Part shown: positions 1-51,086 of the stretch, one piece after another | Layout: every line of letters begins with the position of its first letter | Position numbering within the stretch: the first letter of the stretch is position 1 | Origin: Spirochaetales bacterium | GTDB taxonomy: Bacteria > Spirochaetota > Spirochaetia > SZUA-6 > JAFGRV01 | NCBI GenBank assembly: GCA_016930085.1 | Contig: JAFGHO010000045.1 | Location: forward strand, 1 to 51,086 | Direction: 5' to 3' | DNA: 51,086 nucleotides | The notes under the pieces: generated by a model | The model's database searches: none | What the model was told of the DNA's origin: nothing | Seen by the model: only the letters and a program-made list of their open reading frames with translations | Translations under genes and position numbers: made by a program

Positions 1-529
1 TATTATCTTTTGCGGCTTTTCGCCTTGTTTGCTTTCTATAAACTTCTCTATGAAATAATCGTCGATCGCTTCTTCTTCGTAGAGGATTTTTCTTGTATCG
101 TGTCGGTTCCCCAATATTCGCCTCCATGTACTCAACACGATTTATCGTACTCTTTCCGGCAAGTGCTTTCCCTTTATCCCGTTCAACTTGCCTGTCCTTT
201 CCTTCAGGATCAAGTTTCCCGCAGACGGTGGCAAAAAGCGGATATTTCCTCAGTTCATCATGGTCGTTTATATCTTCGTATCCAAGGCATATGCCGAATA
301 TTCTTTGCGAAAGCAATGATGTAAGGCCATGCTCGATTTTCTTCTGATTCCTGTGATCGTAAAAACATTCGGCAAAATCCTCTATGAATCCGTTCTCCCT
401 ATCGATTTCTCGTAACATAAGCCCTCCGGCATCGGAGGTTATCGTTCCACCATCAAATGAACCTTGTACTTTTCTGCTTCCAAGCTCTTGAAATTCCAGG
501 AACTTTTGTATACACTCTGTTTTATTCAT
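1..529 (-). pseudogene. IS1380-family transposase, 5' part, frameshifted and cut by the window edge
   Basis: Reading leftwards from an ATG at 527-529, preceded by a strong AAGAAGGGG ribosome site, gives a protein starting MNKTECIQKFLEF. It carries the IS1380-type N-terminal signature: a TSDAGGLMLRE block, then RIFGICLGYEDINDHDELR. The frame holds for about 145 codons and then breaks at a run of five A (T87-91 on the plus strand). One base fewer there restores KILYEEEAIDDYFIEKF, which continues to the window edge and fits the next part of such transposases. An upstream in-frame ATG at 563-565 is possible, but it would sit right at the expected transcript start. The catalytic DDE residues lie beyond the window. 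The frameshift could be real inactivation, a programmed slip or an assembly error. Confidence 0.8.
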
Positions 530-570
530 TTTGTCCCCTTCTTTGGTTTTAATTTCTTTTCTCATAAGTG

Positions 571-600
571 ATTATAGCAAGGAAGGGGCTTTTTTGTAAA
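571..600 (-). promoter_or_regulatory. Promoter of the IS1380-type transposase
   Basis: On the minus strand TTTACA (595-600) is followed after 18 bases by a perfect TATAAT (571-576). Transcription would start near 564, about 35 bases ahead of the transposase ATG at 529, with the ribosome site in between. Confidence 0.6.
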
Positions 601-1170
601 GATAAGGTGAGATTTCCGGGTTAAGCCTATTTTCAACATAATTGATACACATATAATGATTATAATATGGAAAACTTTAAAAATCCTGCAGCACTTGGAC
701 AAAATTAGCCGTGCGTCGACCATTATTGATATACCTGTCGTAATAAACAGAAATGGGAAGAAATCGGCGATTTTCCGATGTTTTCTGCGGGGTATATTAT
801 AACGTCTACGATCATTTACGGCTTCGTCGCAGTGTCCATGATCGGAGATGATAAAGAAATCCACGGGACTCGATCTCATTTTTTTTAATTTCGTCTATCG
901 CCTCTTCATACAAATGAATAATCTTATAAATTCGAAATCATGGTAAAAAGTTGTTTTGTTTTGATCTTTTCGCAATTTTGCTAAAGAATTCGCGAAAAAG
1001 CGAATTTGTAATGTACTATTTTTTTATCGATTCTTCAACGATATATTCACACAGTTCTTAACCGGAACATCGCTTTATATATTTCAATATATTATAAGTA
1101 AATAGATCGTCTTGCCGGTCGGGCCGTGCATCGGCTCCCTATTGATAAAAATCGGTTTTTACCATTTTTA
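601..1170. other. Mostly non-coding stretch with a possible decayed phosphatase-like fragment
   Basis: No intact gene is visible. On the minus strand around 790-920, two frames joined at a run of A residues (879-886) read LYEEAIDEIKK and then SPVDFFIISDHGHCDE. This resembles the metal-binding SDHG region of alkaline-phosphatase superfamily enzymes and may be a remnant cut by the insertion sequence. A palindrome AATTCGC-N6-GCGAATT lies at 987-1006, about 200 bp upstream of the start expected from the sigma-54 promoter at 1171-1186. The bases around 615-635 may include the outer end of the IS1380 element, but no second end is in the window for comparison. Confidence 0.3.
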
Positions 1171-1186
1171 TGGCATGCCGTTTGCT
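1171..1186 (+). promoter_or_regulatory. Sigma-54 (-24/-12) promoter
   Basis: TGGCATGCCGTTTGCT matches the sigma-54 consensus TGGCACG-N4-TTGCW with one difference and has the required GG-N10-GC spacing. Transcription would start near 1197, giving a leader of about 30 bases with an AGGAGAAGAA ribosome site ahead of the lipoprotein ATG at 1227. A sigma-54 activator is encoded at 17412-21581 in this window. Confidence 0.65.
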
Positions 1187-1226
1187 TTTCACATTGACAA
1201 GAATCTTTGAGAAAGCAGGAGAAGAA

Positions 1227-3479
1227 ATGAAAAACCGTTTATTTATTTTGGCAGCATCTGTATTATTTGCTGCATGTTCTCTCCAGAACAATTCCGTACA
1301 GCAGGGAGTGCTTTCTGCATGTGAGGCGGAATATTTCGCTTCGAATGCAGTCGCCACGTTTTCTCAAATAAATCCCGGCGGAGAATTTTCCGAATGGATC
1401 GAAGCGAAACCCGGGAAAGCAGAGCTTATGAATGACATCGATGATAATCCGGTTCTTTACGATGTGCCGGTTGTCAAGAAAGGAAAAGCGATCGGGATTG
1501 TCCAGGTTTTAGCGGACAATACGCTCGAAAATCCGCTTTTCAGGGTTTACGTGTCCGCTCTTTTACTTGAATATCGACTCCAGATAGAACAGGCTGCATT
1601 AGCGTTGAACCTAAAGATGAGTGGTGTCCGGCTTTATCATCCGAGGATCATCTACTATGATTTTCCTGAACGGGCCGTTGCGTTCGATACGGGTGAAAAA
1701 GGCATGGAAACCGTCCTTGTCGATATAACGACAAGAGAAATTGTACCGGAAAACGGAATCGTGCCTTATACAAAAGCGGGAAAAGCCATAAACACGCAAG
1801 TAATGAAAGCATCAAGCGGGAACGTACGGAATATAGAAGCAGCTGGTGCGGTGTCTCGTGCGAATTCCCCGGAAGGAGTAATTACTCGTGACTTGCCTGT
1901 ACCGAGGATTGCACAACTGGATCATCATTTATGCGTTCCGACATGCATTGAAATGATATGGCGATACGAGGATCCGGCCGGTGCGTTACCGCAGGGTCAG
2001 ATAAGAATCGGAGGATGCGATTTTACTACCGGGTGCTGGAATGTCGAATACATAGTGGGTTATTTAAACAATATGGGTTTTACTTCGGCATATCATGACG
2101 GCAGACCAGGTATAGATGCGATAATGCAGGAAATAGGAAACAATCATCCTTATATATCATTGATTCCGACACCAAGTGGATCTCATGCAAGAGTCGCAAG
2201 GGGGTACAGCAAAGTCGAGCAATTAAACGGGGATCCGGCAAATGGTTTTATCGTGCATTTCAATGATCCGGCACCCGCCAATGTGGGCGATGAATACTGG
2301 GAGTACTGGATTAACTCCAGTGAATGGGGTTCTATAACCATGGCACATGAGGGTCCCCCGGATTTGTTAAAACCCGATCTTTTTGTTTCAAGTATCGCCT
2401 CTTCACAAAACGACTATTTTGCAGGAGACAACTGTACATTCACTGCAATGATAAAAAATATAGGGAAAAACCCCGCTTCGGGAATTATGGTACGATGGGA
2501 TGTGGACGGCAATTCGATTACAACCTGTACGATCGACACACTCCTCCAGCCCGGCTGCATAGCCGAATCCGCGTGTACATGGCTCGCTTACCCGGTGACG
2601 CATACTATCGAATGTGTCGTCGATCCGGACAACGCAATTCAGGAACTCGATGATGAAAATAATGATGCGGAAATAAATGTGTATGTATCGTACGGAGAGA
2701 GACCTCGGGAGCCGACGCTTCCGGACCTCGTGTGCTGCGACATTTCGATTCCTGAGAACATGAGTGCGGGCGAAAATCGAACATTCACAGCGACAATAGA
2801 CAACACCGGCCTTGAATACACGGGGGGTGTATCGGTGAAATGGTACATTGACGGCCAGTTTATCAAGAGTACATTGATAGGTCTGTCTTTTCCGCCCGGG
2901 GGTTCGCAACAGACATCTTTTAGCTGGACCGCGTATCGCGGAGAACACAGGGTCAGGATCGATATCGATCCCGATAACCAAATAGCTGAAAAGAATGAAG
3001 CAAACAATTCCTATGAATCGGATTCCTTTTATGTAAACGATATACCGGATCCTCCTGAAATGACGCCAACACCAAAGGCTGATTTTTCCTGTTCCGGCAT
3101 TTCCGGTCCGGGCACCGTATACATGGGATACTCGTATACATATGCAACGACGGTACACAATTCAGGTGAAGCAGCCGGAAACGTTACGGTGACATGGTCT
3201 GTGGACGGTTCAACGAAAAGCTCGGGAGGCATATTCCTGGCAGCCGGCGGTTCTGCTTCAAGCTCCTTCACGTGGACCGTGAACGCAAGCCGTGGAGATC
3301 ATGCGATAAGCGCGAGTACAGGCTCGGGAAGTTGTGCGTCAAAGGGCGTGTATGCGGAAATGGCCCCGGCATCCACGAATCCGCCTCCGGCAGATACGCC
3401 TTCGCCTACGAATCCGCAGGCGACAGACGCGCCGGCGCCTCAGCCCACTCCACCATACTGTCCGACGTGTCCGCGATAG
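1227..3479 (+). CDS. Lipoprotein with C39-like cysteine peptidase domain and three CARDB domains
   Basis: The product is about 750 residues. The ATG at 1227 is chosen because it follows AGGAGAAGAA and opens a lipoprotein signal, MKNRLFILAASVLFAAC, so the mature protein should be anchored at Cys17. Residues 225-370 form a papain-like C39-type domain: QLDHHLCVPTC contains the likely nucleophile Cys236, GSHARVARGY gives His320, and FNDP gives Asn346/Asp347. Three CARDB (cell adhesion related, Ig-like) repeats follow at roughly 385-480, 500-600 and 615-710, each with the WYVDG/ENN pattern. The tail is rich in Pro, Thr and Ala and ends CPTCPR. Likely role: cell-surface protease or adhesin acting on peptides; the substrate is unknown. 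It is probably monocistronic, between a sigma-54 promoter and a terminator at 3524-3553. The family call for the domains is firm; actual proteolysis is inferred. Confidence 0.85.
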   Translation: MKNRLFILAASVLFAACSLQNNSVQQGVLSACEAEYFASNAVATFSQINPGGEFSEWIEAKPGKAELMNDIDDNPVLYDVPVVKKGKAIGIVQVLADNTLENPLFRVYVSALLLEYRLQIEQAALALNLKMSGVRLYHPRIIYYDFPERAVAFDTGEKGMETVLVDITTREIVPENGIVPYTKAGKAINTQVMKASSGNVRNIEAAGAVSRANSPEGVITRDLPVPRIAQLDHHLCVPTCIEMIWRYEDPAGALPQGQIRIGGCDFTTGCWNVEYIVGYLNNMGFTSAYHDGRPGIDAIMQEIGNNHPYISLIPTPSGSHARVARGYSKVEQLNGDPANGFIVHFNDPAPANVGDEYWEYWINSSEWGSITMAHEGPPDLLKPDLFVSSIASSQNDYFAGDNCTFTAMIKNIGKNPASGIMVRWDVDGNSITTCTIDTLLQPGCIAESACTWLAYPVTHTIECVVDPDNAIQELDDENNDAEINVYVSYGERPREPTLPDLVCCDISIPENMSAGENRTFTATIDNTGLEYTGGVSVKWYIDGQFIKSTLIGLSFPPGGSQQTSFSWTAYRGEHRVRIDIDPDNQIAEKNEANNSYESDSFYVNDIPDPPEMTPTPKADFSCSGISGPGTVYMGYSYTYATTVHNSGEAAGNVTVTWSVDGSTKSSGGIFLAAGGSASSSFTWTVNASRGDHAISASTGSGSCASKGVYAEMAPASTNPPPADTPSPTNPQATDAPAPQPTPPYCPTCPR

Positions 3480-3523
3480 CCGAAACAGGATTCCGTGTAT
3501 AGTAATTATCGGGATTTCAACAT

Positions 3524-3553
3524 GCCGCCGGATGAGAATATCCGGCGGCTTTT
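3524..3553 (+). terminator. Rho-independent terminator after the C39/CARDB gene
   Basis: A perfect 10-bp stem (GCCGCCGGAT / ATCCGGCGGC) with a six-base loop is followed directly by TTTT. It separates the first CARDB lipoprotein gene from the next. Confidence 0.85.
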
Positions 3554-3604
3554 CAAAAACGGCAATAGTCCGGTTTAAAGAAAACAGAATACAAAGGGGG
3601 TCTC

Positions 3605-6124
3605 ATGAAAAAAATACTTTTTCTGATTATCATTATCGTTTCAATTTCTCTTCTCACCTGTGACACCGATTCATTTATGTCACCGTACATTACATGGCAT
3701 CCGCAATTAATTACACGAACCATAGGAAATGGTTCTGCAAACCTGCCCATGACGGTACGATTCTCAAGCAGAACCGATGTATCGCAGGTGAGCATAGGAG
3801 CGGATCCGGGACTGGCGCCCTACATACTTGTCGATTCGGGCCATATGGCAATGATACATCGGGATGCTACCTACGAGTTTTCCGTGACATTCCGGATTCC
3901 CGGGGGCTCTGCGGAAGGGAAGTACACCGGAACGATTTATGTTTGTGAAAACGGAAAAAAAATCGACGGCTGTTTGCCCATTGAAATCACCGTCGATTAC
4001 GGTGATATCGTCATCTCAGGGCGTGTCAGGCAACTTTCTGATTCGACGGTCCTCGATCTCGAATCGATGTCGGAAGACAGGTCCCAAATAATTTTCTCGA
4101 AAAATTCTGCCGAGCTCGACGGGCTTGCCGCCGGCGACATTATCGTTTTCGGCATTACGCCGAAAACGCCGTTCGGATTGATGAGAAAAATCACTTCAAT
4201 AACGAAGACCGGAAAGGTCTCGTTTGACACGGAGCAGGCGTTACTCGAAGAAGTGATATTGAGCGGGAGCATTAAAATCAACGAGCCGATCCTTTCGCTT
4301 GACAATACAATACCATTGAGAAAAGCTCGAAGCAGGGACATCGGGGGTGAAGAGACGATCTATTTCCCCGTTAAAGGCGTCGTCCTTTACGACCACGACG
4401 GGGATCACTCGACGACGTACGATCAGGTGCGCCTCAATATTTCGGTATGGCTGACGCTCGGATACAATCTTGAATTGGATATTCTCGAAGCCATCGATAA
4501 AGGAGAAATCGATTATGCAAAATTCCTTACGTACGGATCGATAAGGGGAGAATTCGAAATCGAAACAACGTTTGAAAAGGAATTCCTCGATGTCGAAATT
4601 CCGGTATCGGACTGTTTCGATCTCGCGGAATTGATAAATTTGCTCAAGGGTTGGCATTTGCCGACGCTTCCGAGTATTCCGATACCCGTACCGGTCGGAG
4701 GCGTGGTACTGGTATTTGCCATAAGCCCTTTCTTCGATGTCGGTGCAGACGGAACAGTATTCGCCGGGCTCAAAACGGGCGCATCCGTGGAATTGAAGGC
4801 GGAATTGGGATGTGAATATGAAAAATCCGTCGGGTGGCGCCCCATTCAGGACGTTACCATCACGCCTTCTTTTAATCCCCCCCGCCTTTCCGCCGGTGTG
4901 AATATCGAGGCATTTTTTGATTTTGGCGTTTCGACGCAATTCATGCCGCTGTACCCCGTCGAATTCGGAGTGGATGTGGGTCCGGCCCTGAAACTCAGGG
5001 CGTTTGTCGAACTGGATGCGGACATATTCGCCGATCCATGGTGGGAGCTGTTCCACGGATTATCCGTCGTACGCTGCTTCAAGGTGGGCGTTCCTTTTTT
5101 CAGCCTTATCGACTGGGAAGAACCCGATCCGTTTACCGTGAAGAGACTCCTTGCCCGGGCCGACGGTCCGTTTTTTACGCCCGGGCCGACACCCGGCTCT
5201 TCTCCCGTACCGACCGCGGCCCCGACCCAGGCGGGCACCGAAGAGCCCGCCATGACGCCGGCCCCGACGGCCGCGCCTGATCATCGACCCGATCTTGTCC
5301 CACTCGACATTACCTTTGACGCTTCATCGCTTGCAGCCGGAAACACGGTATCATTCGATTCCGGAGTCCGGAATTCCGGCGACGCCGATTCAGCCGTTTT
5401 CAATATCGCCTGGTATGTGGACGGAACAAGGGCCGGCTACGGCGGCCACGAGACCGTTCCGGCGCACAACATTGTGTTAAACGGAAACTCCGCCTTCAGC
5501 TGGACGGCGGCGGCCGGGACTCACACATTAACCTTTACCGTCGACGTCGACGGTAACGTCCCGGAATCGAACGAGAACAATAACAGCACATCCGTGACCG
5601 TTACCGTGTCCGGCACCACGACATCGGAACCGACCGGCACGCCGGAAGTTACCGCGGCCCCGACCGTGACACCGGTGCCTCCGGTAACGGGAAGCATCGT
5701 CGTTGATGACGGAGATGCGGAATTCACTCTTTCCGGACCTTCCGCATACTGGCACAGGGAAACAAGCGGCAGTTATTTCTATGACGGAGACATGTACTGG
5801 ACCTATGCAAACGGAAACGAGGTTTCGAATTCCGCACGGTGGGTTCCCAATCTTCCGGCTGCGGGCAATTACAAGGTCGAGGTGTTTATCCCCTATGACA
5901 ACGCGACCACAGGTTCCGCACGGTACCTGATCTCTTTTCAATACAGCAGCACTACAATGGTCGTCAATCAGAATATTTACTACGATCAATGGGTGAATCT
6001 TGGAACCTACCCTTTCAATGCAGGCACGTACGGGTATGTGGAGCTGACCGATGCCACGGGCGAAGACCCGTATGTGAGTTTGATCAAGATAGGGTTCGAT
6101 GCAATGAGATGGACGAGACAATGA
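3605..6124 (+). CDS. Large CARDB lipoprotein with C-terminal golvesin-like domain
   Basis: The 839-residue protein starts at an ATG after AAAGGGGG and opens with a lipoprotein signal ending LLTC (Cys19). Residues 20-540 have no family I can name; they include beta-rich stretches and glycine-rich SIPIPVPVGGVVLVF-type segments. A Pro/Thr/Ala linker (about 525-555) leads to one CARDB domain (about 560-675) with WYVDG and ENNNS motifs. A second Thr/Pro linker leads to residues 697-839 (VDDGDAEF to the end), which look like the golvesin C-terminal/xanthan-lyase-type carbohydrate-binding module. Likely a surface-anchored polysaccharide-binding protein. It shares CARDB modules with its upstream neighbour, so the two may have related roles, but the terminator between them means separate control. 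No promoter of obvious quality was seen. Confidence 0.8.
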   Translation: MKKILFLIIIIVSISLLTCDTDSFMSPYITWHPQLITRTIGNGSANLPMTVRFSSRTDVSQVSIGADPGLAPYILVDSGHMAMIHRDATYEFSVTFRIPGGSAEGKYTGTIYVCENGKKIDGCLPIEITVDYGDIVISGRVRQLSDSTVLDLESMSEDRSQIIFSKNSAELDGLAAGDIIVFGITPKTPFGLMRKITSITKTGKVSFDTEQALLEEVILSGSIKINEPILSLDNTIPLRKARSRDIGGEETIYFPVKGVVLYDHDGDHSTTYDQVRLNISVWLTLGYNLELDILEAIDKGEIDYAKFLTYGSIRGEFEIETTFEKEFLDVEIPVSDCFDLAELINLLKGWHLPTLPSIPIPVPVGGVVLVFAISPFFDVGADGTVFAGLKTGASVELKAELGCEYEKSVGWRPIQDVTITPSFNPPRLSAGVNIEAFFDFGVSTQFMPLYPVEFGVDVGPALKLRAFVELDADIFADPWWELFHGLSVVRCFKVGVPFFSLIDWEEPDPFTVKRLLARADGPFFTPGPTPGSSPVPTAAPTQAGTEEPAMTPAPTAAPDHRPDLVPLDITFDASSLAAGNTVSFDSGVRNSGDADSAVFNIAWYVDGTRAGYGGHETVPAHNIVLNGNSAFSWTAAAGTHTLTFTVDVDGNVPESNENNNSTSVTVTVSGTTTSEPTGTPEVTAAPTVTPVPPVTGSIVVDDGDAEFTLSGPSAYWHRETSGSYFYDGDMYWTYANGNEVSNSARWVPNLPAAGNYKVEVFIPYDNATTGSARYLISFQYSSTTMVVNQNIYYDQWVNLGTYPFNAGTYGYVELTDATGEDPYVSLIKIGFDAMRWTRQ

Positions 6125-6308
6125 GCCGAGGGGATTTCAAAATTATTAAAGAGAGGGAATATTACTTGTTTTGAAATGAAAAACCTGGTAAACTGGGAAA
6201 GGGGGGGACGGAGCAAAACGTTCCCTCCTTTCAATGTAAGGTATGCCGCCTTACCGCTTTTACAAAGGGGTTTTTCATTATTGTCTGCCGTTTGAGAAAT
6301 AATTCTAC

Positions 6309-6338
6309 TTGTCAACACTCTGTTTTTTTCATTATAAT
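6309..6338 (+). promoter_or_regulatory. Promoter in front of the hsdR remnant
   Basis: TTGTCA (6309-6314), an 18-base spacer and a perfect TATAAT (6333-6338). Transcription would start about three bases ahead of the ATG at 6348, so a transcript would be almost leaderless. Confidence 0.55.
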
Positions 6339-6347
6339 GAGGATTCC

Positions 6348-6556
6348 ATGACGCCGGAAGACGAGGCACGCCGAAAAATCGATGAATTACTCAATCTTGC
6401 AGGGTGGACGGTTCAGGATTATCATGAGCTGAATTTGGGAGTTTCGTTTGGTGTCGCCATAAGGGAGTTCCCCTGGCGTCCGGTTACGCAGATTACCTTT
6501 TGTTCGTCGACCGGAAGGCCGTCGGGGCAGTCGAAGCAAAGAAAACGAATAAGTAA
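6348..6556 (+). pseudogene. hsdR: Remnant of type I restriction subunit R (hsdR), N-terminal fragment
   Basis: From the ATG at 6348 the frame reads MTPEDEARRKIDELL...VQDYHELNLGVSFGVAIREFP, the usual opening of type I restriction R subunits (ATP-dependent translocase/nuclease). The frame is lost at a run of four C near 6470-6473. Adding one C restores LASGYADYLLFVDRKAVG and VEAKK, the start of the nuclease domain, which then stops at TAA 6554-6556. Only about 70 of the roughly 800-1000 residues expected remain, so the gene was both frameshifted and deleted. It is the first of a chain of broken defence genes. Confidence 0.8.
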
Positions 6557-6622
6557 ATCATATTAAATAAATTTTTTTAATTTAAATCCATAATATTTCT
6601 CTTCAAAATCAGCTTTTTTTGC

Positions 6623-6628
6623 TATAAT
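6623..6628 (+). promoter_or_regulatory. Possible -10 element ahead of the hsdM fragment
   Basis: A perfect TATAAT lies 33 bases before the hsdM ATG; the matching -35 (near 6600) is weak. An AGGTGG ribosome site sits at 6651-6656. Confidence 0.3.
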
Positions 6629-6660
6629 AACAGCATTATTGAAAGAAAACAGGTGGATAT

Positions 6661-6750
6661 ATGGCTAATTTTCAGGAAAAAGCAAATTTCATATGGCAGG
6701 TAGCCGATGATATACTCCGTGGAGCCTTCAAGCAGCACGAATACGGGTGA
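6661..6750 (+). pseudogene. hsdM: Remnant of type I methyltransferase subunit M (hsdM), first 29 codons
   Basis: The reading MANFQEKANFIWQVADDILRG, then FKQHEYG, is the standard N-terminus of HsdM, the adenine methyltransferase of type I restriction systems. After Gly29 the frame meets TGA (6748-6750), and the next bases belong to a different gene, so nearly the whole of hsdM has been deleted. The ribosome site and start codon remain intact, so a short peptide could still be made. Confidence 0.75.
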
Positions 6751-7123
6751 CTATAGTGATGAAATAAACGAGACAAAGAAAAGGATTGAAAATGAGTGCA
6801 GAACTAATAACGGACTGGCATGGATAACACAAGGAAAAGAAATTGAAAATTATATAAAGCCGGAAATGATACGGGGAGTATTAGAAGATAAATATGGAAA
6901 AGAAATTGAGATTGATGTGAAAAATGAGTTTTCAATTTGTTACCATTATAAAGACAAAGAAAGGGTAAATGTAACGAAGATCGATAAAGTATGGCTTGCG
7001 AAAGAAATTGTGAAGAAAAATCCTGTAATGGATGTTCTGGACTTAAATGAAATGATTGATGAGGTCGTTGACTATATTAATGAAGCAAATGGGATAAAAG
7101 CTTTAGCTGTTGATGGGGATTAG
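6746..7123 (+). pseudogene. C-terminal fragment of an AAA/OLD-like ATPase-nuclease
   Basis: Reading in a frame different from the hsdM remnant, the sequence gives SDEINETKKRIENEC and then GLAWITQGKEIENYIKPE. This resembles the Toprim-like C-terminal part of AAA-family (RecF/OLD-like) ATPases found in defence loci, where it follows a DSDR motif that is missing here. About 125 residues remain, ending at TAG 7121-7123. The junction with hsdM near 6745-6750 is clean, so one deletion probably removed the rest of hsdM and the ATPase N-terminus together. The family call rests on remembered motifs and is moderate. Confidence 0.55.
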
Positions 7124-7149
7124 ATGATAAATTAAGGAGGAACCTTCCA

Positions 7150-8040
7150 ATGAATGAAAAAACACTCTGGGGCATTCATGCCGGACGATATGGTGAAGCG
7201 GATCAATTATTCCTCAAGAAAAATTATATTGCTTTAGGATGGAAGGCAATGAACGACCTGTCTCGAATTGAAAATAATCGGGACGCTTTCAAGAAAACAG
7301 TGGCAAAGACGTATCCCGATGAAAAACGGGGAGCGATATCCGTTCATGCGGGACTATTATACCGTTTTGTCCATGAAATGAATATCGGGGATATTATCAT
7401 CTATCCGTCCAAAATGGACAGGCTGGTACATCTATGTGAAGTAAAAAGCGATTACAAGTACAATCCCTCGATTCATGACAATTATCCGAATTTGAGAGAA
7501 GTCGTATGGTTAAAGAAAATCGAGAGGACAAAATTCAGTCAAGGGGCGTTATTCGAGATCGGAGCGGCTATAACGTTGTTCCAGGTTTAAAATTTCGCGG
7601 ATGAATTTATAAACGCGTTACATGATAGAGTTGACATACCCGCCGTTGATGACGATGAAACAATCTCAATGGTTGCCGAAGAAGTTGAGGAGAATACAAA
7701 CGATTTTATTTTAAAAACGATTGGCCGTGAATTAAAAGGACATAAATTAACATATTTTATCGCGCACTTGTTGAACCTGATGGGCTATAAAACAGGGGTA
7801 GCGAAAGAAGGCCCTGGCGGGGGAGTCGATATTATTGCACATAAAGATGAATTGGGATTCGAGCCTCCAATTATAAAAGTCCAGGTAAAAAGCGTCGAGG
7901 GCTCTATCGGCGATCCGGTCGTATCGGCTTTATACAAGCGTATATTGCCGCTAAAGAGGATATATATGCCGCAGGCGAATGCTGCGGCGGGAAGGATAGA
8001 AAAAAACAGGACAAATCATGACAAGGTTACATATAATTGA
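7150..8040 (+). pseudogene. EVE/PUA-like + Mrr-type restriction endonuclease, split by an in-frame stop
   Basis: The ATG at 7150 follows AAGGAGG. Residues 1-146 (WGIHAGRYGEADQLFL, then IGDIIIYPSKMDR and FSQGALFEIG) are a PUA/EVE-like reader domain of the kind that recognises modified bases. TAA at 7588-7590 interrupts; the same frame then continues NFADEFINALHDRV and an Mrr nuclease core (LMGYKTGVAKEGPGGGVDII...IKVQVKS), holding the Asp and Gln-x-Lys of the PD-(D/E)XK site. A Lys codon AAA changed to TAA would explain the stop. After VSALY (about 7935) the expected C-terminus is replaced by unrelated sequence, so the gene is damaged twice. Intact relatives cut modified DNA. An ATG at 7669 could still give a free nuclease fragment. 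Confidence 0.8.
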
Positions 8041-8099
8041 ACAACAACTCAGTACGATCAATTCCAAAAGCAGGACCTGTGCATATGGACAATTTCAGC

Positions 8100-8128
8100 T
8101 TGAATTGTTCTCTTTTTGTTGATATAGT
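8100..8128 (+). promoter_or_regulatory. Promoter giving a leaderless Uma2 transcript
   Basis: TTGAAT (8100-8105), 17 bases, TATAGT (8123-8128). The expected start of transcription falls on the A of the ATG at 8135, and no ribosome site is present, so the message is probably leaderless. Confidence 0.55.
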
Positions 8129-8134
8129 TTCAAT

Positions 8135-8674
8135 ATGGCACTGACGAAAGTGAAATTGACATACCGGGATTTCATTCTCTTCCCCGATAATGGGAAACGT
8201 CATGAACTTATTGATGGAGATCATTTTATGACCCCTGCACCGTCCATACGGCATCAAATAGTATCGAAAAATATTGAATATCTTTTTGAACGATATTTCA
8301 GAAACAGCGATACCGGCATTATTTTGTATGCACCGGTCGATGTGTATCTGTCCGATTCTGATATCGTCGAACCGGATCTTGTCATTATAAAAAAGGAGAA
8401 TCAGAAAATTATTAAAGATAAATATATTAAGGGACATCCCGATATGGTGGTTGAAATACTCTCTCCCGCAACTCAGAAAAACGATCTTGAACTGAAGAAA
8501 CATCTTTACGAAAAATTCGGAGTAAAAGAGTACTGGATAGTCGATCCTGATAATAATGAAGTGCAACAGTATGTATTACACGGGGGAAAATATATGAAGC
8601 GCGGTACTTTTACCGACGGCATTACCACACATATATTGCCGGATTTATCAATCGAGTTAAATGAGATATTTTAG
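8135..8674 (+). CDS. Uma2 family (DUF820) putative endonuclease
   Basis: The 179-residue protein has the usual Uma2 length and order: an N-terminal HELIDGDHFM block, VEPDLVII, DMVVEILSPATQKNDLELKK and KEYWIVDP near the end. The Asp of EPD, the Glu of VVEIL and the following Lys match the PD-(D/E)XK-like site of the family. Uma2 proteins are widespread, often many per genome, and frequently travel near mobile or defence genes; their cellular role is not settled. This copy is intact although every gene just upstream is broken. There is no ribosome site before the ATG, which fits the leaderless promoter. Confidence 0.85.
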   Translation: MALTKVKLTYRDFILFPDNGKRHELIDGDHFMTPAPSIRHQIVSKNIEYLFERYFRNSDTGIILYAPVDVYLSDSDIVEPDLVIIKKENQKIIKDKYIKGHPDMVVEILSPATQKNDLELKKHLYEKFGVKEYWIVDPDNNEVQQYVLHGGKYMKRGTFTDGITTHILPDLSIELNEIF

Positions 8675-8854
8675 GAAAATATCGTTCTTCCTCGAATAAA
8701 ATATAAAATATACCGGAGTGTCATCAAGCCAAGCAGCCCCACGAATTTTTTTTACACGAACTGGTTCGCTGTTACGAACCTGAAAAAAGCCGGGGTGAAA
8801 ACTCCAGGCAGAACAATCGTAAAAGCAGGCTCATCGGATTTTCTTTATTCTTTC

Positions 8855-8883
8855 TTGACAAGCGATATGATTTTACTTACAGT
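8855..8883 (+). promoter_or_regulatory. Promoter of the ZU5/Ig-like surface protein
   Basis: A perfect TTGACA (8855-8860) is followed after 17 bases by TACAGT (8878-8883). The start would be near 8890, just ahead of the AAAAGGAGT ribosome site at 8892-8900. The 180 bases before it (8675-8854) hold no gene. Confidence 0.55.
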
Positions 8884-8907
8884 TTGATCTTAAAAGGAGT
8901 ATTTCAT

Positions 8908-10524
8908 ATGAAAAAAAATATTTTGATATCTATTGGTAAGTACTTGTTTTTATTATCTTTTATATCATCGGTTTTACTCCTGCTTTGTTCGAAATGCGAC
9001 GGTGACGAAGATAATCATTCGGATTCGGTCGGTATATCCATTACTCCGGCCGGAGGAACGTATGACCTTTTGAACGGATATAGACTGATCGTTCCCGAAG
9101 GGGCGGTACATCGGGATACGGTAATCCGTATAAAAGAAGCGGATAAAAACTTGACCGAATCCATCTATGAAAGGTATGGCATATCGGCGTCTAAAATGAT
9201 TTGCTCTTTTGAGGCGGAGCCGGACGGATTGTCGTTCGACCTGCCATTGCGATTGATTGTCCCAGTCGATATCGGGCAGGGGGATATCCCTTTCATGCAT
9301 GAACTCGATCCGGAAAATAATACTCTTGCACCGAGAAAGTCGAAAATGGTTTTCGATCCGGAACAAAAGACATTGGAAATATATGTGAATCATTTTTCCG
9401 CAAGTACGGTCTCGAAAATAGAGGATCTGTTAAAAAAAGGTGAAGAATACTGCCGTCAGTTTCCCTGTAAATGCGGAGAGCTTGTTATCGAACAATGGGA
9501 ACCCGACTATATTTGCGATTCGGGTAATTGTAAAATATCCGAAAGCACGATATCGGTAACATTTTCCGATTGTACGGACGCTCCGGAAGAATTTTCGAGG
9601 GTTATGGAAATGACTCCCGGATGTGAACCTGAAATGGAATTTACGGCCGGAAGGACCGTGCTGCAGAAAGGGGAACAGACTGATGTAACGGCCCACGTCA
9701 AAATGGGATGCAAAGATCATGACGGACAGAGTGTCAATTTCAGCCATACCGGTGTCGGGAGCATCGATTCATCATTGGAACGGACAGACGTTTCGGGAAA
9801 TGCCGTTATAACATTCACGGCCGAAGATGAAGGGGGGACGGCGACGATACATGCGGACGCGGATGTCGTCTATTCTCTTATAACGATCGTTGCAATGGGC
9901 GAAGGGATCATTGAAAGAAGTTACGATACGCCGAAACACAAAGTATTCGATAATGAGGTGACGATCGACGTGATCGATTGCAAAAAATGGAAAGGGACAA
10001 TGGATGTCCTTTTTTCTTTTTCAGCACCATCTCACGTTCCTTGTCTTCCTATTACAGCCGATTATGCGGTTGATTTCAGTTTTACGGTAAACGACGGGAA
10101 AGTGATAGAGGATGAATTGGATGAATTATTGGAACGGGAAAGCGGCATTGACTATACATATATTTACGGCGAAGCGACGGCGGCTCAAAGCGTCATGATA
10201 GGATCATGTGCCCCCGGCTGGAGGCAAAATGAAGTTATTCCGCTGGAACTGAGTTTATTGATAACGGGAAGGGCGGGTGATTATTTGCACATTATGATGC
10301 TGAGAGATTTTGAGGTTACCGGATTTTTTAATTTTGATTTTTGTCTCGAAGGTGATTGTGTGAATGTCGATTATTTAGTACCGGGAATACTTGTCGGTAT
10401 GTATGGCACCAGTATTACGAATGTCGTGCCGCTTAAAGAAGGGACATATACGGTTTCGCATACCATGTTTGACGATCCGAATTCCACGTGTTCTTATACA
10501 ATAAATCTTGAGTGTGACAGATAG
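8908..10524 (+). CDS. Secreted or lipid-anchored protein with ZU5-like and Ig-like domains
   Basis: The ATG at 8908 is eight bases after AAAAGGAGT, giving 538 residues. The N-terminus is a hydrophobic signal ending LLLLC, a likely lipobox, followed by an acidic stretch (DGDEDN). Residues about 38-165 (ITPAGGTYDLLNGYRLIVPEGAV) fit a ZU5-like domain. A Cys-rich segment follows, with five cysteines between CRQFPC and CSD-type positions. Residues about 245-330 (VTAHVKMGCKDHDGQSVNF to AVITFTAEDEGGTATI) resemble a bacterial Ig-like fold. The remaining C-terminal 200 residues are unrecognised. Likely a cell-surface protein; no enzymatic motif was seen. It converges on the minus-strand repeat-protein gene, with a shared hairpin between them. 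Confidence 0.7.
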   Translation: MKKNILISIGKYLFLLSFISSVLLLLCSKCDGDEDNHSDSVGISITPAGGTYDLLNGYRLIVPEGAVHRDTVIRIKEADKNLTESIYERYGISASKMICSFEAEPDGLSFDLPLRLIVPVDIGQGDIPFMHELDPENNTLAPRKSKMVFDPEQKTLEIYVNHFSASTVSKIEDLLKKGEEYCRQFPCKCGELVIEQWEPDYICDSGNCKISESTISVTFSDCTDAPEEFSRVMEMTPGCEPEMEFTAGRTVLQKGEQTDVTAHVKMGCKDHDGQSVNFSHTGVGSIDSSLERTDVSGNAVITFTAEDEGGTATIHADADVVYSLITIVAMGEGIIERSYDTPKHKVFDNEVTIDVIDCKKWKGTMDVLFSFSAPSHVPCLPITADYAVDFSFTVNDGKVIEDELDELLERESGIDYTYIYGEATAAQSVMIGSCAPGWRQNEVIPLELSLLITGRAGDYLHIMMLRDFEVTGFFNFDFCLEGDCVNVDYLVPGILVGMYGTSITNVVPLKEGTYTVSHTMFDDPNSTCSYTINLECDR

Positions 10525-10554
10525 TAAATTAGTATATTTGTCTTTCTATAGCAT

Positions 10555-10590
10555 CAAAAAAAAAGTGAACCGGGGTTTCCCCGGTTCACT
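10555..10590 (-). terminator. Terminator of the large repeat-protein gene (convergent region)
   Basis: A perfect 12-bp stem (AGTGAACCGGGG / CCCCGGTTCACT) with a three-base loop. Read on the minus strand it is followed by nine T, so it is a strong terminator for the gene ending at 10619. On the plus strand it lacks a T run but could still stabilise the 3' end of the gene ending at 10524. Confidence 0.85.
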
Positions 10591-10618
10591 TGGTATACAT
10601 TACATTGCGTGTGTTTCA

Positions 10619-13237
10619 CTATTGGAGTACCGATATGCCGTCAAGCCCGAAGTCGGCCAGGTCTTCAATGGGGTTGAACGGGGCGACAATATCGCGGTTG
10701 CGTAATATTATTCTTCCGTTTTCACTCAACAGGTCTCCGAATCCGACATAGCCGAGTTTTGCGTCCCTGAATCCCGAGGCGGTCGAAAACCATATTTCGC
10801 CATTGGAAAGAATATAGACGGCATCGATATCGATAGAGCCTTCAATGGATACGGATAACGGATTGAAATTCCGCAACAGGTCTTTGCCGGTTTTGTATAT
10901 TCGTCCGTCCGTCGTAAGAATATCTCCGGGACCGATATAGACACCGAGTTTTTCTGAGAAAAATCCTTCTTTTATGGAAAAAACAATGATCCTTTTTTCC
11001 GGGGGGATCTCGGCGGCTTCGCTTAAGATGTCCGCTGACCCTTCGTCCGTCACCGGGGACCGGGAAACGGCCAATGCGTCCAGACCCGTGTCCTGAGCGA
11101 CCGGCATCGGTCCGAATGGAGAAATAAGGTCGATATTCCGCCTTACCACCCTTCCGAAGTTGTTTAAAATATCCCCATGGCCGGGATTTTCTTTCGCCAG
11201 GATATCTGTTTTTGAAGAAAAAAGGACATACGGCGTTACCATCGAGCCGTCTTCCGAAGAAAAATGGTTGATCGGTCCGATGACGGCATCGAGTCCGACT
11301 TTCTGTTCGGCAAAGGTCGGATAAAGATTGAACGCCGATATGAGCTCGGAATTCGTCAACAGTATCGTTCCTTTGGAAGAAAGAAGGTCTCCGTCGGAGA
11401 CGTGGTTCCCGAGACTTCCGGAGGTGAAGGGGTAATCCGTGGAAAAGGAAAAACCGGGCATTGGGACGGCGACAAGGTGAACGGCATACTGCGGCGAGAC
11501 GGACCCGATACTGGTACCGTTGTTTTTTACCGTTATATCGATCCACGGGAAATCGATATCTTCCGGAACACCGACCGATCCCGAATCCAGCCTTACCGGA
11601 AGGTTCCCGCCGATATTGATCGACACGGACATCTGCTGCCGTGCCGGGTCGACGGTAGTATTGTCCAGAAGATATTTACCCTTCCCGTTTTTTCCGCTTG
11701 TGTGCTCGTCTCCGTTCTTCGGCATAAACGATAGATTGGTGACGGTGAATGTCCTGTACCCCGAAGCGGAGGAAAGTGTTTGTGTAAGGAGAAAAGAACC
11801 ATCGATGGGAAGCCGGATCGTCGGCCGTTCCATATTGGGATAATCGACGGTTATTGTGCTTCCGTCCACCAGCCTGTACGAAACGCCATTATTGACGACA
11901 TCGGGGGTTGTGGAAAGGACGAATGAAAGATTCAAATGCCGGGGCATAACGGCGGCATTATCCGTAAGTGAATCATTGCTCATATAAATGCCCGGGATAA
12001 AATCATTGACGGGGGAGATGACCCATGACCAGATGACATTCTCGTCCACGGGGCCCGAGCTTATACTTATCCAGTAGCGTTGTCCGGGTACGGGAATGAA
12101 AGGCCGGGGCAGGGAAATGTCGTAAGAAAAAACATGATGATACGACCACCCGGCATCCGCGGTATCGTCCGATTCGGTGGTTTCCTTTACGACGGAACCG
12201 AAGAATTTCTGGTTATACGTTTCCGTTCTGTATTCATAGACCAGTGAGTCGGGACGGGGCGTATTGTCCGATGTATCCGGTATTGAATCATAAATTCTTA
12301 TACGGATGTATTTTGGACAGGGAGGTTTTATGTCGGCATTATTCATATGGGCGATATTCGTTCTCCATCCGGGATAGGTTCCCCAGAAACGTACGTTGCC
12401 CACGTTCTCTTTAACAAAAGAAGAGGCGGGCAGTATAAAGTCGTCCGCCGGTACCGGGGTATTGATTGTGTCCATTGACGGCAAAGCGAAACCCGTCGCC
12501 ATATCCGGGGGCTGGGAGAACCATGCGGCGGGATCTCCCCATCGGTCCATTATGGTGAGGATGTAATCCCTTTCCAGGGCCCGGAAGGGTTTGCTTTGAT
12601 AATCTCCGCCTACCACCCAGCCCGGGACGGGCGAGTACACATCCGGATCGAGGGAGAGCGTGAAAGGCGCAGGATCGTGATCCAGAAACACCCCTTTGGG
12701 CAGATATCTTCCCGGCAACCTCGTTTTTATATGTGCCGTCATGCTCGGCGAATAAATCGGCTGGCCATCCCAGCACCCCATGGGATAGAAAAAGACGATT
12801 TCATTTTCCCTGTATACGAGACCGTGCTTGTAATGTGCGGTAAGGTCGAATTTTTCCGGAACCGGGGCAATCGTCCATTCGAGCTGGGGGATACGGGGCC
12901 ATTCCGGAAGAACCGTTCCGTAGAACATGTCACTCCATGTCCATTTGAGCGGGTTTCCGTCCAGCGTTATCCGTATATCATACGACCGGGGCGGTACAGG
13001 ATCGAGAATCCGCACTTTTTCATATTTCAGGTTTCTCATCGGATATAAACCGTCAACCGATGCCTCGAGGGAATTGTCATTGCCTGGCAGTATGTCGTCT
13101 CTTTCATTAATGGACACGGAAATCCATTCTTCCGGCATGATGAGTGTCGGAAGGGGTATGGGATTCCCGAAGGTCCTCAATAAACAAAAACATAACAACG
13201 CCATAACGATAACTGAATAAAAAACTTTTTTTCTCAT
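10619..13237 (-). CDS. Large secreted protein with four C-terminal repeats, function unknown
   Basis: The start at 13237 is chosen because it follows AAAGGAGACAATCT and opens a signal peptide (MRKKVFYSVIVMALLCFC). The mature protein of about 845 residues has no family I can name. The middle contains Trp- and Pro-rich beta-type sequence, including a stretch (about residues 220-400) typical of extracellular proteins that describe an attribute and its value. The last 270 residues hold four diverged copies of a unit of about 60-75 residues with the pattern GDIL-x-NGRI-x-N-x-DLL-x-FNP-x-GLDA. A sigma-54-like element (13397-13412) and two palindromes lie upstream. Divergent from the caspase operon, it is a good candidate target of the CHASE2 activator encoded there. 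Confidence 0.7.
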   Translation of the reverse strand: MRKKVFYSVIVMALLCFCLLRTFGNPIPLPTLIMPEEWISVSINERDDILPGNDNSLEASVDGLYPMRNLKYEKVRILDPVPPRSYDIRITLDGNPLKWTWSDMFYGTVLPEWPRIPQLEWTIAPVPEKFDLTAHYKHGLVYRENEIVFFYPMGCWDGQPIYSPSMTAHIKTRLPGRYLPKGVFLDHDPAPFTLSLDPDVYSPVPGWVVGGDYQSKPFRALERDYILTIMDRWGDPAAWFSQPPDMATGFALPSMDTINTPVPADDFILPASSFVKENVGNVRFWGTYPGWRTNIAHMNNADIKPPCPKYIRIRIYDSIPDTSDNTPRPDSLVYEYRTETYNQKFFGSVVKETTESDDTADAGWSYHHVFSYDISLPRPFIPVPGQRYWISISSGPVDENVIWSWVISPVNDFIPGIYMSNDSLTDNAAVMPRHLNLSFVLSTTPDVVNNGVSYRLVDGSTITVDYPNMERPTIRLPIDGSFLLTQTLSSASGYRTFTVTNLSFMPKNGDEHTSGKNGKGKYLLDNTTVDPARQQMSVSINIGGNLPVRLDSGSVGVPEDIDFPWIDITVKNNGTSIGSVSPQYAVHLVAVPMPGFSFSTDYPFTSGSLGNHVSDGDLLSSKGTILLTNSELISAFNLYPTFAEQKVGLDAVIGPINHFSSEDGSMVTPYVLFSSKTDILAKENPGHGDILNNFGRVVRRNIDLISPFGPMPVAQDTGLDALAVSRSPVTDEGSADILSEAAEIPPEKRIIVFSIKEGFFSEKLGVYIGPGDILTTDGRIYKTGKDLLRNFNPLSVSIEGSIDIDAVYILSNGEIWFSTASGFRDAKLGYVGFGDLLSENGRIILRNRDIVAPFNPIEDLADFGLDGISVLQ
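10622..11440 (-). repeat. Four tandem diverged repeats in the C-terminus of the secreted protein
   Basis: In protein order the copies are near 11270-11440 (GDLLSSKGTILLTNSELISA), 11064-11240 (GDILNNFGRVVRRNIDLISP), 10815-11000 (GDILTTDGRIYKTGKDLLRN) and 10622-10805 (GDLLSENGRIILRNRDIVAP). Each ends in a GLDA/IDIDA-type motif. They are protein-level repeats with low DNA identity, so they are old. Confidence 0.7.
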
Positions 13238-13274
13238 AGATTGTCTCCTTTTGGCAATAATAAAATTATTTTTT

Positions 13275-13300
13275 GACGTCTGCGCTTTAACGCAGACGTC
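13275..13300. repeat. Perfect inverted repeat in the 5' leader of the repeat-protein gene
   Basis: GACGTCTGCG (13275-13284), six bases, CGCAGACGTC (13291-13300). On the plus strand it is followed by TTTT and could act as a terminator; on the minus strand it lies about 40 bases before the start codon at 13237 and would form a leader hairpin. Confidence 0.6.
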
Positions 13301-13396
13301 TTTTAACCTTGAATAATACGGTAATTCCGTTCGAAATATATCTTCCATGGCGAATTTGCCTTCCGCCTTTGCCGTATTGTCTCTTGTGTAATTAAA

Positions 13397-13412
13397 AGCA
13401 ATAAGTATACCA
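13397..13412 (-). promoter_or_regulatory. Candidate sigma-54 promoter of the secreted repeat protein
   Basis: On the minus strand TGGTATACTTATTGCT has the GG-N10-GC spacing and an exact TTGCT -12 half; the -24 half TGGTAT differs from TGGCAC at two positions. Transcription would start near 13386, leaving a leader of about 150 bases. Confidence 0.45.
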
Positions 13413-13486
13413 GCCGTTCGGAATAAATATATGTTCAATAAATATAGAGAATTGGATTCAATACGTGATGAATGAAACGGCAATGG

Positions 13487-13512
13487 CATGCATTGCGTTA
13501 TCGCAATGCATG
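13487..13512. promoter_or_regulatory. Palindromic site A, putative upstream activator site
   Basis: CATGCATTGCG-TTAT-CGCAATGCATG, perfect 11-bp arms around four bases. Its central half-sites are identical to site B, 76 bp away. Confidence 0.6.
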
Positions 13513-13563
13513 TATACGGAAAGTGAAAAATAGCGGTAAATATTTATTTTATAAGGAAATGGG

Positions 13564-13587
13564 ATGCATTGCGAAATCGCAATGCAT
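13564..13587. promoter_or_regulatory. Palindromic site B, putative upstream activator site
   Basis: ATGCATTGCG-AAAT-CGCAATGCAT, perfect 10-bp arms around four bases, same arms as site A. Both sites lie between the divergent promoters of the repeat-protein gene and the caspase operon. The rest of 13238-13773 holds no convincing gene. Confidence 0.6.
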
Positions 13588-13685
13588 TGCGGAACCAAAG
13601 GAGATAATCGATCGCGTATTTTTTCTTGCTTTGAACCATAACGCCGTAGCGGAAGAGTTATTCGGGATTGCACATTAGTTTTTTA

Positions 13686-13714
13686 TTGACCCGGATATAC
13701 TACAATGGTATACT
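13686..13714 (+). promoter_or_regulatory. Sigma-70-type promoter of the caspase operon
   Basis: TTGACC (13686-13691), 17 bases, TATACT (13709-13714). Transcription would start near 13721, about 50 bases before the ATG at 13774. Confidence 0.65.
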
Positions 13715-13773
13715 AAAAATCGCAAATATGTAAAAATAGTAACCGGTAAATATGTGATAGCGGGCGGTATGCA

Positions 13774-15240
13774 ATGAAAAAAATCCTTCTATCGATCATG
13801 TATCTCATGCTTCTGGTTCCTTTTTTATGTTTTTCCATCAATACGAGAAGTATCGGTTTTATTGATGAAGAAAAGGAATCGCAAAATGTTTACGTAGGAA
13901 AACAATACCTTCTGGTTATCGGTATCAGTAAATATCTGAAGTGGTTTCCTCTGGCCAACCCGGTCGATGATACCCGTGAAATAAAGAACATTCTTACGAC
14001 TCATTATTATATCGATGAGGTGAGGGAACTCTATGATGAAAATGCCACAAAGGCGATGATTTTAAAGGTGTTTTATGATTTGCAGACCGTGCTTACCGAG
14101 GATGATTCTCTTCTTGTTCTTTACGCGGGCCACGGCCATTATGATCAAACGACAAAAACCGGTTTCTGGATCCCGTATGATGCCGGTACCGATGAATACG
14201 AACAGGAACACTGGATTCCCAATCAGATCATTCACGGGCTTATTTCCAATATGAAGGCCGCCCATATCTGCCTTATTACCGATTCCTGTTTTTCCGGTGA
14301 TATCCTTAATATTACGCGGGGTAAAATAAAGGAGATAGAGGATGGTTATTTCAAGAAAGCGTACGCCCTGATATCCAGGCAGGTCATTACATCGGGCGCC
14401 CTTGAAGCCGTACCGGACACCTCGTCATTCTGCCGTATGCTCAAAATCGTATTGAGAAAAAACATATCTCCTTATCTCGATCCGATGATGCTTTTTAACG
14501 AGATTCGTTTGGGGGTGACGGAAACGACACCGCTTTTCGGAAGTCTGAAAGGATCGGGACACCAGGAAGGTGCCAGTTTTCTCCTGTTCCTGAAAAAACA
14601 GGAAATAAACAGGGCAGACGGTCTATCACGGAAGAATGATGAAAAAACGGTGGGGGAAGCAAATACCGTCCTTACCGATACGTTTCCCGATGCTTCCTCA
14701 GAAAGAAATATGCGGAAAAGTAAGTATCCTTTTTTATCCGAAAAATTCTTTTTTTCAATAGGTCTCGGATTAGGATTGATGATTCCTCTTGGCGATGTCG
14801 AAGGTGTGATGGATCCGGGAACAAATCCCGATGTGTCGTTCCGGTTCAACCTGAGCATGCCATGGGGTATCTGCGGTTTCGGCATATATGCAGGCGCGGG
14901 GAGTATCAATACAAACGAACGTTTTGCACCATCATATACGATGCTCATTATTCCCGTGGAAATTCAGGTGAGCTACATGACATCTTTTTTCTTTCCTTTA
15001 TATGGTATGTGCCGTGCGGGTTGCGGAATATCGCTCAATTCAATCACATATAATGAGGTGTATGCCGGCCTTGATGATTTTACCACGGGGAAATTTTATC
15101 TGTCGGCGGGACTTGGAGCGGGATATATTTTATTCCCGCGACTCTGGATCGAGGTTAATGCAGACTGTTCGATGATTTTTTTCGACAATACACTTTACAC
15201 CGACGTGAAACCGGGGATAGAACTGGTCCTTACCTTTTGA
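13774..15240 (+). CDS. Caspase-like (C14) protease with C-terminal outer-membrane beta-barrel domain
   Basis: The 488-residue protein begins with a signal peptide (MKKILLSIMYLMLLVPFLCF). Residues 45-275 form a caspase/metacaspase fold: YLLVIGISKY, the YAGHGH motif with catalytic His120, and DSCFSG with nucleophile Cys172. A charged linker of about 50 residues leads to residues 315-488, which show alternating hydrophobic, Gly- and aromatic-rich strands (FFFSIGLGLGLMIPLG to ELVLTF) and end in Phe, as small outer-membrane barrels do. So the protease domain would hang in the periplasm or outside, tethered to the outer membrane. It is the first gene of an operon with a propeller lipoprotein, a DUF4384 protein and a CHASE2 sensor-activator. 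The catalytic residues are seen; the barrel is inferred from pattern. Confidence 0.85.
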   Translation: MKKILLSIMYLMLLVPFLCFSINTRSIGFIDEEKESQNVYVGKQYLLVIGISKYLKWFPLANPVDDTREIKNILTTHYYIDEVRELYDENATKAMILKVFYDLQTVLTEDDSLLVLYAGHGHYDQTTKTGFWIPYDAGTDEYEQEHWIPNQIIHGLISNMKAAHICLITDSCFSGDILNITRGKIKEIEDGYFKKAYALISRQVITSGALEAVPDTSSFCRMLKIVLRKNISPYLDPMMLFNEIRLGVTETTPLFGSLKGSGHQEGASFLLFLKKQEINRADGLSRKNDEKTVGEANTVLTDTFPDASSERNMRKSKYPFLSEKFFFSIGLGLGLMIPLGDVEGVMDPGTNPDVSFRFNLSMPWGICGFGIYAGAGSINTNERFAPSYTMLIIPVEIQVSYMTSFFFPLYGMCRAGCGISLNSITYNEVYAGLDDFTTGKFYLSAGLGAGYILFPRLWIEVNADCSMIFFDNTLYTDVKPGIELVLTF

Positions 15241-15259
15241 TACGAATGAATGCCGCATA

Positions 15260-15295
15260 ACCGGTGTCCGCCGGGCACCGGTCGTCGGCTTTTTA
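15260..15295 (+). terminator. Hairpin between caspase and propeller genes, possible partial terminator
   Basis: ACCGGTGTCC / GGGCACCGGT with a three-base loop and one G-T pair; a run of five T begins nine bases after the stem. The gap suggests attenuation or mRNA stabilisation rather than full termination. Confidence 0.4.
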
Positions 15296-15329
15296 AAACG
15301 AATGCAATTATTTTATATGGAGGAAAAGA

Positions 15330-16754
15330 ATGGGAAATCGTCATTCCCTGTCGACCTATATTGTTTTTTTACTTTGTTTTATACCGGTACTGGTTTTTCT
15401 ACCGCTATCCTGTCATTATTTTGATCCGCTGCATCCATACGGCCATATTGTTTATTGGTCGAAAAGTTACGGCGCTGTTGAGGACGAGCAGATGAACTCG
15501 ATTATCTCTTTATCCGGCGATGATAACGTTATTGCCGGGTATACCGATTCATTCGGAATGGGCGGGGAGGACAGCTGGATAATAGGACTCGACCAAGAAG
15601 GAGACGTTTGCTGGGAAAAGGCATATGGAACGGAAGATAAAAATGAACGGATAAGCCGTATAATCACCACTTCAAGCGATGATCTCGTTGTTGCGGGAAA
15701 CATGTACGACAGGGATATTGAAATCGGCAGTGATATATGGGTGATGAAGTGCGACGGTGAGGGGAATATTCTCTGGGAAAATTGTATCGGCGGCAGTCAG
15801 GGAGACGAGGCAATGTGGATTGACGAAACGGCGGACGGGGGATTTATCCTGGCGGGTAAATCCGAATCTTTTGCCACCGATACGAGCAAAGGCCATGATG
15901 CCCTGCTGGTAAAATTCGGCCCGAATGGCGAAATATTATGGAGGCAGATTTTCGGGGGGGCCGGATATGATGAAGCCTGCGTCGTGCAGGCTGTCGATGA
16001 TGACTGTATCATCTTCGGCGGAAACACCTCCTCCTTCGGGTCCGGCGATTCCGATTTCTGGGTAGTAAAAACCGATAGTCTCGGAAAAGTGATCTGGGAA
16101 AAGCGATACGGGAAAAGCGGTGACGACAGGCTTTGTTCACTGATACATACCAGTGATAACGGATGTATCGTGACGGGTCATATTGATTCCGCCGATTTCT
16201 CTGAAAATGAGAACGAATGGATTTTGCAGATAATCAAAATAAGTTCACAGGGCGGCATTATGTGGCAGAAAGCCTTTGTTTATGAATCTTCCGTTAAGCA
16301 ATGGACGGAATTGACGCATAGTATCGATGAAACGGAAGACGGAAATTTTATTATCGCCGTCACAACTGAATTGGTTTACGGAAAAGGCTTGGATTGCCAT
16401 ATCTTGAAGATCGACCGGAGGGGTAACATACTCTGGCAAAAAGCCTATGGCGGGAGTGAAAATGATTTTATATTGAGTGTCAAGGAGATGCCGGATAACG
16501 GATATCTCCTCGCGGGGAAGACGTATTCTTTTGACGTTCAAAGGGCGGATTCCTGGATTCTGAAAATTCTTCCCAACGGAGAATGCCATCCGCTGGATTA
16601 TATTCCTTCATTTAAAACGGGATCCATTGTCTGCGATGTATCGGACACCGAATCATCAACGGAAAGAATCAATACCCCGTCAATATCGATAATGAGAAAA
16701 ATAACAGTGACGGAAACCAGTTGTACGGTAAAGCAACAGGCCCCTGTCGAATGA
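15330..16754 (+). CDS. Beta-propeller repeat lipoprotein
   Basis: The ATG follows GGAGGAAAAG. The 474-residue protein has an N-terminal signal ending LPLSC (Cys28), then about seven repeats of roughly 50-55 residues with the pattern D-x-W-x-IK-x-D-x-x-GNI-x-WEK-x-YGGS-x-D-(I/V)...DGGFILAG-x-(T/S)-SFG. This is the repeat seen in many bacterial extracellular propeller proteins. No catalytic residues are evident; a binding or scaffold role is likely. It sits in the caspase operon, 89 bases after the protease gene and 14 bases before the DUF4384 gene. The C-terminal 50 residues are Ser/Thr-rich and lie outside the propeller. Confidence 0.8.
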   Translation: MGNRHSLSTYIVFLLCFIPVLVFLPLSCHYFDPLHPYGHIVYWSKSYGAVEDEQMNSIISLSGDDNVIAGYTDSFGMGGEDSWIIGLDQEGDVCWEKAYGTEDKNERISRIITTSSDDLVVAGNMYDRDIEIGSDIWVMKCDGEGNILWENCIGGSQGDEAMWIDETADGGFILAGKSESFATDTSKGHDALLVKFGPNGEILWRQIFGGAGYDEACVVQAVDDDCIIFGGNTSSFGSGDSDFWVVKTDSLGKVIWEKRYGKSGDDRLCSLIHTSDNGCIVTGHIDSADFSENENEWILQIIKISSQGGIMWQKAFVYESSVKQWTELTHSIDETEDGNFIIAVTTELVYGKGLDCHILKIDRRGNILWQKAYGGSENDFILSVKEMPDNGYLLAGKTYSFDVQRADSWILKILPNGECHPLDYIPSFKTGSIVCDVSDTESSTERINTPSISIMRKITVTETSCTVKQQAPVE

Positions 16755-16768
16755 AATGTGAGGTGAAA

Positions 16769-17440
16769 ATGTCCGTTTTAAGAAAAAAGGTTTTCATGGT
16801 TATTATGTTCCTGATTCCGCTTTTTTATCATTATGCGGAAGAACAAGCCGCAAACAGCGTATGCTTTCGCTGGGCTTTTGTGTACAAAGATGAAACAGGG
16901 GAAATACAATCTATCGATCACAATAAATACATTAACAACCTGACATCGGGGAATCGCCTGAAGATCTATCTGGAACCTGTTCGCAATGCCTATATCTACC
17001 TTATTCTATATGATTCGCGGAATGACCTGTTTATCCTTTTCCCGGATATGAAACGTGAATTTTTTGCCGATTATCAGACGGGAAAAGAATACTATGTTCC
17101 GGAAAAAAATATCTGGTTGTATCTTAAAAATGACGGCGGTATGGAAGTATTTCACCTTATTGTTTCCCGCACGCGGTGTGAAGGGCTGGAACAGGCAATC
17201 ACGGATTACCTTGATCTTTTGGAAAAGGAATCCGTTACGGAGAAGATGATGAATATGGCAAAACAGTCCGTTCTTGAAGCGATAAGGGATTTAAAAAAGA
17301 GAAACAGTGTTTTTCAGGGTCCGGATGAACGGCCCCTCAGTATCGCCGGCGATTATCGGGGAGACAAGACGATTCGTCAGTTTATTGACAGGATTGAAGT
17401 TGAGAGTTTTTATGCAAAAACATTCCGGGTGGCACATTAA
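16769..17440 (+). CDS. DUF4384 domain protein, secreted
   Basis: An ATG at 16769 preceded by GAGGTGAAA gives 223 residues and a good signal peptide (MSVLRKKVFMVIMFLIPLF); earlier in-frame ATGs at 16721 and 16751 overlap or abut the previous gene and lack a ribosome site. The body matches DUF4384: FRWAFVYKDETGEI, LTSGNRLKIYLEPVRNAYIYLILYDS, LFILFPD, and a FHLIVS strand. DUF4384 is often fused to caspase domains in other bacteria; here it is a separate gene in the same operon, which supports a functional link. The last 60 residues are charged helices. It overlaps the next gene by 29 bases, indicating translational coupling. Confidence 0.8.
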   Translation: MSVLRKKVFMVIMFLIPLFYHYAEEQAANSVCFRWAFVYKDETGEIQSIDHNKYINNLTSGNRLKIYLEPVRNAYIYLILYDSRNDLFILFPDMKREFFADYQTGKEYYVPEKNIWLYLKNDGGMEVFHLIVSRTRCEGLEQAITDYLDLLEKESVTEKMMNMAKQSVLEAIRDLKKRNSVFQGPDERPLSIAGDYRGDKTIRQFIDRIEVESFYAKTFRVAH

Positions 17441-20400
17441 CAGGAAAGTGCTGTTCCTCGGGGCGGTTATTACATTTATTTCGTTTTTACTCGCTTATCT
17501 GTTTGGTTTTATTATAGCGCCTTCATTCTTTGAATCCTGGCAGAACAAAATATCGGATGGTTTTTTCAAACTCAGGTATACACTTAACGGAAAGGGAGAT
17601 ATTTCTCCGTATATTATTCATGCCGTCCTCGATGACACGAGTTATCACTCCTTTGAAACGGCCGGTGATGATAATAATCTGTATTACAGAATTCTCTCGA
17701 CGATCGCCAATGCCGGTGTAAAGGCAATCGCATGCGATATTTTTTTCAGTAAACGGGGCAGGTACCTTGAAGATAACCGTCAATTCAAGCGGGCCGCCGG
17801 GCAGGCAAAAATTTATGTTCCCGTCATCCTTTATCCCGAAAATTATGTGATCGGATTTGACCGGGCCGGTATCAATAACGATAATGAAGCACTTGTCGAG
17901 AAAAATCTCTGGTATCCCAAAGTACTGGGGAAAGGGAATCCGCCTGCCGCCCGGATGATCATAACGCCCATTCCCGATGTTGCGGAAAACGCTTGCGGTC
18001 TGGGACATATTACATGCGATCCGGATGTCGATGGGATCAACCGCCGGTTTCCCCTGTTGTATAAATATAAAGACGGATATTTTCCCGCCCTGGTGCTGCG
18101 TATGCTCGCCGATGTTCTGGGTGTCGCTTCCCCGGATATCGAAGTCTTCTTCGGCAGATATATCCGGCTCCCCGATGCACGGTGTGGTGAGTTCGTAAGA
18201 AAAGACATAACGATTCCCATTGATGCAAAGGGCCGTATAATCGTCAACTTTGCCGGATCCTGGGATGATTCCTTTATTCACTTTCCCGTTCATAATCTTC
18301 TAAAAACCGAAATGGATACCGGTCTCAAATTGAGACTTTACGATGATTTTGAAGGTTCGATTGTTTTGTTTTCCGATACTTCCACGAGAAATAAAGATTA
18401 TGGCCCCGGGATTTTCGATCGCGTTTATCCGCTGAGCGGTCTGCATCTCAATATTGCAAATACGATACTCACGGGGGAATTCATTCATAAACCCGGAATC
18501 GGCATTCATGTCATCATCTCTCTTGTTGTTGCACTGATCTTCTGGGTGCTTTCATTTACGCTTCGTCCGGCAGGGTATCTTGTTTCTTCCGTTTGCCTGA
18601 TTTTTCTTTATATGATTTTTGCGGCCTGGGTTTTTATCAGTGTTCGGGTGCTTTTGACGATGACCCACGATCTTGCGGGACTCTGCGTCGCGTTACTTCT
18701 CATATGTTTTTATCGTTTTGTTATCGAGGACCGGGAAAAAAGAATACTCATCGACAAAGCACTCACCGCGAAAAAGCTCAAAAATATAAATACGGAGCTC
18801 GAGGCCGCGAATAAAACACTCAAGCAGGTTGAGCGATACAGGGAGCACTTTGTACAGAATATTACGCATGAGTTCAGAACACCGCTGACGCTTATTCTCA
18901 GTCCCCTTGATACGCTTCTTGAAAATAATGAGATCAAGAACAAACCGGAAATACTTAAAACGCTCAGTATCATAAAACGGAACTCGCAAAAGCTGTTGTA
19001 TTTAATAGAACAGCTTCTCGATTTGTCAAAAATAAAATCGGGGAAAATGGATCTTGTCATTAATCGATGTAATATTGTCGATCTTCTCTTTTCTCTTGTC
19101 GAGTATTTTCTACCGCTTGCGAAGAACAGGGGAATACGTCTGGAATTCAAAAAGAACGTCGACACTTTTTTTGTTCCCGTCGACAAGGAAAAATTGGAAA
19201 AAGTAATTTCCAATCTTTTATCCAATGCACTCAAATTCTCAAAAAAGGGCGACAAAATAATCGTGGAATGCATTCCTCCGGTATTCCTCGAAAGTCTAAA
19301 AATTGAATGGCCTTTTGAAAAACCGCAGGAGGTGTACGGCATAAGGGTAAGGGACACGGGAATCGGCATACCGGAAAAAGATCTGTCCGTTATTTTTGAA
19401 CGGTATAAACAGGGGGAACAACGCGACCAAAACGCGAATTCCGGAAGCTGGAGTTTCGGAAGCGGGATCGGTCTTGCACTGGTGAGAGAATATATTGCCA
19501 TGCATCACGGTATCGTTACGGTGGAAAGCAGACCCGGGAAGGGCACGGTCTTTGATATCTATCTTCCCGCAACGGATACGGCTTTTGAAAATGATCCCCG
19601 GTGTTCGGTAGAGACAGGATCGGAATCGGCCGGTTTTACCGGCCGATTCAAATCACATGCTGACCTTCTTTTTTCGGATCTAATGCAGCGGTCCGAAACA
19701 TCTTCCGCTGAAATAAACGGCACATCGGGGAAACGGCACGGTACCATTCTTGTTATCGATAATGACGGCCAGATGCGTGATTACCTCCGGCTGGTTCTAT
19801 CTCGACGATACAGCGTGTATGAGGCGACGGATGGGGAAGAGGGGTTCAGAATTGCCTGTGACAGTAAACCGGACCTTGTCATTGTCGATCTTCTCATGCC
19901 CCGGACGGACGGCATCGCTTTATTAAAGAAATTCCGTTCGAACCCTAAAACGGAGGGTATTCCCGTTCTTCTCGTCACGGCCAGAACAACCGAGGATATG
20001 ACAAATACCGATGAAACCGTACTGCCGCAAGACTACCTCGTCAAACCGTTCGGTCCGCTCGAGCTGGAGACACGGGTGTCGAACCTTCTTGAAGCGGGCC
20101 TGTTCAATAAACTGCACATACAACCGCATGATGACAAAATGCGGGAAAGCCTGCCGGTCACGGACACCGGTATCGTATTTCCCGGCGATCCCGTTCTGTT
20201 TGTCGACGATGAAAAAGAGATGCTCGATGCGGAAAAGACCGCGTGCGCACAATACGGTATAACAAACAGTATCCTGTGCGACGACGGCCGCCGGGTCATG
20301 TCCCTGCTTGCAAAGAATTCCGTTTCCTGTGTCGTTATCGATCTCGCCATGCCCCATGTTTCAGGGAGGGACCTGCTCGAGAAAATAAAGCTGCATTATC

Positions 20401-21581
20401 CGGAGATTCCCGTTATTGTCGTAACGGGAATCTCCGCGATCGACTCCGCGGTTGACTGTATGCGGAACGGCGCTTTCGATTACCTGGTAAAGCCCGTCGA
20501 AAGAGAACGGCTTGCAACGGTCATCCGTCACTGTATCGAACGGCGAATCCTGACCGAAGAAAACAACAGGCTTCGAAACAGTCTTTCGGGATACGGTCTC
20601 ATGTATCCCGATGCTTTTTCCAAGATAATCACCCGGAATGATTCAATGTTGACTATTTTTAAAGTGATTGAATCGTTTGCAGACAGTAATCAACCTGTTT
20701 TGATTTGCGGGGAGAGTGGTGTGGGGAAAGAGCTTATTGCCGAGGCAATTCACCTTTCGAGTAAACGGACGGGGAAATTCATTGCCGAGAACATCGCGGG
20801 ACTGGATTCGACGATTTTTTCAGATACGCTTTTTGGACATGTAAAGGGAGCATATACCGGAGCCGTTACACAACGCAGGGGCCTCGTCGAAGAAGCTGCC
20901 GGCGGCACGCTATTTCTCGATGAAATCGGAGAACTCGATACGGAATCTCAGGTTAAATTGCTTCGTTTCCTTGAGTACAGGGAGTACCGGCATATCGGAA
21001 GCGATCAAACAAAACATTCCGATGCCCGTATTATTGCCGCGACCAATGTCAGTCTTGATGAAAAAATTGAAGAATGCCGGTTCCGGAAAGATCTCTATTA
21101 CCGTTTTTCGCAAAAAATAACTATACCGCCGTTAAGAGAGAGGCTCGATGATGTACCTGTGCTGCTTGATTTTTTTCTGGAAAAATCGGCAAACGCGTAC
21201 CATAAAGCAAAGCCGAAAATCGATCCGGAATTAATAAGTATCGTATCAAGTTATCATTATCCGGGCAATGTCAGGGAATTCGCCGCTATGATCGACCGGG
21301 CCGTGAATCTTCATTCGGGAGGAGGTGCGCTGGGAACCGCCTTCTTTCGCGATTATATCCGGCAGCACGGCAATAAACCGCTCATAAATATAGAAAAAAC
21401 AACGCGCCCTTCGAGTTTAATTACGTATTCAGGGAATTTCCCGACCATTGACGAGGTCGAATACTTTTTTATCCAGCAGGCAATGAAAAAAGCAAATGGA
21501 AACCAGCGTATCGCCTCAAAATTACTGGGTCTTTCAACGTCCGCATTGAATAGAAGACTTAAAAAAGGAAAGATCATGTAA
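17412..21581 (+). CDS. CHASE2 sensor histidine kinase fused to two receivers, sigma-54 AAA+ domain and Fis-type HTH
   Basis: From the ATG at 17412 the protein has 1389 residues. Order: a TM helix (about 12-32); a periplasmic CHASE2 domain (about 40-355); three TM helices (about 360-445); a short coiled coil; HisKA with ITHEFRTPL and phospho-acceptor His486; HATPase with N-box [13 protein letters not shown]1 with Asp826; REC2 with Asp977; AAA+ with Walker A GESGVGKE (about 1100-1107) and the sigma-54-contact loop GAYTGA (1146-1151); and a C-terminal HTH_8 motif ([14 protein letters not shown]). So sensor, phosphorelay and NtrC-type activator are in one chain held in the inner membrane. The start is a choice: the frame opens at 17307, but that would overlap the previous gene by 134 bases. 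REC2 next to AAA+ matches NtrC order. Confidence 0.9.
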
Positions 21582-22070
21582 TGATCGTATCAAGATCGTC
21601 TGTTGTCCGATGTTTTCCGAATCCGACTCTTTTTTGATGCTGCGGGTGTTGTTGGGGAGGATCATCGCGTCCGTCGTTTCCGCTTACCGGGGCAGTGCAT
21701 TCTATACACATGAAAGAACAGGTAAAGTAAAACTCATTTGTAGCTACTGAACATTTATATTATTATTGAAATACTAATAATTGCGCGCCAAATCAACAAA
21801 TATTACTATTATGGAATTAATTTATGGATTAAATTTATGTATAAACAGTCCGGGAATAAGGTTGTGTAAAATGCCGGAAGCTGATTAAGCATTATCCGGT
21901 AGGTAATGCAATAAGGGATGAAGAATAATTGACGGTTTTACATCTTTGCCGGATGAGTGTCCGGATTGACAGGTAATCAACTTCGTTGAAGTCCAATTGT
22001 AAATGAAATAAGGTGGTATTCAATAAAGTTGAATTCCGATCGTCGTTACAATGAGGTGGGCCAATGCAAA
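21582..22070. other. Intergenic stretch without recognisable gene
   Basis: No open frame here shows a family signature. The stretch is AT-rich from about 21720 to 21900. Short frames on both strands near 21900-22060 look protein-like in places but are broken by stops, and I could not assign them. Confidence 0.4.
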
Positions 22071-22105
22071 AAAAAGGAACAGACATAGATGCTGTTCCTT
22101 TTTAA
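22071..22105 (-). terminator. Terminator of the sugar ABC operon
   Basis: AAAAAGGAACAG and CTGTTCCTTTTT flank a nine-base loop. A/T tracts on both sides make it bidirectional; it follows the stop of the MalG-type permease at 22125 by about 20 bases. Confidence 0.8.
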
Positions 22106-22124
22106 TTTGCTTTCACCGTTAAAC

Positions 22125-22988
22125 TTATTCTTTCAGAGCCCCCAGGGTGACTCCCGCTATTATATACTTCGATAATAAGAAATAAACAACAAAAAGCGGG
22201 AGGACTGTTAATGTCAGCGCCAGATAAACCGCTCCGTACTCGGTCCTGTAGATATCACCGCGCAAAAGACTCGCCATAATAGGCATTGTATATTTATCAC
22301 TGTCGGTCAGTAATACCAGAGGCAGAAACAACTGGTTCCAGTTGAATACGAATATGAATATGCCCTGGACGGCGAGAGCCGGCTTCATGATTGGCATGAT
22401 TATCCTGTTAAAAATATAAAACTCTCTTGCTCCGTCGATTCTTGCGGAATTGACAATATCAAGCGACAGTGTCGCCAGTAAATACTGTCTCATAAAGAAT
22501 ACGGTGGCCGGTGCTGCTATTGCCGGAAGTATCAGGGGCCAGAAACTGTTGGTCCAGTGGATCCGGTATATAAACTGGTAAAAGCCTATGGTAAACACCT
22601 GAACCGGGAGCATGAGGACCAGCATAATGAACGTAAAGAAAGGTCTGCGCAGTCTCCAGTCATATGCCACAATACCATATGCGGTAAGTGAAGAAAAGTA
22701 TAACGCGCATATAGTGGCTCCCACGGATATTATCATCGAGTTTATAAAGCCGGTAAACGGATCAAAACTTTTTCCGCTAAATATAATTTTAATGTTATCG
22801 AGTAAATGAGTTGAGGGTATCAGTGAAACCGCAGTTTGCTGGATTTCATATGTTCCTCTTGTTGCATTCACAACCATGGTAAGAAAGGGGAAAATACTCA
22901 GTATGGATAAAAAGATACATACCGTGTATATAATGGTCTTGTTGATTGTCTGTGCGGTTTTCAGGCTGCTTTTATCTATTGTTATCAT
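22125..22988 (-). CDS. Carbohydrate ABC transporter permease, MalG type
   Basis: The 287-residue protein has six predicted TM helices and the CUT1 inner-membrane signature with the EAA loop (DGAREFYIFNRIIMPIMKPAL), which docks on the ATPase. The ATG overlaps the stop of the upstream permease (TAATG), so the two are translationally coupled. It pairs with the MalF-type permease to form the channel of a binding-protein-dependent sugar importer. The sugar cannot be told from sequence. Confidence 0.9.
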   Translation of the reverse strand: MITIDKSSLKTAQTINKTIIYTVCIFLSILSIFPFLTMVVNATRGTYEIQQTAVSLIPSTHLLDNIKIIFSGKSFDPFTGFINSMIISVGATICALYFSSLTAYGIVAYDWRLRRPFFTFIMLVLMLPVQVFTIGFYQFIYRIHWTNSFWPLILPAIAAPATVFFMRQYLLATLSLDIVNSARIDGAREFYIFNRIIMPIMKPALAVQGIFIFVFNWNQLFLPLVLLTDSDKYTMPIMASLLRGDIYRTEYGAVYLALTLTVLPLFVVYFLLSKYIIAGVTLGALKE

Positions 22989-24004
22989 TATGCACCTCCC
23001 TCTGCTGCGGCTTTCCGTTGTACTCTGGCAGCATCCTTTGCCGCTTTAAGCAATGCTTTCTTTTCCTTGCGAAACCTTACTTCGTCCTTGTCCCGCAGGA
23101 TATAGAAAAGGCCTGCCGAAAGAAATCCGATTATGACAAACATAACCATACTTGCCGCAGCCGCGCGGTTAAACAAGTAGCTTCCTGCAAAAGCCTGGTT
23201 GTAAATAAACATACTTGTGGTAAGGGTCGCATTATCGGGTCTTCCCAGATTGAACAGCCACGGAATGTCGAACATCGTCAAACCGCCGATTAAACTGGTG
23301 ACAAGAATATAGAGGATTATCGTTCTCACACTCGGTAGTGTTATATGTAAGAACATCTGTGGTGCCGATGCTCCATCCATTTCGGCGGCCTCAAACAGCG
23401 CCGGGCTGATGCTCATGATCCCGCCGATAAGTATCAGCATTGTATTGCCGTACCACATCCAGAACTGGATAAACGCGACGATCAACCGCGACGCCCATGC
23501 CGACTGTAAAAAGAAAAAAGGTTCCTTTCGCATACCCAGGCCCATCAGTATATCGTTGATGGGTCCCTTCGGATATCCAAACAGAACGTTGAAGAGGATG
23601 GCTATCGTTGCCGCCGTAATTATATTCGGCATATAGAAAAGGACTTTGAAAGCCCCCTGACCGCGGGTTTTCAACCGGGCGTTTGTAAACCAGGCAGCAA
23701 GGAGAAGCGCAAGTCCCAGCTGCGGAATAAAGTTGAAAACCCAGATTATCAACGTATTTAACAATGATATCGTGAATGAAGGGTTGGCAAGTATGCTTTT
23801 GAAATTTCCGAATATATCCGGTAATATCTTGAAATCGGTTTTTCCTATACCCTTTAAATCCGTGAAACCAACGGTAATAGTGTATATAACCGGATATAAG
23901 GCAAAGATCAGGAATGCCACGACAAAAGGAATAGAGAATATATAGCCGTATTTTGCATAGCTGACACTCTTCTGACGTATGCGATGGATTCTGGTTTGCG
24001 CCAT
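22988..24004 (-). CDS. Carbohydrate ABC transporter permease, MalF type
   Basis: The 338-residue protein follows a TAACCTCC-complement ribosome site (GGAGGTTAAAACCC). It has six TM segments and an EAA loop reading EMDGASAPQMFLHITLPSVRT. The C-terminal 35 residues are unusually basic and Ala-rich (KKALLKAAKDAARVQRKAA), probably a cytoplasmic tail. It lies downstream of the binding-protein gene, separated by a terminator-like hairpin, so it is likely expressed at a lower level. Confidence 0.9.
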   Translation of the reverse strand: MAQTRIHRIRQKSVSYAKYGYIFSIPFVVAFLIFALYPVIYTITVGFTDLKGIGKTDFKILPDIFGNFKSILANPSFTISLLNTLIIWVFNFIPQLGLALLLAAWFTNARLKTRGQGAFKVLFYMPNIITAATIAILFNVLFGYPKGPINDILMGLGMRKEPFFFLQSAWASRLIVAFIQFWMWYGNTMLILIGGIMSISPALFEAAEMDGASAPQMFLHITLPSVRTIILYILVTSLIGGLTMFDIPWLFNLGRPDNATLTTSMFIYNQAFAGSYLFNRAAAASMVMFVIIGFLSAGLFYILRDKDEVRFRKEKKALLKAAKDAARVQRKAAAEGGA

Positions 24005-24211
24005 GGGTTTTAACCTCCGGTAAAATTTATTGTGTCTTTTATTTTCATATATCAGATATTAAAACTGTAAGGTCCGGCAATTTTACTCCCGCCGCCAGAT
24101 ACTGAATGTTACGTGGAAGAGTAAATATGAATTGCCAAAATAATACCTGCAATTCATGAAATGCCAATTACAGGCTCAAAATGAAGCCCCACAATAATTA
24201 AGAAATATCGG

Positions 24212-24254
24212 ATACAAAAAAATATGGAGCGAACGGATGAATCCGTCCGCTCCA
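24212..24254 (-). terminator. Terminator/attenuator between binding protein and permease genes
   Basis: TGGAGCG-A-ACGGAT / ATCCGT-C-CGCTCCA stem; on the minus strand it is followed closely by seven T. It would end most transcripts after the binding-protein gene, giving the usual excess of binding protein over permeases. Confidence 0.75.
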
Positions 24255-24267
24255 GTCTTTTAGAAAA

Positions 24268-25590
24268 CTACTTTACGACGATATCGAGGTTGTCGGCTAC
24301 CATCTGTTTGAAATCAGCAATAGCCTGCGCGCGAGTTTTGTTGCCGGAAGTATATTCCCGGACCTGATCGCGCCAGAATCTGTTAATCGTTTCGTCGTAC
24401 TGGGTTTTGTTTTTACCGGTTGCAAATGCGCCTGCAGGGACAAATACGTCAAACATATTCTGTCCGCCGAGGAACTTGAGTTTACCGTCTGATTTAGCCA
24501 TGACCGTACCGGAAGCGACAGCATCTTTTGTCGGATTGTCGGGATTGAACGTTCCGTTTGCCCAGTAGTACTGGAGGCCTGTGTTGGAACAATCAAGTGT
24601 GATCCATTCAATGATCTGGCCCAGAACTTTTTTGTCAACTTTGGTGTTTTTATTCGCGATAACCCATGTTCCGCCCCAGAAGAAACCTACCGGCGGTTCA
24701 CAAATAGCCCAGTCGCCGTATGTATCGCCGCAATTATTTGCCATGACATAGTTGATGAGCCATGCGGGACCAAAGTAACCTAAAATCTTTTTTGGGCCGG
24801 CGTCTTTCATGTCTGCAAACCAGGCATCCGTCCAGTCCTGTGTATCATTGTGGTAACCATTGTCCTTGAGTTTCTTTGCAATGTCAAGGAAAGCTTCCCG
24901 ATCAGGATCGATATTGAGTGCGCCGTTAACAATCCAGCCCTTTTTTGAGCCGTTTTCTACAGCATGCCATACATCGCCGTCACCGGAAACGATTCCGTAA
25001 CCTTTTGCTTTCAGGGCAGCGGCGGCTTCAAAAAATTTGTCCCAGCCCGGGCCGATTTTGGTTTTGATAACTTTGGGATCATCCGTTCCCCAGACGGCCT
25101 TGGCAATTGAACGGCGATAAATATAAGCACCGCCTGTTGCCTGATAACCGAGACCAACAAGATCGCCACCAGCTCTTGTACCGATATCGACAGTATACTG
25201 TGCGATATCACACTCTTTTAATTTTTTTGCTACATCGATGCCGAGGCTTTTATAAGGGGCAGCTTGAGTAGCCATGTCACCCTGTGTGTACTTGAGGACG
25301 AAAGCGGATTCAGCTGTGTAGATATCGGGAGCATCTGCACCGCCGCCGACAAGGGCCTGGTCAAGAGCCGGCTGATAAGCACCGTCTGTGGTTGCTATAA
25401 TAGTAACTTTGACTTCATAATCGAAATCCGGATGCAGTTCCTTGTACTTGTCAAGCATTTTGGGAACTTCATCTGTAAAGCTCCACAGATTGATGACTTT
25501 CGAACCACCGGTACTTTCTTGAGTTCCGGTTGCAAACACCATGCCGACTGTCAGCATGAGCAATACAAGTATTGCCATAATTTTTTTCAT
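24268..25590 (-). CDS. Carbohydrate ABC transporter substrate-binding protein
   Basis: The start at 25590 follows AAGGAGGAATTAC and gives 440 residues; the frame upstream is not needed. The N-terminus MKKIMAILVLLMLTVGMVFATGTQES is the signal type seen in spirochaete binding proteins. The rest matches family 1 solute-binding proteins (INLWSFTDEVPKML, then ADAPDIYTAE). It captures a sugar in the periplasm and hands it to the two permeases downstream. No ATP-binding gene is present in this cluster, so a shared ATPase encoded elsewhere is expected, as is common for CUT1 systems. Confidence 0.9.
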   Translation of the reverse strand: MKKIMAILVLLMLTVGMVFATGTQESTGGSKVINLWSFTDEVPKMLDKYKELHPDFDYEVKVTIIATTDGAYQPALDQALVGGGADAPDIYTAESAFVLKYTQGDMATQAAPYKSLGIDVAKKLKECDIAQYTVDIGTRAGGDLVGLGYQATGGAYIYRRSIAKAVWGTDDPKVIKTKIGPGWDKFFEAAAALKAKGYGIVSGDGDVWHAVENGSKKGWIVNGALNIDPDREAFLDIAKKLKDNGYHNDTQDWTDAWFADMKDAGPKKILGYFGPAWLINYVMANNCGDTYGDWAICEPPVGFFWGGTWVIANKNTKVDKKVLGQIIEWITLDCSNTGLQYYWANGTFNPDNPTKDAVASGTVMAKSDGKLKFLGGQNMFDVFVPAGAFATGKNKTQYDETINRFWRDQVREYTSGNKTRAQAIADFKQMVADNLDIVVK

Positions 25591-25652
25591 GTAATTCCTC
25601 CTTGTAAACTTTCTATATTTGCCCTTTAAAACTAAAGGAAAAATTTCATTGC

Positions 25653-25681
25653 ATAATAACACAGCTTTTTTTAGGCGTAAA
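25653..25681 (-). promoter_or_regulatory. Promoter of the sugar ABC operon
   Basis: On the minus strand TTTACG (25676-25681), 17 bases, TATTAT (25653-25658). The transcript would start near 25646, about 55 bases before the ATG. Confidence 0.55.
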
Positions 25682-25719
25682 GTACTTTTTGTTGATTTTT
25701 TCTAGAAAGTTGATAGAAT

Positions 25720-25729
25720 AAACCGGTTT
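25720..25729. promoter_or_regulatory. AAACCGGTTT palindrome upstream of the sugar ABC promoter
   Basis: A perfect 10-bp palindrome with a central CG, about 40 bp upstream of the -35 element. The shape is like LacI-family operators, but no LacI-type gene is in the window. Confidence 0.3.
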
Positions 25730-25755
25730 TTTTATCATTTTGAATGATCAGTATA

Positions 25756-26560
25756 CTATCTCCCGGGATCGATTATCATATACCGGTTGTCGCCCGCATA
25801 CCCGTACCAGTCAACGCCGTCTCTGCCCGGGTCAGTCTCGCCTTTGATTGCTGCGGCGAAAACCCGCCGGGCGGTTTTCGGAAAAAAGTTGCCTAAATGT
25901 CTGTCGGGTATGGCGGTATGGATAGTAATAGGCTTACGGACATGATTCTCCTGTTTTCCCGGTTTAAAAATTGATGTTTGAAGGGGGGGGATGGTATATG
26001 TGTTTTTCAGCGACGAAGTATCCAAAAAGGTGAATAATGACTCGTATACAAAGAAATAAAGTTATTTCGACCCGGTAAATGCTGAAGAATCTTGAACAAT
26101 TGTCGTAATTTCCTCCAAGGGGTTTGTCTCATATTCTTCTCAATATCCATCTGTTTGAATGTTTTCTCAAATTCTTCGATGACTTTGTTACCATATTTCT
26201 CTACAAACGCAAAAAACAACTCCAACAGTCACCGCACGGGCCGGGTGATACGAGAGCAATTCAAATCCGCATGCAGCAGCGTGAACTTTCGATACATAAT
26301 TTCCGTGATATACATGTGTGCGTGTTCCCGGCTTTTCAATATGACGGCGTGATACCGGTTCATTCGTTGTTTTCCCCATTGACGTTCCTGAAAATATTTG
26401 TTCTCCTGTATTGTATAACGATGAAAAAATATACACTGTATTGATTTTTTTAGGGAAACAGTAATCATCCCGGAAAATTTCTGCCGTCATCGGCATTTCA
26501 TCCGCTTTTTCAATTTATAAAAATCCTGTTTTTCCTCACCTGAAGCATTCCTGTTCTCCT
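25756..26560. other. Gene-poor stretch with a possible RHS-type fragment
   Basis: At 25756-25835 the minus strand reads ETDPGRDGVDWYGYAG and then NRYMIIDPGR before a stop. This resembles the last core repeat of RHS/YD proteins (PDP...NLYxYxxNNPxxxxDPxG) and may be a remnant. The rest, to about 26560, has only short frames with no signature. Confidence 0.3.
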
Positions 26561-26588
26561 TGACGAATGCCGTATTCCGTGTTATAGT
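26560..26588 (+). promoter_or_regulatory. Promoter of the lamin-tail lipoprotein
   Basis: TTGACG (26560-26565), 17 bases, TATAGT (26583-26588). The start near 26595 would leave a leader of about 100 bases before the ATG at 26697. Confidence 0.6.
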
Positions 26589-26696
26589 CATGCTGCTTTG
26601 AACAGCAAAAAACAAGAAGAGGCCCGGCGATGGGCAATGCAATATCTTCCTTTTCCTCATCGCCTTGAAGCCATTAATGCAAAAAAGGAAAAAAAC

Positions 26697-27050
26697 ATGA
26701 GACACCTGATTGTTCTGTTATTATCACTCATCATCTTCACGGGATGCATGCCGTATACAGGAGACAGAGAAAAACCGGGCGTGTATATCTATTCGGTTAC
26801 CGCGCCCCCGATTAGCCGGGAACAGATCACCCTCAAGAACAACGCGGATAATGAGGCGGATATATCCAACTGGAAACCGGGAGATATTAATGATCCGTGG
26901 GCATACAATATCCCCGAAGGAACGATTCTCACCGCGTACGCGAAAAAGAAATTTCCCCAGTCAACCATAGGGTTCCAGATCAACGACAGCGATGAGATTA
27001 TCTATTTAAGGGATGACTCGGACAACATCATCGATACCTGGTCGAATTGA
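26697..27050 (+). CDS. Small lipoprotein with lamin-tail (LTD) domain
   Basis: The ATG at 26697 follows AAAAAAGGAAA and opens a lipoprotein signal (MRHLIVLLLSLIIFTGC), giving 117 residues. Residues 33-117 form a single LTD fold: EQITLKNNADNEADISNW, PWAYNIPEGTIL, and DSDEIIYLRDDSDNIIDTW. LTD domains in bacteria are usually extracellular and accompany nucleases or surface proteins; here the domain stands alone. No partner gene is evident. The 200 bases downstream hold nothing recognisable. Confidence 0.8.
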   Translation: MRHLIVLLLSLIIFTGCMPYTGDREKPGVYIYSVTAPPISREQITLKNNADNEADISNWKPGDINDPWAYNIPEGTILTAYAKKKFPQSTIGFQINDSDEIIYLRDDSDNIIDTWSN

Positions 27051-27258
27051 TATCAACCGCTTTATTCAAAATGCAGGAGAGACGAGATGAATCGATGTTA
27101 GCCATTCGCAATGCGAGACACCTGCATCGGATATAATCCCCGTATCCTAATGGTTTGCCGTAATTATACGGTAGACATTCAAGAAAAACTGCACATCCAT
27201 TCCGTTTCTTTCCGCGAATTCCGGTGCGCCGATTCTCTCTTAAATACCCCTTCCGAAA

Positions 27259-28752
27259 TCACTCTCGGACCGGACACGGTGCCTGCATGATTTCCGGAAC
27301 AAAAAGCTTCCTGCTGTCTTCCAGCAGTTTCCTGAGTTTTTTTCTGTTATTCCTGCTCCACAGATATAGCGTGAACCACCCGTAGGCATAGAGACACGCA
27401 AGCCAGATTCTGCCCCTGAACAGGTTTTTAAGCATTCTCCTGATCGAATAGAAGCGTTTCATGTATTGTATCGTCCATATCTGGAGGTGGTAGGGTGACA
27501 TCTTTTTCGGGAGAAATACCGTATTGAAGGCGTCGTAGCGCTCCCATTCGTAACAGAGTATCCTTCCTTCATTGTCCAGCTTCCTGTAATGATCGGTACC
27601 GGGAAGGGGGGTGATAATCAGAAACTGGACCGTCTCGATTTTATTCTGTTTGACAAAAGCGAGTGTTTCCCTGAAGGTCTCCTTGCCGTCCGCATCGGAG
27701 CCGAAGACGAACATACCGTGAATCTGGATTCCCCGTTGGTGTATTTCCCTGATTGATTCGATGCTTTCGTTCAAGGTCTGGCCCTTTTTGTACAACTCGA
27801 GAGTCTTCTGATTCACGGATTCAAAACCGATGTAAAATGTCTTGAATCCCGCCTCCTTCATCAGATCGAGAAGTTCGGGGTCCTTTGACACATCCACCCG
27901 CACCTGTGCGGAAAAATCCCGGATATGATGGGTAATACCCCGTTCCATGATAATCCGCCTTAACAGACGCTTTGTCCTTTTCCTGTCCGCGGTGAAATTG
28001 TCGTCATAGAAAAAGACGTGTTTGCTTGATGTGGCGGAAAGGTCCTGTATAATGAGATCGTCGGAGCGGGTTCTGTAGCGGCGGCCGAGCATTGCGGTAA
28101 CTGAGCAGAAACTACAGTCATAGGGGCACCCCCGGGAGGTCATCGCGATGCCGATAATGGGTTTGTAGTTGACGAAGAGGGACCAGTCCGGTGTCGGCAC
28201 ATCGTTCATATCGACCCTTTCCGTGACAACGGGGTTGTGTATAAACCTGCCGTTCTCCTTCCGGCTAAGCCCCGGTATCCCCGTTATATCGTCACCCCGA
28301 TTGAATGCATCCAGGAACGGAACAAAGGTGTTCTCCGCCTCCCCCCTGAAAACAAAATCTCCGTACTGCAAGGCCTCTTCCGGTTTGAATGTCGCATGAA
28401 CCCCGCCAAAGAGGATCGGAATATTCTTGTTCCGCTGTTTGTTCAGGATTCTTGTCGAATGGGCAAGCCGGTAGCCTTCCGGTGCCGTGGATGTGATGAT
28501 GGAAAAACCGATCATATCGGCCCACATGATAAGATCATAGGTAAGCGGCGTGGTCTCCTGGTAAATTATTTTTACATTATATCCGGCGTTCCGGGCAAGG
28601 GTTCCCAGAATGGCGAGTCCCATACGCGGTATTTTAAACATCGTATAGATATTGAAATCCGGAGATTTCGGCTCTACAAGTAAAACATTTCCGACCGTCC
28701 TCTCCGAAGTCAACTGTTCCATATCATCATCATATATGTCCGTTTTTTTCAT
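27259..28752 (-). CDS. B12-binding radical SAM protein
   Basis: The start at 28752 is chosen for its AAAGGAGGTAATA ribosome site, giving 497 residues. Residues about 20-150 are a cobalamin-binding (Rossmann) domain (NVLLVEPKSP, PRMGLAILGTLARNAGY, FGGVHATFKPEEAL). The radical SAM core follows with Cys209, Cys213 and Cys216 (CPYDCSFC) that hold the 4Fe-4S cluster. The C-terminus carries basic helices that may be membrane-associated (KMSPYHLQIWTIQYMKRF). Relatives include methyltransferases and hopanoid/bacteriochlorophyll-modifying enzymes such as HpnP/HpnJ types, but the substrate is not visible here. It stands alone, divergent from the DUF6249 gene. Confidence 0.85.
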   Translation of the reverse strand: MKKTDIYDDDMEQLTSERTVGNVLLVEPKSPDFNIYTMFKIPRMGLAILGTLARNAGYNVKIIYQETTPLTYDLIMWADMIGFSIITSTAPEGYRLAHSTRILNKQRNKNIPILFGGVHATFKPEEALQYGDFVFRGEAENTFVPFLDAFNRGDDITGIPGLSRKENGRFIHNPVVTERVDMNDVPTPDWSLFVNYKPIIGIAMTSRGCPYDCSFCSVTAMLGRRYRTRSDDLIIQDLSATSSKHVFFYDDNFTADRKRTKRLLRRIIMERGITHHIRDFSAQVRVDVSKDPELLDLMKEAGFKTFYIGFESVNQKTLELYKKGQTLNESIESIREIHQRGIQIHGMFVFGSDADGKETFRETLAFVKQNKIETVQFLIITPLPGTDHYRKLDNEGRILCYEWERYDAFNTVFLPKKMSPYHLQIWTIQYMKRFYSIRRMLKNLFRGRIWLACLYAYGWFTLYLWSRNNRKKLRKLLEDSRKLFVPEIMQAPCPVRE

Positions 28753-28966
28753 TATTACCTCCTTTTCATTGCATGACAGGCGGAGAAGCGGGAATGTTGC
28801 ATAAAAAAACATATTTTTTCCTTGCTGCAACATATCGGTCTTCCTTCCTGTCTTCATTGGAAAGAATGGATAAATATTTTTGACAAGGTTGAACAGAGGG
28901 GATTAAAAGGGTATTGTAGAAACAAAATTACCGGGAGTAACCGGTTTTCCCCTGTTGGAGGTACAG

Positions 28967-29350
28967 ATGAAATTACTTTGTAGCAGTGGTATTGAAGTCC
29001 TTGTGCCGGATACCGCGCCGGCCGGTTTGTGTGACGCCGCACAGGTGATTATCGCGATCGTTCCGCTTGTCAGTGTCATCGTCCTTGGGATACTCGCCTA
29101 TTTTTTCATGTTTTGGGATCATCAGAAACGATTGATAATCATTCAGAAGGGCGGAACGCCGCCGCCGCGCAGGATCGATGATAAACTGCTGCTTCTGGGT
29201 ATTGTCGCCCTGTTTATCGGCGTCGGTCTTACCGTTTTTTTTGCTCTTTACAACGGATTGAATCCCTCCCTTCTCGGCGGTATCATACCGATAACGGCCG
29301 GTCTGGGAATCATTACCTATTATGGTATCATGTATAGGAAACATCATTAA
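28967..29350 (+). CDS. Small membrane protein, DUF6249-like
   Basis: The ATG at 28967 follows GGAGGTACAG; 127 residues. Three TM helices (about 24-50, 72-95, 98-122) flank a cytoplasmic segment HQKRLIIIQKGGTPPP, the charged motif typical of DUF6249. These genes are commonly found directly before ECF sigma factors, as here (8-base gap). Function unknown; a role in membrane stress signalling is inferred from context only. Confidence 0.75.
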   Translation: MKLLCSSGIEVLVPDTAPAGLCDAAQVIIAIVPLVSVIVLGILAYFFMFWDHQKRLIIIQKGGTPPPRRIDDKLLLLGIVALFIGVGLTVFFALYNGLNPSLLGGIIPITAGLGIITYYGIMYRKHH

Positions 29351-29358
29351 AATAAGGT

Positions 29359-29916
29359 ATGGAGAGAGAGGATGATGATGTCCTGGTGCAAAAGGTCAAA
29401 AACGGTGATATCGATGCGTTTAGGGGAATCGTACGGCGGCATACGGGAAGGATCTATTATCTTGGTCTGAAGTTTTTTCATGACCACGATAACGCCGAAG
29501 ACTTTACCCAGGAGGTGTTTTTAAAGATTTTTAAAAAACTCGATTCGTACAAGGGGAAAGGACTCTTTAAGGCATGGCTTTACAGGATCGCATTCAATTG
29601 TGCGGTAAATCAGTACCATGCGGAAAAGGCGAAAAGGGAAGTGATAAGAGAAGTAAATATCGACCATGTTGAAGAAGATTATCTTGTTGACCGGCGTGAA
29701 TCCGTGGAAAGCGGGTTCCTGAAAAAAGAACGGAGCAGGAGGGTGCGGGAAGTTCTTGGAGAATTGCCGGATACATTCGCAATCGTCATCAAAATGTTCT
29801 ATTATGACGGTTTGTGCTATAAAGATATCGCACGGATCATGAGGGTGCCGTTGAATACGGTCAAATCGTTCATTTTCCGTGCTAAAAAGTTGATAAAAAA
29901 AAAGCTGGAGTTATGA
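29359..29916 (+). CDS. RNA polymerase sigma factor, ECF (sigma-70) family
   Basis: The 185-residue protein has sigma region 2 (about 12-85: FRGIVRRHTGRIYYLGLKFF, DNAEDFTQEVFLKIF, FKAWLYRIAFN) and region 4 (about 125-180: LPDTFAIVIKMFYYDGLCYKDIA, then VPLNTVKSFIFRAKKLI). There is no region 3 and the length is normal for ECF factors. It lies between DUF6249 and another membrane protein, in the same direction, which suggests a three-gene operon. The downstream gene is the natural place for an anti-sigma factor. Confidence 0.92.
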   Translation: MEREDDDVLVQKVKNGDIDAFRGIVRRHTGRIYYLGLKFFHDHDNAEDFTQEVFLKIFKKLDSYKGKGLFKAWLYRIAFNCAVNQYHAEKAKREVIREVNIDHVEEDYLVDRRESVESGFLKKERSRRVREVLGELPDTFAIVIKMFYYDGLCYKDIARIMRVPLNTVKSFIFRAKKLIKKKLEL

Positions 29917-29994
29917 ACAGCGATATATTATACATTATCGTAGAGAGTGAATGTTTTGTTTTTTTAACGGCAGACAGCACGAGGGAGGATTATC

Positions 29995-30468
29995 ATGGAT
30001 GATCATCTTGAATCAGAATTGGAGAACATACTCAAACAAATTGAGTTTCCCGGCGAAAGCTGGAATGAAATCATGAAACAGATACGCGGGAGAAATCTGG
30101 AAAATAAAATCATGAAAAAGATCCATGGAAGGAACGAAAGGGCGTGGAGGGTATATTTCTGGATTGTTTTCACTATACTGAATTTTTTGATTCTCTCCGT
30201 CATGGGAACGAACAAGTATATCATCACGGACTATTTTTCCCTTAATAACGACCTTGCGGCGCTTTTTTTCCTTTTTCTGGGAATTTCATTACTGGGCGGA
30301 TTGATCGGTCTTATTGCCAACGCCAATACGCCATGGTTCGACAAATTCAGGCACGGAGTTCTTGGCGAAAGGGACAAAGAGACGGGCCGCTACGGGAAAG
30401 GATTACGGGAAAAGCGGGAAACCGGGTGGTTTGAAGACGATCAGACCATCAGAAAGCATTTCTCTTGA
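29995..30468 (+). CDS. Membrane protein, candidate anti-sigma partner of the ECF factor
   Basis: The ATG follows GGGAGGATTATC; 157 residues. The first 45 residues are charged and helical, followed by two TM helices (about 52-70 and 82-104) and a basic cytoplasmic tail. There is no zinc-binding HxxxCxxC motif, so it is not a ZAS-type anti-sigma factor. The call rests on position 78 bases after the sigma gene and on topology only. Confidence 0.5.
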   Translation: MDDHLESELENILKQIEFPGESWNEIMKQIRGRNLENKIMKKIHGRNERAWRVYFWIVFTILNFLILSVMGTNKYIITDYFSLNNDLAALFFLFLGISLLGGLIGLIANANTPWFDKFRHGVLGERDKETGRYGKGLREKRETGWFEDDQTIRKHFS

Positions 30469-30526
30469 CATGCCCGCCGTTAACCGTCGTTACCGGCTTC
30501 CGCGGTAAAGGAGATACAGGGTATAA

Positions 30527-31123
30527 ATGCCGATAACAAACGATATCGTGAATACCATACGCGAACCTCTCATTATTCTTGATCAAAAATTAAAAATAGT
30601 GTCGGCAAACCGCTCATTTTATGATTTTTTTCAGGTTTCGGCTGAGGAGACCGAAGGACAGTTCATTTATGATCTGGGGAACAGGCAATGGAATATACCC
30701 AGATTGAAAGATCTTCTCGAGACGGTTTTATCCGAAAAGAAATGTTTTGACAATTACATTGTAGAGCATACGTTCGATACAATAGGTCATAAGGTGATGT
30801 TTCTCAACGCACGGCAGGTGCGTACGAAGTATGGAATTTCAAAATATATCCTTCTTGTGTTTGAAGATATTACCGAACGAAAAAGAATTGAAGAGAAAAA
30901 CACGAACCTTTTCATTGAACTTCAAAAGGCACTTGAACAGATTAAAATATTGCATGGTATAATTCCGATTTGCGCCTGCTGCAAGAAAATAAGAGACGAT
31001 AGCGGGTATTGGGATCAGTTGGAGGCGTATATAAGCAAATATTCGGAAGCGCAATTCTCGCACGGTTTATGTCCCGATTGTGCGGTGAAACTATATCCCG
31101 ATTTATGCAAAAATGATCAGTGA
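30527..31123 (+). CDS. PAS-domain protein with C-terminal Cys4 zinc-type motif
   Basis: The 198-residue protein starts about 12 bases after AAAGGAG. Residues 5-120 form a PAS domain (EPLIILDQKLKIVSANRSFYDFF, then LLVFEDITERKR). A coiled coil (about 122-145) leads to the conserved tail IPICACCKKIRDDSGYW...FSHGLCPDC, where Cys-x2-Cys and Cys-x2-Cys could bind zinc or iron. The same tail is common at the end of bacterial PAS proteins that lack a kinase domain. It is a sensor of unknown output; it may act on a partner kinase or bind a metal or redox signal. Confidence 0.8.
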   Translation: MPITNDIVNTIREPLIILDQKLKIVSANRSFYDFFQVSAEETEGQFIYDLGNRQWNIPRLKDLLETVLSEKKCFDNYIVEHTFDTIGHKVMFLNARQVRTKYGISKYILLVFEDITERKRIEEKNTNLFIELQKALEQIKILHGIIPICACCKKIRDDSGYWDQLEAYISKYSEAQFSHGLCPDCAVKLYPDLCKNDQ

Positions 31124-31130
31124 ATAATTC

Positions 31131-31904
31131 CTACATCAAAATAACGTTCACGCCGATTGAGCAGGCACTGAGTGACAGCGAACAGATTAAAAATATCCAG
31201 TCTCCCTTTTTTGCCCGCGTCGCTGTTTTTGCGTGTTCCTCCGTATAACAACGCGATGCCATCGCTTCCGCGATCTCGTCCGCGCGGCGGAATATGCCGG
31301 TTAGAAGGGGGCGTGCCAGGGTGACGAGACGGGCGGCCGGGTTCTTTCTCGTGCCGATACAACGCGAGTGCGACGCCTCCGTAATCTCTTCGTATTGCCT
31401 CATCAGGACGGGAATAAAACCGATCGCGAGACCCATCATGACGGCAATCCTGGAAGCGGGGATGAAGGGTATGCGGTATAAAAGCCGGTACACGGCTTCG
31501 CGCAGGTCGCTTGTCCTGGTTGTCGAAGTGAGAACAAGCGAAACGAGAATGATCATGGTGAGACGGGCCGTGAGAAGCAGTGCTTCTGTTAATCCTGAAA
31601 GCGGCGGGAGGGAGAGCCACCCCCACCGGCAAATCGGTTCGGCTTCCTCGGACCAAGCGCGTACGAGAAAGATGACTGCCATGAAGACAAAAAAGTACTG
31701 TAATTCGGTAATGATCCGGTTTGCCTTGATTCCCGAAGACGCGGCGGCCGCGACGAGGAAGGGGGCAAGGACGGCAAGACTCGCGAACCGGACGGTCATG
31801 ACCGTGACGCAGACTGAGAGAACGGAGATGAGTTTTATCCGGGCGTCCCGGCGGTGCATGAACGAATCGCCGGGAATATAATGGAAGAGCGTTATCCCAG
31901 CCAT
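31131..31904 (-). CDS. ecfT: ECF transporter transmembrane component EcfT (BioN type)
   Basis: The start at 31904 follows GAGGAATATAC and overlaps the end of ecfA by 13 bases; 257 residues. Several TM helices and the C-terminal coupling segment with the Ala-Arg-Gly-like motifs (RCIGTRKNP, MASRCYTEE) identify EcfT, which links the ATPase to BioY. Together with ecfA and bioY it forms a dedicated biotin importer. Confidence 0.85.
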   Translation of the reverse strand: MAGITLFHYIPGDSFMHRRDARIKLISVLSVCVTVMTVRFASLAVLAPFLVAAAASSGIKANRIITELQYFFVFMAVIFLVRAWSEEAEPICRWGWLSLPPLSGLTEALLLTARLTMIILVSLVLTSTTRTSDLREAVYRLLYRIPFIPASRIAVMMGLAIGFIPVLMRQYEEITEASHSRCIGTRKNPAARLVTLARPLLTGIFRRADEIAEAMASRCYTEEHAKTATRAKKGDWIFLICSLSLSACSIGVNVILM

Positions 31905-32635
31905 GTATATTCCTCGATCGAAAGGCACCGGCATGAAGGGCGGTGGACGCCGCGGGAGACCGCAACCCCGATTCCCTCTTCCGGCAATCCGTCGAATACC
32001 AGGCGGCCCCTTTCAAGGATGAGAAGCCGCGTCGCGTGGGCGAGTACTTTTTCGAGGTCGTGCGTGATCACGATAATGGTTTTTCCCTTTTGATGAAGCC
32101 CGATGATCCGTTCGAGGATCGACCTGACCCCTGGAAAATCGAGCTGGGTAAAGGGCTCGTCGAAAACGATGATATCGGATTTCATGGCGAGTACCCCGGC
32201 GATAGCGCAGCGCTGTTTTTCTCCGCCCGAGAGGGTATAAGGAAGCCTGTCTTTATGACTATCAAGCGATGTTTCCGCGAGTGCCTCGTCGACGCGCCGT
32301 GTTACCTCGTCGTTTTCCAGGTTCAGATTCCTCGGTCCGAATGCGACATCGTCTTCGACCGTCTGACCCAGTATCTGGCTGTCCGGATTCTGAAACACCA
32401 GCCCGATTTTTCTGCGCGTGCGGGCGAGGTCTTTCAATACCGGCTTTCCTTCCAAGAGCACCCGTCCGGATGTGGGGGCGAGAAGTCCGTTGAGGTGTTT
32501 CATCAGCACCGTCTTTCCCGAACCGTTTTTCCCTGCGATCACGAGAAACTCACCGCGCCTTATCGTGAACGACACATCGAACAATCCCCCGCCGCTTCCG
32601 GGGAAGGTTCTGGTGAGATGTTCGGCACTCAGCAT
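31892..32635 (-). CDS. ecfA: ECF transporter ATP-binding component EcfA (BioM type)
   Basis: The ATG at 32635 overlaps the end of bioY by seven bases; 247 residues. Walker A GKNGSGKT, Q-loop VFQNPDSQI, signature LSGGEKQR and Walker B DIIVFDEP are complete, as is the H-loop ITHDLE. VFQNPDSQ is typical of ECF ATPases. Only one ATPase gene is present, as in the BioMNY layout. Confidence 0.9.
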   Translation of the reverse strand: MLSAEHLTRTFPGSGGGLFDVSFTIRRGEFLVIAGKNGSGKTVLMKHLNGLLAPTSGRVLLEGKPVLKDLARTRRKIGLVFQNPDSQILGQTVEDDVAFGPRNLNLENDEVTRRVDEALAETSLDSHKDRLPYTLSGGEKQRCAIAGVLAMKSDIIVFDEPFTQLDFPGVRSILERIIGLHQKGKTIIVITHDLEKVLAHATRLLILERGRLVFDGLPEEGIGVAVSRGVHRPSCRCLSIEEYTWLG

Positions 32636-33192
32636 CGTGAGTCTTCCTGCCGCATGAAATGCATCCGCGCCGGGCTGATCATCCGGTAAAGGATAACGGC
32701 GGCGGCGATTTTGATTGAATCGGGGATCAAAAAGGGAAACATTCCCACAAGCATCGCCCTTTCCCATGAGATGCCCGTCTGTATTTTCAGCCAGGGAACC
32801 CCGGCAGCGTAGATGACAAGCGAAGCGGCTCCGAGGGCCGCGATATTCCTCGGTACCGACGTTTTCCCCGAACAGGAAATAAAACCCGCCGTCCACGCGG
32901 CGGGAAGATAGGCGAGGAGGTACCCCCCGCGGGGTCCGGCCAGGTGGGCGATACCAGCACCCCCGCCCGCGAATACGGGAAGACCGACTGCCCCGCAGAG
33001 GAGGAAAACGAATACGCTCATCACACCCCATCTGCTTCCCAGAAAAAGGCCCGAAAGGATGACAAAAAAGTTGGTGAGAACGACCGGGACCGGCCCGATC
33101 GGGATGACGGCATATGAGCCCAGTGCCATAAGGGCCGTAAAAAGCGCCGAAAAGACTATCATTCGTAAAGGAATCGGTTTGTCGTGCTTCAT
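32629..33192 (-). CDS. bioY: Biotin transporter substrate-binding component BioY
   Basis: The 187-residue membrane protein shows BioY hallmarks: IPIGPVPVVLTNFFVIL near the N-terminus, LFLGSRWGVMSVFVFLLCG, and GGAGIAHLAGPRGGYLLAY. It binds biotin in the membrane. It overlaps birA by four bases, so transport and biotin use are co-transcribed. Confidence 0.93.
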   Translation of the reverse strand: MKHDKPIPLRMIVFSALFTALMALGSYAVIPIGPVPVVLTNFFVILSGLFLGSRWGVMSVFVFLLCGAVGLPVFAGGGAGIAHLAGPRGGYLLAYLPAAWTAGFISCSGKTSVPRNIAALGAASLVIYAAGVPWLKIQTGISWERAMLVGMFPFLIPDSIKIAAAVILYRMISPARMHFMRQEDSRC

Positions 33193-34136
33193 CTATGTTT
33201 CCTTTGTGAGGGTATGCACTCCCCGAAGAACGCATGGCTGATCGTTCCGTCGTCCTCCTTTATAAGGAGGTCGCCGTGCGGGGTGATGTCGATTGCGTGA
33301 CCCCGTTTGAGCTCTCCGTTGAACGGAATGACCATGACATAGCGGGAAAGCGTCGAACAGTATCGCTTGTAGAGGGAAAGCGTGGTCCCGTTAATAGTAT
33401 CCTGCTTCAATCTGTTGAATCGCAAGAGAAAATGCGTGAGAAAAATCCGGCGTGAAATACGGCGGCCCGTCAGCATCGAAAGGGACCGGGCGGCATCGAG
33501 ATTGTCCGGCAGCCGGTTATTGAGGTTGACACCGATACCGAGGATAAGTGAGGATATGCGGTGACCGCATCCGCTGATCTCATAAAGGATTCCTGCGATC
33601 TTTTTATCCTCGATCAGTATATCGTTTGGCCATTTGATACGGGCGGCTATGTTGAAAAGGGACGCGGTCGTCTCGATGAGGGCGATGGATGCGGCGCAGA
33701 CATAAAGAAATCCGTACGACGGCGGAACCGTCGGCCGCAGTAAGAGAGAAAAATAGAGTCCGCCCTCCCCGGAATCCCAGATCCTGTTCAACCTGCCCCT
33801 GCCTTCGGTCTGCGCGCCGGCAATGATGAGTGTCCCTTCGGGACAGCCTTTCACTGAGTGTTCACCGGCACGTTTCATCGTCGAATCCGTCGATGTATGG
33901 TAATGGACGAGGTGTTCGGCGCCGGGAAACTCCCAGGGAAGCAGAAGGTCGTCGTTATCGAGCAGATTGTACCCCCGCGTGGAGGTCCTTATTTCATAAC
34001 CGAGTTTGATCAGTGTCTGTATCTGTTTCCATATGCTCACGCGTGAGATCCGGAGTTCTCTGCTCAATCGTTCGCCGGAGACGGGGGAAGAAGCTTCCCT
34101 CAGCATGGTAATGATTTTCCGTTTTGCCGTATACAC
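33189..34136 (-). CDS. birA: Bifunctional biotin-protein ligase and biotin operon repressor BirA
   Basis: The gene starts with GTG at 34136 and encodes 315 residues. Residues 1-65 are a winged HTH (SGERLSRELRISRVSIWKQIQTL). The ligase domain follows with the biotinyl-AMP loop GRGRLNRIW and the KWPNDILIEDKKIAG motif; the C-terminal SH3-like domain is present. It attaches biotin to carboxylases and, when holding biotinyl-AMP, represses its own operon. The GTG start is preferred because later ATGs would cut the HTH. A matching operator lies just upstream. Confidence 0.93.
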   Translation of the reverse strand: MYTAKRKIITMLREASSPVSGERLSRELRISRVSIWKQIQTLIKLGYEIRTSTRGYNLLDNDDLLLPWEFPGAEHLVHYHTSTDSTMKRAGEHSVKGCPEGTLIIAGAQTEGRGRLNRIWDSGEGGLYFSLLLRPTVPPSYGFLYVCAASIALIETTASLFNIAARIKWPNDILIEDKKIAGILYEISGCGHRISSLILGIGVNLNNRLPDNLDAARSLSMLTGRRISRRIFLTHFLLRFNRLKQDTINGTTLSLYKRYCSTLSRYVMVIPFNGELKRGHAIDITPHGDLLIKEDDGTISHAFFGECIPSQRKHR

Positions 34137-34141
34137 CTTGC

Positions 34142-34169
34142 GTTAACCTTTGCTAATCCCGAGGTTAAC
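34142..34169. promoter_or_regulatory. BirA operator
   Basis: GTTAACC (34142-34148), 14 bases, GGTTAAC (34163-34169): perfect inverted repeat. This matches the known BirA site form, GTTAAC/GTAAAC half-sites with a spacer of about 14-16. It overlaps the likely -10 of birA, as expected for repression. Confidence 0.8.
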
Positions 34170-34190
34170 AGGAACATTGTGATGTGTCAA
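34162..34190 (-). promoter_or_regulatory. Promoter of the birA-bioY-ecfA-ecfT operon
   Basis: On the minus strand TTGACA (34185-34190), 17 bases, TAACCT (34162-34167). The -10 is weak but lies inside the operator. Confidence 0.55.
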
Positions 34191-34255
34191 GCTTTTTACG
34201 GAAACAGGAGGGTTCCCGCCGTGCGCGATTGCCCTTTCCTCTGCTTGTCAAGACG

Positions 34256-35314
34256 ATGATACAGCGCTACAATCACGATATGAAAAGAACTTCCGGTATC
34301 GCCGGCGGCCGCAAAAGTATGGTTTCAAGTTTCCTTTTTATTCTTCCCGTTCTCATTATTACCGGGCTTCTTCTTGCTTTGATCGTCAATTTCCTTCATG
34401 GTAAGTTTTCCGGCAGGCTTATCAAGATTTCGGTCGTCAATTCCCTGGCCCTCTCGGGCGGCGTACTGTTGAACCTCTTTATCACCAGGATGCTGGTTGT
34501 CAGGATAAAACCGGTGTATGTCGTTTTGATATCCTTCGGTTTTATTGCAGCGGTAAGCGTCTCCGGGTTTCTCTTTATTCTGATACTCGAACCATTTTTT
34601 TTCCTGTATGGCGCGCGACTTATACAATCATATCTTTTGATCAACTTTGTGTTCGCCCTGTCGCTGACGGTTATCTCGAGCGGGTTTTTAGTGTATCAGC
34701 ACAGACTCATGGAAAAGGAAAGCGTTATCGGTACCGAACGCCTTTTGAGAAAGGAAATCGAACAGAAACTCTACAACGCTAAAATACATCCCCATTTTCT
34801 GTTTAATTCGTTGAATCTGATTGTGTCGATGCTCGGGGAACCGGAGAAGGCGGAGGAGGCCCTCACGATATTGTCGGAATTGCTGCGGTACCACCTCGAT
34901 GAGTCGGCAGCGGAAACCGTCCCCCTTTCGAAAGAAATGGAAAACGTGAAAAAATACCTCGCCCTGCAGAAGATGCGCTTCGGGGAAAGGCTTTCCTTTC
35001 TGATAACGGGAAAAGCGGAAGGGGTGGTTCCGCCACTCGTAATACAACCCATTGTGGAAAACGCCGTGAAACACAATATCAAAACCGTCAAACACCTGCA
35101 TGTCGATATTTCTATTAATGCCCCGGGCGATACCATCGCCGTCTCCGTTGCCGATTCGGCCGGACTTGTTTCCGAAAGCATGATCGGAAAAGGCTCCGGC
35201 CTGAGTATCACAAAAAGAAGAACGGAACTGGCGGGCGGCCGGTTTTCGATCGATGGGGGCGCCGTTATCATGACGTTTCCGCAGTCAATGCCGCCTGTAA
35301 GGAGCGGGCGGTGA
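34256..35314 (+). CDS. Sensor histidine kinase, LytS/YehU type (His_kinase family)
   Basis: From the ATG at 34256 the protein has 352 residues; ATGs at 34280 and 34319 or an upstream GTG at 34184 are also possible, as none has a clear ribosome site. Four TM helices (about residues 25-155) lead to the His_kinase motif KIHPHFLFNSLNLI with phospho-acceptor His178, then an ATPase with N-box PIVENAVKHNI and a GLSITKRR G-box. There is no large periplasmic domain. It overlaps the regulator gene (GTGA), so the two form a classic LytS-LytTR pair. Confidence 0.88.
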   Translation: MIQRYNHDMKRTSGIAGGRKSMVSSFLFILPVLIITGLLLALIVNFLHGKFSGRLIKISVVNSLALSGGVLLNLFITRMLVVRIKPVYVVLISFGFIAAVSVSGFLFILILEPFFFLYGARLIQSYLLINFVFALSLTVISSGFLVYQHRLMEKESVIGTERLLRKEIEQKLYNAKIHPHFLFNSLNLIVSMLGEPEKAEEALTILSELLRYHLDESAAETVPLSKEMENVKKYLALQKMRFGERLSFLITGKAEGVVPPLVIQPIVENAVKHNIKTVKHLHVDISINAPGDTIAVSVADSAGLVSESMIGKGSGLSITKRRTELAGGRFSIDGGAVIMTFPQSMPPVRSGR

Positions 35315-36021
35315 TAACCGTTATCGTGGCTGATGATGAAGCGCACGCGCGAAAAAGATTATGCGCGCTTTTGGGCCGTTATCCGGAGATAACGATCGCG
35401 GGTGAGGTTTCGGACGGCGATTCACTCCTCGATTGCCTGACCGCCGGGAATGTCGACGTCGCTTTTCTTGATATTAATATGCCGGGGGCTTCCGTTTTTT
35501 CCACGTTATCCTCGCTTCCGGACCCCCCGCTGATTGTCTTTCAAACGGCATACGCCGATTACGCCCAGGATGCTTTTGAAGTCGAGGCGGTCGATTACCT
35601 GATGAAGCCGGTCGGCAGGGAAAGACTCGACAAGTGCGTTTCAAAGATAAAAAAGGCATTATCGCACAGGAACCCGGAGCGTATTTCATACCCCGAGCGG
35701 ATCTCCGTAAAATACGGGAGTATCATGAAGGTGATCGAGGTCAATGGAATATTTGCCGTCAGATCGGAAGAAGGTTTCAGTTTTATTTATACGCAGGAAG
35801 GCCGGTTCATATCCGACCGGTCGCTTCATTTCTTCGAGGGGATGCTCCCCGGAACAAGATTTTACAGGATCAGCCGGACGGCAATCGTCAATACCGATTA
35901 CGTGAAAGTGCTTCACCCGATGTTCAAAGGATCGTACAGCCTGGAGTTGAAAAACGGTTTGACAATGAATGTCTCCAGACGACGGATGAAGCGGTTGAAA
36001 GAACTGCTGCAATTTCTCTGA
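35311..36021 (+). CDS. LytTR-family response regulator
   Basis: The gene starts with GTG at 35311 inside the kinase stop (GTGA overlap); 236 residues. The receiver domain (1-120) has VADDE, phospho-acceptor Asp54 (FLDINMPG) and the YLMKPV loop. Residues about 130-236 are a LytTR DNA-binding domain (KVIEVNGIFAVRSEEG, FYRISRTAIVNTDYV, SLELKNGLTMNVSRR). LytTR proteins bind pairs of short direct repeats; such a pair lies just downstream of this gene. Confidence 0.92.
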   Translation: MITVIVADDEAHARKRLCALLGRYPEITIAGEVSDGDSLLDCLTAGNVDVAFLDINMPGASVFSTLSSLPDPPLIVFQTAYADYAQDAFEVEAVDYLMKPVGRERLDKCVSKIKKALSHRNPERISYPERISVKYGSIMKVIEVNGIFAVRSEEGFSFIYTQEGRFISDRSLHFFEGMLPGTRFYRISRTAIVNTDYVKVLHPMFKGSYSLELKNGLTMNVSRRRMKRLKELLQFL

Positions 36022-36040
36022 CCACTCGGGCTGAGAATTC

Positions 36041-36071
36041 GACCGTTTATACGGAATTCCCGACCGTTCAT
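36041..36071 (+). promoter_or_regulatory. Tandem LytTR binding sites
   Basis: GACCGTTTAT (36041-36050) and GACCGTTCAT (36062-36071) are direct repeats exactly 21 bp apart, two helical turns. Both ACCGTTTAT and ACCGTTCAT fit the LytTR consensus [TA][AC][CA]GTTN[AG][TG] at every position. They lie 11 bp upstream of a -35-like TTGCGT (36082-36087) with CATATT at 36105-36110. Confidence 0.7.
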
Positions 36072-36160
36072 CCGATTTTTATTGCGTAATACCACAAACG
36101 GCGTCATATTTTACCTTGAAATCAATTTCGAAAGAAATCAATGGTAAAAGGAGACAACTT

Positions 36161-37315
36161 ATGAAAGGAAAGCTTTTTGTAATTTTTATCATGTTTGGGG
36201 TGTGCTGTCCGCAGATATTTCCCTTGGAGATAAAGGTGAATTCCGAAGCCTTACTGCGGGAGGAAGGAGTCTATGAAGATGATTATATTTTTGCCGGAAA
36301 CGAACTCGAGTTTTCTGGGAGCGCCACGGATCTGTTTTTTCTCGGAAAGACACTGAGGTTCAAAGGCGGCACCGAATCCGGACTCTATGCGGTCGGTGAA
36401 ACGGTTATCATCGACGGAACGGTTGCAAACGACTTTTTCGGCGGGGGGAGAAGGATCGAAGTCAACGGGAAGATAACGGGGACCGTTTTCATGGGTTCGG
36501 GAGAAGCATCCTTTTCAGAGGATTCGGTTCTGGACGGGAGCCTTTTTATCGCGGCCGGAAACGTCAAACTGAACGGTACCGTTAACGGCGACGTTTATGC
36601 CGGTTCCGGATTGCTGTATATCGACGGGACGGTGAACGGCAATGTAACAACCGGAGCCGGTGAGATCGTTATCGCTGAAAACGGAAGGGTGAACGGGGAT
36701 TTCGAATATTCGACCGAAAACAAACTCAATGCTGACGAAGAAAAACGGATAAGCGGGACGATCACCTTTGAAGACGCCGACCTGCTGAAGGATTTCAGGC
36801 ATTCCGAAGCGGCGCGGTTTATTATGATGATTTCCATCGTTCTCTCGATCATGGGATTTCTTTCCGTGCTGGTTTTCGGACTCCTGTTACTGCTTCTTCC
36901 GGCGTTGAGGAATTTCAAGCATGCGGAAAACCACAGGCAGTTCTGGTATTATCTCGTATGGGGTTTGATCCCCTTCTTCATCTATCCGATGGCGGTCACT
37001 GTTTTGATGATTCTGGTCGTCACCATTCCCCTTGGGTTCATTGTTCTTCTGGCCGGCTTTCCCCTGCTTCTTGTGACGCAGGTTTTGGGCATCACCGCTT
37101 TCGGTCAATATCTGTTTAACCTTTTCGGGTGGAATAAGCCGAACCGTTTCCTCCACTTTCTCTTCGGGTTCGTATTTTTTGTGCTTATCGGGATCATTCC
37201 GTATGTCAAGATAATCGGAACGATCTTCTTTTCGTGTATCGGTTGGGGGATAATTCTGGAAAAGACGTTCAGAACCAAATTCGTAAAAGTCGAGAAAACC
37301 GCTGAGAAGGCGTAA
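36161..37315 (+). CDS. Secreted bactofilin-like protein with C-terminal membrane domain
   Basis: The ATG at 36161 follows AAAGGAGACAACTT and opens a signal peptide (MKGKLFVIFIMFGVCCPQIF); 384 residues. Residues 40-205 are short beta-helix rungs of the bactofilin/polymer-forming type (TVANDFFGGGRRIEVNGKI, NVKLNGTVNGDVYAGSG, TVNGNVTTGAGEIVIAENG). Residues about 235-375 hold four hydrophobic helices in two pairs (SIVLSIMGFLSVLVFGLLLLL; IPFFIYPMAVTVLMILVV). Unlike cytoplasmic bactofilins, the rungs would face the periplasm. Likely target of the LytTR regulator upstream and terminated at 37335-37367; envelope role inferred. Confidence 0.8.
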   Translation: MKGKLFVIFIMFGVCCPQIFPLEIKVNSEALLREEGVYEDDYIFAGNELEFSGSATDLFFLGKTLRFKGGTESGLYAVGETVIIDGTVANDFFGGGRRIEVNGKITGTVFMGSGEASFSEDSVLDGSLFIAAGNVKLNGTVNGDVYAGSGLLYIDGTVNGNVTTGAGEIVIAENGRVNGDFEYSTENKLNADEEKRISGTITFEDADLLKDFRHSEAARFIMMISIVLSIMGFLSVLVFGLLLLLLPALRNFKHAENHRQFWYYLVWGLIPFFIYPMAVTVLMILVVTIPLGFIVLLAGFPLLLVTQVLGITAFGQYLFNLFGWNKPNRFLHFLFGFVFFVLIGIIPYVKIIGTIFFSCIGWGIILEKTFRTKFVKVEKTAEKA

Positions 37316-37334
37316 CACGATAAGGCGGGTTTCG

Positions 37335-37367
37335 AAAAAAACGGGTCCGAAGGGGCCCGTTTTTTTT
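37335..37367 (+). terminator. Terminator after the bactofilin-like gene
   Basis: AAAAAACGGGTCC / GGGCCCGTTTTTT stem (one G-T pair) with a short GAAG-type loop and eight T. Confidence 0.85.
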
Positions 37368-37524
37368 ACCTATTTTTTTCGTACCCGGCGAACGGGAACG
37401 TACCCCCGCCGCTTGCGGCCGGTCATCCCGGTGCGGCAATACCGGCTTTCAGGTTATGATTGATTCTCGTCCGCTTTATGATATGCTCCGTCCATACCAT
37501 CACGATTAAAAAAAAGAGAATGTC

Positions 37525-37847
37525 ATGACGCTGATGAAAAAAAAACGGATTCCATGGTTATTGCTGCTGTTGTTTCCTTGCGGTTTTCAAGTGCTTCATG
37601 CCCAATCATTGTCACCGGGGGACATCAACGGCAACGGAACCATCGACATCGTCGATGCGCTTCTCGTCGCACAACGATATGCCGGTCTTATCGACGAGTT
37701 TCCGGTATCAGGCACCGCTACTCCGGTCCCGGAAGCTTCGCCGGCGCCGGGTGGGGGCTTCTCCGGGATTCGGACACATTCAACGGAAGCACGACGAATA
37801 TGCGGCTTCCGAACTGGTGTGTCGCTTTTCAGTTGAACGTTCCATGA
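37525..37847 (+). pseudogene. Secreted dockerin-type protein, truncated and frameshifted
   Basis: From the ATG at 37525 there is a signal peptide (PWLLLLLFPCGFQVLHAQ), then one dockerin/EF-hand unit, GDINGNGTIDIVDALLVAQRY, with the calcium-binding Asp/Asn spacing, and a Pro/Ala linker. After PGGGF the first frame degenerates and stops at 37836. A shift near 37757-37765 gives DSDTFNGSTTNMRLPNW and then CVAFQLNVP before TGA at 37845-37847, which looks like real protein. So the gene has lost frame and most of its C-terminal domain. Intact relatives often are secreted glycoside hydrolases with a dockerin-like repeat. Confidence 0.6.
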
Positions 37848-37856
37848 TTGTTTTAC

Positions 37857-37911
37857 CGGCCGGTCGAATAGTCGGCCGGCAACGGCGGCAGACGGCTTGC
37901 CGTCTGCCGCC
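37857..37911. repeat. Two adjacent GC-rich hairpins
   Basis: ACCGGCCG...CGGCCGGC around 37857-37880 and a perfect 12-bp stem GGCGGCAGACGG / CCGTCTGCCGCC at 37884-37911. They lie between the convergent dockerin remnant and ssb genes; no T run follows on either strand. Confidence 0.5.
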
Positions 37912-37926
37912 CGCACGGCGGACGAA

Positions 37927-38325
37927 CTAGAAGGAAACCGCGGTTTGAAGCATTTCCTTGTTGGGATTCTCATTCATGGTTCGCGAATCCTTTCCATTGA
38001 ATTGTGGTTTGAACTCGACATGCTCCGCGATAATGTGAACTTTTGATTTCACTTTTCCGTCATTACCCGTCCATCTGTCCTGTTTTAACCTGCCGACAAT
38101 CCTTACGCCGCGTCCCTTTTTGAGGTACTCTCCGCAAACTTCAGCAAGACGAGACCATGTGGTGATATCAAAGAATGATACCTCTTTTTGAAGTTCGTCT
38201 TCCATTTTAAAGAAGCGGTTCGATGCAATCGCGAATTTACAGACGGATGTGCCTTTCGGTGTTCGATTAAGCTCCGGATCCTTGACAAGGTTTCCTTCAA
38301 GCAGGATCGAATTCAGGTTGTTCAT
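37927..38325 (-). CDS. ssb: Single-stranded DNA-binding protein
   Basis: The ATG follows AAGGAGGAATTGT; 132 residues. The OB-fold signature is clear: MNNLNSILLEGNLVKDPEL, SVCKFAIASNR, FFDITTWSRLAEVCGEYLKKG, GRLKQDRW. The short C-terminus does not end in the DDDIPF-type acidic tip used to recruit partners (it ends LQTAVSF), so this may be a secondary or plasmid-like SSB rather than the main replicative one. An attenuator-like leader lies about 420 bases upstream on the same strand. Confidence 0.9.
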   Translation of the reverse strand: MNNLNSILLEGNLVKDPELNRTPKGTSVCKFAIASNRFFKMEDELQKEVSFFDITTWSRLAEVCGEYLKKGRGVRIVGRLKQDRWTGNDGKVKSKVHIIAEHVEFKPQFNGKDSRTMNENPNKEMLQTAVSF

Positions 38326-38724
38326 ACAATTCCTCCTTATATTAATTATTCGTGTATATATGTATTAACTACTAAAATGTGACCGTTGCTTTTAATTTCA
38401 AGAAAAAAAGCGAGGAATTTTGAAAAAAATAACCTTCTCCGGGAAAACGAGTGAGTGAGTATTTCTCTTTTAATCCAGGATACATATGAGGCGGGTGAAT
38501 TATCAGGTATGGTGGGAAGCGATAGCGGAAAGCGGCCTCTGGTGCGGCGCCCACAGCCCCGGCGTGCGTGATATATGAGCCGGTGAGACGGCTCTCGCGG
38601 CGTCCCGGCCGGGACAAACCGGACCGCTGGGGTTGTGCGGCAGCGTGCTGCATCCGGCCGCCTTAGGAAATCGACCGGTAAAGTAGCCCGGCAAATATGC
38701 AATTGAAGACAATAGGTTATTCAT
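38326..38724 (-). other. Region upstream of ssb, one weak small ORF
   Basis: A 73-codon frame (38503-38724) starts MNNLLSSIAYLPGYF after a GGGAGG ribosome site, but its sequence after residue 25 is Pro/Ser/Arg-rich and resembles no protein I know. It may be non-coding or a decayed gene. Nothing else is visible here. Confidence 0.3.
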
Positions 38725-38740
38725 CGAACACCTCCCATAA

Positions 38741-38789
38741 TAAAAAAGACCTGCCGATCTCCTTCTTTATTTAAGGTAACTGGCAGGCC
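38741..38789 (-). terminator. Terminator in a short leader RNA
   Basis: On the minus strand GGCCTGCC pairs with GGCAGGTC (one G-T pair) across a 26-base loop that itself contains CCTT/AAGG, followed by TTTTTT. With the promoter at 38818-38846 it defines an RNA of about 70 bases: a small RNA or an attenuated leader. Confidence 0.6.
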
Positions 38790-38817
38790 TTGTCGCACCC
38801 TCACTCAATCTGGTTAA

Positions 38818-38846
38818 AATATACTAACAGGTATTTGGGAAGTCGA
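38818..38846 (-). promoter_or_regulatory. Promoter of the short leader RNA
   Basis: On the minus strand TCGACT (38841-38846), 17 bases, TATATT (38818-38823); start near 38811. Confidence 0.45.
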
Positions 38847-38904
38847 GTAAAATAAATAAATTGTGAAGTATATTCTGCGGGGGAGGATGCGGCCGGGACG
38901 AAAT

Positions 38905-38933
38905 TTGCCGATTCGGGAAAAATTTAGTATATT
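38905..38933 (+). promoter_or_regulatory. Promoter of the acyl-CoA transferase leader
   Basis: TTGCCG (38905-38910), 17 bases, TATATT (38928-38933); start near 38940, leaving a leader of about 165 bases. Confidence 0.5.
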
Positions 38934-38983
38934 TATCTCGGTTTCAAGTTTCCATTAAAAATTCGTGGTAAAAGACCTCCCAT

Positions 38984-39058
38984 ATGACCATGCCGGTATT
39001 GGTTACCGGCCTCAAGGAGCAGTTGGACACGCTGCTCCTTTTTTTACGATTGGTGTAA
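38984..39058 (+). CDS. Possible 24-residue leader peptide
   Basis: ATG at 38984 to TAA at 39056-39058 encodes a short peptide ending LLLFLRLV, whose last third lies inside the first terminator stem. There is no good ribosome site. Proposed only because of its position in an attenuator-like leader. Confidence 0.25.
   Translation: MTMPVLVTGLKEQLDTLLLFLRLV
39014..39045 (+). terminator. First tandem leader terminator
   Basis: AAGGAGCAG / CTGCTCCTT stem, nine-base loop, followed by further T (seven T in a row). It lies upstream of the gene at 39107 with no gene before it. Confidence 0.75.
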
Positions 39059-39085
39059 GGGGAGCAAATACGCTGCTCTTTTTTT
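39059..39085 (+). terminator. Second tandem leader terminator
   Basis: GAGCA / TGCTC stem, extendable by G-T pairs, seven-base loop, then seven T. Its sequence resembles the first terminator, so one may be a diverged copy of the other. Confidence 0.6.
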
Positions 39086-39106
39086 GAGGATAGAGAGGAA
39101 ACAGTT

Positions 39107-40990
39107 GTGAGTATTGATGAAATAAAGAAACAATACCCGGAAAAATTCCCGGATGAAGAACAGCTTTTCAGCCATATTCACCGGGGGGACCGGATATTCA
39201 TTCATTCCGCCTGTGCCGAACCGCAGTATTTGATAACGTCGCTTGTTTTGTACGGGAAAAAGAACCCAACGGCTTTTTCCGATACCGAACTCCTTTCCCG
39301 GTGGAATCTGGGCGCTTCTCTGTTTTCGGAGGACCATGATCATGACTTTTTAAGACATAATTCCTTTTTTATTTCGGAACCGGTCAGAAGCCCGGTTAAT
39401 AATGGGCTTGCCGATTACACGCCGGTGTTTCTTTCCAAAGCGCCGCAGCTTTTTTCAAGCGGACATCTGCCCGTCGATGTCGCCCTGATTCAGGTCTCCT
39501 TTCCGGATGAGTTCGGTTTTGTGAATCTCGGTGTTTCGGTCGATATTGTTCCGGCGGCCATCGAAGCCGCATCGATCGTGATAGCGCAATGCAATTCGAA
39601 TGTTCCGCGCGTTCCCGGCGACGGATTTCTGCACATCCGGGATATCGATTTCCTTGTATTTCGAAATGAAAGGTTACATGAGTTCTCCGGAGTCGAAGAG
39701 GATGCAACCGAGGCTTCCGGGGCGACCGCGCGGATCGGTGAGTATGTTTCACAGCTTGTCTCCGATGGAGACACGATTCAGGCCGGATATGGTGTTATTC
39801 CGAATGCGATCATGCCGTATCTTTCCAATAAAAAGAATCTGGGTGTTCATACCGAACTACTCGGCCCCGGAATTATCGGACTTATCAAACAGGGCATCGT
39901 CGACAACAGCATGAAAACGATCGACCGAGGCAAGACGGTCGCTTCTTTTTGCATGGGGACGCAAGAAACCTACGGTTTTCTGCACGACAATCCCGGTATC
40001 GAGTTCAGGACCATCGATTATACAAATGATCCGCTTCTCATTGCCCGGCACAGGCGTATGACCGCGATCAACAGCGCGCTTCAGATCGATCTGACCGGAC
40101 AGGCGTCCGCGGAATCCATCGGAAAGGCATTCCATGCGGGGATCGGCGGGTATGCGGATTTCATGCGCGGCGCCGTACTCGCTCCCGAAGGGAAAAGCAT
40201 CCTTGCACTGCATTCCACCGCCCGCGACGGTTCGGTTTCCCGTATTGTTCCGTTTTTAGGGACGGGAGCGGGTGTTACATTGAACAGGGGAGATATCCAT
40301 TATGTGGTTACCGAGTACGGCATCGCGTACCTTCACGGCAGGAATATACGCGAGCGCGCCATGCAGCTTGTTTCGGTCGCGCACCCGAAGTTCAGGGCAT
40401 GGCTGTTCGAGGAAGCCCGATCGGCACATCTCATCCACAAGGATCAGGTATTCATTCCCGGCGAAAGGGGAGTGTATCCGGCCCATTACGAGATATGGAG
40501 GACCACGAAAAAAAACTGCGAGATATTCATCCGGCCGGTGAAAATAAGTGACGAGTCGTTACTCAAGGATTTCTTTCACAATCTGTCTGACTCCTCACGC
40601 TACAGGCGTTTTATGACGGTGAGGAAGGAGATGTCCCGCAAGCGACTGCAGGAGTTTTCGGTCGTCGACTATAGCCGAGATATGATCATTGCCGCCGTTC
40701 TGAAGAAAGGCGCCGTGGAAAAGATTGTCGGGATCGGGCAATACGTGACCGACACGGACAGCCATATGGCGGAAACGGCATTTGTCGTTAGGGATGACTA
40801 TCAGCGGATAGGTATCGGTACCGAACTGCTCAAGCATCTTGTCTATATCGCAAAATCTTCAGGTCTTCTGGGATTTACCGCGGATGTCCTTATCGAAAAC
40901 CGGGCCATGATTATTCTCTTCGAGAAACACTTTCCGGACATTAGAAAGCACTTCAGGGAGGATATCTGCGAACTCGTCATGCATTTTTAG
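39107..40990 (+). CDS. Acetyl-CoA hydrolase/transferase fused to a GNAT acetyltransferase
   Basis: The gene starts with GTG at 39107 after GAGAGGAAAC; 627 residues. Residues 1-440 are an acetyl-CoA hydrolase/CoA-transferase domain (VHTELLGPGIIGLIKQGIVD with the likely catalytic Glu, VTEYGIAYLHGRNIRERA, SVAHPKFR), like 4-hydroxybutyrate CoA-transferases. Residues about 462-627 are a GNAT domain (RFMTVRKEMSRKRLQEF, then the acetyl-CoA loop QRIGIGTELLKHL). The two activities both use acetyl-CoA, so the fusion may couple CoA transfer with protein or small-molecule acetylation. The same architecture is known in other bacteria. No neighbouring pathway genes are present. Confidence 0.88.
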   Translation: MSIDEIKKQYPEKFPDEEQLFSHIHRGDRIFIHSACAEPQYLITSLVLYGKKNPTAFSDTELLSRWNLGASLFSEDHDHDFLRHNSFFISEPVRSPVNNGLADYTPVFLSKAPQLFSSGHLPVDVALIQVSFPDEFGFVNLGVSVDIVPAAIEAASIVIAQCNSNVPRVPGDGFLHIRDIDFLVFRNERLHEFSGVEEDATEASGATARIGEYVSQLVSDGDTIQAGYGVIPNAIMPYLSNKKNLGVHTELLGPGIIGLIKQGIVDNSMKTIDRGKTVASFCMGTQETYGFLHDNPGIEFRTIDYTNDPLLIARHRRMTAINSALQIDLTGQASAESIGKAFHAGIGGYADFMRGAVLAPEGKSILALHSTARDGSVSRIVPFLGTGAGVTLNRGDIHYVVTEYGIAYLHGRNIRERAMQLVSVAHPKFRAWLFEEARSAHLIHKDQVFIPGERGVYPAHYEIWRTTKKNCEIFIRPVKISDESLLKDFFHNLSDSSRYRRFMTVRKEMSRKRLQEFSVVDYSRDMIIAAVLKKGAVEKIVGIGQYVTDTDSHMAETAFVVRDDYQRIGIGTELLKHLVYIAKSSGLLGFTADVLIENRAMIILFEKHFPDIRKHFREDICELVMHF

Positions 40991-41006
40991 CATGCACCCC
41001 ATCCGC

Positions 41007-41444
41007 TTACAGGTCGAGATATCCTTTTTCTATCAGCTTCTGCTGTGCCCGTTTCCCGAGTTCTTCACCCCACGTCTGGCCCGCGTGCATCGATTCCTCC
41101 GTAATTTGGGGCTGTACCTTTACCATTTTCTTTCCAACCGGCGATTCGTAGAATCGTATGAGTGCCTTGATTTCATCGTGCGAGAAATATTTATCGTAGA
41201 TGGGAACAATGAGTTCGATTATGTCGTTGGGATTGACTTCTTTCATGAACTCAAGCCAGAACTCTTCGGGAACGTCCGGCAGTATATTTTTGAATTGTTC
41301 GATCAACGCATCCATAACCTGGATTCCCATTTCGGCGGAACCGGACATCTTCATCAATTTTCTGATATCGTCCTGTTTCGCATCGGCATAAACTCCCGAG
41401 AGTATTAATCCCAATAAAACGAACGAAAGCGCTATTTTTTTCAT
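41007..41444 (-). CDS. DUF2059 family secreted protein
   Basis: The 145-residue protein has a signal peptide (MKKIALSFVLLGLILSGVYA) and the DUF2059 pattern: IRKLMKMSGSAEMG, a central helix pair, FSHDEIKALIRFYESPVGKKM, and QPQITEESM. The family is periplasmic and of unknown function. It ends 16 bases from the convergent acyl-CoA transferase gene. RBS is AAAAAGGAGTAATCG. Confidence 0.88.
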   Translation of the reverse strand: MKKIALSFVLLGLILSGVYADAKQDDIRKLMKMSGSAEMGIQVMDALIEQFKNILPDVPEEFWLEFMKEVNPNDIIELIVPIYDKYFSHDEIKALIRFYESPVGKKMVKVQPQITEESMHAGQTWGEELGKRAQQKLIEKGYLDL

Positions 41445-41609
41445 CGATTACTCCTTTTTCAGCACCGGGCTGATATACATGATTCGTCATTGCCGGGACA
41501 GGGAGAGGAAACATCCGGCGGCACCCCCGGGCTTGATGAAAGTATATATGGTTTACGCCATTCGTGCAAGACGGCGGTTTCAAAATGCGGTGATAAGCGG
41601 ACGAACGCC

Positions 41610-42401
41610 TCAGGAAAGAAGCACCTCGTCATTGGCGAACTCGCGCCGCCGGATTTTATGGAATTTGTCCACGAGTTTTTCGATGGTCAATCCTTCCTTT
41701 TCCCTGCCTGCGACATCCAGGATGATTTCTCCGTTGTCCATCATCAGGAGACGGTTGCCGTATTTGATCGCCTGTGCCATGTTGTGCGTTATCATTATAG
41801 TGGTGAGCCGGTATAGCTCTATAAAACGGGTCGTGAGTTCGAGTACCAGTTGGGCGTTTTTGGGATCGAGTGCCGCGGTGTGTTCGTCCAGGAGGACGAG
41901 CTGGGGGGCCGAGAGAACCATCATCAGCAGGGTGAGGGCCTGGCGCTGGCCGCCGGAAAAAAGCGAGACATTGTCTTTCAAACGGTTTTCCAAATTCATA
42001 TCCAGTTTTGCGACTTCCTCCCTGAAGCGTTTCCGCATTGCGCCGTTCAGACTCACCACCGGCCACTTGAAGCCCTTTTTACATGCCAGCATCATGTTGT
42101 CCTCGAGACTCATATTACCCGCCGTTCCCATCATCGGGTCCTGGAATATCCGGCCGATAAAGCGCGCCCGCCTGTATTCGGGGACACGGGTGATATCCCT
42201 GTCGTTCAGATATATTTTCCCCATTGTCGGTTTGTAGGTCCCCGCGATAAGATTGAAAAGGGTGGTTTTACCCGCGCCGTTGCTGCCGATTATCGTAATG
42301 AACTCTCCTTCTTCGATCGTCAGATTGATGTTTTTCACCGCGTGATTTTCATCCGGTGTTCCCTGGTTGAAAATGACGGAAAGATGTTCTATCCTGATCA
42401 T
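41610..42401 (-). CDS. ABC transporter ATP-binding protein (TrpXYZ-type system)
   Basis: The 263-residue ATPase has Walker A GSNGAGKT, signature LFSGGQRQALTL, Walker B LVLLDEHTAALDP and H-loop ITHN. Asp-Glu-His instead of Asp-Glu-Pro after Walker B and the long MSLEDNMMLACKKG segment are typical of the family partnered with PF04392-type binding proteins. It overlaps the permease by four bases. Confidence 0.9.
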   Translation of the reverse strand: MIRIEHLSVIFNQGTPDENHAVKNINLTIEEGEFITIIGSNGAGKTTLFNLIAGTYKPTMGKIYLNDRDITRVPEYRRARFIGRIFQDPMMGTAGNMSLEDNMMLACKKGFKWPVVSLNGAMRKRFREEVAKLDMNLENRLKDNVSLFSGGQRQALTLLMMVLSAPQLVLLDEHTAALDPKNAQLVLELTTRFIELYRLTTIMITHNMAQAIKYGNRLLMMDNGEIILDVAGREKEGLTIEKLVDKFHKIRRREFANDEVLLS

Positions 42402-43303
42402 TCGGATCTCCTTCGTTTTTTCCTGTAATACTCCCTGAAGAGGATTGCCGCCAGACAGCCCACGACAAGAGACACCTGAACGAATTTGAGGTCGGAAGCT
42501 TCGAGGAAGGGGATATCGAAAATCAGAATCCTGGCTCCGTACATCACCGCGGTGAAAATTATCGAACCCATGATCACATTCAGGGTCAGCCAGAAGATAT
42601 TGTTGGATCTGATGAGGAACTCCCCGATCATGACCGAGGCGAGCCCCGCGATGATGATACCCTGACCGAGGCCGATATCGGCGAAATTCTGGTACTGGGC
42701 GGCGAACGCGCCCGAGACGGCCACAAGGCTGTTCGACAATCCCACTCCGATGATTTTGATGATTTTCGGATTTACCCCTTGTGAAACGATCATCTGCTGG
42801 TTGTTTCCAAGGGCGCCGATAGTCAGACCGAGGTCCGTCCTGAAAAAGAGGTCGAGGAGAAGTTTGATGATCAGGATTATGAGGATAAAAAGCAGCATAT
42901 AGGAAATCTCCCTGGTAAAGCCGAAACGGAGATTCAGGAACCGGTAGACATCGGAGAGAATGGTTTTGACATTCAACAGGGAGACATTCGATGTGCCCAG
43001 AATACGGAGATTGATCGAATAGAGAAGGATCATGGTGAGGATTCCCGCAAGAAGATTCGGTATTTTGAGTTCATTATGCAGGACCGCAGTCAGCATCCCG
43101 GCTGTAAATCCGCCGGCAAAAGCGATACTCAGGGCGAACCATAGGTTGCAGTTTCTGGTGAGAAAGGCCGCCATGATCGCCGCGCCCAGGGGAAAGGTGC
43201 CGTCGACGGTCAGGTCCGGAAAATCGAGAATACGAAAGGTGATAAATACACCCAGGGCCATGATCCCGTAAATACACCCTTCAATAATAATTCCTTCAAC
43301 CAT
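42398..43303 (-). CDS. ABC transporter permease (TrpXYZ-type system)
   Basis: The 301-residue permease has about eight to nine TM helices and belongs to the branched-chain amino-acid permease-like group (VEGIIIEGCIYGIMALGVFIT, FPDLTVDGTFPLGAA, TDLGLTIGALGNNQQM). Such permeases pair with PF04392 binding proteins to import tryptophan, tyrosine or related compounds. It lies 78 bases after the binding-protein gene, with a strong hairpin in the gap. Confidence 0.9.
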   Translation of the reverse strand: MVEGIIIEGCIYGIMALGVFITFRILDFPDLTVDGTFPLGAAIMAAFLTRNCNLWFALSIAFAGGFTAGMLTAVLHNELKIPNLLAGILTMILLYSINLRILGTSNVSLLNVKTILSDVYRFLNLRFGFTREISYMLLFILIILIIKLLLDLFFRTDLGLTIGALGNNQQMIVSQGVNPKIIKIIGVGLSNSLVAVSGAFAAQYQNFADIGLGQGIIIAGLASVMIGEFLIRSNNIFWLTLNVIMGSIIFTAVMYGARILIFDIPFLEASDLKFVQVSLVVGCLAAILFREYYRKKRRRSE

Positions 43304-43323
43304 GTTTTTACCGCCTCTTTTAA

Positions 43324-43361
43324 GGCACGAGCCCCGGAAGAACCCCTCCGGGGCATGTGCC
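43324..43361. repeat. Stem-loop between binding-protein and permease genes
   Basis: GGCAC-N2-GCCCCGGA / TCCGGGGC-N2-GTGCC with an eight-base loop. No T run follows on the minus strand, so it more likely protects the 3' end of the binding-protein message than terminates. Confidence 0.6.
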
Positions 43362-43381
43362 GTTATGCGAACATTCTCCGG

Positions 43382-44380
43382 TTATTTCGTTGCCGGCGAG
43401 CCGTTTTCGATTACTTTACTCGCGGTCTTGACGACGGACTCGGGTATGGTGATGCCCAGTTTTTTCGCTACATCGAGGTTGATGAGGAGATCGGTGTCAG
43501 CGGGATCCGTCATAAAACGGGTGGGAATCGAATCGGGATTCTTCCCCTTGAGGATTTCATCGATCAGTTTACCGGTCGCCCGGCCCATTTTGTAGTAGTC
43601 GAATCCCCATGCGGCCAGGACGCCATTGGTTTCCGCGGAACTCGGATCCGCTGACATGATGGGGATATTGTTGTCGGTCGCAACCTCGACGAGTGCGGCC
43701 AGTGCGGAGACGACCGTATTGTCGGTGCTGACATAGAAAGCGTCGACTTTCGGCGCCATAAGCTGGGCCGCCTGCTTCACTTCCGCGGATTTTGTCACGG
43801 TCGTCGCAATGAATTCGATATCGAGCTCCCCGCACGCTTCCTCCGCCATCTGCGCCAGCACCTGGGCGTTTTGTTCCGAACTTGTGTAGATATGACCGAG
43901 GGTTTTGATGTCCGTCAATTTTTTCAAAAACTCTATTTGCGCCTTTACGGGGGTGAGGTCGGAAATACCCGTGACATTCCCCGAACCTTTATCCAGCGAT
44001 TCGACAAGGCCGGCGTCGACGGGATCCGTCACCGCGCTGAACACGACGGGGATGTCGGAAATGGTGCCGACCAGAGCCTGCGCGGTCGGTGTCGCGATAC
44101 CGACCGCGACCCTGACCCTGTTTGCCATAAACTTCGTGGCGATGGTCTTCGCGGCATTGGCATCGCCGTTCGCGTTCTGGAGATCATACTGGAACTCGTA
44201 ACCGAGGTCCGCGAGTTCGTCCTGGATTCCCTGCTCGACGGCATCCAGGGCGGGGTGGGCGACGATTTTTGATATGCCGATAACGCCGGTTTTTGATACC
44301 TCCCTGCATCCCGTGACCATGAACGGGAGCGATACCAAAAGGGCAATAGAAGAAACGATAAATAAGACCGGTTTTTTCAT
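43382..44380 (-). CDS. ABC transporter substrate-binding lipoprotein, PF04392 (TrpX-like)
   Basis: The start at 44380 follows AAAGGAGTGTGT and gives 332 residues with a lipoprotein signal ending MVTGC. The body shows the family pattern: IGISKIVAHPALDAVEQGIQ, DANAAKTIATKFMANRV, IPVVFSAVTDPVDAGLV, VTGISDLTPVKAQIEFL, SADPSSAETNGVLAAWGFDY. It binds an aromatic amino acid or similar small ligand; the exact ligand is not evident. First gene of the three-gene operon. Confidence 0.88.
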   Translation of the reverse strand: MKKPVLFIVSSIALLVSLPFMVTGCREVSKTGVIGISKIVAHPALDAVEQGIQDELADLGYEFQYDLQNANGDANAAKTIATKFMANRVRVAVGIATPTAQALVGTISDIPVVFSAVTDPVDAGLVESLDKGSGNVTGISDLTPVKAQIEFLKKLTDIKTLGHIYTSSEQNAQVLAQMAEEACGELDIEFIATTVTKSAEVKQAAQLMAPKVDAFYVSTDNTVVSALAALVEVATDNNIPIMSADPSSAETNGVLAAWGFDYYKMGRATGKLIDEILKGKNPDSIPTRFMTDPADTDLLINLDVAKKLGITIPESVVKTASKVIENGSPATK

Positions 44381-44409
44381 ACACACTCCTTTGTTTGAAA
44401 AGATATCCA

Positions 44410-44439
44410 TTTATATCATTAATCCGCGGATAACCTCAA
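44410..44439 (-). promoter_or_regulatory. Promoter of the TrpXYZ-type operon with palindrome in the spacer
   Basis: On the minus strand TTGAGG (44434-44439), 18 bases, TATAAA (44410-44415). The spacer contains ATCCGCGGAT, a perfect 10-bp palindrome that could be an operator. Confidence 0.45.
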
Positions 44440-44568
44440 GCGACCGATCCCCGGTAACCGTTACTCCGGCCTGAGACGAATTCACATAGTTATTTATGGA
44501 ACACGGCAATAACGATTCAATCGGTGTTTATCTCCGCGCATGCGGTGATGATACACCCGCGGGCTCTA

Positions 44569-44679
44569 TCAGTTTTTCATCGCTCCCGTATCATAATAGC
44601 TATCGTCGACGAACAATTCCTTTTTCAACAACCCGGCCGTATTGAACCTGAAAATCTCCTGCATGTATATTTTACTCAT
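44569..44679 (-). CDS. Candidate 36-residue small ORF
   Basis: ATG at 44679 to TGA at 44569-44571. The peptide MSKIYMQEIFRFNTAGLLKK, ending YYDTGAMKN, has normal protein composition and a GGCGGAAAT sequence before the ATG. It resembles no family I recognise and may be the end of a decayed gene. The surrounding 44440-44690 holds nothing else. Confidence 0.3.
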   Translation of the reverse strand: MSKIYMQEIFRFNTAGLLKKELFVDDSYYDTGAMKN

Positions 44680-44696
44680 ATTTCCGCCCCGGTCAC

Positions 44697-44725
44697 TTGA
44701 CTTTTTGATTCACAATGGGTATAGT
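44697..44725 (+). promoter_or_regulatory. Promoter of tRNA-Gln
   Basis: TTGACT (44697-44702), 17 bases, TATAGT (44720-44725), about 45 bases before the tRNA. Confidence 0.7.
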
Positions 44726-44769
44726 ATGCCCGTAAAACAGCAGGAGGCATATATTCCTTGTTTTCGCCA

Positions 44770-44842
44770 TGGGTAGTAGCTCAATTGGTAGAGCACCTGA
44801 CTCTGGATCAGGGGGTTGGTGGTTCAAGCCCATCCTACCCAG
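44770..44842 (+). tRNA. tRNA-Gln (anticodon CUG)
   Basis: A full cloverleaf can be folded: acceptor TGGGTAG/CTACCCA, D-stem GCTC/GAGC, anticodon stem CCTGA/TCAGG with loop CTCTGGA (anticodon CTG), T-arm GGTGG-TTCAAGC-CCATC. U1-A72 and discriminator G73 are identity marks of glutamine tRNA. The 3' CCA is not encoded. Confidence 0.93.
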
Positions 44843-44993
44843 TCGGGCATTTGAATCCATAAAAAGCAAACCTATCTCGAACGAGCGGCTATACATAAAA
44901 ACGTATTGTCGTAGATACGGTTCCCCGTTATGTTCCTTTTCTACAGTTGTTGTCGGATGACATCATCAATAATAAATCCACAGGAAATATGGA

Positions 44994-45031
44994 TGTAAAA
45001 GCCGGCCGTTTGCCGGAAGTACGGCTTTACA
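44994..45031 (+). terminator. Hairpin downstream of the tRNA
   Basis: TGTAAAAGCCG and CGGCTTTACA flank a 17-base loop. It may end the tRNA transcript; no clear T run follows. Confidence 0.35.
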
Positions 45032-45096
45032 CTGTATCGTTTTTCATCTATGCTGTTTCACGGTAAAATATCTCTTTCCCGGAAAGGAGTCATCGA

Positions 45097-46056
45097 ATGC
45101 CCGTTCTCGATATGCCCATCGATGCATTAAAGACCTATAAAGGAATCAATCCGAAGCCCGATGATTTTGAAGAGTTCTGGAAACGGGCACTCGATGAAGT
45201 GCGCGGGCTTGGAACGGCATATGAGCTCGAGCCTTCGGATTTTCAGGCACCGTTTGCCTCGTGTTTTCATCTGTATTTCAGGGGAGTCGGGGGCGCCCGG
45301 ATACACGCGAAGCTTCTGAAGCCGAAGACCGTAACGGATCCCCATCCGGCAGTGGTCCAGTTTCACGGCTACCGGTGTTCGTCCGGCGACTGGTATGAAA
45401 AACTCTGTTTTGTCGGGGCGGGGTATTCCTTTGCCGCCATGGACTGCCGCGGGCAGGGCGGGCTTTCCGAAGACTGCGGGGGAGTGAAAGGCAACACGGA
45501 TAACGGCCACATCATCCGGGGGCTTTCGGATAGCCCCGACAGGCTTCTCTACAGGCAGATTTTTCTCGATACGGTACAGCTCGTACGGATTATCATGAGT
45601 ATGGAAGATACCGATGAAAAACGGGTCGGGGTGTGTGGATATTCACAGGGAGGGGGTCTTTCCCTTGCCTGCGCGGCGCTCGAGCCGGGAATAAAAAAGG
45701 CAGCTGCCGCCTATCCTTTTCTTTGCGATTACAGGCGCGTATGGGAAATGGATTTAGTCGAAAAGGCGTACGCCGAACTCCGAACCTATTTCCGCCTTTA
45801 TGATCCCCTTCACGGGCGGGAGGAAAAAGTTTTCGAACGGCTCGGCTATATCGATGTCCAGCATCTCGCCCCCCGCATAAAAGCGGATGTCCTTATGGCA
45901 ACGGGCCTTATGGATGACTGCTGTCCTCCCTCCACACAATTCGCAGCCTATAATAAAATTCAGGCAAAAAAAGAAGTGGCGGTGTACCCCGATTTAGGCC
46001 ACGAAAACCTGCCGGGCTTTCCGGACAGAATTTTCCAGTTTATGATGGGGCTATAG
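45097..46056 (+). CDS. Acetyl xylan esterase / cephalosporin-C deacetylase family (CE7)
   Basis: The ATG follows GGAAAGGAGTCATCGA; 319 residues, the usual CE7 length. It is an alpha/beta-hydrolase with the family's RGQGG motif (MDCRGQGGLSEDCGG), nucleophile Ser183 in GYSQGG, Asp273 in GLMDD and His302 in GHE. CE7 enzymes remove acetyl groups from xylo-oligosaccharides and related compounds in the cytoplasm. No signal peptide is present, which fits. The gene stands alone. Confidence 0.93.
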   Translation: MPVLDMPIDALKTYKGINPKPDDFEEFWKRALDEVRGLGTAYELEPSDFQAPFASCFHLYFRGVGGARIHAKLLKPKTVTDPHPAVVQFHGYRCSSGDWYEKLCFVGAGYSFAAMDCRGQGGLSEDCGGVKGNTDNGHIIRGLSDSPDRLLYRQIFLDTVQLVRIIMSMEDTDEKRVGVCGYSQGGGLSLACAALEPGIKKAAAAYPFLCDYRRVWEMDLVEKAYAELRTYFRLYDPLHGREEKVFERLGYIDVQHLAPRIKADVLMATGLMDDCCPPSTQFAAYNKIQAKKEVAVYPDLGHENLPGFPDRIFQFMMGL

Positions 46057-46129
46057 ATATAAGCGTGATGCAGGACGTTCCTCGTTGCGCTACGGGAATA
46101 TCGATATGGTGTAATATGAGGATTTTTAT

Positions 46130-46927
46130 ATGGGAAAAATCAGTATAGGTGAGATGATGGAATCAAACGCAGACAAATCGGGCTCTAAAAACGGTGAAGA
46201 AACCGGGAAAAAAGAAGGAAAAACGAGACTGCGCGCCTTTGATCTATCCGCCGTTATCGAGAAAATGAAAGAAATCGACCTGAAAAAAGTCGGTGATTTC
46301 TTCAGGAGGATCAATGTCTATCGAAAGACCCGGGAGGCGCTGGTCGGATGTTATCTTTCCCGGACGGCTTCCGTGGAAAAAAAGAATCTGATTGTCTTTT
46401 GGCAGCCGCTATTCCTCATTATCGCCAAGATAGCGGTCGTCGCGTTTGTATCGTTTAAAATATGGGAGTTGTATCCGATTGTCGGAAAGTGGATGAAGAT
46501 CGGTCTCGATTTTTTCAAACTCCATGAAATCTATAATTTCAGGTTTCCCGGTATCGGCTTTTTCGAATCGGTCGCCAATTATCTGTTTCTGTTTATCCTC
46601 GGTTATCACGGTCTTTTTTTTCTCTATCACCAGTTGCTGGATCTTTTTTCCGTCATCGCTATAAGCGCGGCGGACGGAAAGGTTTTTTACGTGCGGAATC
46701 TCTTTTTAAAAAAGGAACTATATGTTTTTTCGATCCCGGATATCGCCCTGATCGTACTCAGACAGAATATCCTCGCCCGGCTTATCGGTGTGGGGACCAT
46801 CAGCCTGCAGAAAAGGTCGGGAGAACAGGTGGCGATCCGTTCGGTAGGCAACGCGCGAACCCTTCTCATGCTTATATCGGACGGCAAAAAGACGGAAGAA
46901 GGCAGTCCCGCCGGCGAGCCGGCCTGA
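46130..46927 (+). CDS. Membrane protein with PH-like (YdbS/bPH2-type) domain
   Basis: The ATG follows GAGGATTTTTAT; 265 residues. The first 90 residues are charged; two TM helices (about 104-125 and 155-185) are followed by a C-terminal PH-like domain: KVFYVRNLFLKKELYVFSIPDI, LARLIGVGTISLQKRSGEQV. Bacterial PH domains of this type are often in membrane proteins linked to stress tolerance. Function unknown. Part of a run of same-direction genes to the window end. Confidence 0.65.
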   Translation: MGKISIGEMMESNADKSGSKNGEETGKKEGKTRLRAFDLSAVIEKMKEIDLKKVGDFFRRINVYRKTREALVGCYLSRTASVEKKNLIVFWQPLFLIIAKIAVVAFVSFKIWELYPIVGKWMKIGLDFFKLHEIYNFRFPGIGFFESVANYLFLFILGYHGLFFLYHQLLDLFSVIAISAADGKVFYVRNLFLKKELYVFSIPDIALIVLRQNILARLIGVGTISLQKRSGEQVAIRSVGNARTLLMLISDGKKTEEGSPAGEPA

Positions 46928-46988
46928 CAAAGACCGCGAATAGCGGCTCTCCGCTTTACAAACCGGAATTAATCCGGTACCCTCTTTT

Positions 46989-48176
46989 ATGGTAAATCAC
47001 TGGCAGAGGAATATTCTTATAACATCGATTGTCCGCATCTGTCGCTCGCTTATGTTTGCGGTCTCCGTCATCACCCTTTTCTGGAAAAGCTATGGAATGA
47101 ATCTTTTCGATATATTCCTTCTCCAGGCAATCTTCGCAGTAGCGATTGCCGTTTTCGAGATCCCGACCGGTTTTATAGGTGATCAGCTTGGAAGAAAAAA
47201 GACCTTTATCTTAAGCTCCTTTATCATTGCAGCGGGATGGATTATCTATTCGTGTTCGGATACCTTCTGGCAGTTTATCATTGTGGAAGTCACCCTCGGA
47301 CTCGGCTTCAGTTTTATCTCGGGCACGGACTCCTCCCTGATATACGAAAGCCTTTATGAGGAAAAAAAGGCGGATTCGTTCGTACGGGTTGAGGGCAGGC
47401 AGTTGGGGTTCGCCCACACCGCAGAAGCCGTTTCGGCCCTGGTGGGGGGATTTCTCGCTCCGTTTTTGTCCGTTAATATCCTGATGCTTCTCTCCGCATG
47501 CGCGGCGGGAATAGGGCTGGCCCTCTGTTTCGGTATTACCGAACCCTCACGCAGGCCGTACCGCCATCCGCGAGGGACGTTATACGGCCTGTATAAAATA
47601 GGGCGGTATGTGTTTCTCAGAAGCCGTATCGTCCGTTTCGCCCTCCCCCTCATGGCCGCATGCGGACTCTCGACCATGCTCGGTGTCTGGTTATATCAGC
47701 CCCTCTGGCAGGAACGGAATATTCCCCTCTGGTTGTTCGGCGTTCTCTGGGCCGGTATGTCGCTTCCCTCGAGCCTGACCGGTTATTTTGCCCATACTAT
47801 AGAAAAGAAAGTGGGGAAAAAACTCCTCATCAGGCTTCTTCCCTTTCCCGCCGTAATCGGCTATATTTGTATTGCACTTGTTCCGGGATGGGGGGCGATC
47901 GCATTTATTTACATGGTGCCGTTATTGCGGGGCTTGACGTTTCCGATACTCTCGAAATACGTGCATGAAGAGACGTTCAGCGATAAACGTGCCACGGTTC
48001 TTTCAATACAAAGCTGGCTTTTCAGAATCGCCTATTGTCTCACCGGGCCCCTTGTAGGGGCGGTCGGGGAACGATGGGGATTGTCATGGGCCTTTATCGC
48101 ATGCGCCGCAATTTCACTTCTGGCGACCGGTCTTTTTATTCCGGGCCTTGCGGGGCGTATCGACGATGTTTCTTGA
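46989..48176 (+). CDS. MFS transporter
   Basis: The 395-residue protein has about twelve TM helices and the MFS loop 2-3 motif GDQLGRKK. It resembles drug or sugar-phosphate exporters of the group with FEIPTGFIGDQLGRK. The substrate is not predictable. No clear ribosome site precedes the ATG. Confidence 0.85.
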   Translation: MVNHWQRNILITSIVRICRSLMFAVSVITLFWKSYGMNLFDIFLLQAIFAVAIAVFEIPTGFIGDQLGRKKTFILSSFIIAAGWIIYSCSDTFWQFIIVEVTLGLGFSFISGTDSSLIYESLYEEKKADSFVRVEGRQLGFAHTAEAVSALVGGFLAPFLSVNILMLLSACAAGIGLALCFGITEPSRRPYRHPRGTLYGLYKIGRYVFLRSRIVRFALPLMAACGLSTMLGVWLYQPLWQERNIPLWLFGVLWAGMSLPSSLTGYFAHTIEKKVGKKLLIRLLPFPAVIGYICIALVPGWGAIAFIYMVPLLRGLTFPILSKYVHEETFSDKRATVLSIQSWLFRIAYCLTGPLVGAVGERWGLSWAFIACAAISLLATGLFIPGLAGRIDDVS

Positions 48177-48325
48177 TCGTCGGTGCGACTTTTGTTATTA
48201 TATAATGTCGTCCGTCGAATCCCGGAATCGCTTCCATCCCGGGGTAAGCCGGACGATATACGGGCGATGTTTCGAATGGCCCCTCCGGCGCTATTTTGAC
48301 AAAACGGAAAACGAGGGTATATATC

Positions 48326-49264
48326 ATGAGACGGCAGCCATGGGTATTGGTTGCAATTATATTGTTGTTGACGCTTCATCCTGCCATCCCGGCCGAAGAA
48401 GATGAAACCGCACTGACCGTCTACTATACTTCCTCGCTCAACGGTAACCTTGAAGGATGCACCTGTCAATCATGGCCGCGTGCGGGTCTGGTAAAACGGG
48501 CGGCATACCTGAGAGAAAGGGAACGGTCGGCAGGGAGTATACTGATCGAGGCGGGGGATTTCCTCGATCTCAATGCCGATACCAGGCTGACCGGGCATAT
48601 TCTCGACGTGTACGCCGAACTGGGGTATGATGTGGTCTGTGCAGGAGATGTGGAGCTGTCGTTCGGCGGTGAGACCCTCATCGATTTCAAATCAAGGCTT
48701 CCATTATATTGCCATAATCTGATGATAGTCGATACATTGACGGGAAAGGATATACCGTTTACAGAGGGTCCCGTCATACTGGCCGCCGGCAGGTATACGG
48801 TCGGTATTATCTGTGTCCTCGAGGAAGCCGTGATTCGTTTCGGCCCCAAAAAAACGGCCGCTTACGGCTATCGTCTTCTTGACTCCGAAAAAACAACAGA
48901 AGCGCTGCTTTCGATACTGGAAGAAAAAGGGGTCGACGTGAAACTCCTTCTCTTTCACGGCCGCTATGAAACCCTGCTCGGATTTCTCCCCCGTTTCAGC
49001 GGGCTCGATGCCGTTATCTTCGCGCACGAGCAGCGGCTTATCGAGGGGCACCGGGTGGGGGAGACGCATATTTACTCACCCGGCGACGAAGGAAACAGGG
49101 TGGGTATCCTCCGTTTGATATTCGAAAAAGACGGAACGATGAAGCAGTATAACGAGTTTCGCCTGTTCCGGTTCTCTATCGATCCGGACGACCCCCTGGT
49201 ACGGAAAAGAATAAATGAATACAAAAAATATCTGAAAGAACATTATACACAGGAGAATCACTGA
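48326..49264 (+). CDS. Secreted 5'-nucleotidase/metallophosphatase-like protein
   Basis: The ATG at 48326 gives 312 residues with a signal peptide (MRRQPWVLVAIILLLTLHPAIPA). It follows the UshA-like fold: TVYYTSSLNGNLEGCTC, GSILIEAGDFLDL, YDVVCAGDVELS, LLFHGRYETL. The first metal motif (DxH) reads SSLNG, and the usual GNHE reads GDVE, so key metal ligands are missing and it may be a binding rather than a catalytic version. The CTC pair is typical of a subgroup with GNLEPCGC. It overlaps the start of the next gene by one base (TGATG), pointing to joint function in periplasmic redox chemistry. Confidence 0.7.
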   Translation: MRRQPWVLVAIILLLTLHPAIPAEEDETALTVYYTSSLNGNLEGCTCQSWPRAGLVKRAAYLRERERSAGSILIEAGDFLDLNADTRLTGHILDVYAELGYDVVCAGDVELSFGGETLIDFKSRLPLYCHNLMIVDTLTGKDIPFTEGPVILAAGRYTVGIICVLEEAVIRFGPKKTAAYGYRLLDSEKTTEALLSILEEKGVDVKLLLFHGRYETLLGFLPRFSGLDAVIFAHEQRLIEGHRVGETHIYSPGDEGNRVGILRLIFEKDGTMKQYNEFRLFRFSIDPDDPLVRKRINEYKKYLKEHYTQENH

Positions 49265-50742
49265 TGAAACGAAGCGTGACAATGGCCCTTATATTGATTG
49301 CGGGCTGCATTGCTTATGGAGAGATTATTTTTTCACCGTCTGTGTGGGACCTTGGCGCGATCGGAAAAGACCGCATTATCCGGCAGGAACTCACGATTGA
49401 AAACAGCGGTGATGAGGCGCTGGAGGTGGAGATTATTCCCACCTGCGATTGCGCCTGGTCGGAACCCGGGGAAATAACCGTCGGACCGGGTTCAGCCGTG
49501 ACGGTCCTGCTGTTTTTCGATCCCCACGAGGAAACGGGTGAAATCGAAAAGAATTTCATGATCAAGACCAATCTCGAGGACAAGGAACGCCTCTTCTATT
49601 TTATCAAGGGAAGACTCAAAGGAAGCGAATCAGCCGGCGCCGATATCGCCGACGGTGCAGAAGCGTCCGGCGGTGAACGCCAAGCGAAGCTTTTTTATTA
49701 CTATTCTCCCGGCTGCGCCAACTGCCGCAAGTTCATCGAACGAACGATACCCGCGATAGAGAACGAGATGCATGTCGATATCGATCTGGTCGCGAAGGAT
49801 ATCATGGACCCGGATGTCTATCAGGAGTACAAGGGGAAACTCGATGAGCTCGGGGAGAAAGAACGGGCTTTTCCCATCCTCCTGATCGGGAAGACCGTTC
49901 TCCAGGGAGAGGCGGAAATCGAAGGGAGGATGCGGGACGAACTCGCCGCTTTTCTCACCGGAAAGACTCAGGACGGCGGCGATGGTTCGTCTTCCGATTC
50001 GGGAGAGGGGGAAACCGGGGATTCCGGGACGACGATCGCCCTGATTCCCGCGATCACCGCCGGACTTCTCGACGGCATCAATCCCTGCGCGTTCGCCACC
50101 CTCATTTCGCTTCTGACCGCCCTCGCTCTAGCGGGAAAGCGTAAAAAGGAAATACTCATTATCGGTATATTTTTTACCCTTTCGGTCTTTGCCACCTACT
50201 ATCTTGTCGGCCTCGGATTCTTCAAGGTGATCCAGACGGCAAACTCCTTCCCGATCGTCTCACTCGTCATCCACTGGCTGCTCGTCGGGGTACTGGTCGT
50301 TTTCGCCGGTTTGAGTCTCTACGATTACTACCTTATCCGTGTCGGCCGGACGGGGGATATGATCCTCCAGCTTTCGGACACCTTCAAAAAAAGGATCCAG
50401 AATACCATCAAGATGAAGGCCCGGTCAGCCGCGATCGTGGCAAGTTCGATCGTCCTGGGTTTTCTGGTATCCATTTTCGAACTCGGATGCACGGGCCAGG
50501 TTTATTTCCCCTTTATCACGGTCAACGTCCTCAAGATCAGAAAAGAGGCGATCGGGTATATCCTTCTCCTTATTTACAATTTCTGCTTCATTCTGCCCCT
50601 TGTTCTGGTCTTCGCGTTTACCTATTTCGGGATCAGTTCGAAAAAGGTGACGAATGTCTTTCAGAAACATATGGGAACGGTCAAACTGCTGCTTGCCGCG
50701 CTTTTTTTGGGCCTGGCTGCGTATATGATCCTCACCAAATAA
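49264..50742 (+). CDS. DUF1573 + thioredoxin-like + CcdA/DsbD-type membrane fusion protein
   Basis: The 492-residue protein has a signal peptide, a DUF1573 domain (about 20-115, FSPSVWDLGAI, with Cys61 and Cys63 in CDCAW), a thioredoxin-like domain (about 138-235) with the redox motif Cys151-Ala-Asn-Cys154, an acidic Gly/Ser linker, and a six-helix CcdA-type domain (about 262-490) carrying Cys275 in NPCAF and Cys409 in GCTGQVYFP. In DsbD/CcdA such a cysteine pair moves electrons across the membrane to a periplasmic thioredoxin. So this single chain could carry reducing power from the cytoplasm to its own outer thioredoxin and DUF1573 domain. It is followed by gcvH after 21 bases. Confidence 0.85.
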   Translation: MKRSVTMALILIAGCIAYGEIIFSPSVWDLGAIGKDRIIRQELTIENSGDEALEVEIIPTCDCAWSEPGEITVGPGSAVTVLLFFDPHEETGEIEKNFMIKTNLEDKERLFYFIKGRLKGSESAGADIADGAEASGGERQAKLFYYYSPGCANCRKFIERTIPAIENEMHVDIDLVAKDIMDPDVYQEYKGKLDELGEKERAFPILLIGKTVLQGEAEIEGRMRDELAAFLTGKTQDGGDGSSSDSGEGETGDSGTTIALIPAITAGLLDGINPCAFATLISLLTALALAGKRKKEILIIGIFFTLSVFATYYLVGLGFFKVIQTANSFPIVSLVIHWLLVGVLVVFAGLSLYDYYLIRVGRTGDMILQLSDTFKKRIQNTIKMKARSAAIVASSIVLGFLVSIFELGCTGQVYFPFITVNVLKIRKEAIGYILLLIYNFCFILPLVLVFAFTYFGISSKKVTNVFQKHMGTVKLLLAALFLGLAAYMILTK

Positions 50743-50763
50743 AGGAAAAAGGAGAGAAAACGA

Positions 50764-51086
50764 ATGGCGATACCCGAGGATATGCGTTATACGGAAGATC
50801 ATCTCTGGATAAAGGGGGTGGGCGGCTCTTTCCGGTGCGGCATCACCGGTCACGCGCAGGAACTGCTGGGCGACATCGAAGTCGTCGACCTGCCCGAAGC
50901 GGGAACCGCGGTCGGGAAAGGGGAAAAACTCCTCACGCTCGAAAGCCTCAAATCCGCCTTCGATATCATGAGTCCGGCCGCGCTCGAGGTAACGGAATCA
51001 AACGGGGCGGTGAAAGAAAATCCGTCACTCATCAATGCCTCGCCGTTCGGGGAAGGGTGGCTTCTCCGCTTCGCCTGTGACGATGA
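50764..51086 (+). CDS. gcvH: Glycine cleavage system H protein (lipoyl carrier), 3' end cut off
   Basis: The ATG at 50764 follows AAGGAGAG. The frame is open for 107 codons to the window edge and reads as GcvH: MRYTEDHLWIKGVGG, CGITGHAQELLGDIEVVDLP, and the lipoyl-attachment stretch TLESLKSAFDIMSP, where the Lys of ESLK should carry lipoic acid. It shuttles the aminomethyl group in glycine cleavage. Its position right behind a disulfide-relay gene, rather than gcvT/gcvP, is unusual within what is visible; the following genes are outside the window. H-like lipoyl proteins also serve in other redox systems. Confidence 0.88.
   Translation, partial: MAIPEDMRYTEDHLWIKGVGGSFRCGITGHAQELLGDIEVVDLPEAGTAVGKGEKLLTLESLKSAFDIMSPAALEVTESNGAVKENPSLINASPFGEGWLLRFACDD

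Follow-up and report, generated by a model that had tools for sequence, protein, structure and literature searches.

The window analyzed here, 51,086 nucleotides of a Spirochaetales genome, carries two palindromes with the same arms between a leftward gene encoding an exported DUF7901 protein and a divergent operon encoding a caspase-like protein and a membrane-bound regulator. What would these palindromes control, and which protein would act on them? We think it highly probable that they are enhancers of a sigma-54 promoter (13412-13397), the activator most likely being the regulator encoded by the adjacent operon (17412-21581), because the sites, their spacing, and the promoter element recur in three genera and the HTH of the regulator covaries with the sites. 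The layout is known from three genomes, namely, that of the window and those of G004 and G001, which represent two further genera of its family. Metagenome assemblies of Spirochaetales, several of them from one project, are the nearest named relatives.

Palindrome pair and sigma-54 element

The leftward unit comprises the following features:

10619-13237, minus strand: target gene, encoding an exported protein of 872 aa with DUF7901; start codon chosen from the G004 ortholog
13275-13300, no strand: hairpin with 10-bp arms, GACGTCTGCG-N6-CGCAGACGTC, in the putative 5' leader of the DUF7901 gene
13412-13397, minus strand: sigma-54 (-24/-12) element TGGTATACTTATTGCT, TGGTAT-N5-TTGCT, aligned with TGGCACACCTTTTGCT (G004) and TGGCATGTCTTTTGCA (G001)
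13488-13511, no strand: proximal palindrome ATGCATTGCG-TTAT-CGCAATGCAT, exact match
13564-13587, no strand: distal palindrome ATGCATTGCG-AAAT-CGCAATGCAT, exact match
13582-13592, minus strand: extra half-site CCGCAATGCAT, overlapping the distal palindrome and kept in three genera

The original prediction of twin palindromes with identical arms, 76 bp apart from center to center, held at both positions without a mismatch. Each palindrome spans 24 bp, with 20 positions defined. Counted from the GG of the sigma-54 element, the proximal center lies 89 bp and the distal center 165 bp upstream. With the C of the element set as -12, transcription would start at 13386, which places the centers at about -114 and -190, in agreement with the 115 and 190 bp proposed earlier. 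The distal site consists of three half-sites, since CCGCAATGCAT overlaps its palindrome, a third half-site that had been overlooked at 13582-13592. Matches to this extra half-site occur at -183, -182, and -183 in the three genera, about 18 bp above the distal center. The 76 to 79 bp between centers do not correspond to an integral number of helical turns, a point against the proposal.

The genome was examined by pattern search and by family search. With up to three mismatches allowed, no palindrome appeared in 100 dinucleotide shuffles of the window, and the 5.36-Mb genome contained no copy beyond the two of the window. When just the inner core was searched genome-wide, allowing two mismatches, 7 extra matches appeared versus 6 for a reversed control. 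The palindrome is therefore not a dispersed repeat, which settles a point on which the original prediction could have failed, and, since the looser core yields extra matches at a near-chance level, we do not claim a wider regulon. Perfect inverted repeats can be terminators or repeats, and the pair could be read as a repeat element, a terminator, or another structure unrelated to promoters, with TGGTAT-N5-TTGCT arising by chance. However, the palindromes are not dispersed and, unlike terminators, are not followed by T runs.

The minus-strand element was located at 13412-13397 as predicted. It has the invariant GG and GC at the correct spacing, and its own -24 box reads TGGTAT; the elements of the relatives are stronger. 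Its pattern with one mismatch matched four times in the window versus 3.6 expected from shuffles. Taken alone, the window element is a weak claim, within chance, which counts in favor of the chance reading. TGGTATACT inside this element is also readable as a sigma-70 extended -10, a reading that is impossible for the elements of G004 and G001. At the genome scale, a stricter sigma-54 pattern gave 32 matches versus 12 for the reversed control, the rpoN gene on which the whole proposal depends was found (PF04552, E = 8.3e-58), and 18 strong sigma-54 activators are encoded. Given this enrichment, rpoN, and the 18 activators, the genome very likely uses sigma-54.

Of 395 genomes from the class, only three besides that of the window, all from its family, have an ortholog of the DUF7901 gene; identity to the window gene is 67% in G004 and 65% in G002. 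A structure prediction from an alignment of only three sequences was too poor for use (mean pLDDT of 38). The hairpin at 13275-13300 had no match in Rfam. A plus-strand TTTT follows it, and no plus-strand gene end was seen at this TTTT.

Conservation of the layout and gene order

The palindrome pattern was searched in 60 relatives, which revealed one further exact palindrome. It lies in G004, upstream of the DUF7901 ortholog, with the full-consensus sigma-54 element TGGCACACCTTTTGCT in between. The G004 sites are at -164 (20/20 positions) and -88 (14/20) from the GG. In G001, a DUF7901-like gene is preceded by TGGCATGTCTTTTGCA, with sites at -165 and -86 (14/20 each). The distances from the GG are thus -89/-165 in the window, -88/-164 in G004, and -86/-165 in G001, constant within 3 bp in three genera while the intervening sequence has diverged. 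In the alignment of the three upstream regions, the best-kept blocks are the sites and the -24/-12 bases. The comparison also puts the promoter of the 13237 gene at the same place as originally proposed, and the expected conservation was borne out, since sites, spacing, and sigma-54 element recur before the orthologous gene in two other genera.

Across 1.5 Mb drawn from this locus and other caspase loci, a 14/20 match has a background frequency of 2.5e-5 per base. When the upstream region of each relative was simulated 20,000 times with a Markov model, both predicted windows (7 positions each) were never filled together; multiplication of the single-window rates gives an estimate near 6e-7 for G001 and near 9e-8 for G004. 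These fixed-position tests on orthologs replaced a generic scoring of sigma-54-like elements for similar dyad pairs, which was weak at most paralogous loci and even for G004. The constant position relative to the sigma-54 elements argues against a non-promoter structure combined with a chance element, and we consider that explanation extremely improbable.

Additional genes and elements were seen in these regions. In G004, the sigma-54 promoter is separated from the DUF7901 gene by a gene for a 233-aa exported protein (L110 2801-3502); a similar exported-protein gene precedes DUF7901 in G002, whereas the window has none. At L110 140 (minus strand) of G004, the sigma-54-like sequence TGGTATACTTCTTGCA points off the contig, with the long perfect palindrome GCAAAATGCATAATTTATGCATTTTGC about 96 bp upstream.

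To the right of the sites, the window carries the divergent operon:

13686-13714, plus strand: sigma-70-like promoter TTGACC-17-TATACT, heading the caspase/regulator operon
13774-15240, plus strand: caspase-like protein with a signal peptide and invariant GHG / D-[SA]-C-F motifs
15330-16754, plus strand: lipoprotein-like beta-propeller protein, weakly matching the Leptospira LipL53 SBBP family
16769-17440, plus strand: DUF4384 protein
17412-21581, plus strand: proposed regulator, last gene of the operon; scanned from 17385, first ATG at 17412

The C-terminal part of the caspase-like protein weakly matches an outer-membrane beta-barrel family (TP0733), and no solved structure was similar to the protein by sequence. 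The signal peptide and this weak beta-barrel likeness suggest that the caspase domain may be exported and anchored in the outer membrane. Sigma-54-type elements with nearby dyads of other sequences were also observed at several paralogous loci, upstream of the caspase gene itself, at L062 8397 (minus), L069 10549 (minus), L079 772 (plus), and L115 9079 (minus). The caspase-gene dyads of L062, L069, L079, L113, and L115 are suggestive and were not counted, there being no ortholog for comparison.

The sigma-70-type promoter predicted for the divergent operon was found at 13686-13714. The palindromes were also thought to serve it, and they might indeed be operators for a repressor or activator of both divergent promoters, for example, in autoregulation: in the window, the DUF7901 gene and the operon share the intergenic region that contains them, and the -35 box at 13686 is roughly 110 and 186 bp downstream of the two sites. 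The comparison does not support this part of the prediction. G004 and G001 both have the DUF7901 unit and the caspase operon arranged one after the other on a single strand. The promoter before the caspase gene is kept (TTGACA-17-TATACT in G004, TTGACA-17-TACAAT in G001) and has no sites beside it; these are about 4 kb (G004) and 1.6 kb (G001) away and have retained their distance to the sigma-54 element. Given these differences in gene order, the sites travel with the sigma-54 promoter and not with the caspase promoter. Since the latter stands without sites in both relatives, the placement of the sites near the sigma-70-like promoter is probably an accident of gene order in the window genome, and control of both promoters appears very improbable.

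G002 shares its genus with G004. Its DUF7901 gene is preceded by neither a sigma-54 element nor the sites, and a search of its genome at three mismatches revealed no palindrome. G002 also has no close ortholog of the regulator: none exceeded 42% identity over the sensor and kinase parts, and the best full-length-type matches had 41 to 42% identity, one of them without CHASE2-caspase neighbors. G002 can serve as a natural negative control.

The proposed regulator and its HTH signature

The regulator has the domain order CHASE2, HisKA, HATPase, REC, REC, sigma-54 AAA+, and Fis-type HTH, thereby carrying a membrane sensor, a kinase with a phosphoacceptor His, two receivers, and a DNA-binding output in one chain. 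Hydrophobic segments flank CHASE2, the H-box reads ITHEFRTP, and the AAA+ domain (PF00158, E = 7e-56) has the Walker A motif GESGVGKE and a GAYTGA loop. The C terminus matches HTH_8. Orthologs are found in the same gene cluster in G004 (66% identity, apparently split over two contigs) and G001.

This regulator had been presented as the only NtrC-type activator in view, which is correct for the window as examined and does not extend to the genome, with its 18 strong activators. A regulator need not adjoin its target, and the palindromes could be sigma-54 enhancers bound in trans by another of these 18 enhancer-binding proteins. Three lines of evidence stand against such a trans-acting protein. 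First, the combination NQR...ALNRR (NQR in the HTH and ALNRR in the recognition helix) was found only in the three site-bearing loci, among 67 activators in a survey that was not exhaustive for G002 and G003; the ALNRR signature goes with the sites, and none of the other surveyed activators has it. Second, G004 and G001 carry the orthologous regulator within the same gene cluster, whereas G002, which lacks the sites, lacks this regulator as well. Third, a paralogous pair of loci, orthologous to each other (G000 C107 and G004 C463), repeats the pattern of a regulator beside sites with another motif. The helices of this pair read ...LSKKLKK and its sites are of the TTTCC-N4-GGAAA type, at -99/-186.5 and -98/-185.5 from their own sigma-54 elements; the gene downstream of these elements differs between the two. 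Control by another activator is therefore judged improbable. The link originally proposed between the adjacent regulator and the sites gained support from the covariation of its DNA-binding helix with the sites, and the correspondence between helix and motif is the strongest evidence so far that the adjacent regulator would bind them.

The G001 regulator retains its sites and has lost the first receiver, and ITKSLDIP replaces the H-box. No kinase domains were found by Pfam in this protein or in the C107 paralog. CHASE2 sigma-54 activators without recognizable kinase domains are encoded at L070 630-4142 (G001) and L064 3796-7464, the G001 protein having a degenerate kinase that lacks the phosphoacceptor histidine. 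A phosphorelay is therefore neither general nor essential to the arrangement, and direct signaling across the membrane or phosphorylation in trans has to be considered.

Proposed mechanism and relation to known systems

In the model that we favor, binding, direction of control, signal, phosphorelay, and promoter use are all inferred from sequence. The periplasmic CHASE2 domain would sense a signal, which the kinase and receiver domains would relay within the regulator. The AAA+ domain would then assemble on the paired sites, DNA looping would bring the membrane-tethered activator to the sigma-54 polymerase, and ATP hydrolysis by the activator would open the promoter at 13412-13397, driving the exported DUF7901 gene leftwards. 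Transcription of the sensor/caspase operon from a sigma-70-like promoter of its own would allow the sensor to be made without any signal, whereas the DUF7901 target would be made only in response to one.

Sigma-54 enhancers are dyad sites located about 100 to 150 bp upstream of a -24/-12 promoter (PMC7057263). In the sigma-54 regulons of Clostridiales, 65% of the activators act on just one target operon, many targets are preceded by more than one site, usually 100 to 250 bp upstream, and the similarity of sites follows that of the HTH (PMC6615313). The layout of the window fits the sigma-54 enhancers described in both studies (PMC7057263, PMC6615313). As in NtrC/NifA-type activator systems (PMC7057263), there are dyads upstream of a -24/-12 element, a GAFTGA-type AAA+ domain, and a Fis-type HTH. 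Unlike in these systems, the motif is ATGCATTGCG-N4-CGCAATGCAT instead of TGT-N10-12-ACA, the sites are 76 bp apart, the distal one has three half-sites, and the activator is membrane tethered. Whereas the Clostridiales activators are mainly ligand binding (PMC6615313), the spirochete ones carry CHASE2, kinase, and receivers.

Hybrids joining a membrane sensor and DNA binding in one protein are known (PMC3404733, PMC10269533). The window regulator resembles these hybrid two-component and transmembrane regulators in having sensor, kinase, receiver, and DNA-binding parts in one membrane protein, features that are not common to all its orthologs, as G001 lacks the H-box histidine and the first receiver. 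It differs in its output, a sigma-54 AAA+ activator. None of the one-protein hybrids covered by the available parts of these two sources is described with such an output, and neither "sigma" nor "enhancer" occurs in the main text of the survey of transmembrane regulators (PMC10269533). That survey includes Rsp of Neisseria gonorrhoeae, a PilS/PilR chimera described as repressing pilA (PMC10269533). Both proteins fuse a membrane sensor to the DNA-binding domain of a sigma-54 regulator, but in that of the window, a kinase, a pair of receivers, and an AAA+ domain bearing the sigma-54 contact loop are present. A search of the open-access literature for CHASE2, sigma54, and histidine kinase together found nothing, which is weak evidence of novelty.

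Rrp2 of Borrelia burgdorferi is a separate response regulator and not a membrane fusion. It is described as a putative sigma-54 activator in a spirochete (PMC4014564), and the window regulator is like it in this respect.

It is conceivable, if rather doubtful, that the family uses paralogous membrane-tethered sigma-54 activators, each with a private promoter and palindrome pair beside a caspase-like operon, and that some of them (such as G001) are kinase dead and switched by direct transmembrane signaling or through cleavage by the adjacent exported caspase-like protein rather than by phosphorylation on the same chain. These results supply a predicted target and binding motif for an uncharacterized membrane-bound sigma-54 activator and tie such an activator to caspase-like operons in spirochetes. 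A protein fixed in the membrane would have to reach its enhancers and loop the DNA to the polymerase, and this tethering, together with a natural variant lacking the kinase, makes the system suitable for probing how the membrane may control sigma-54 activators.
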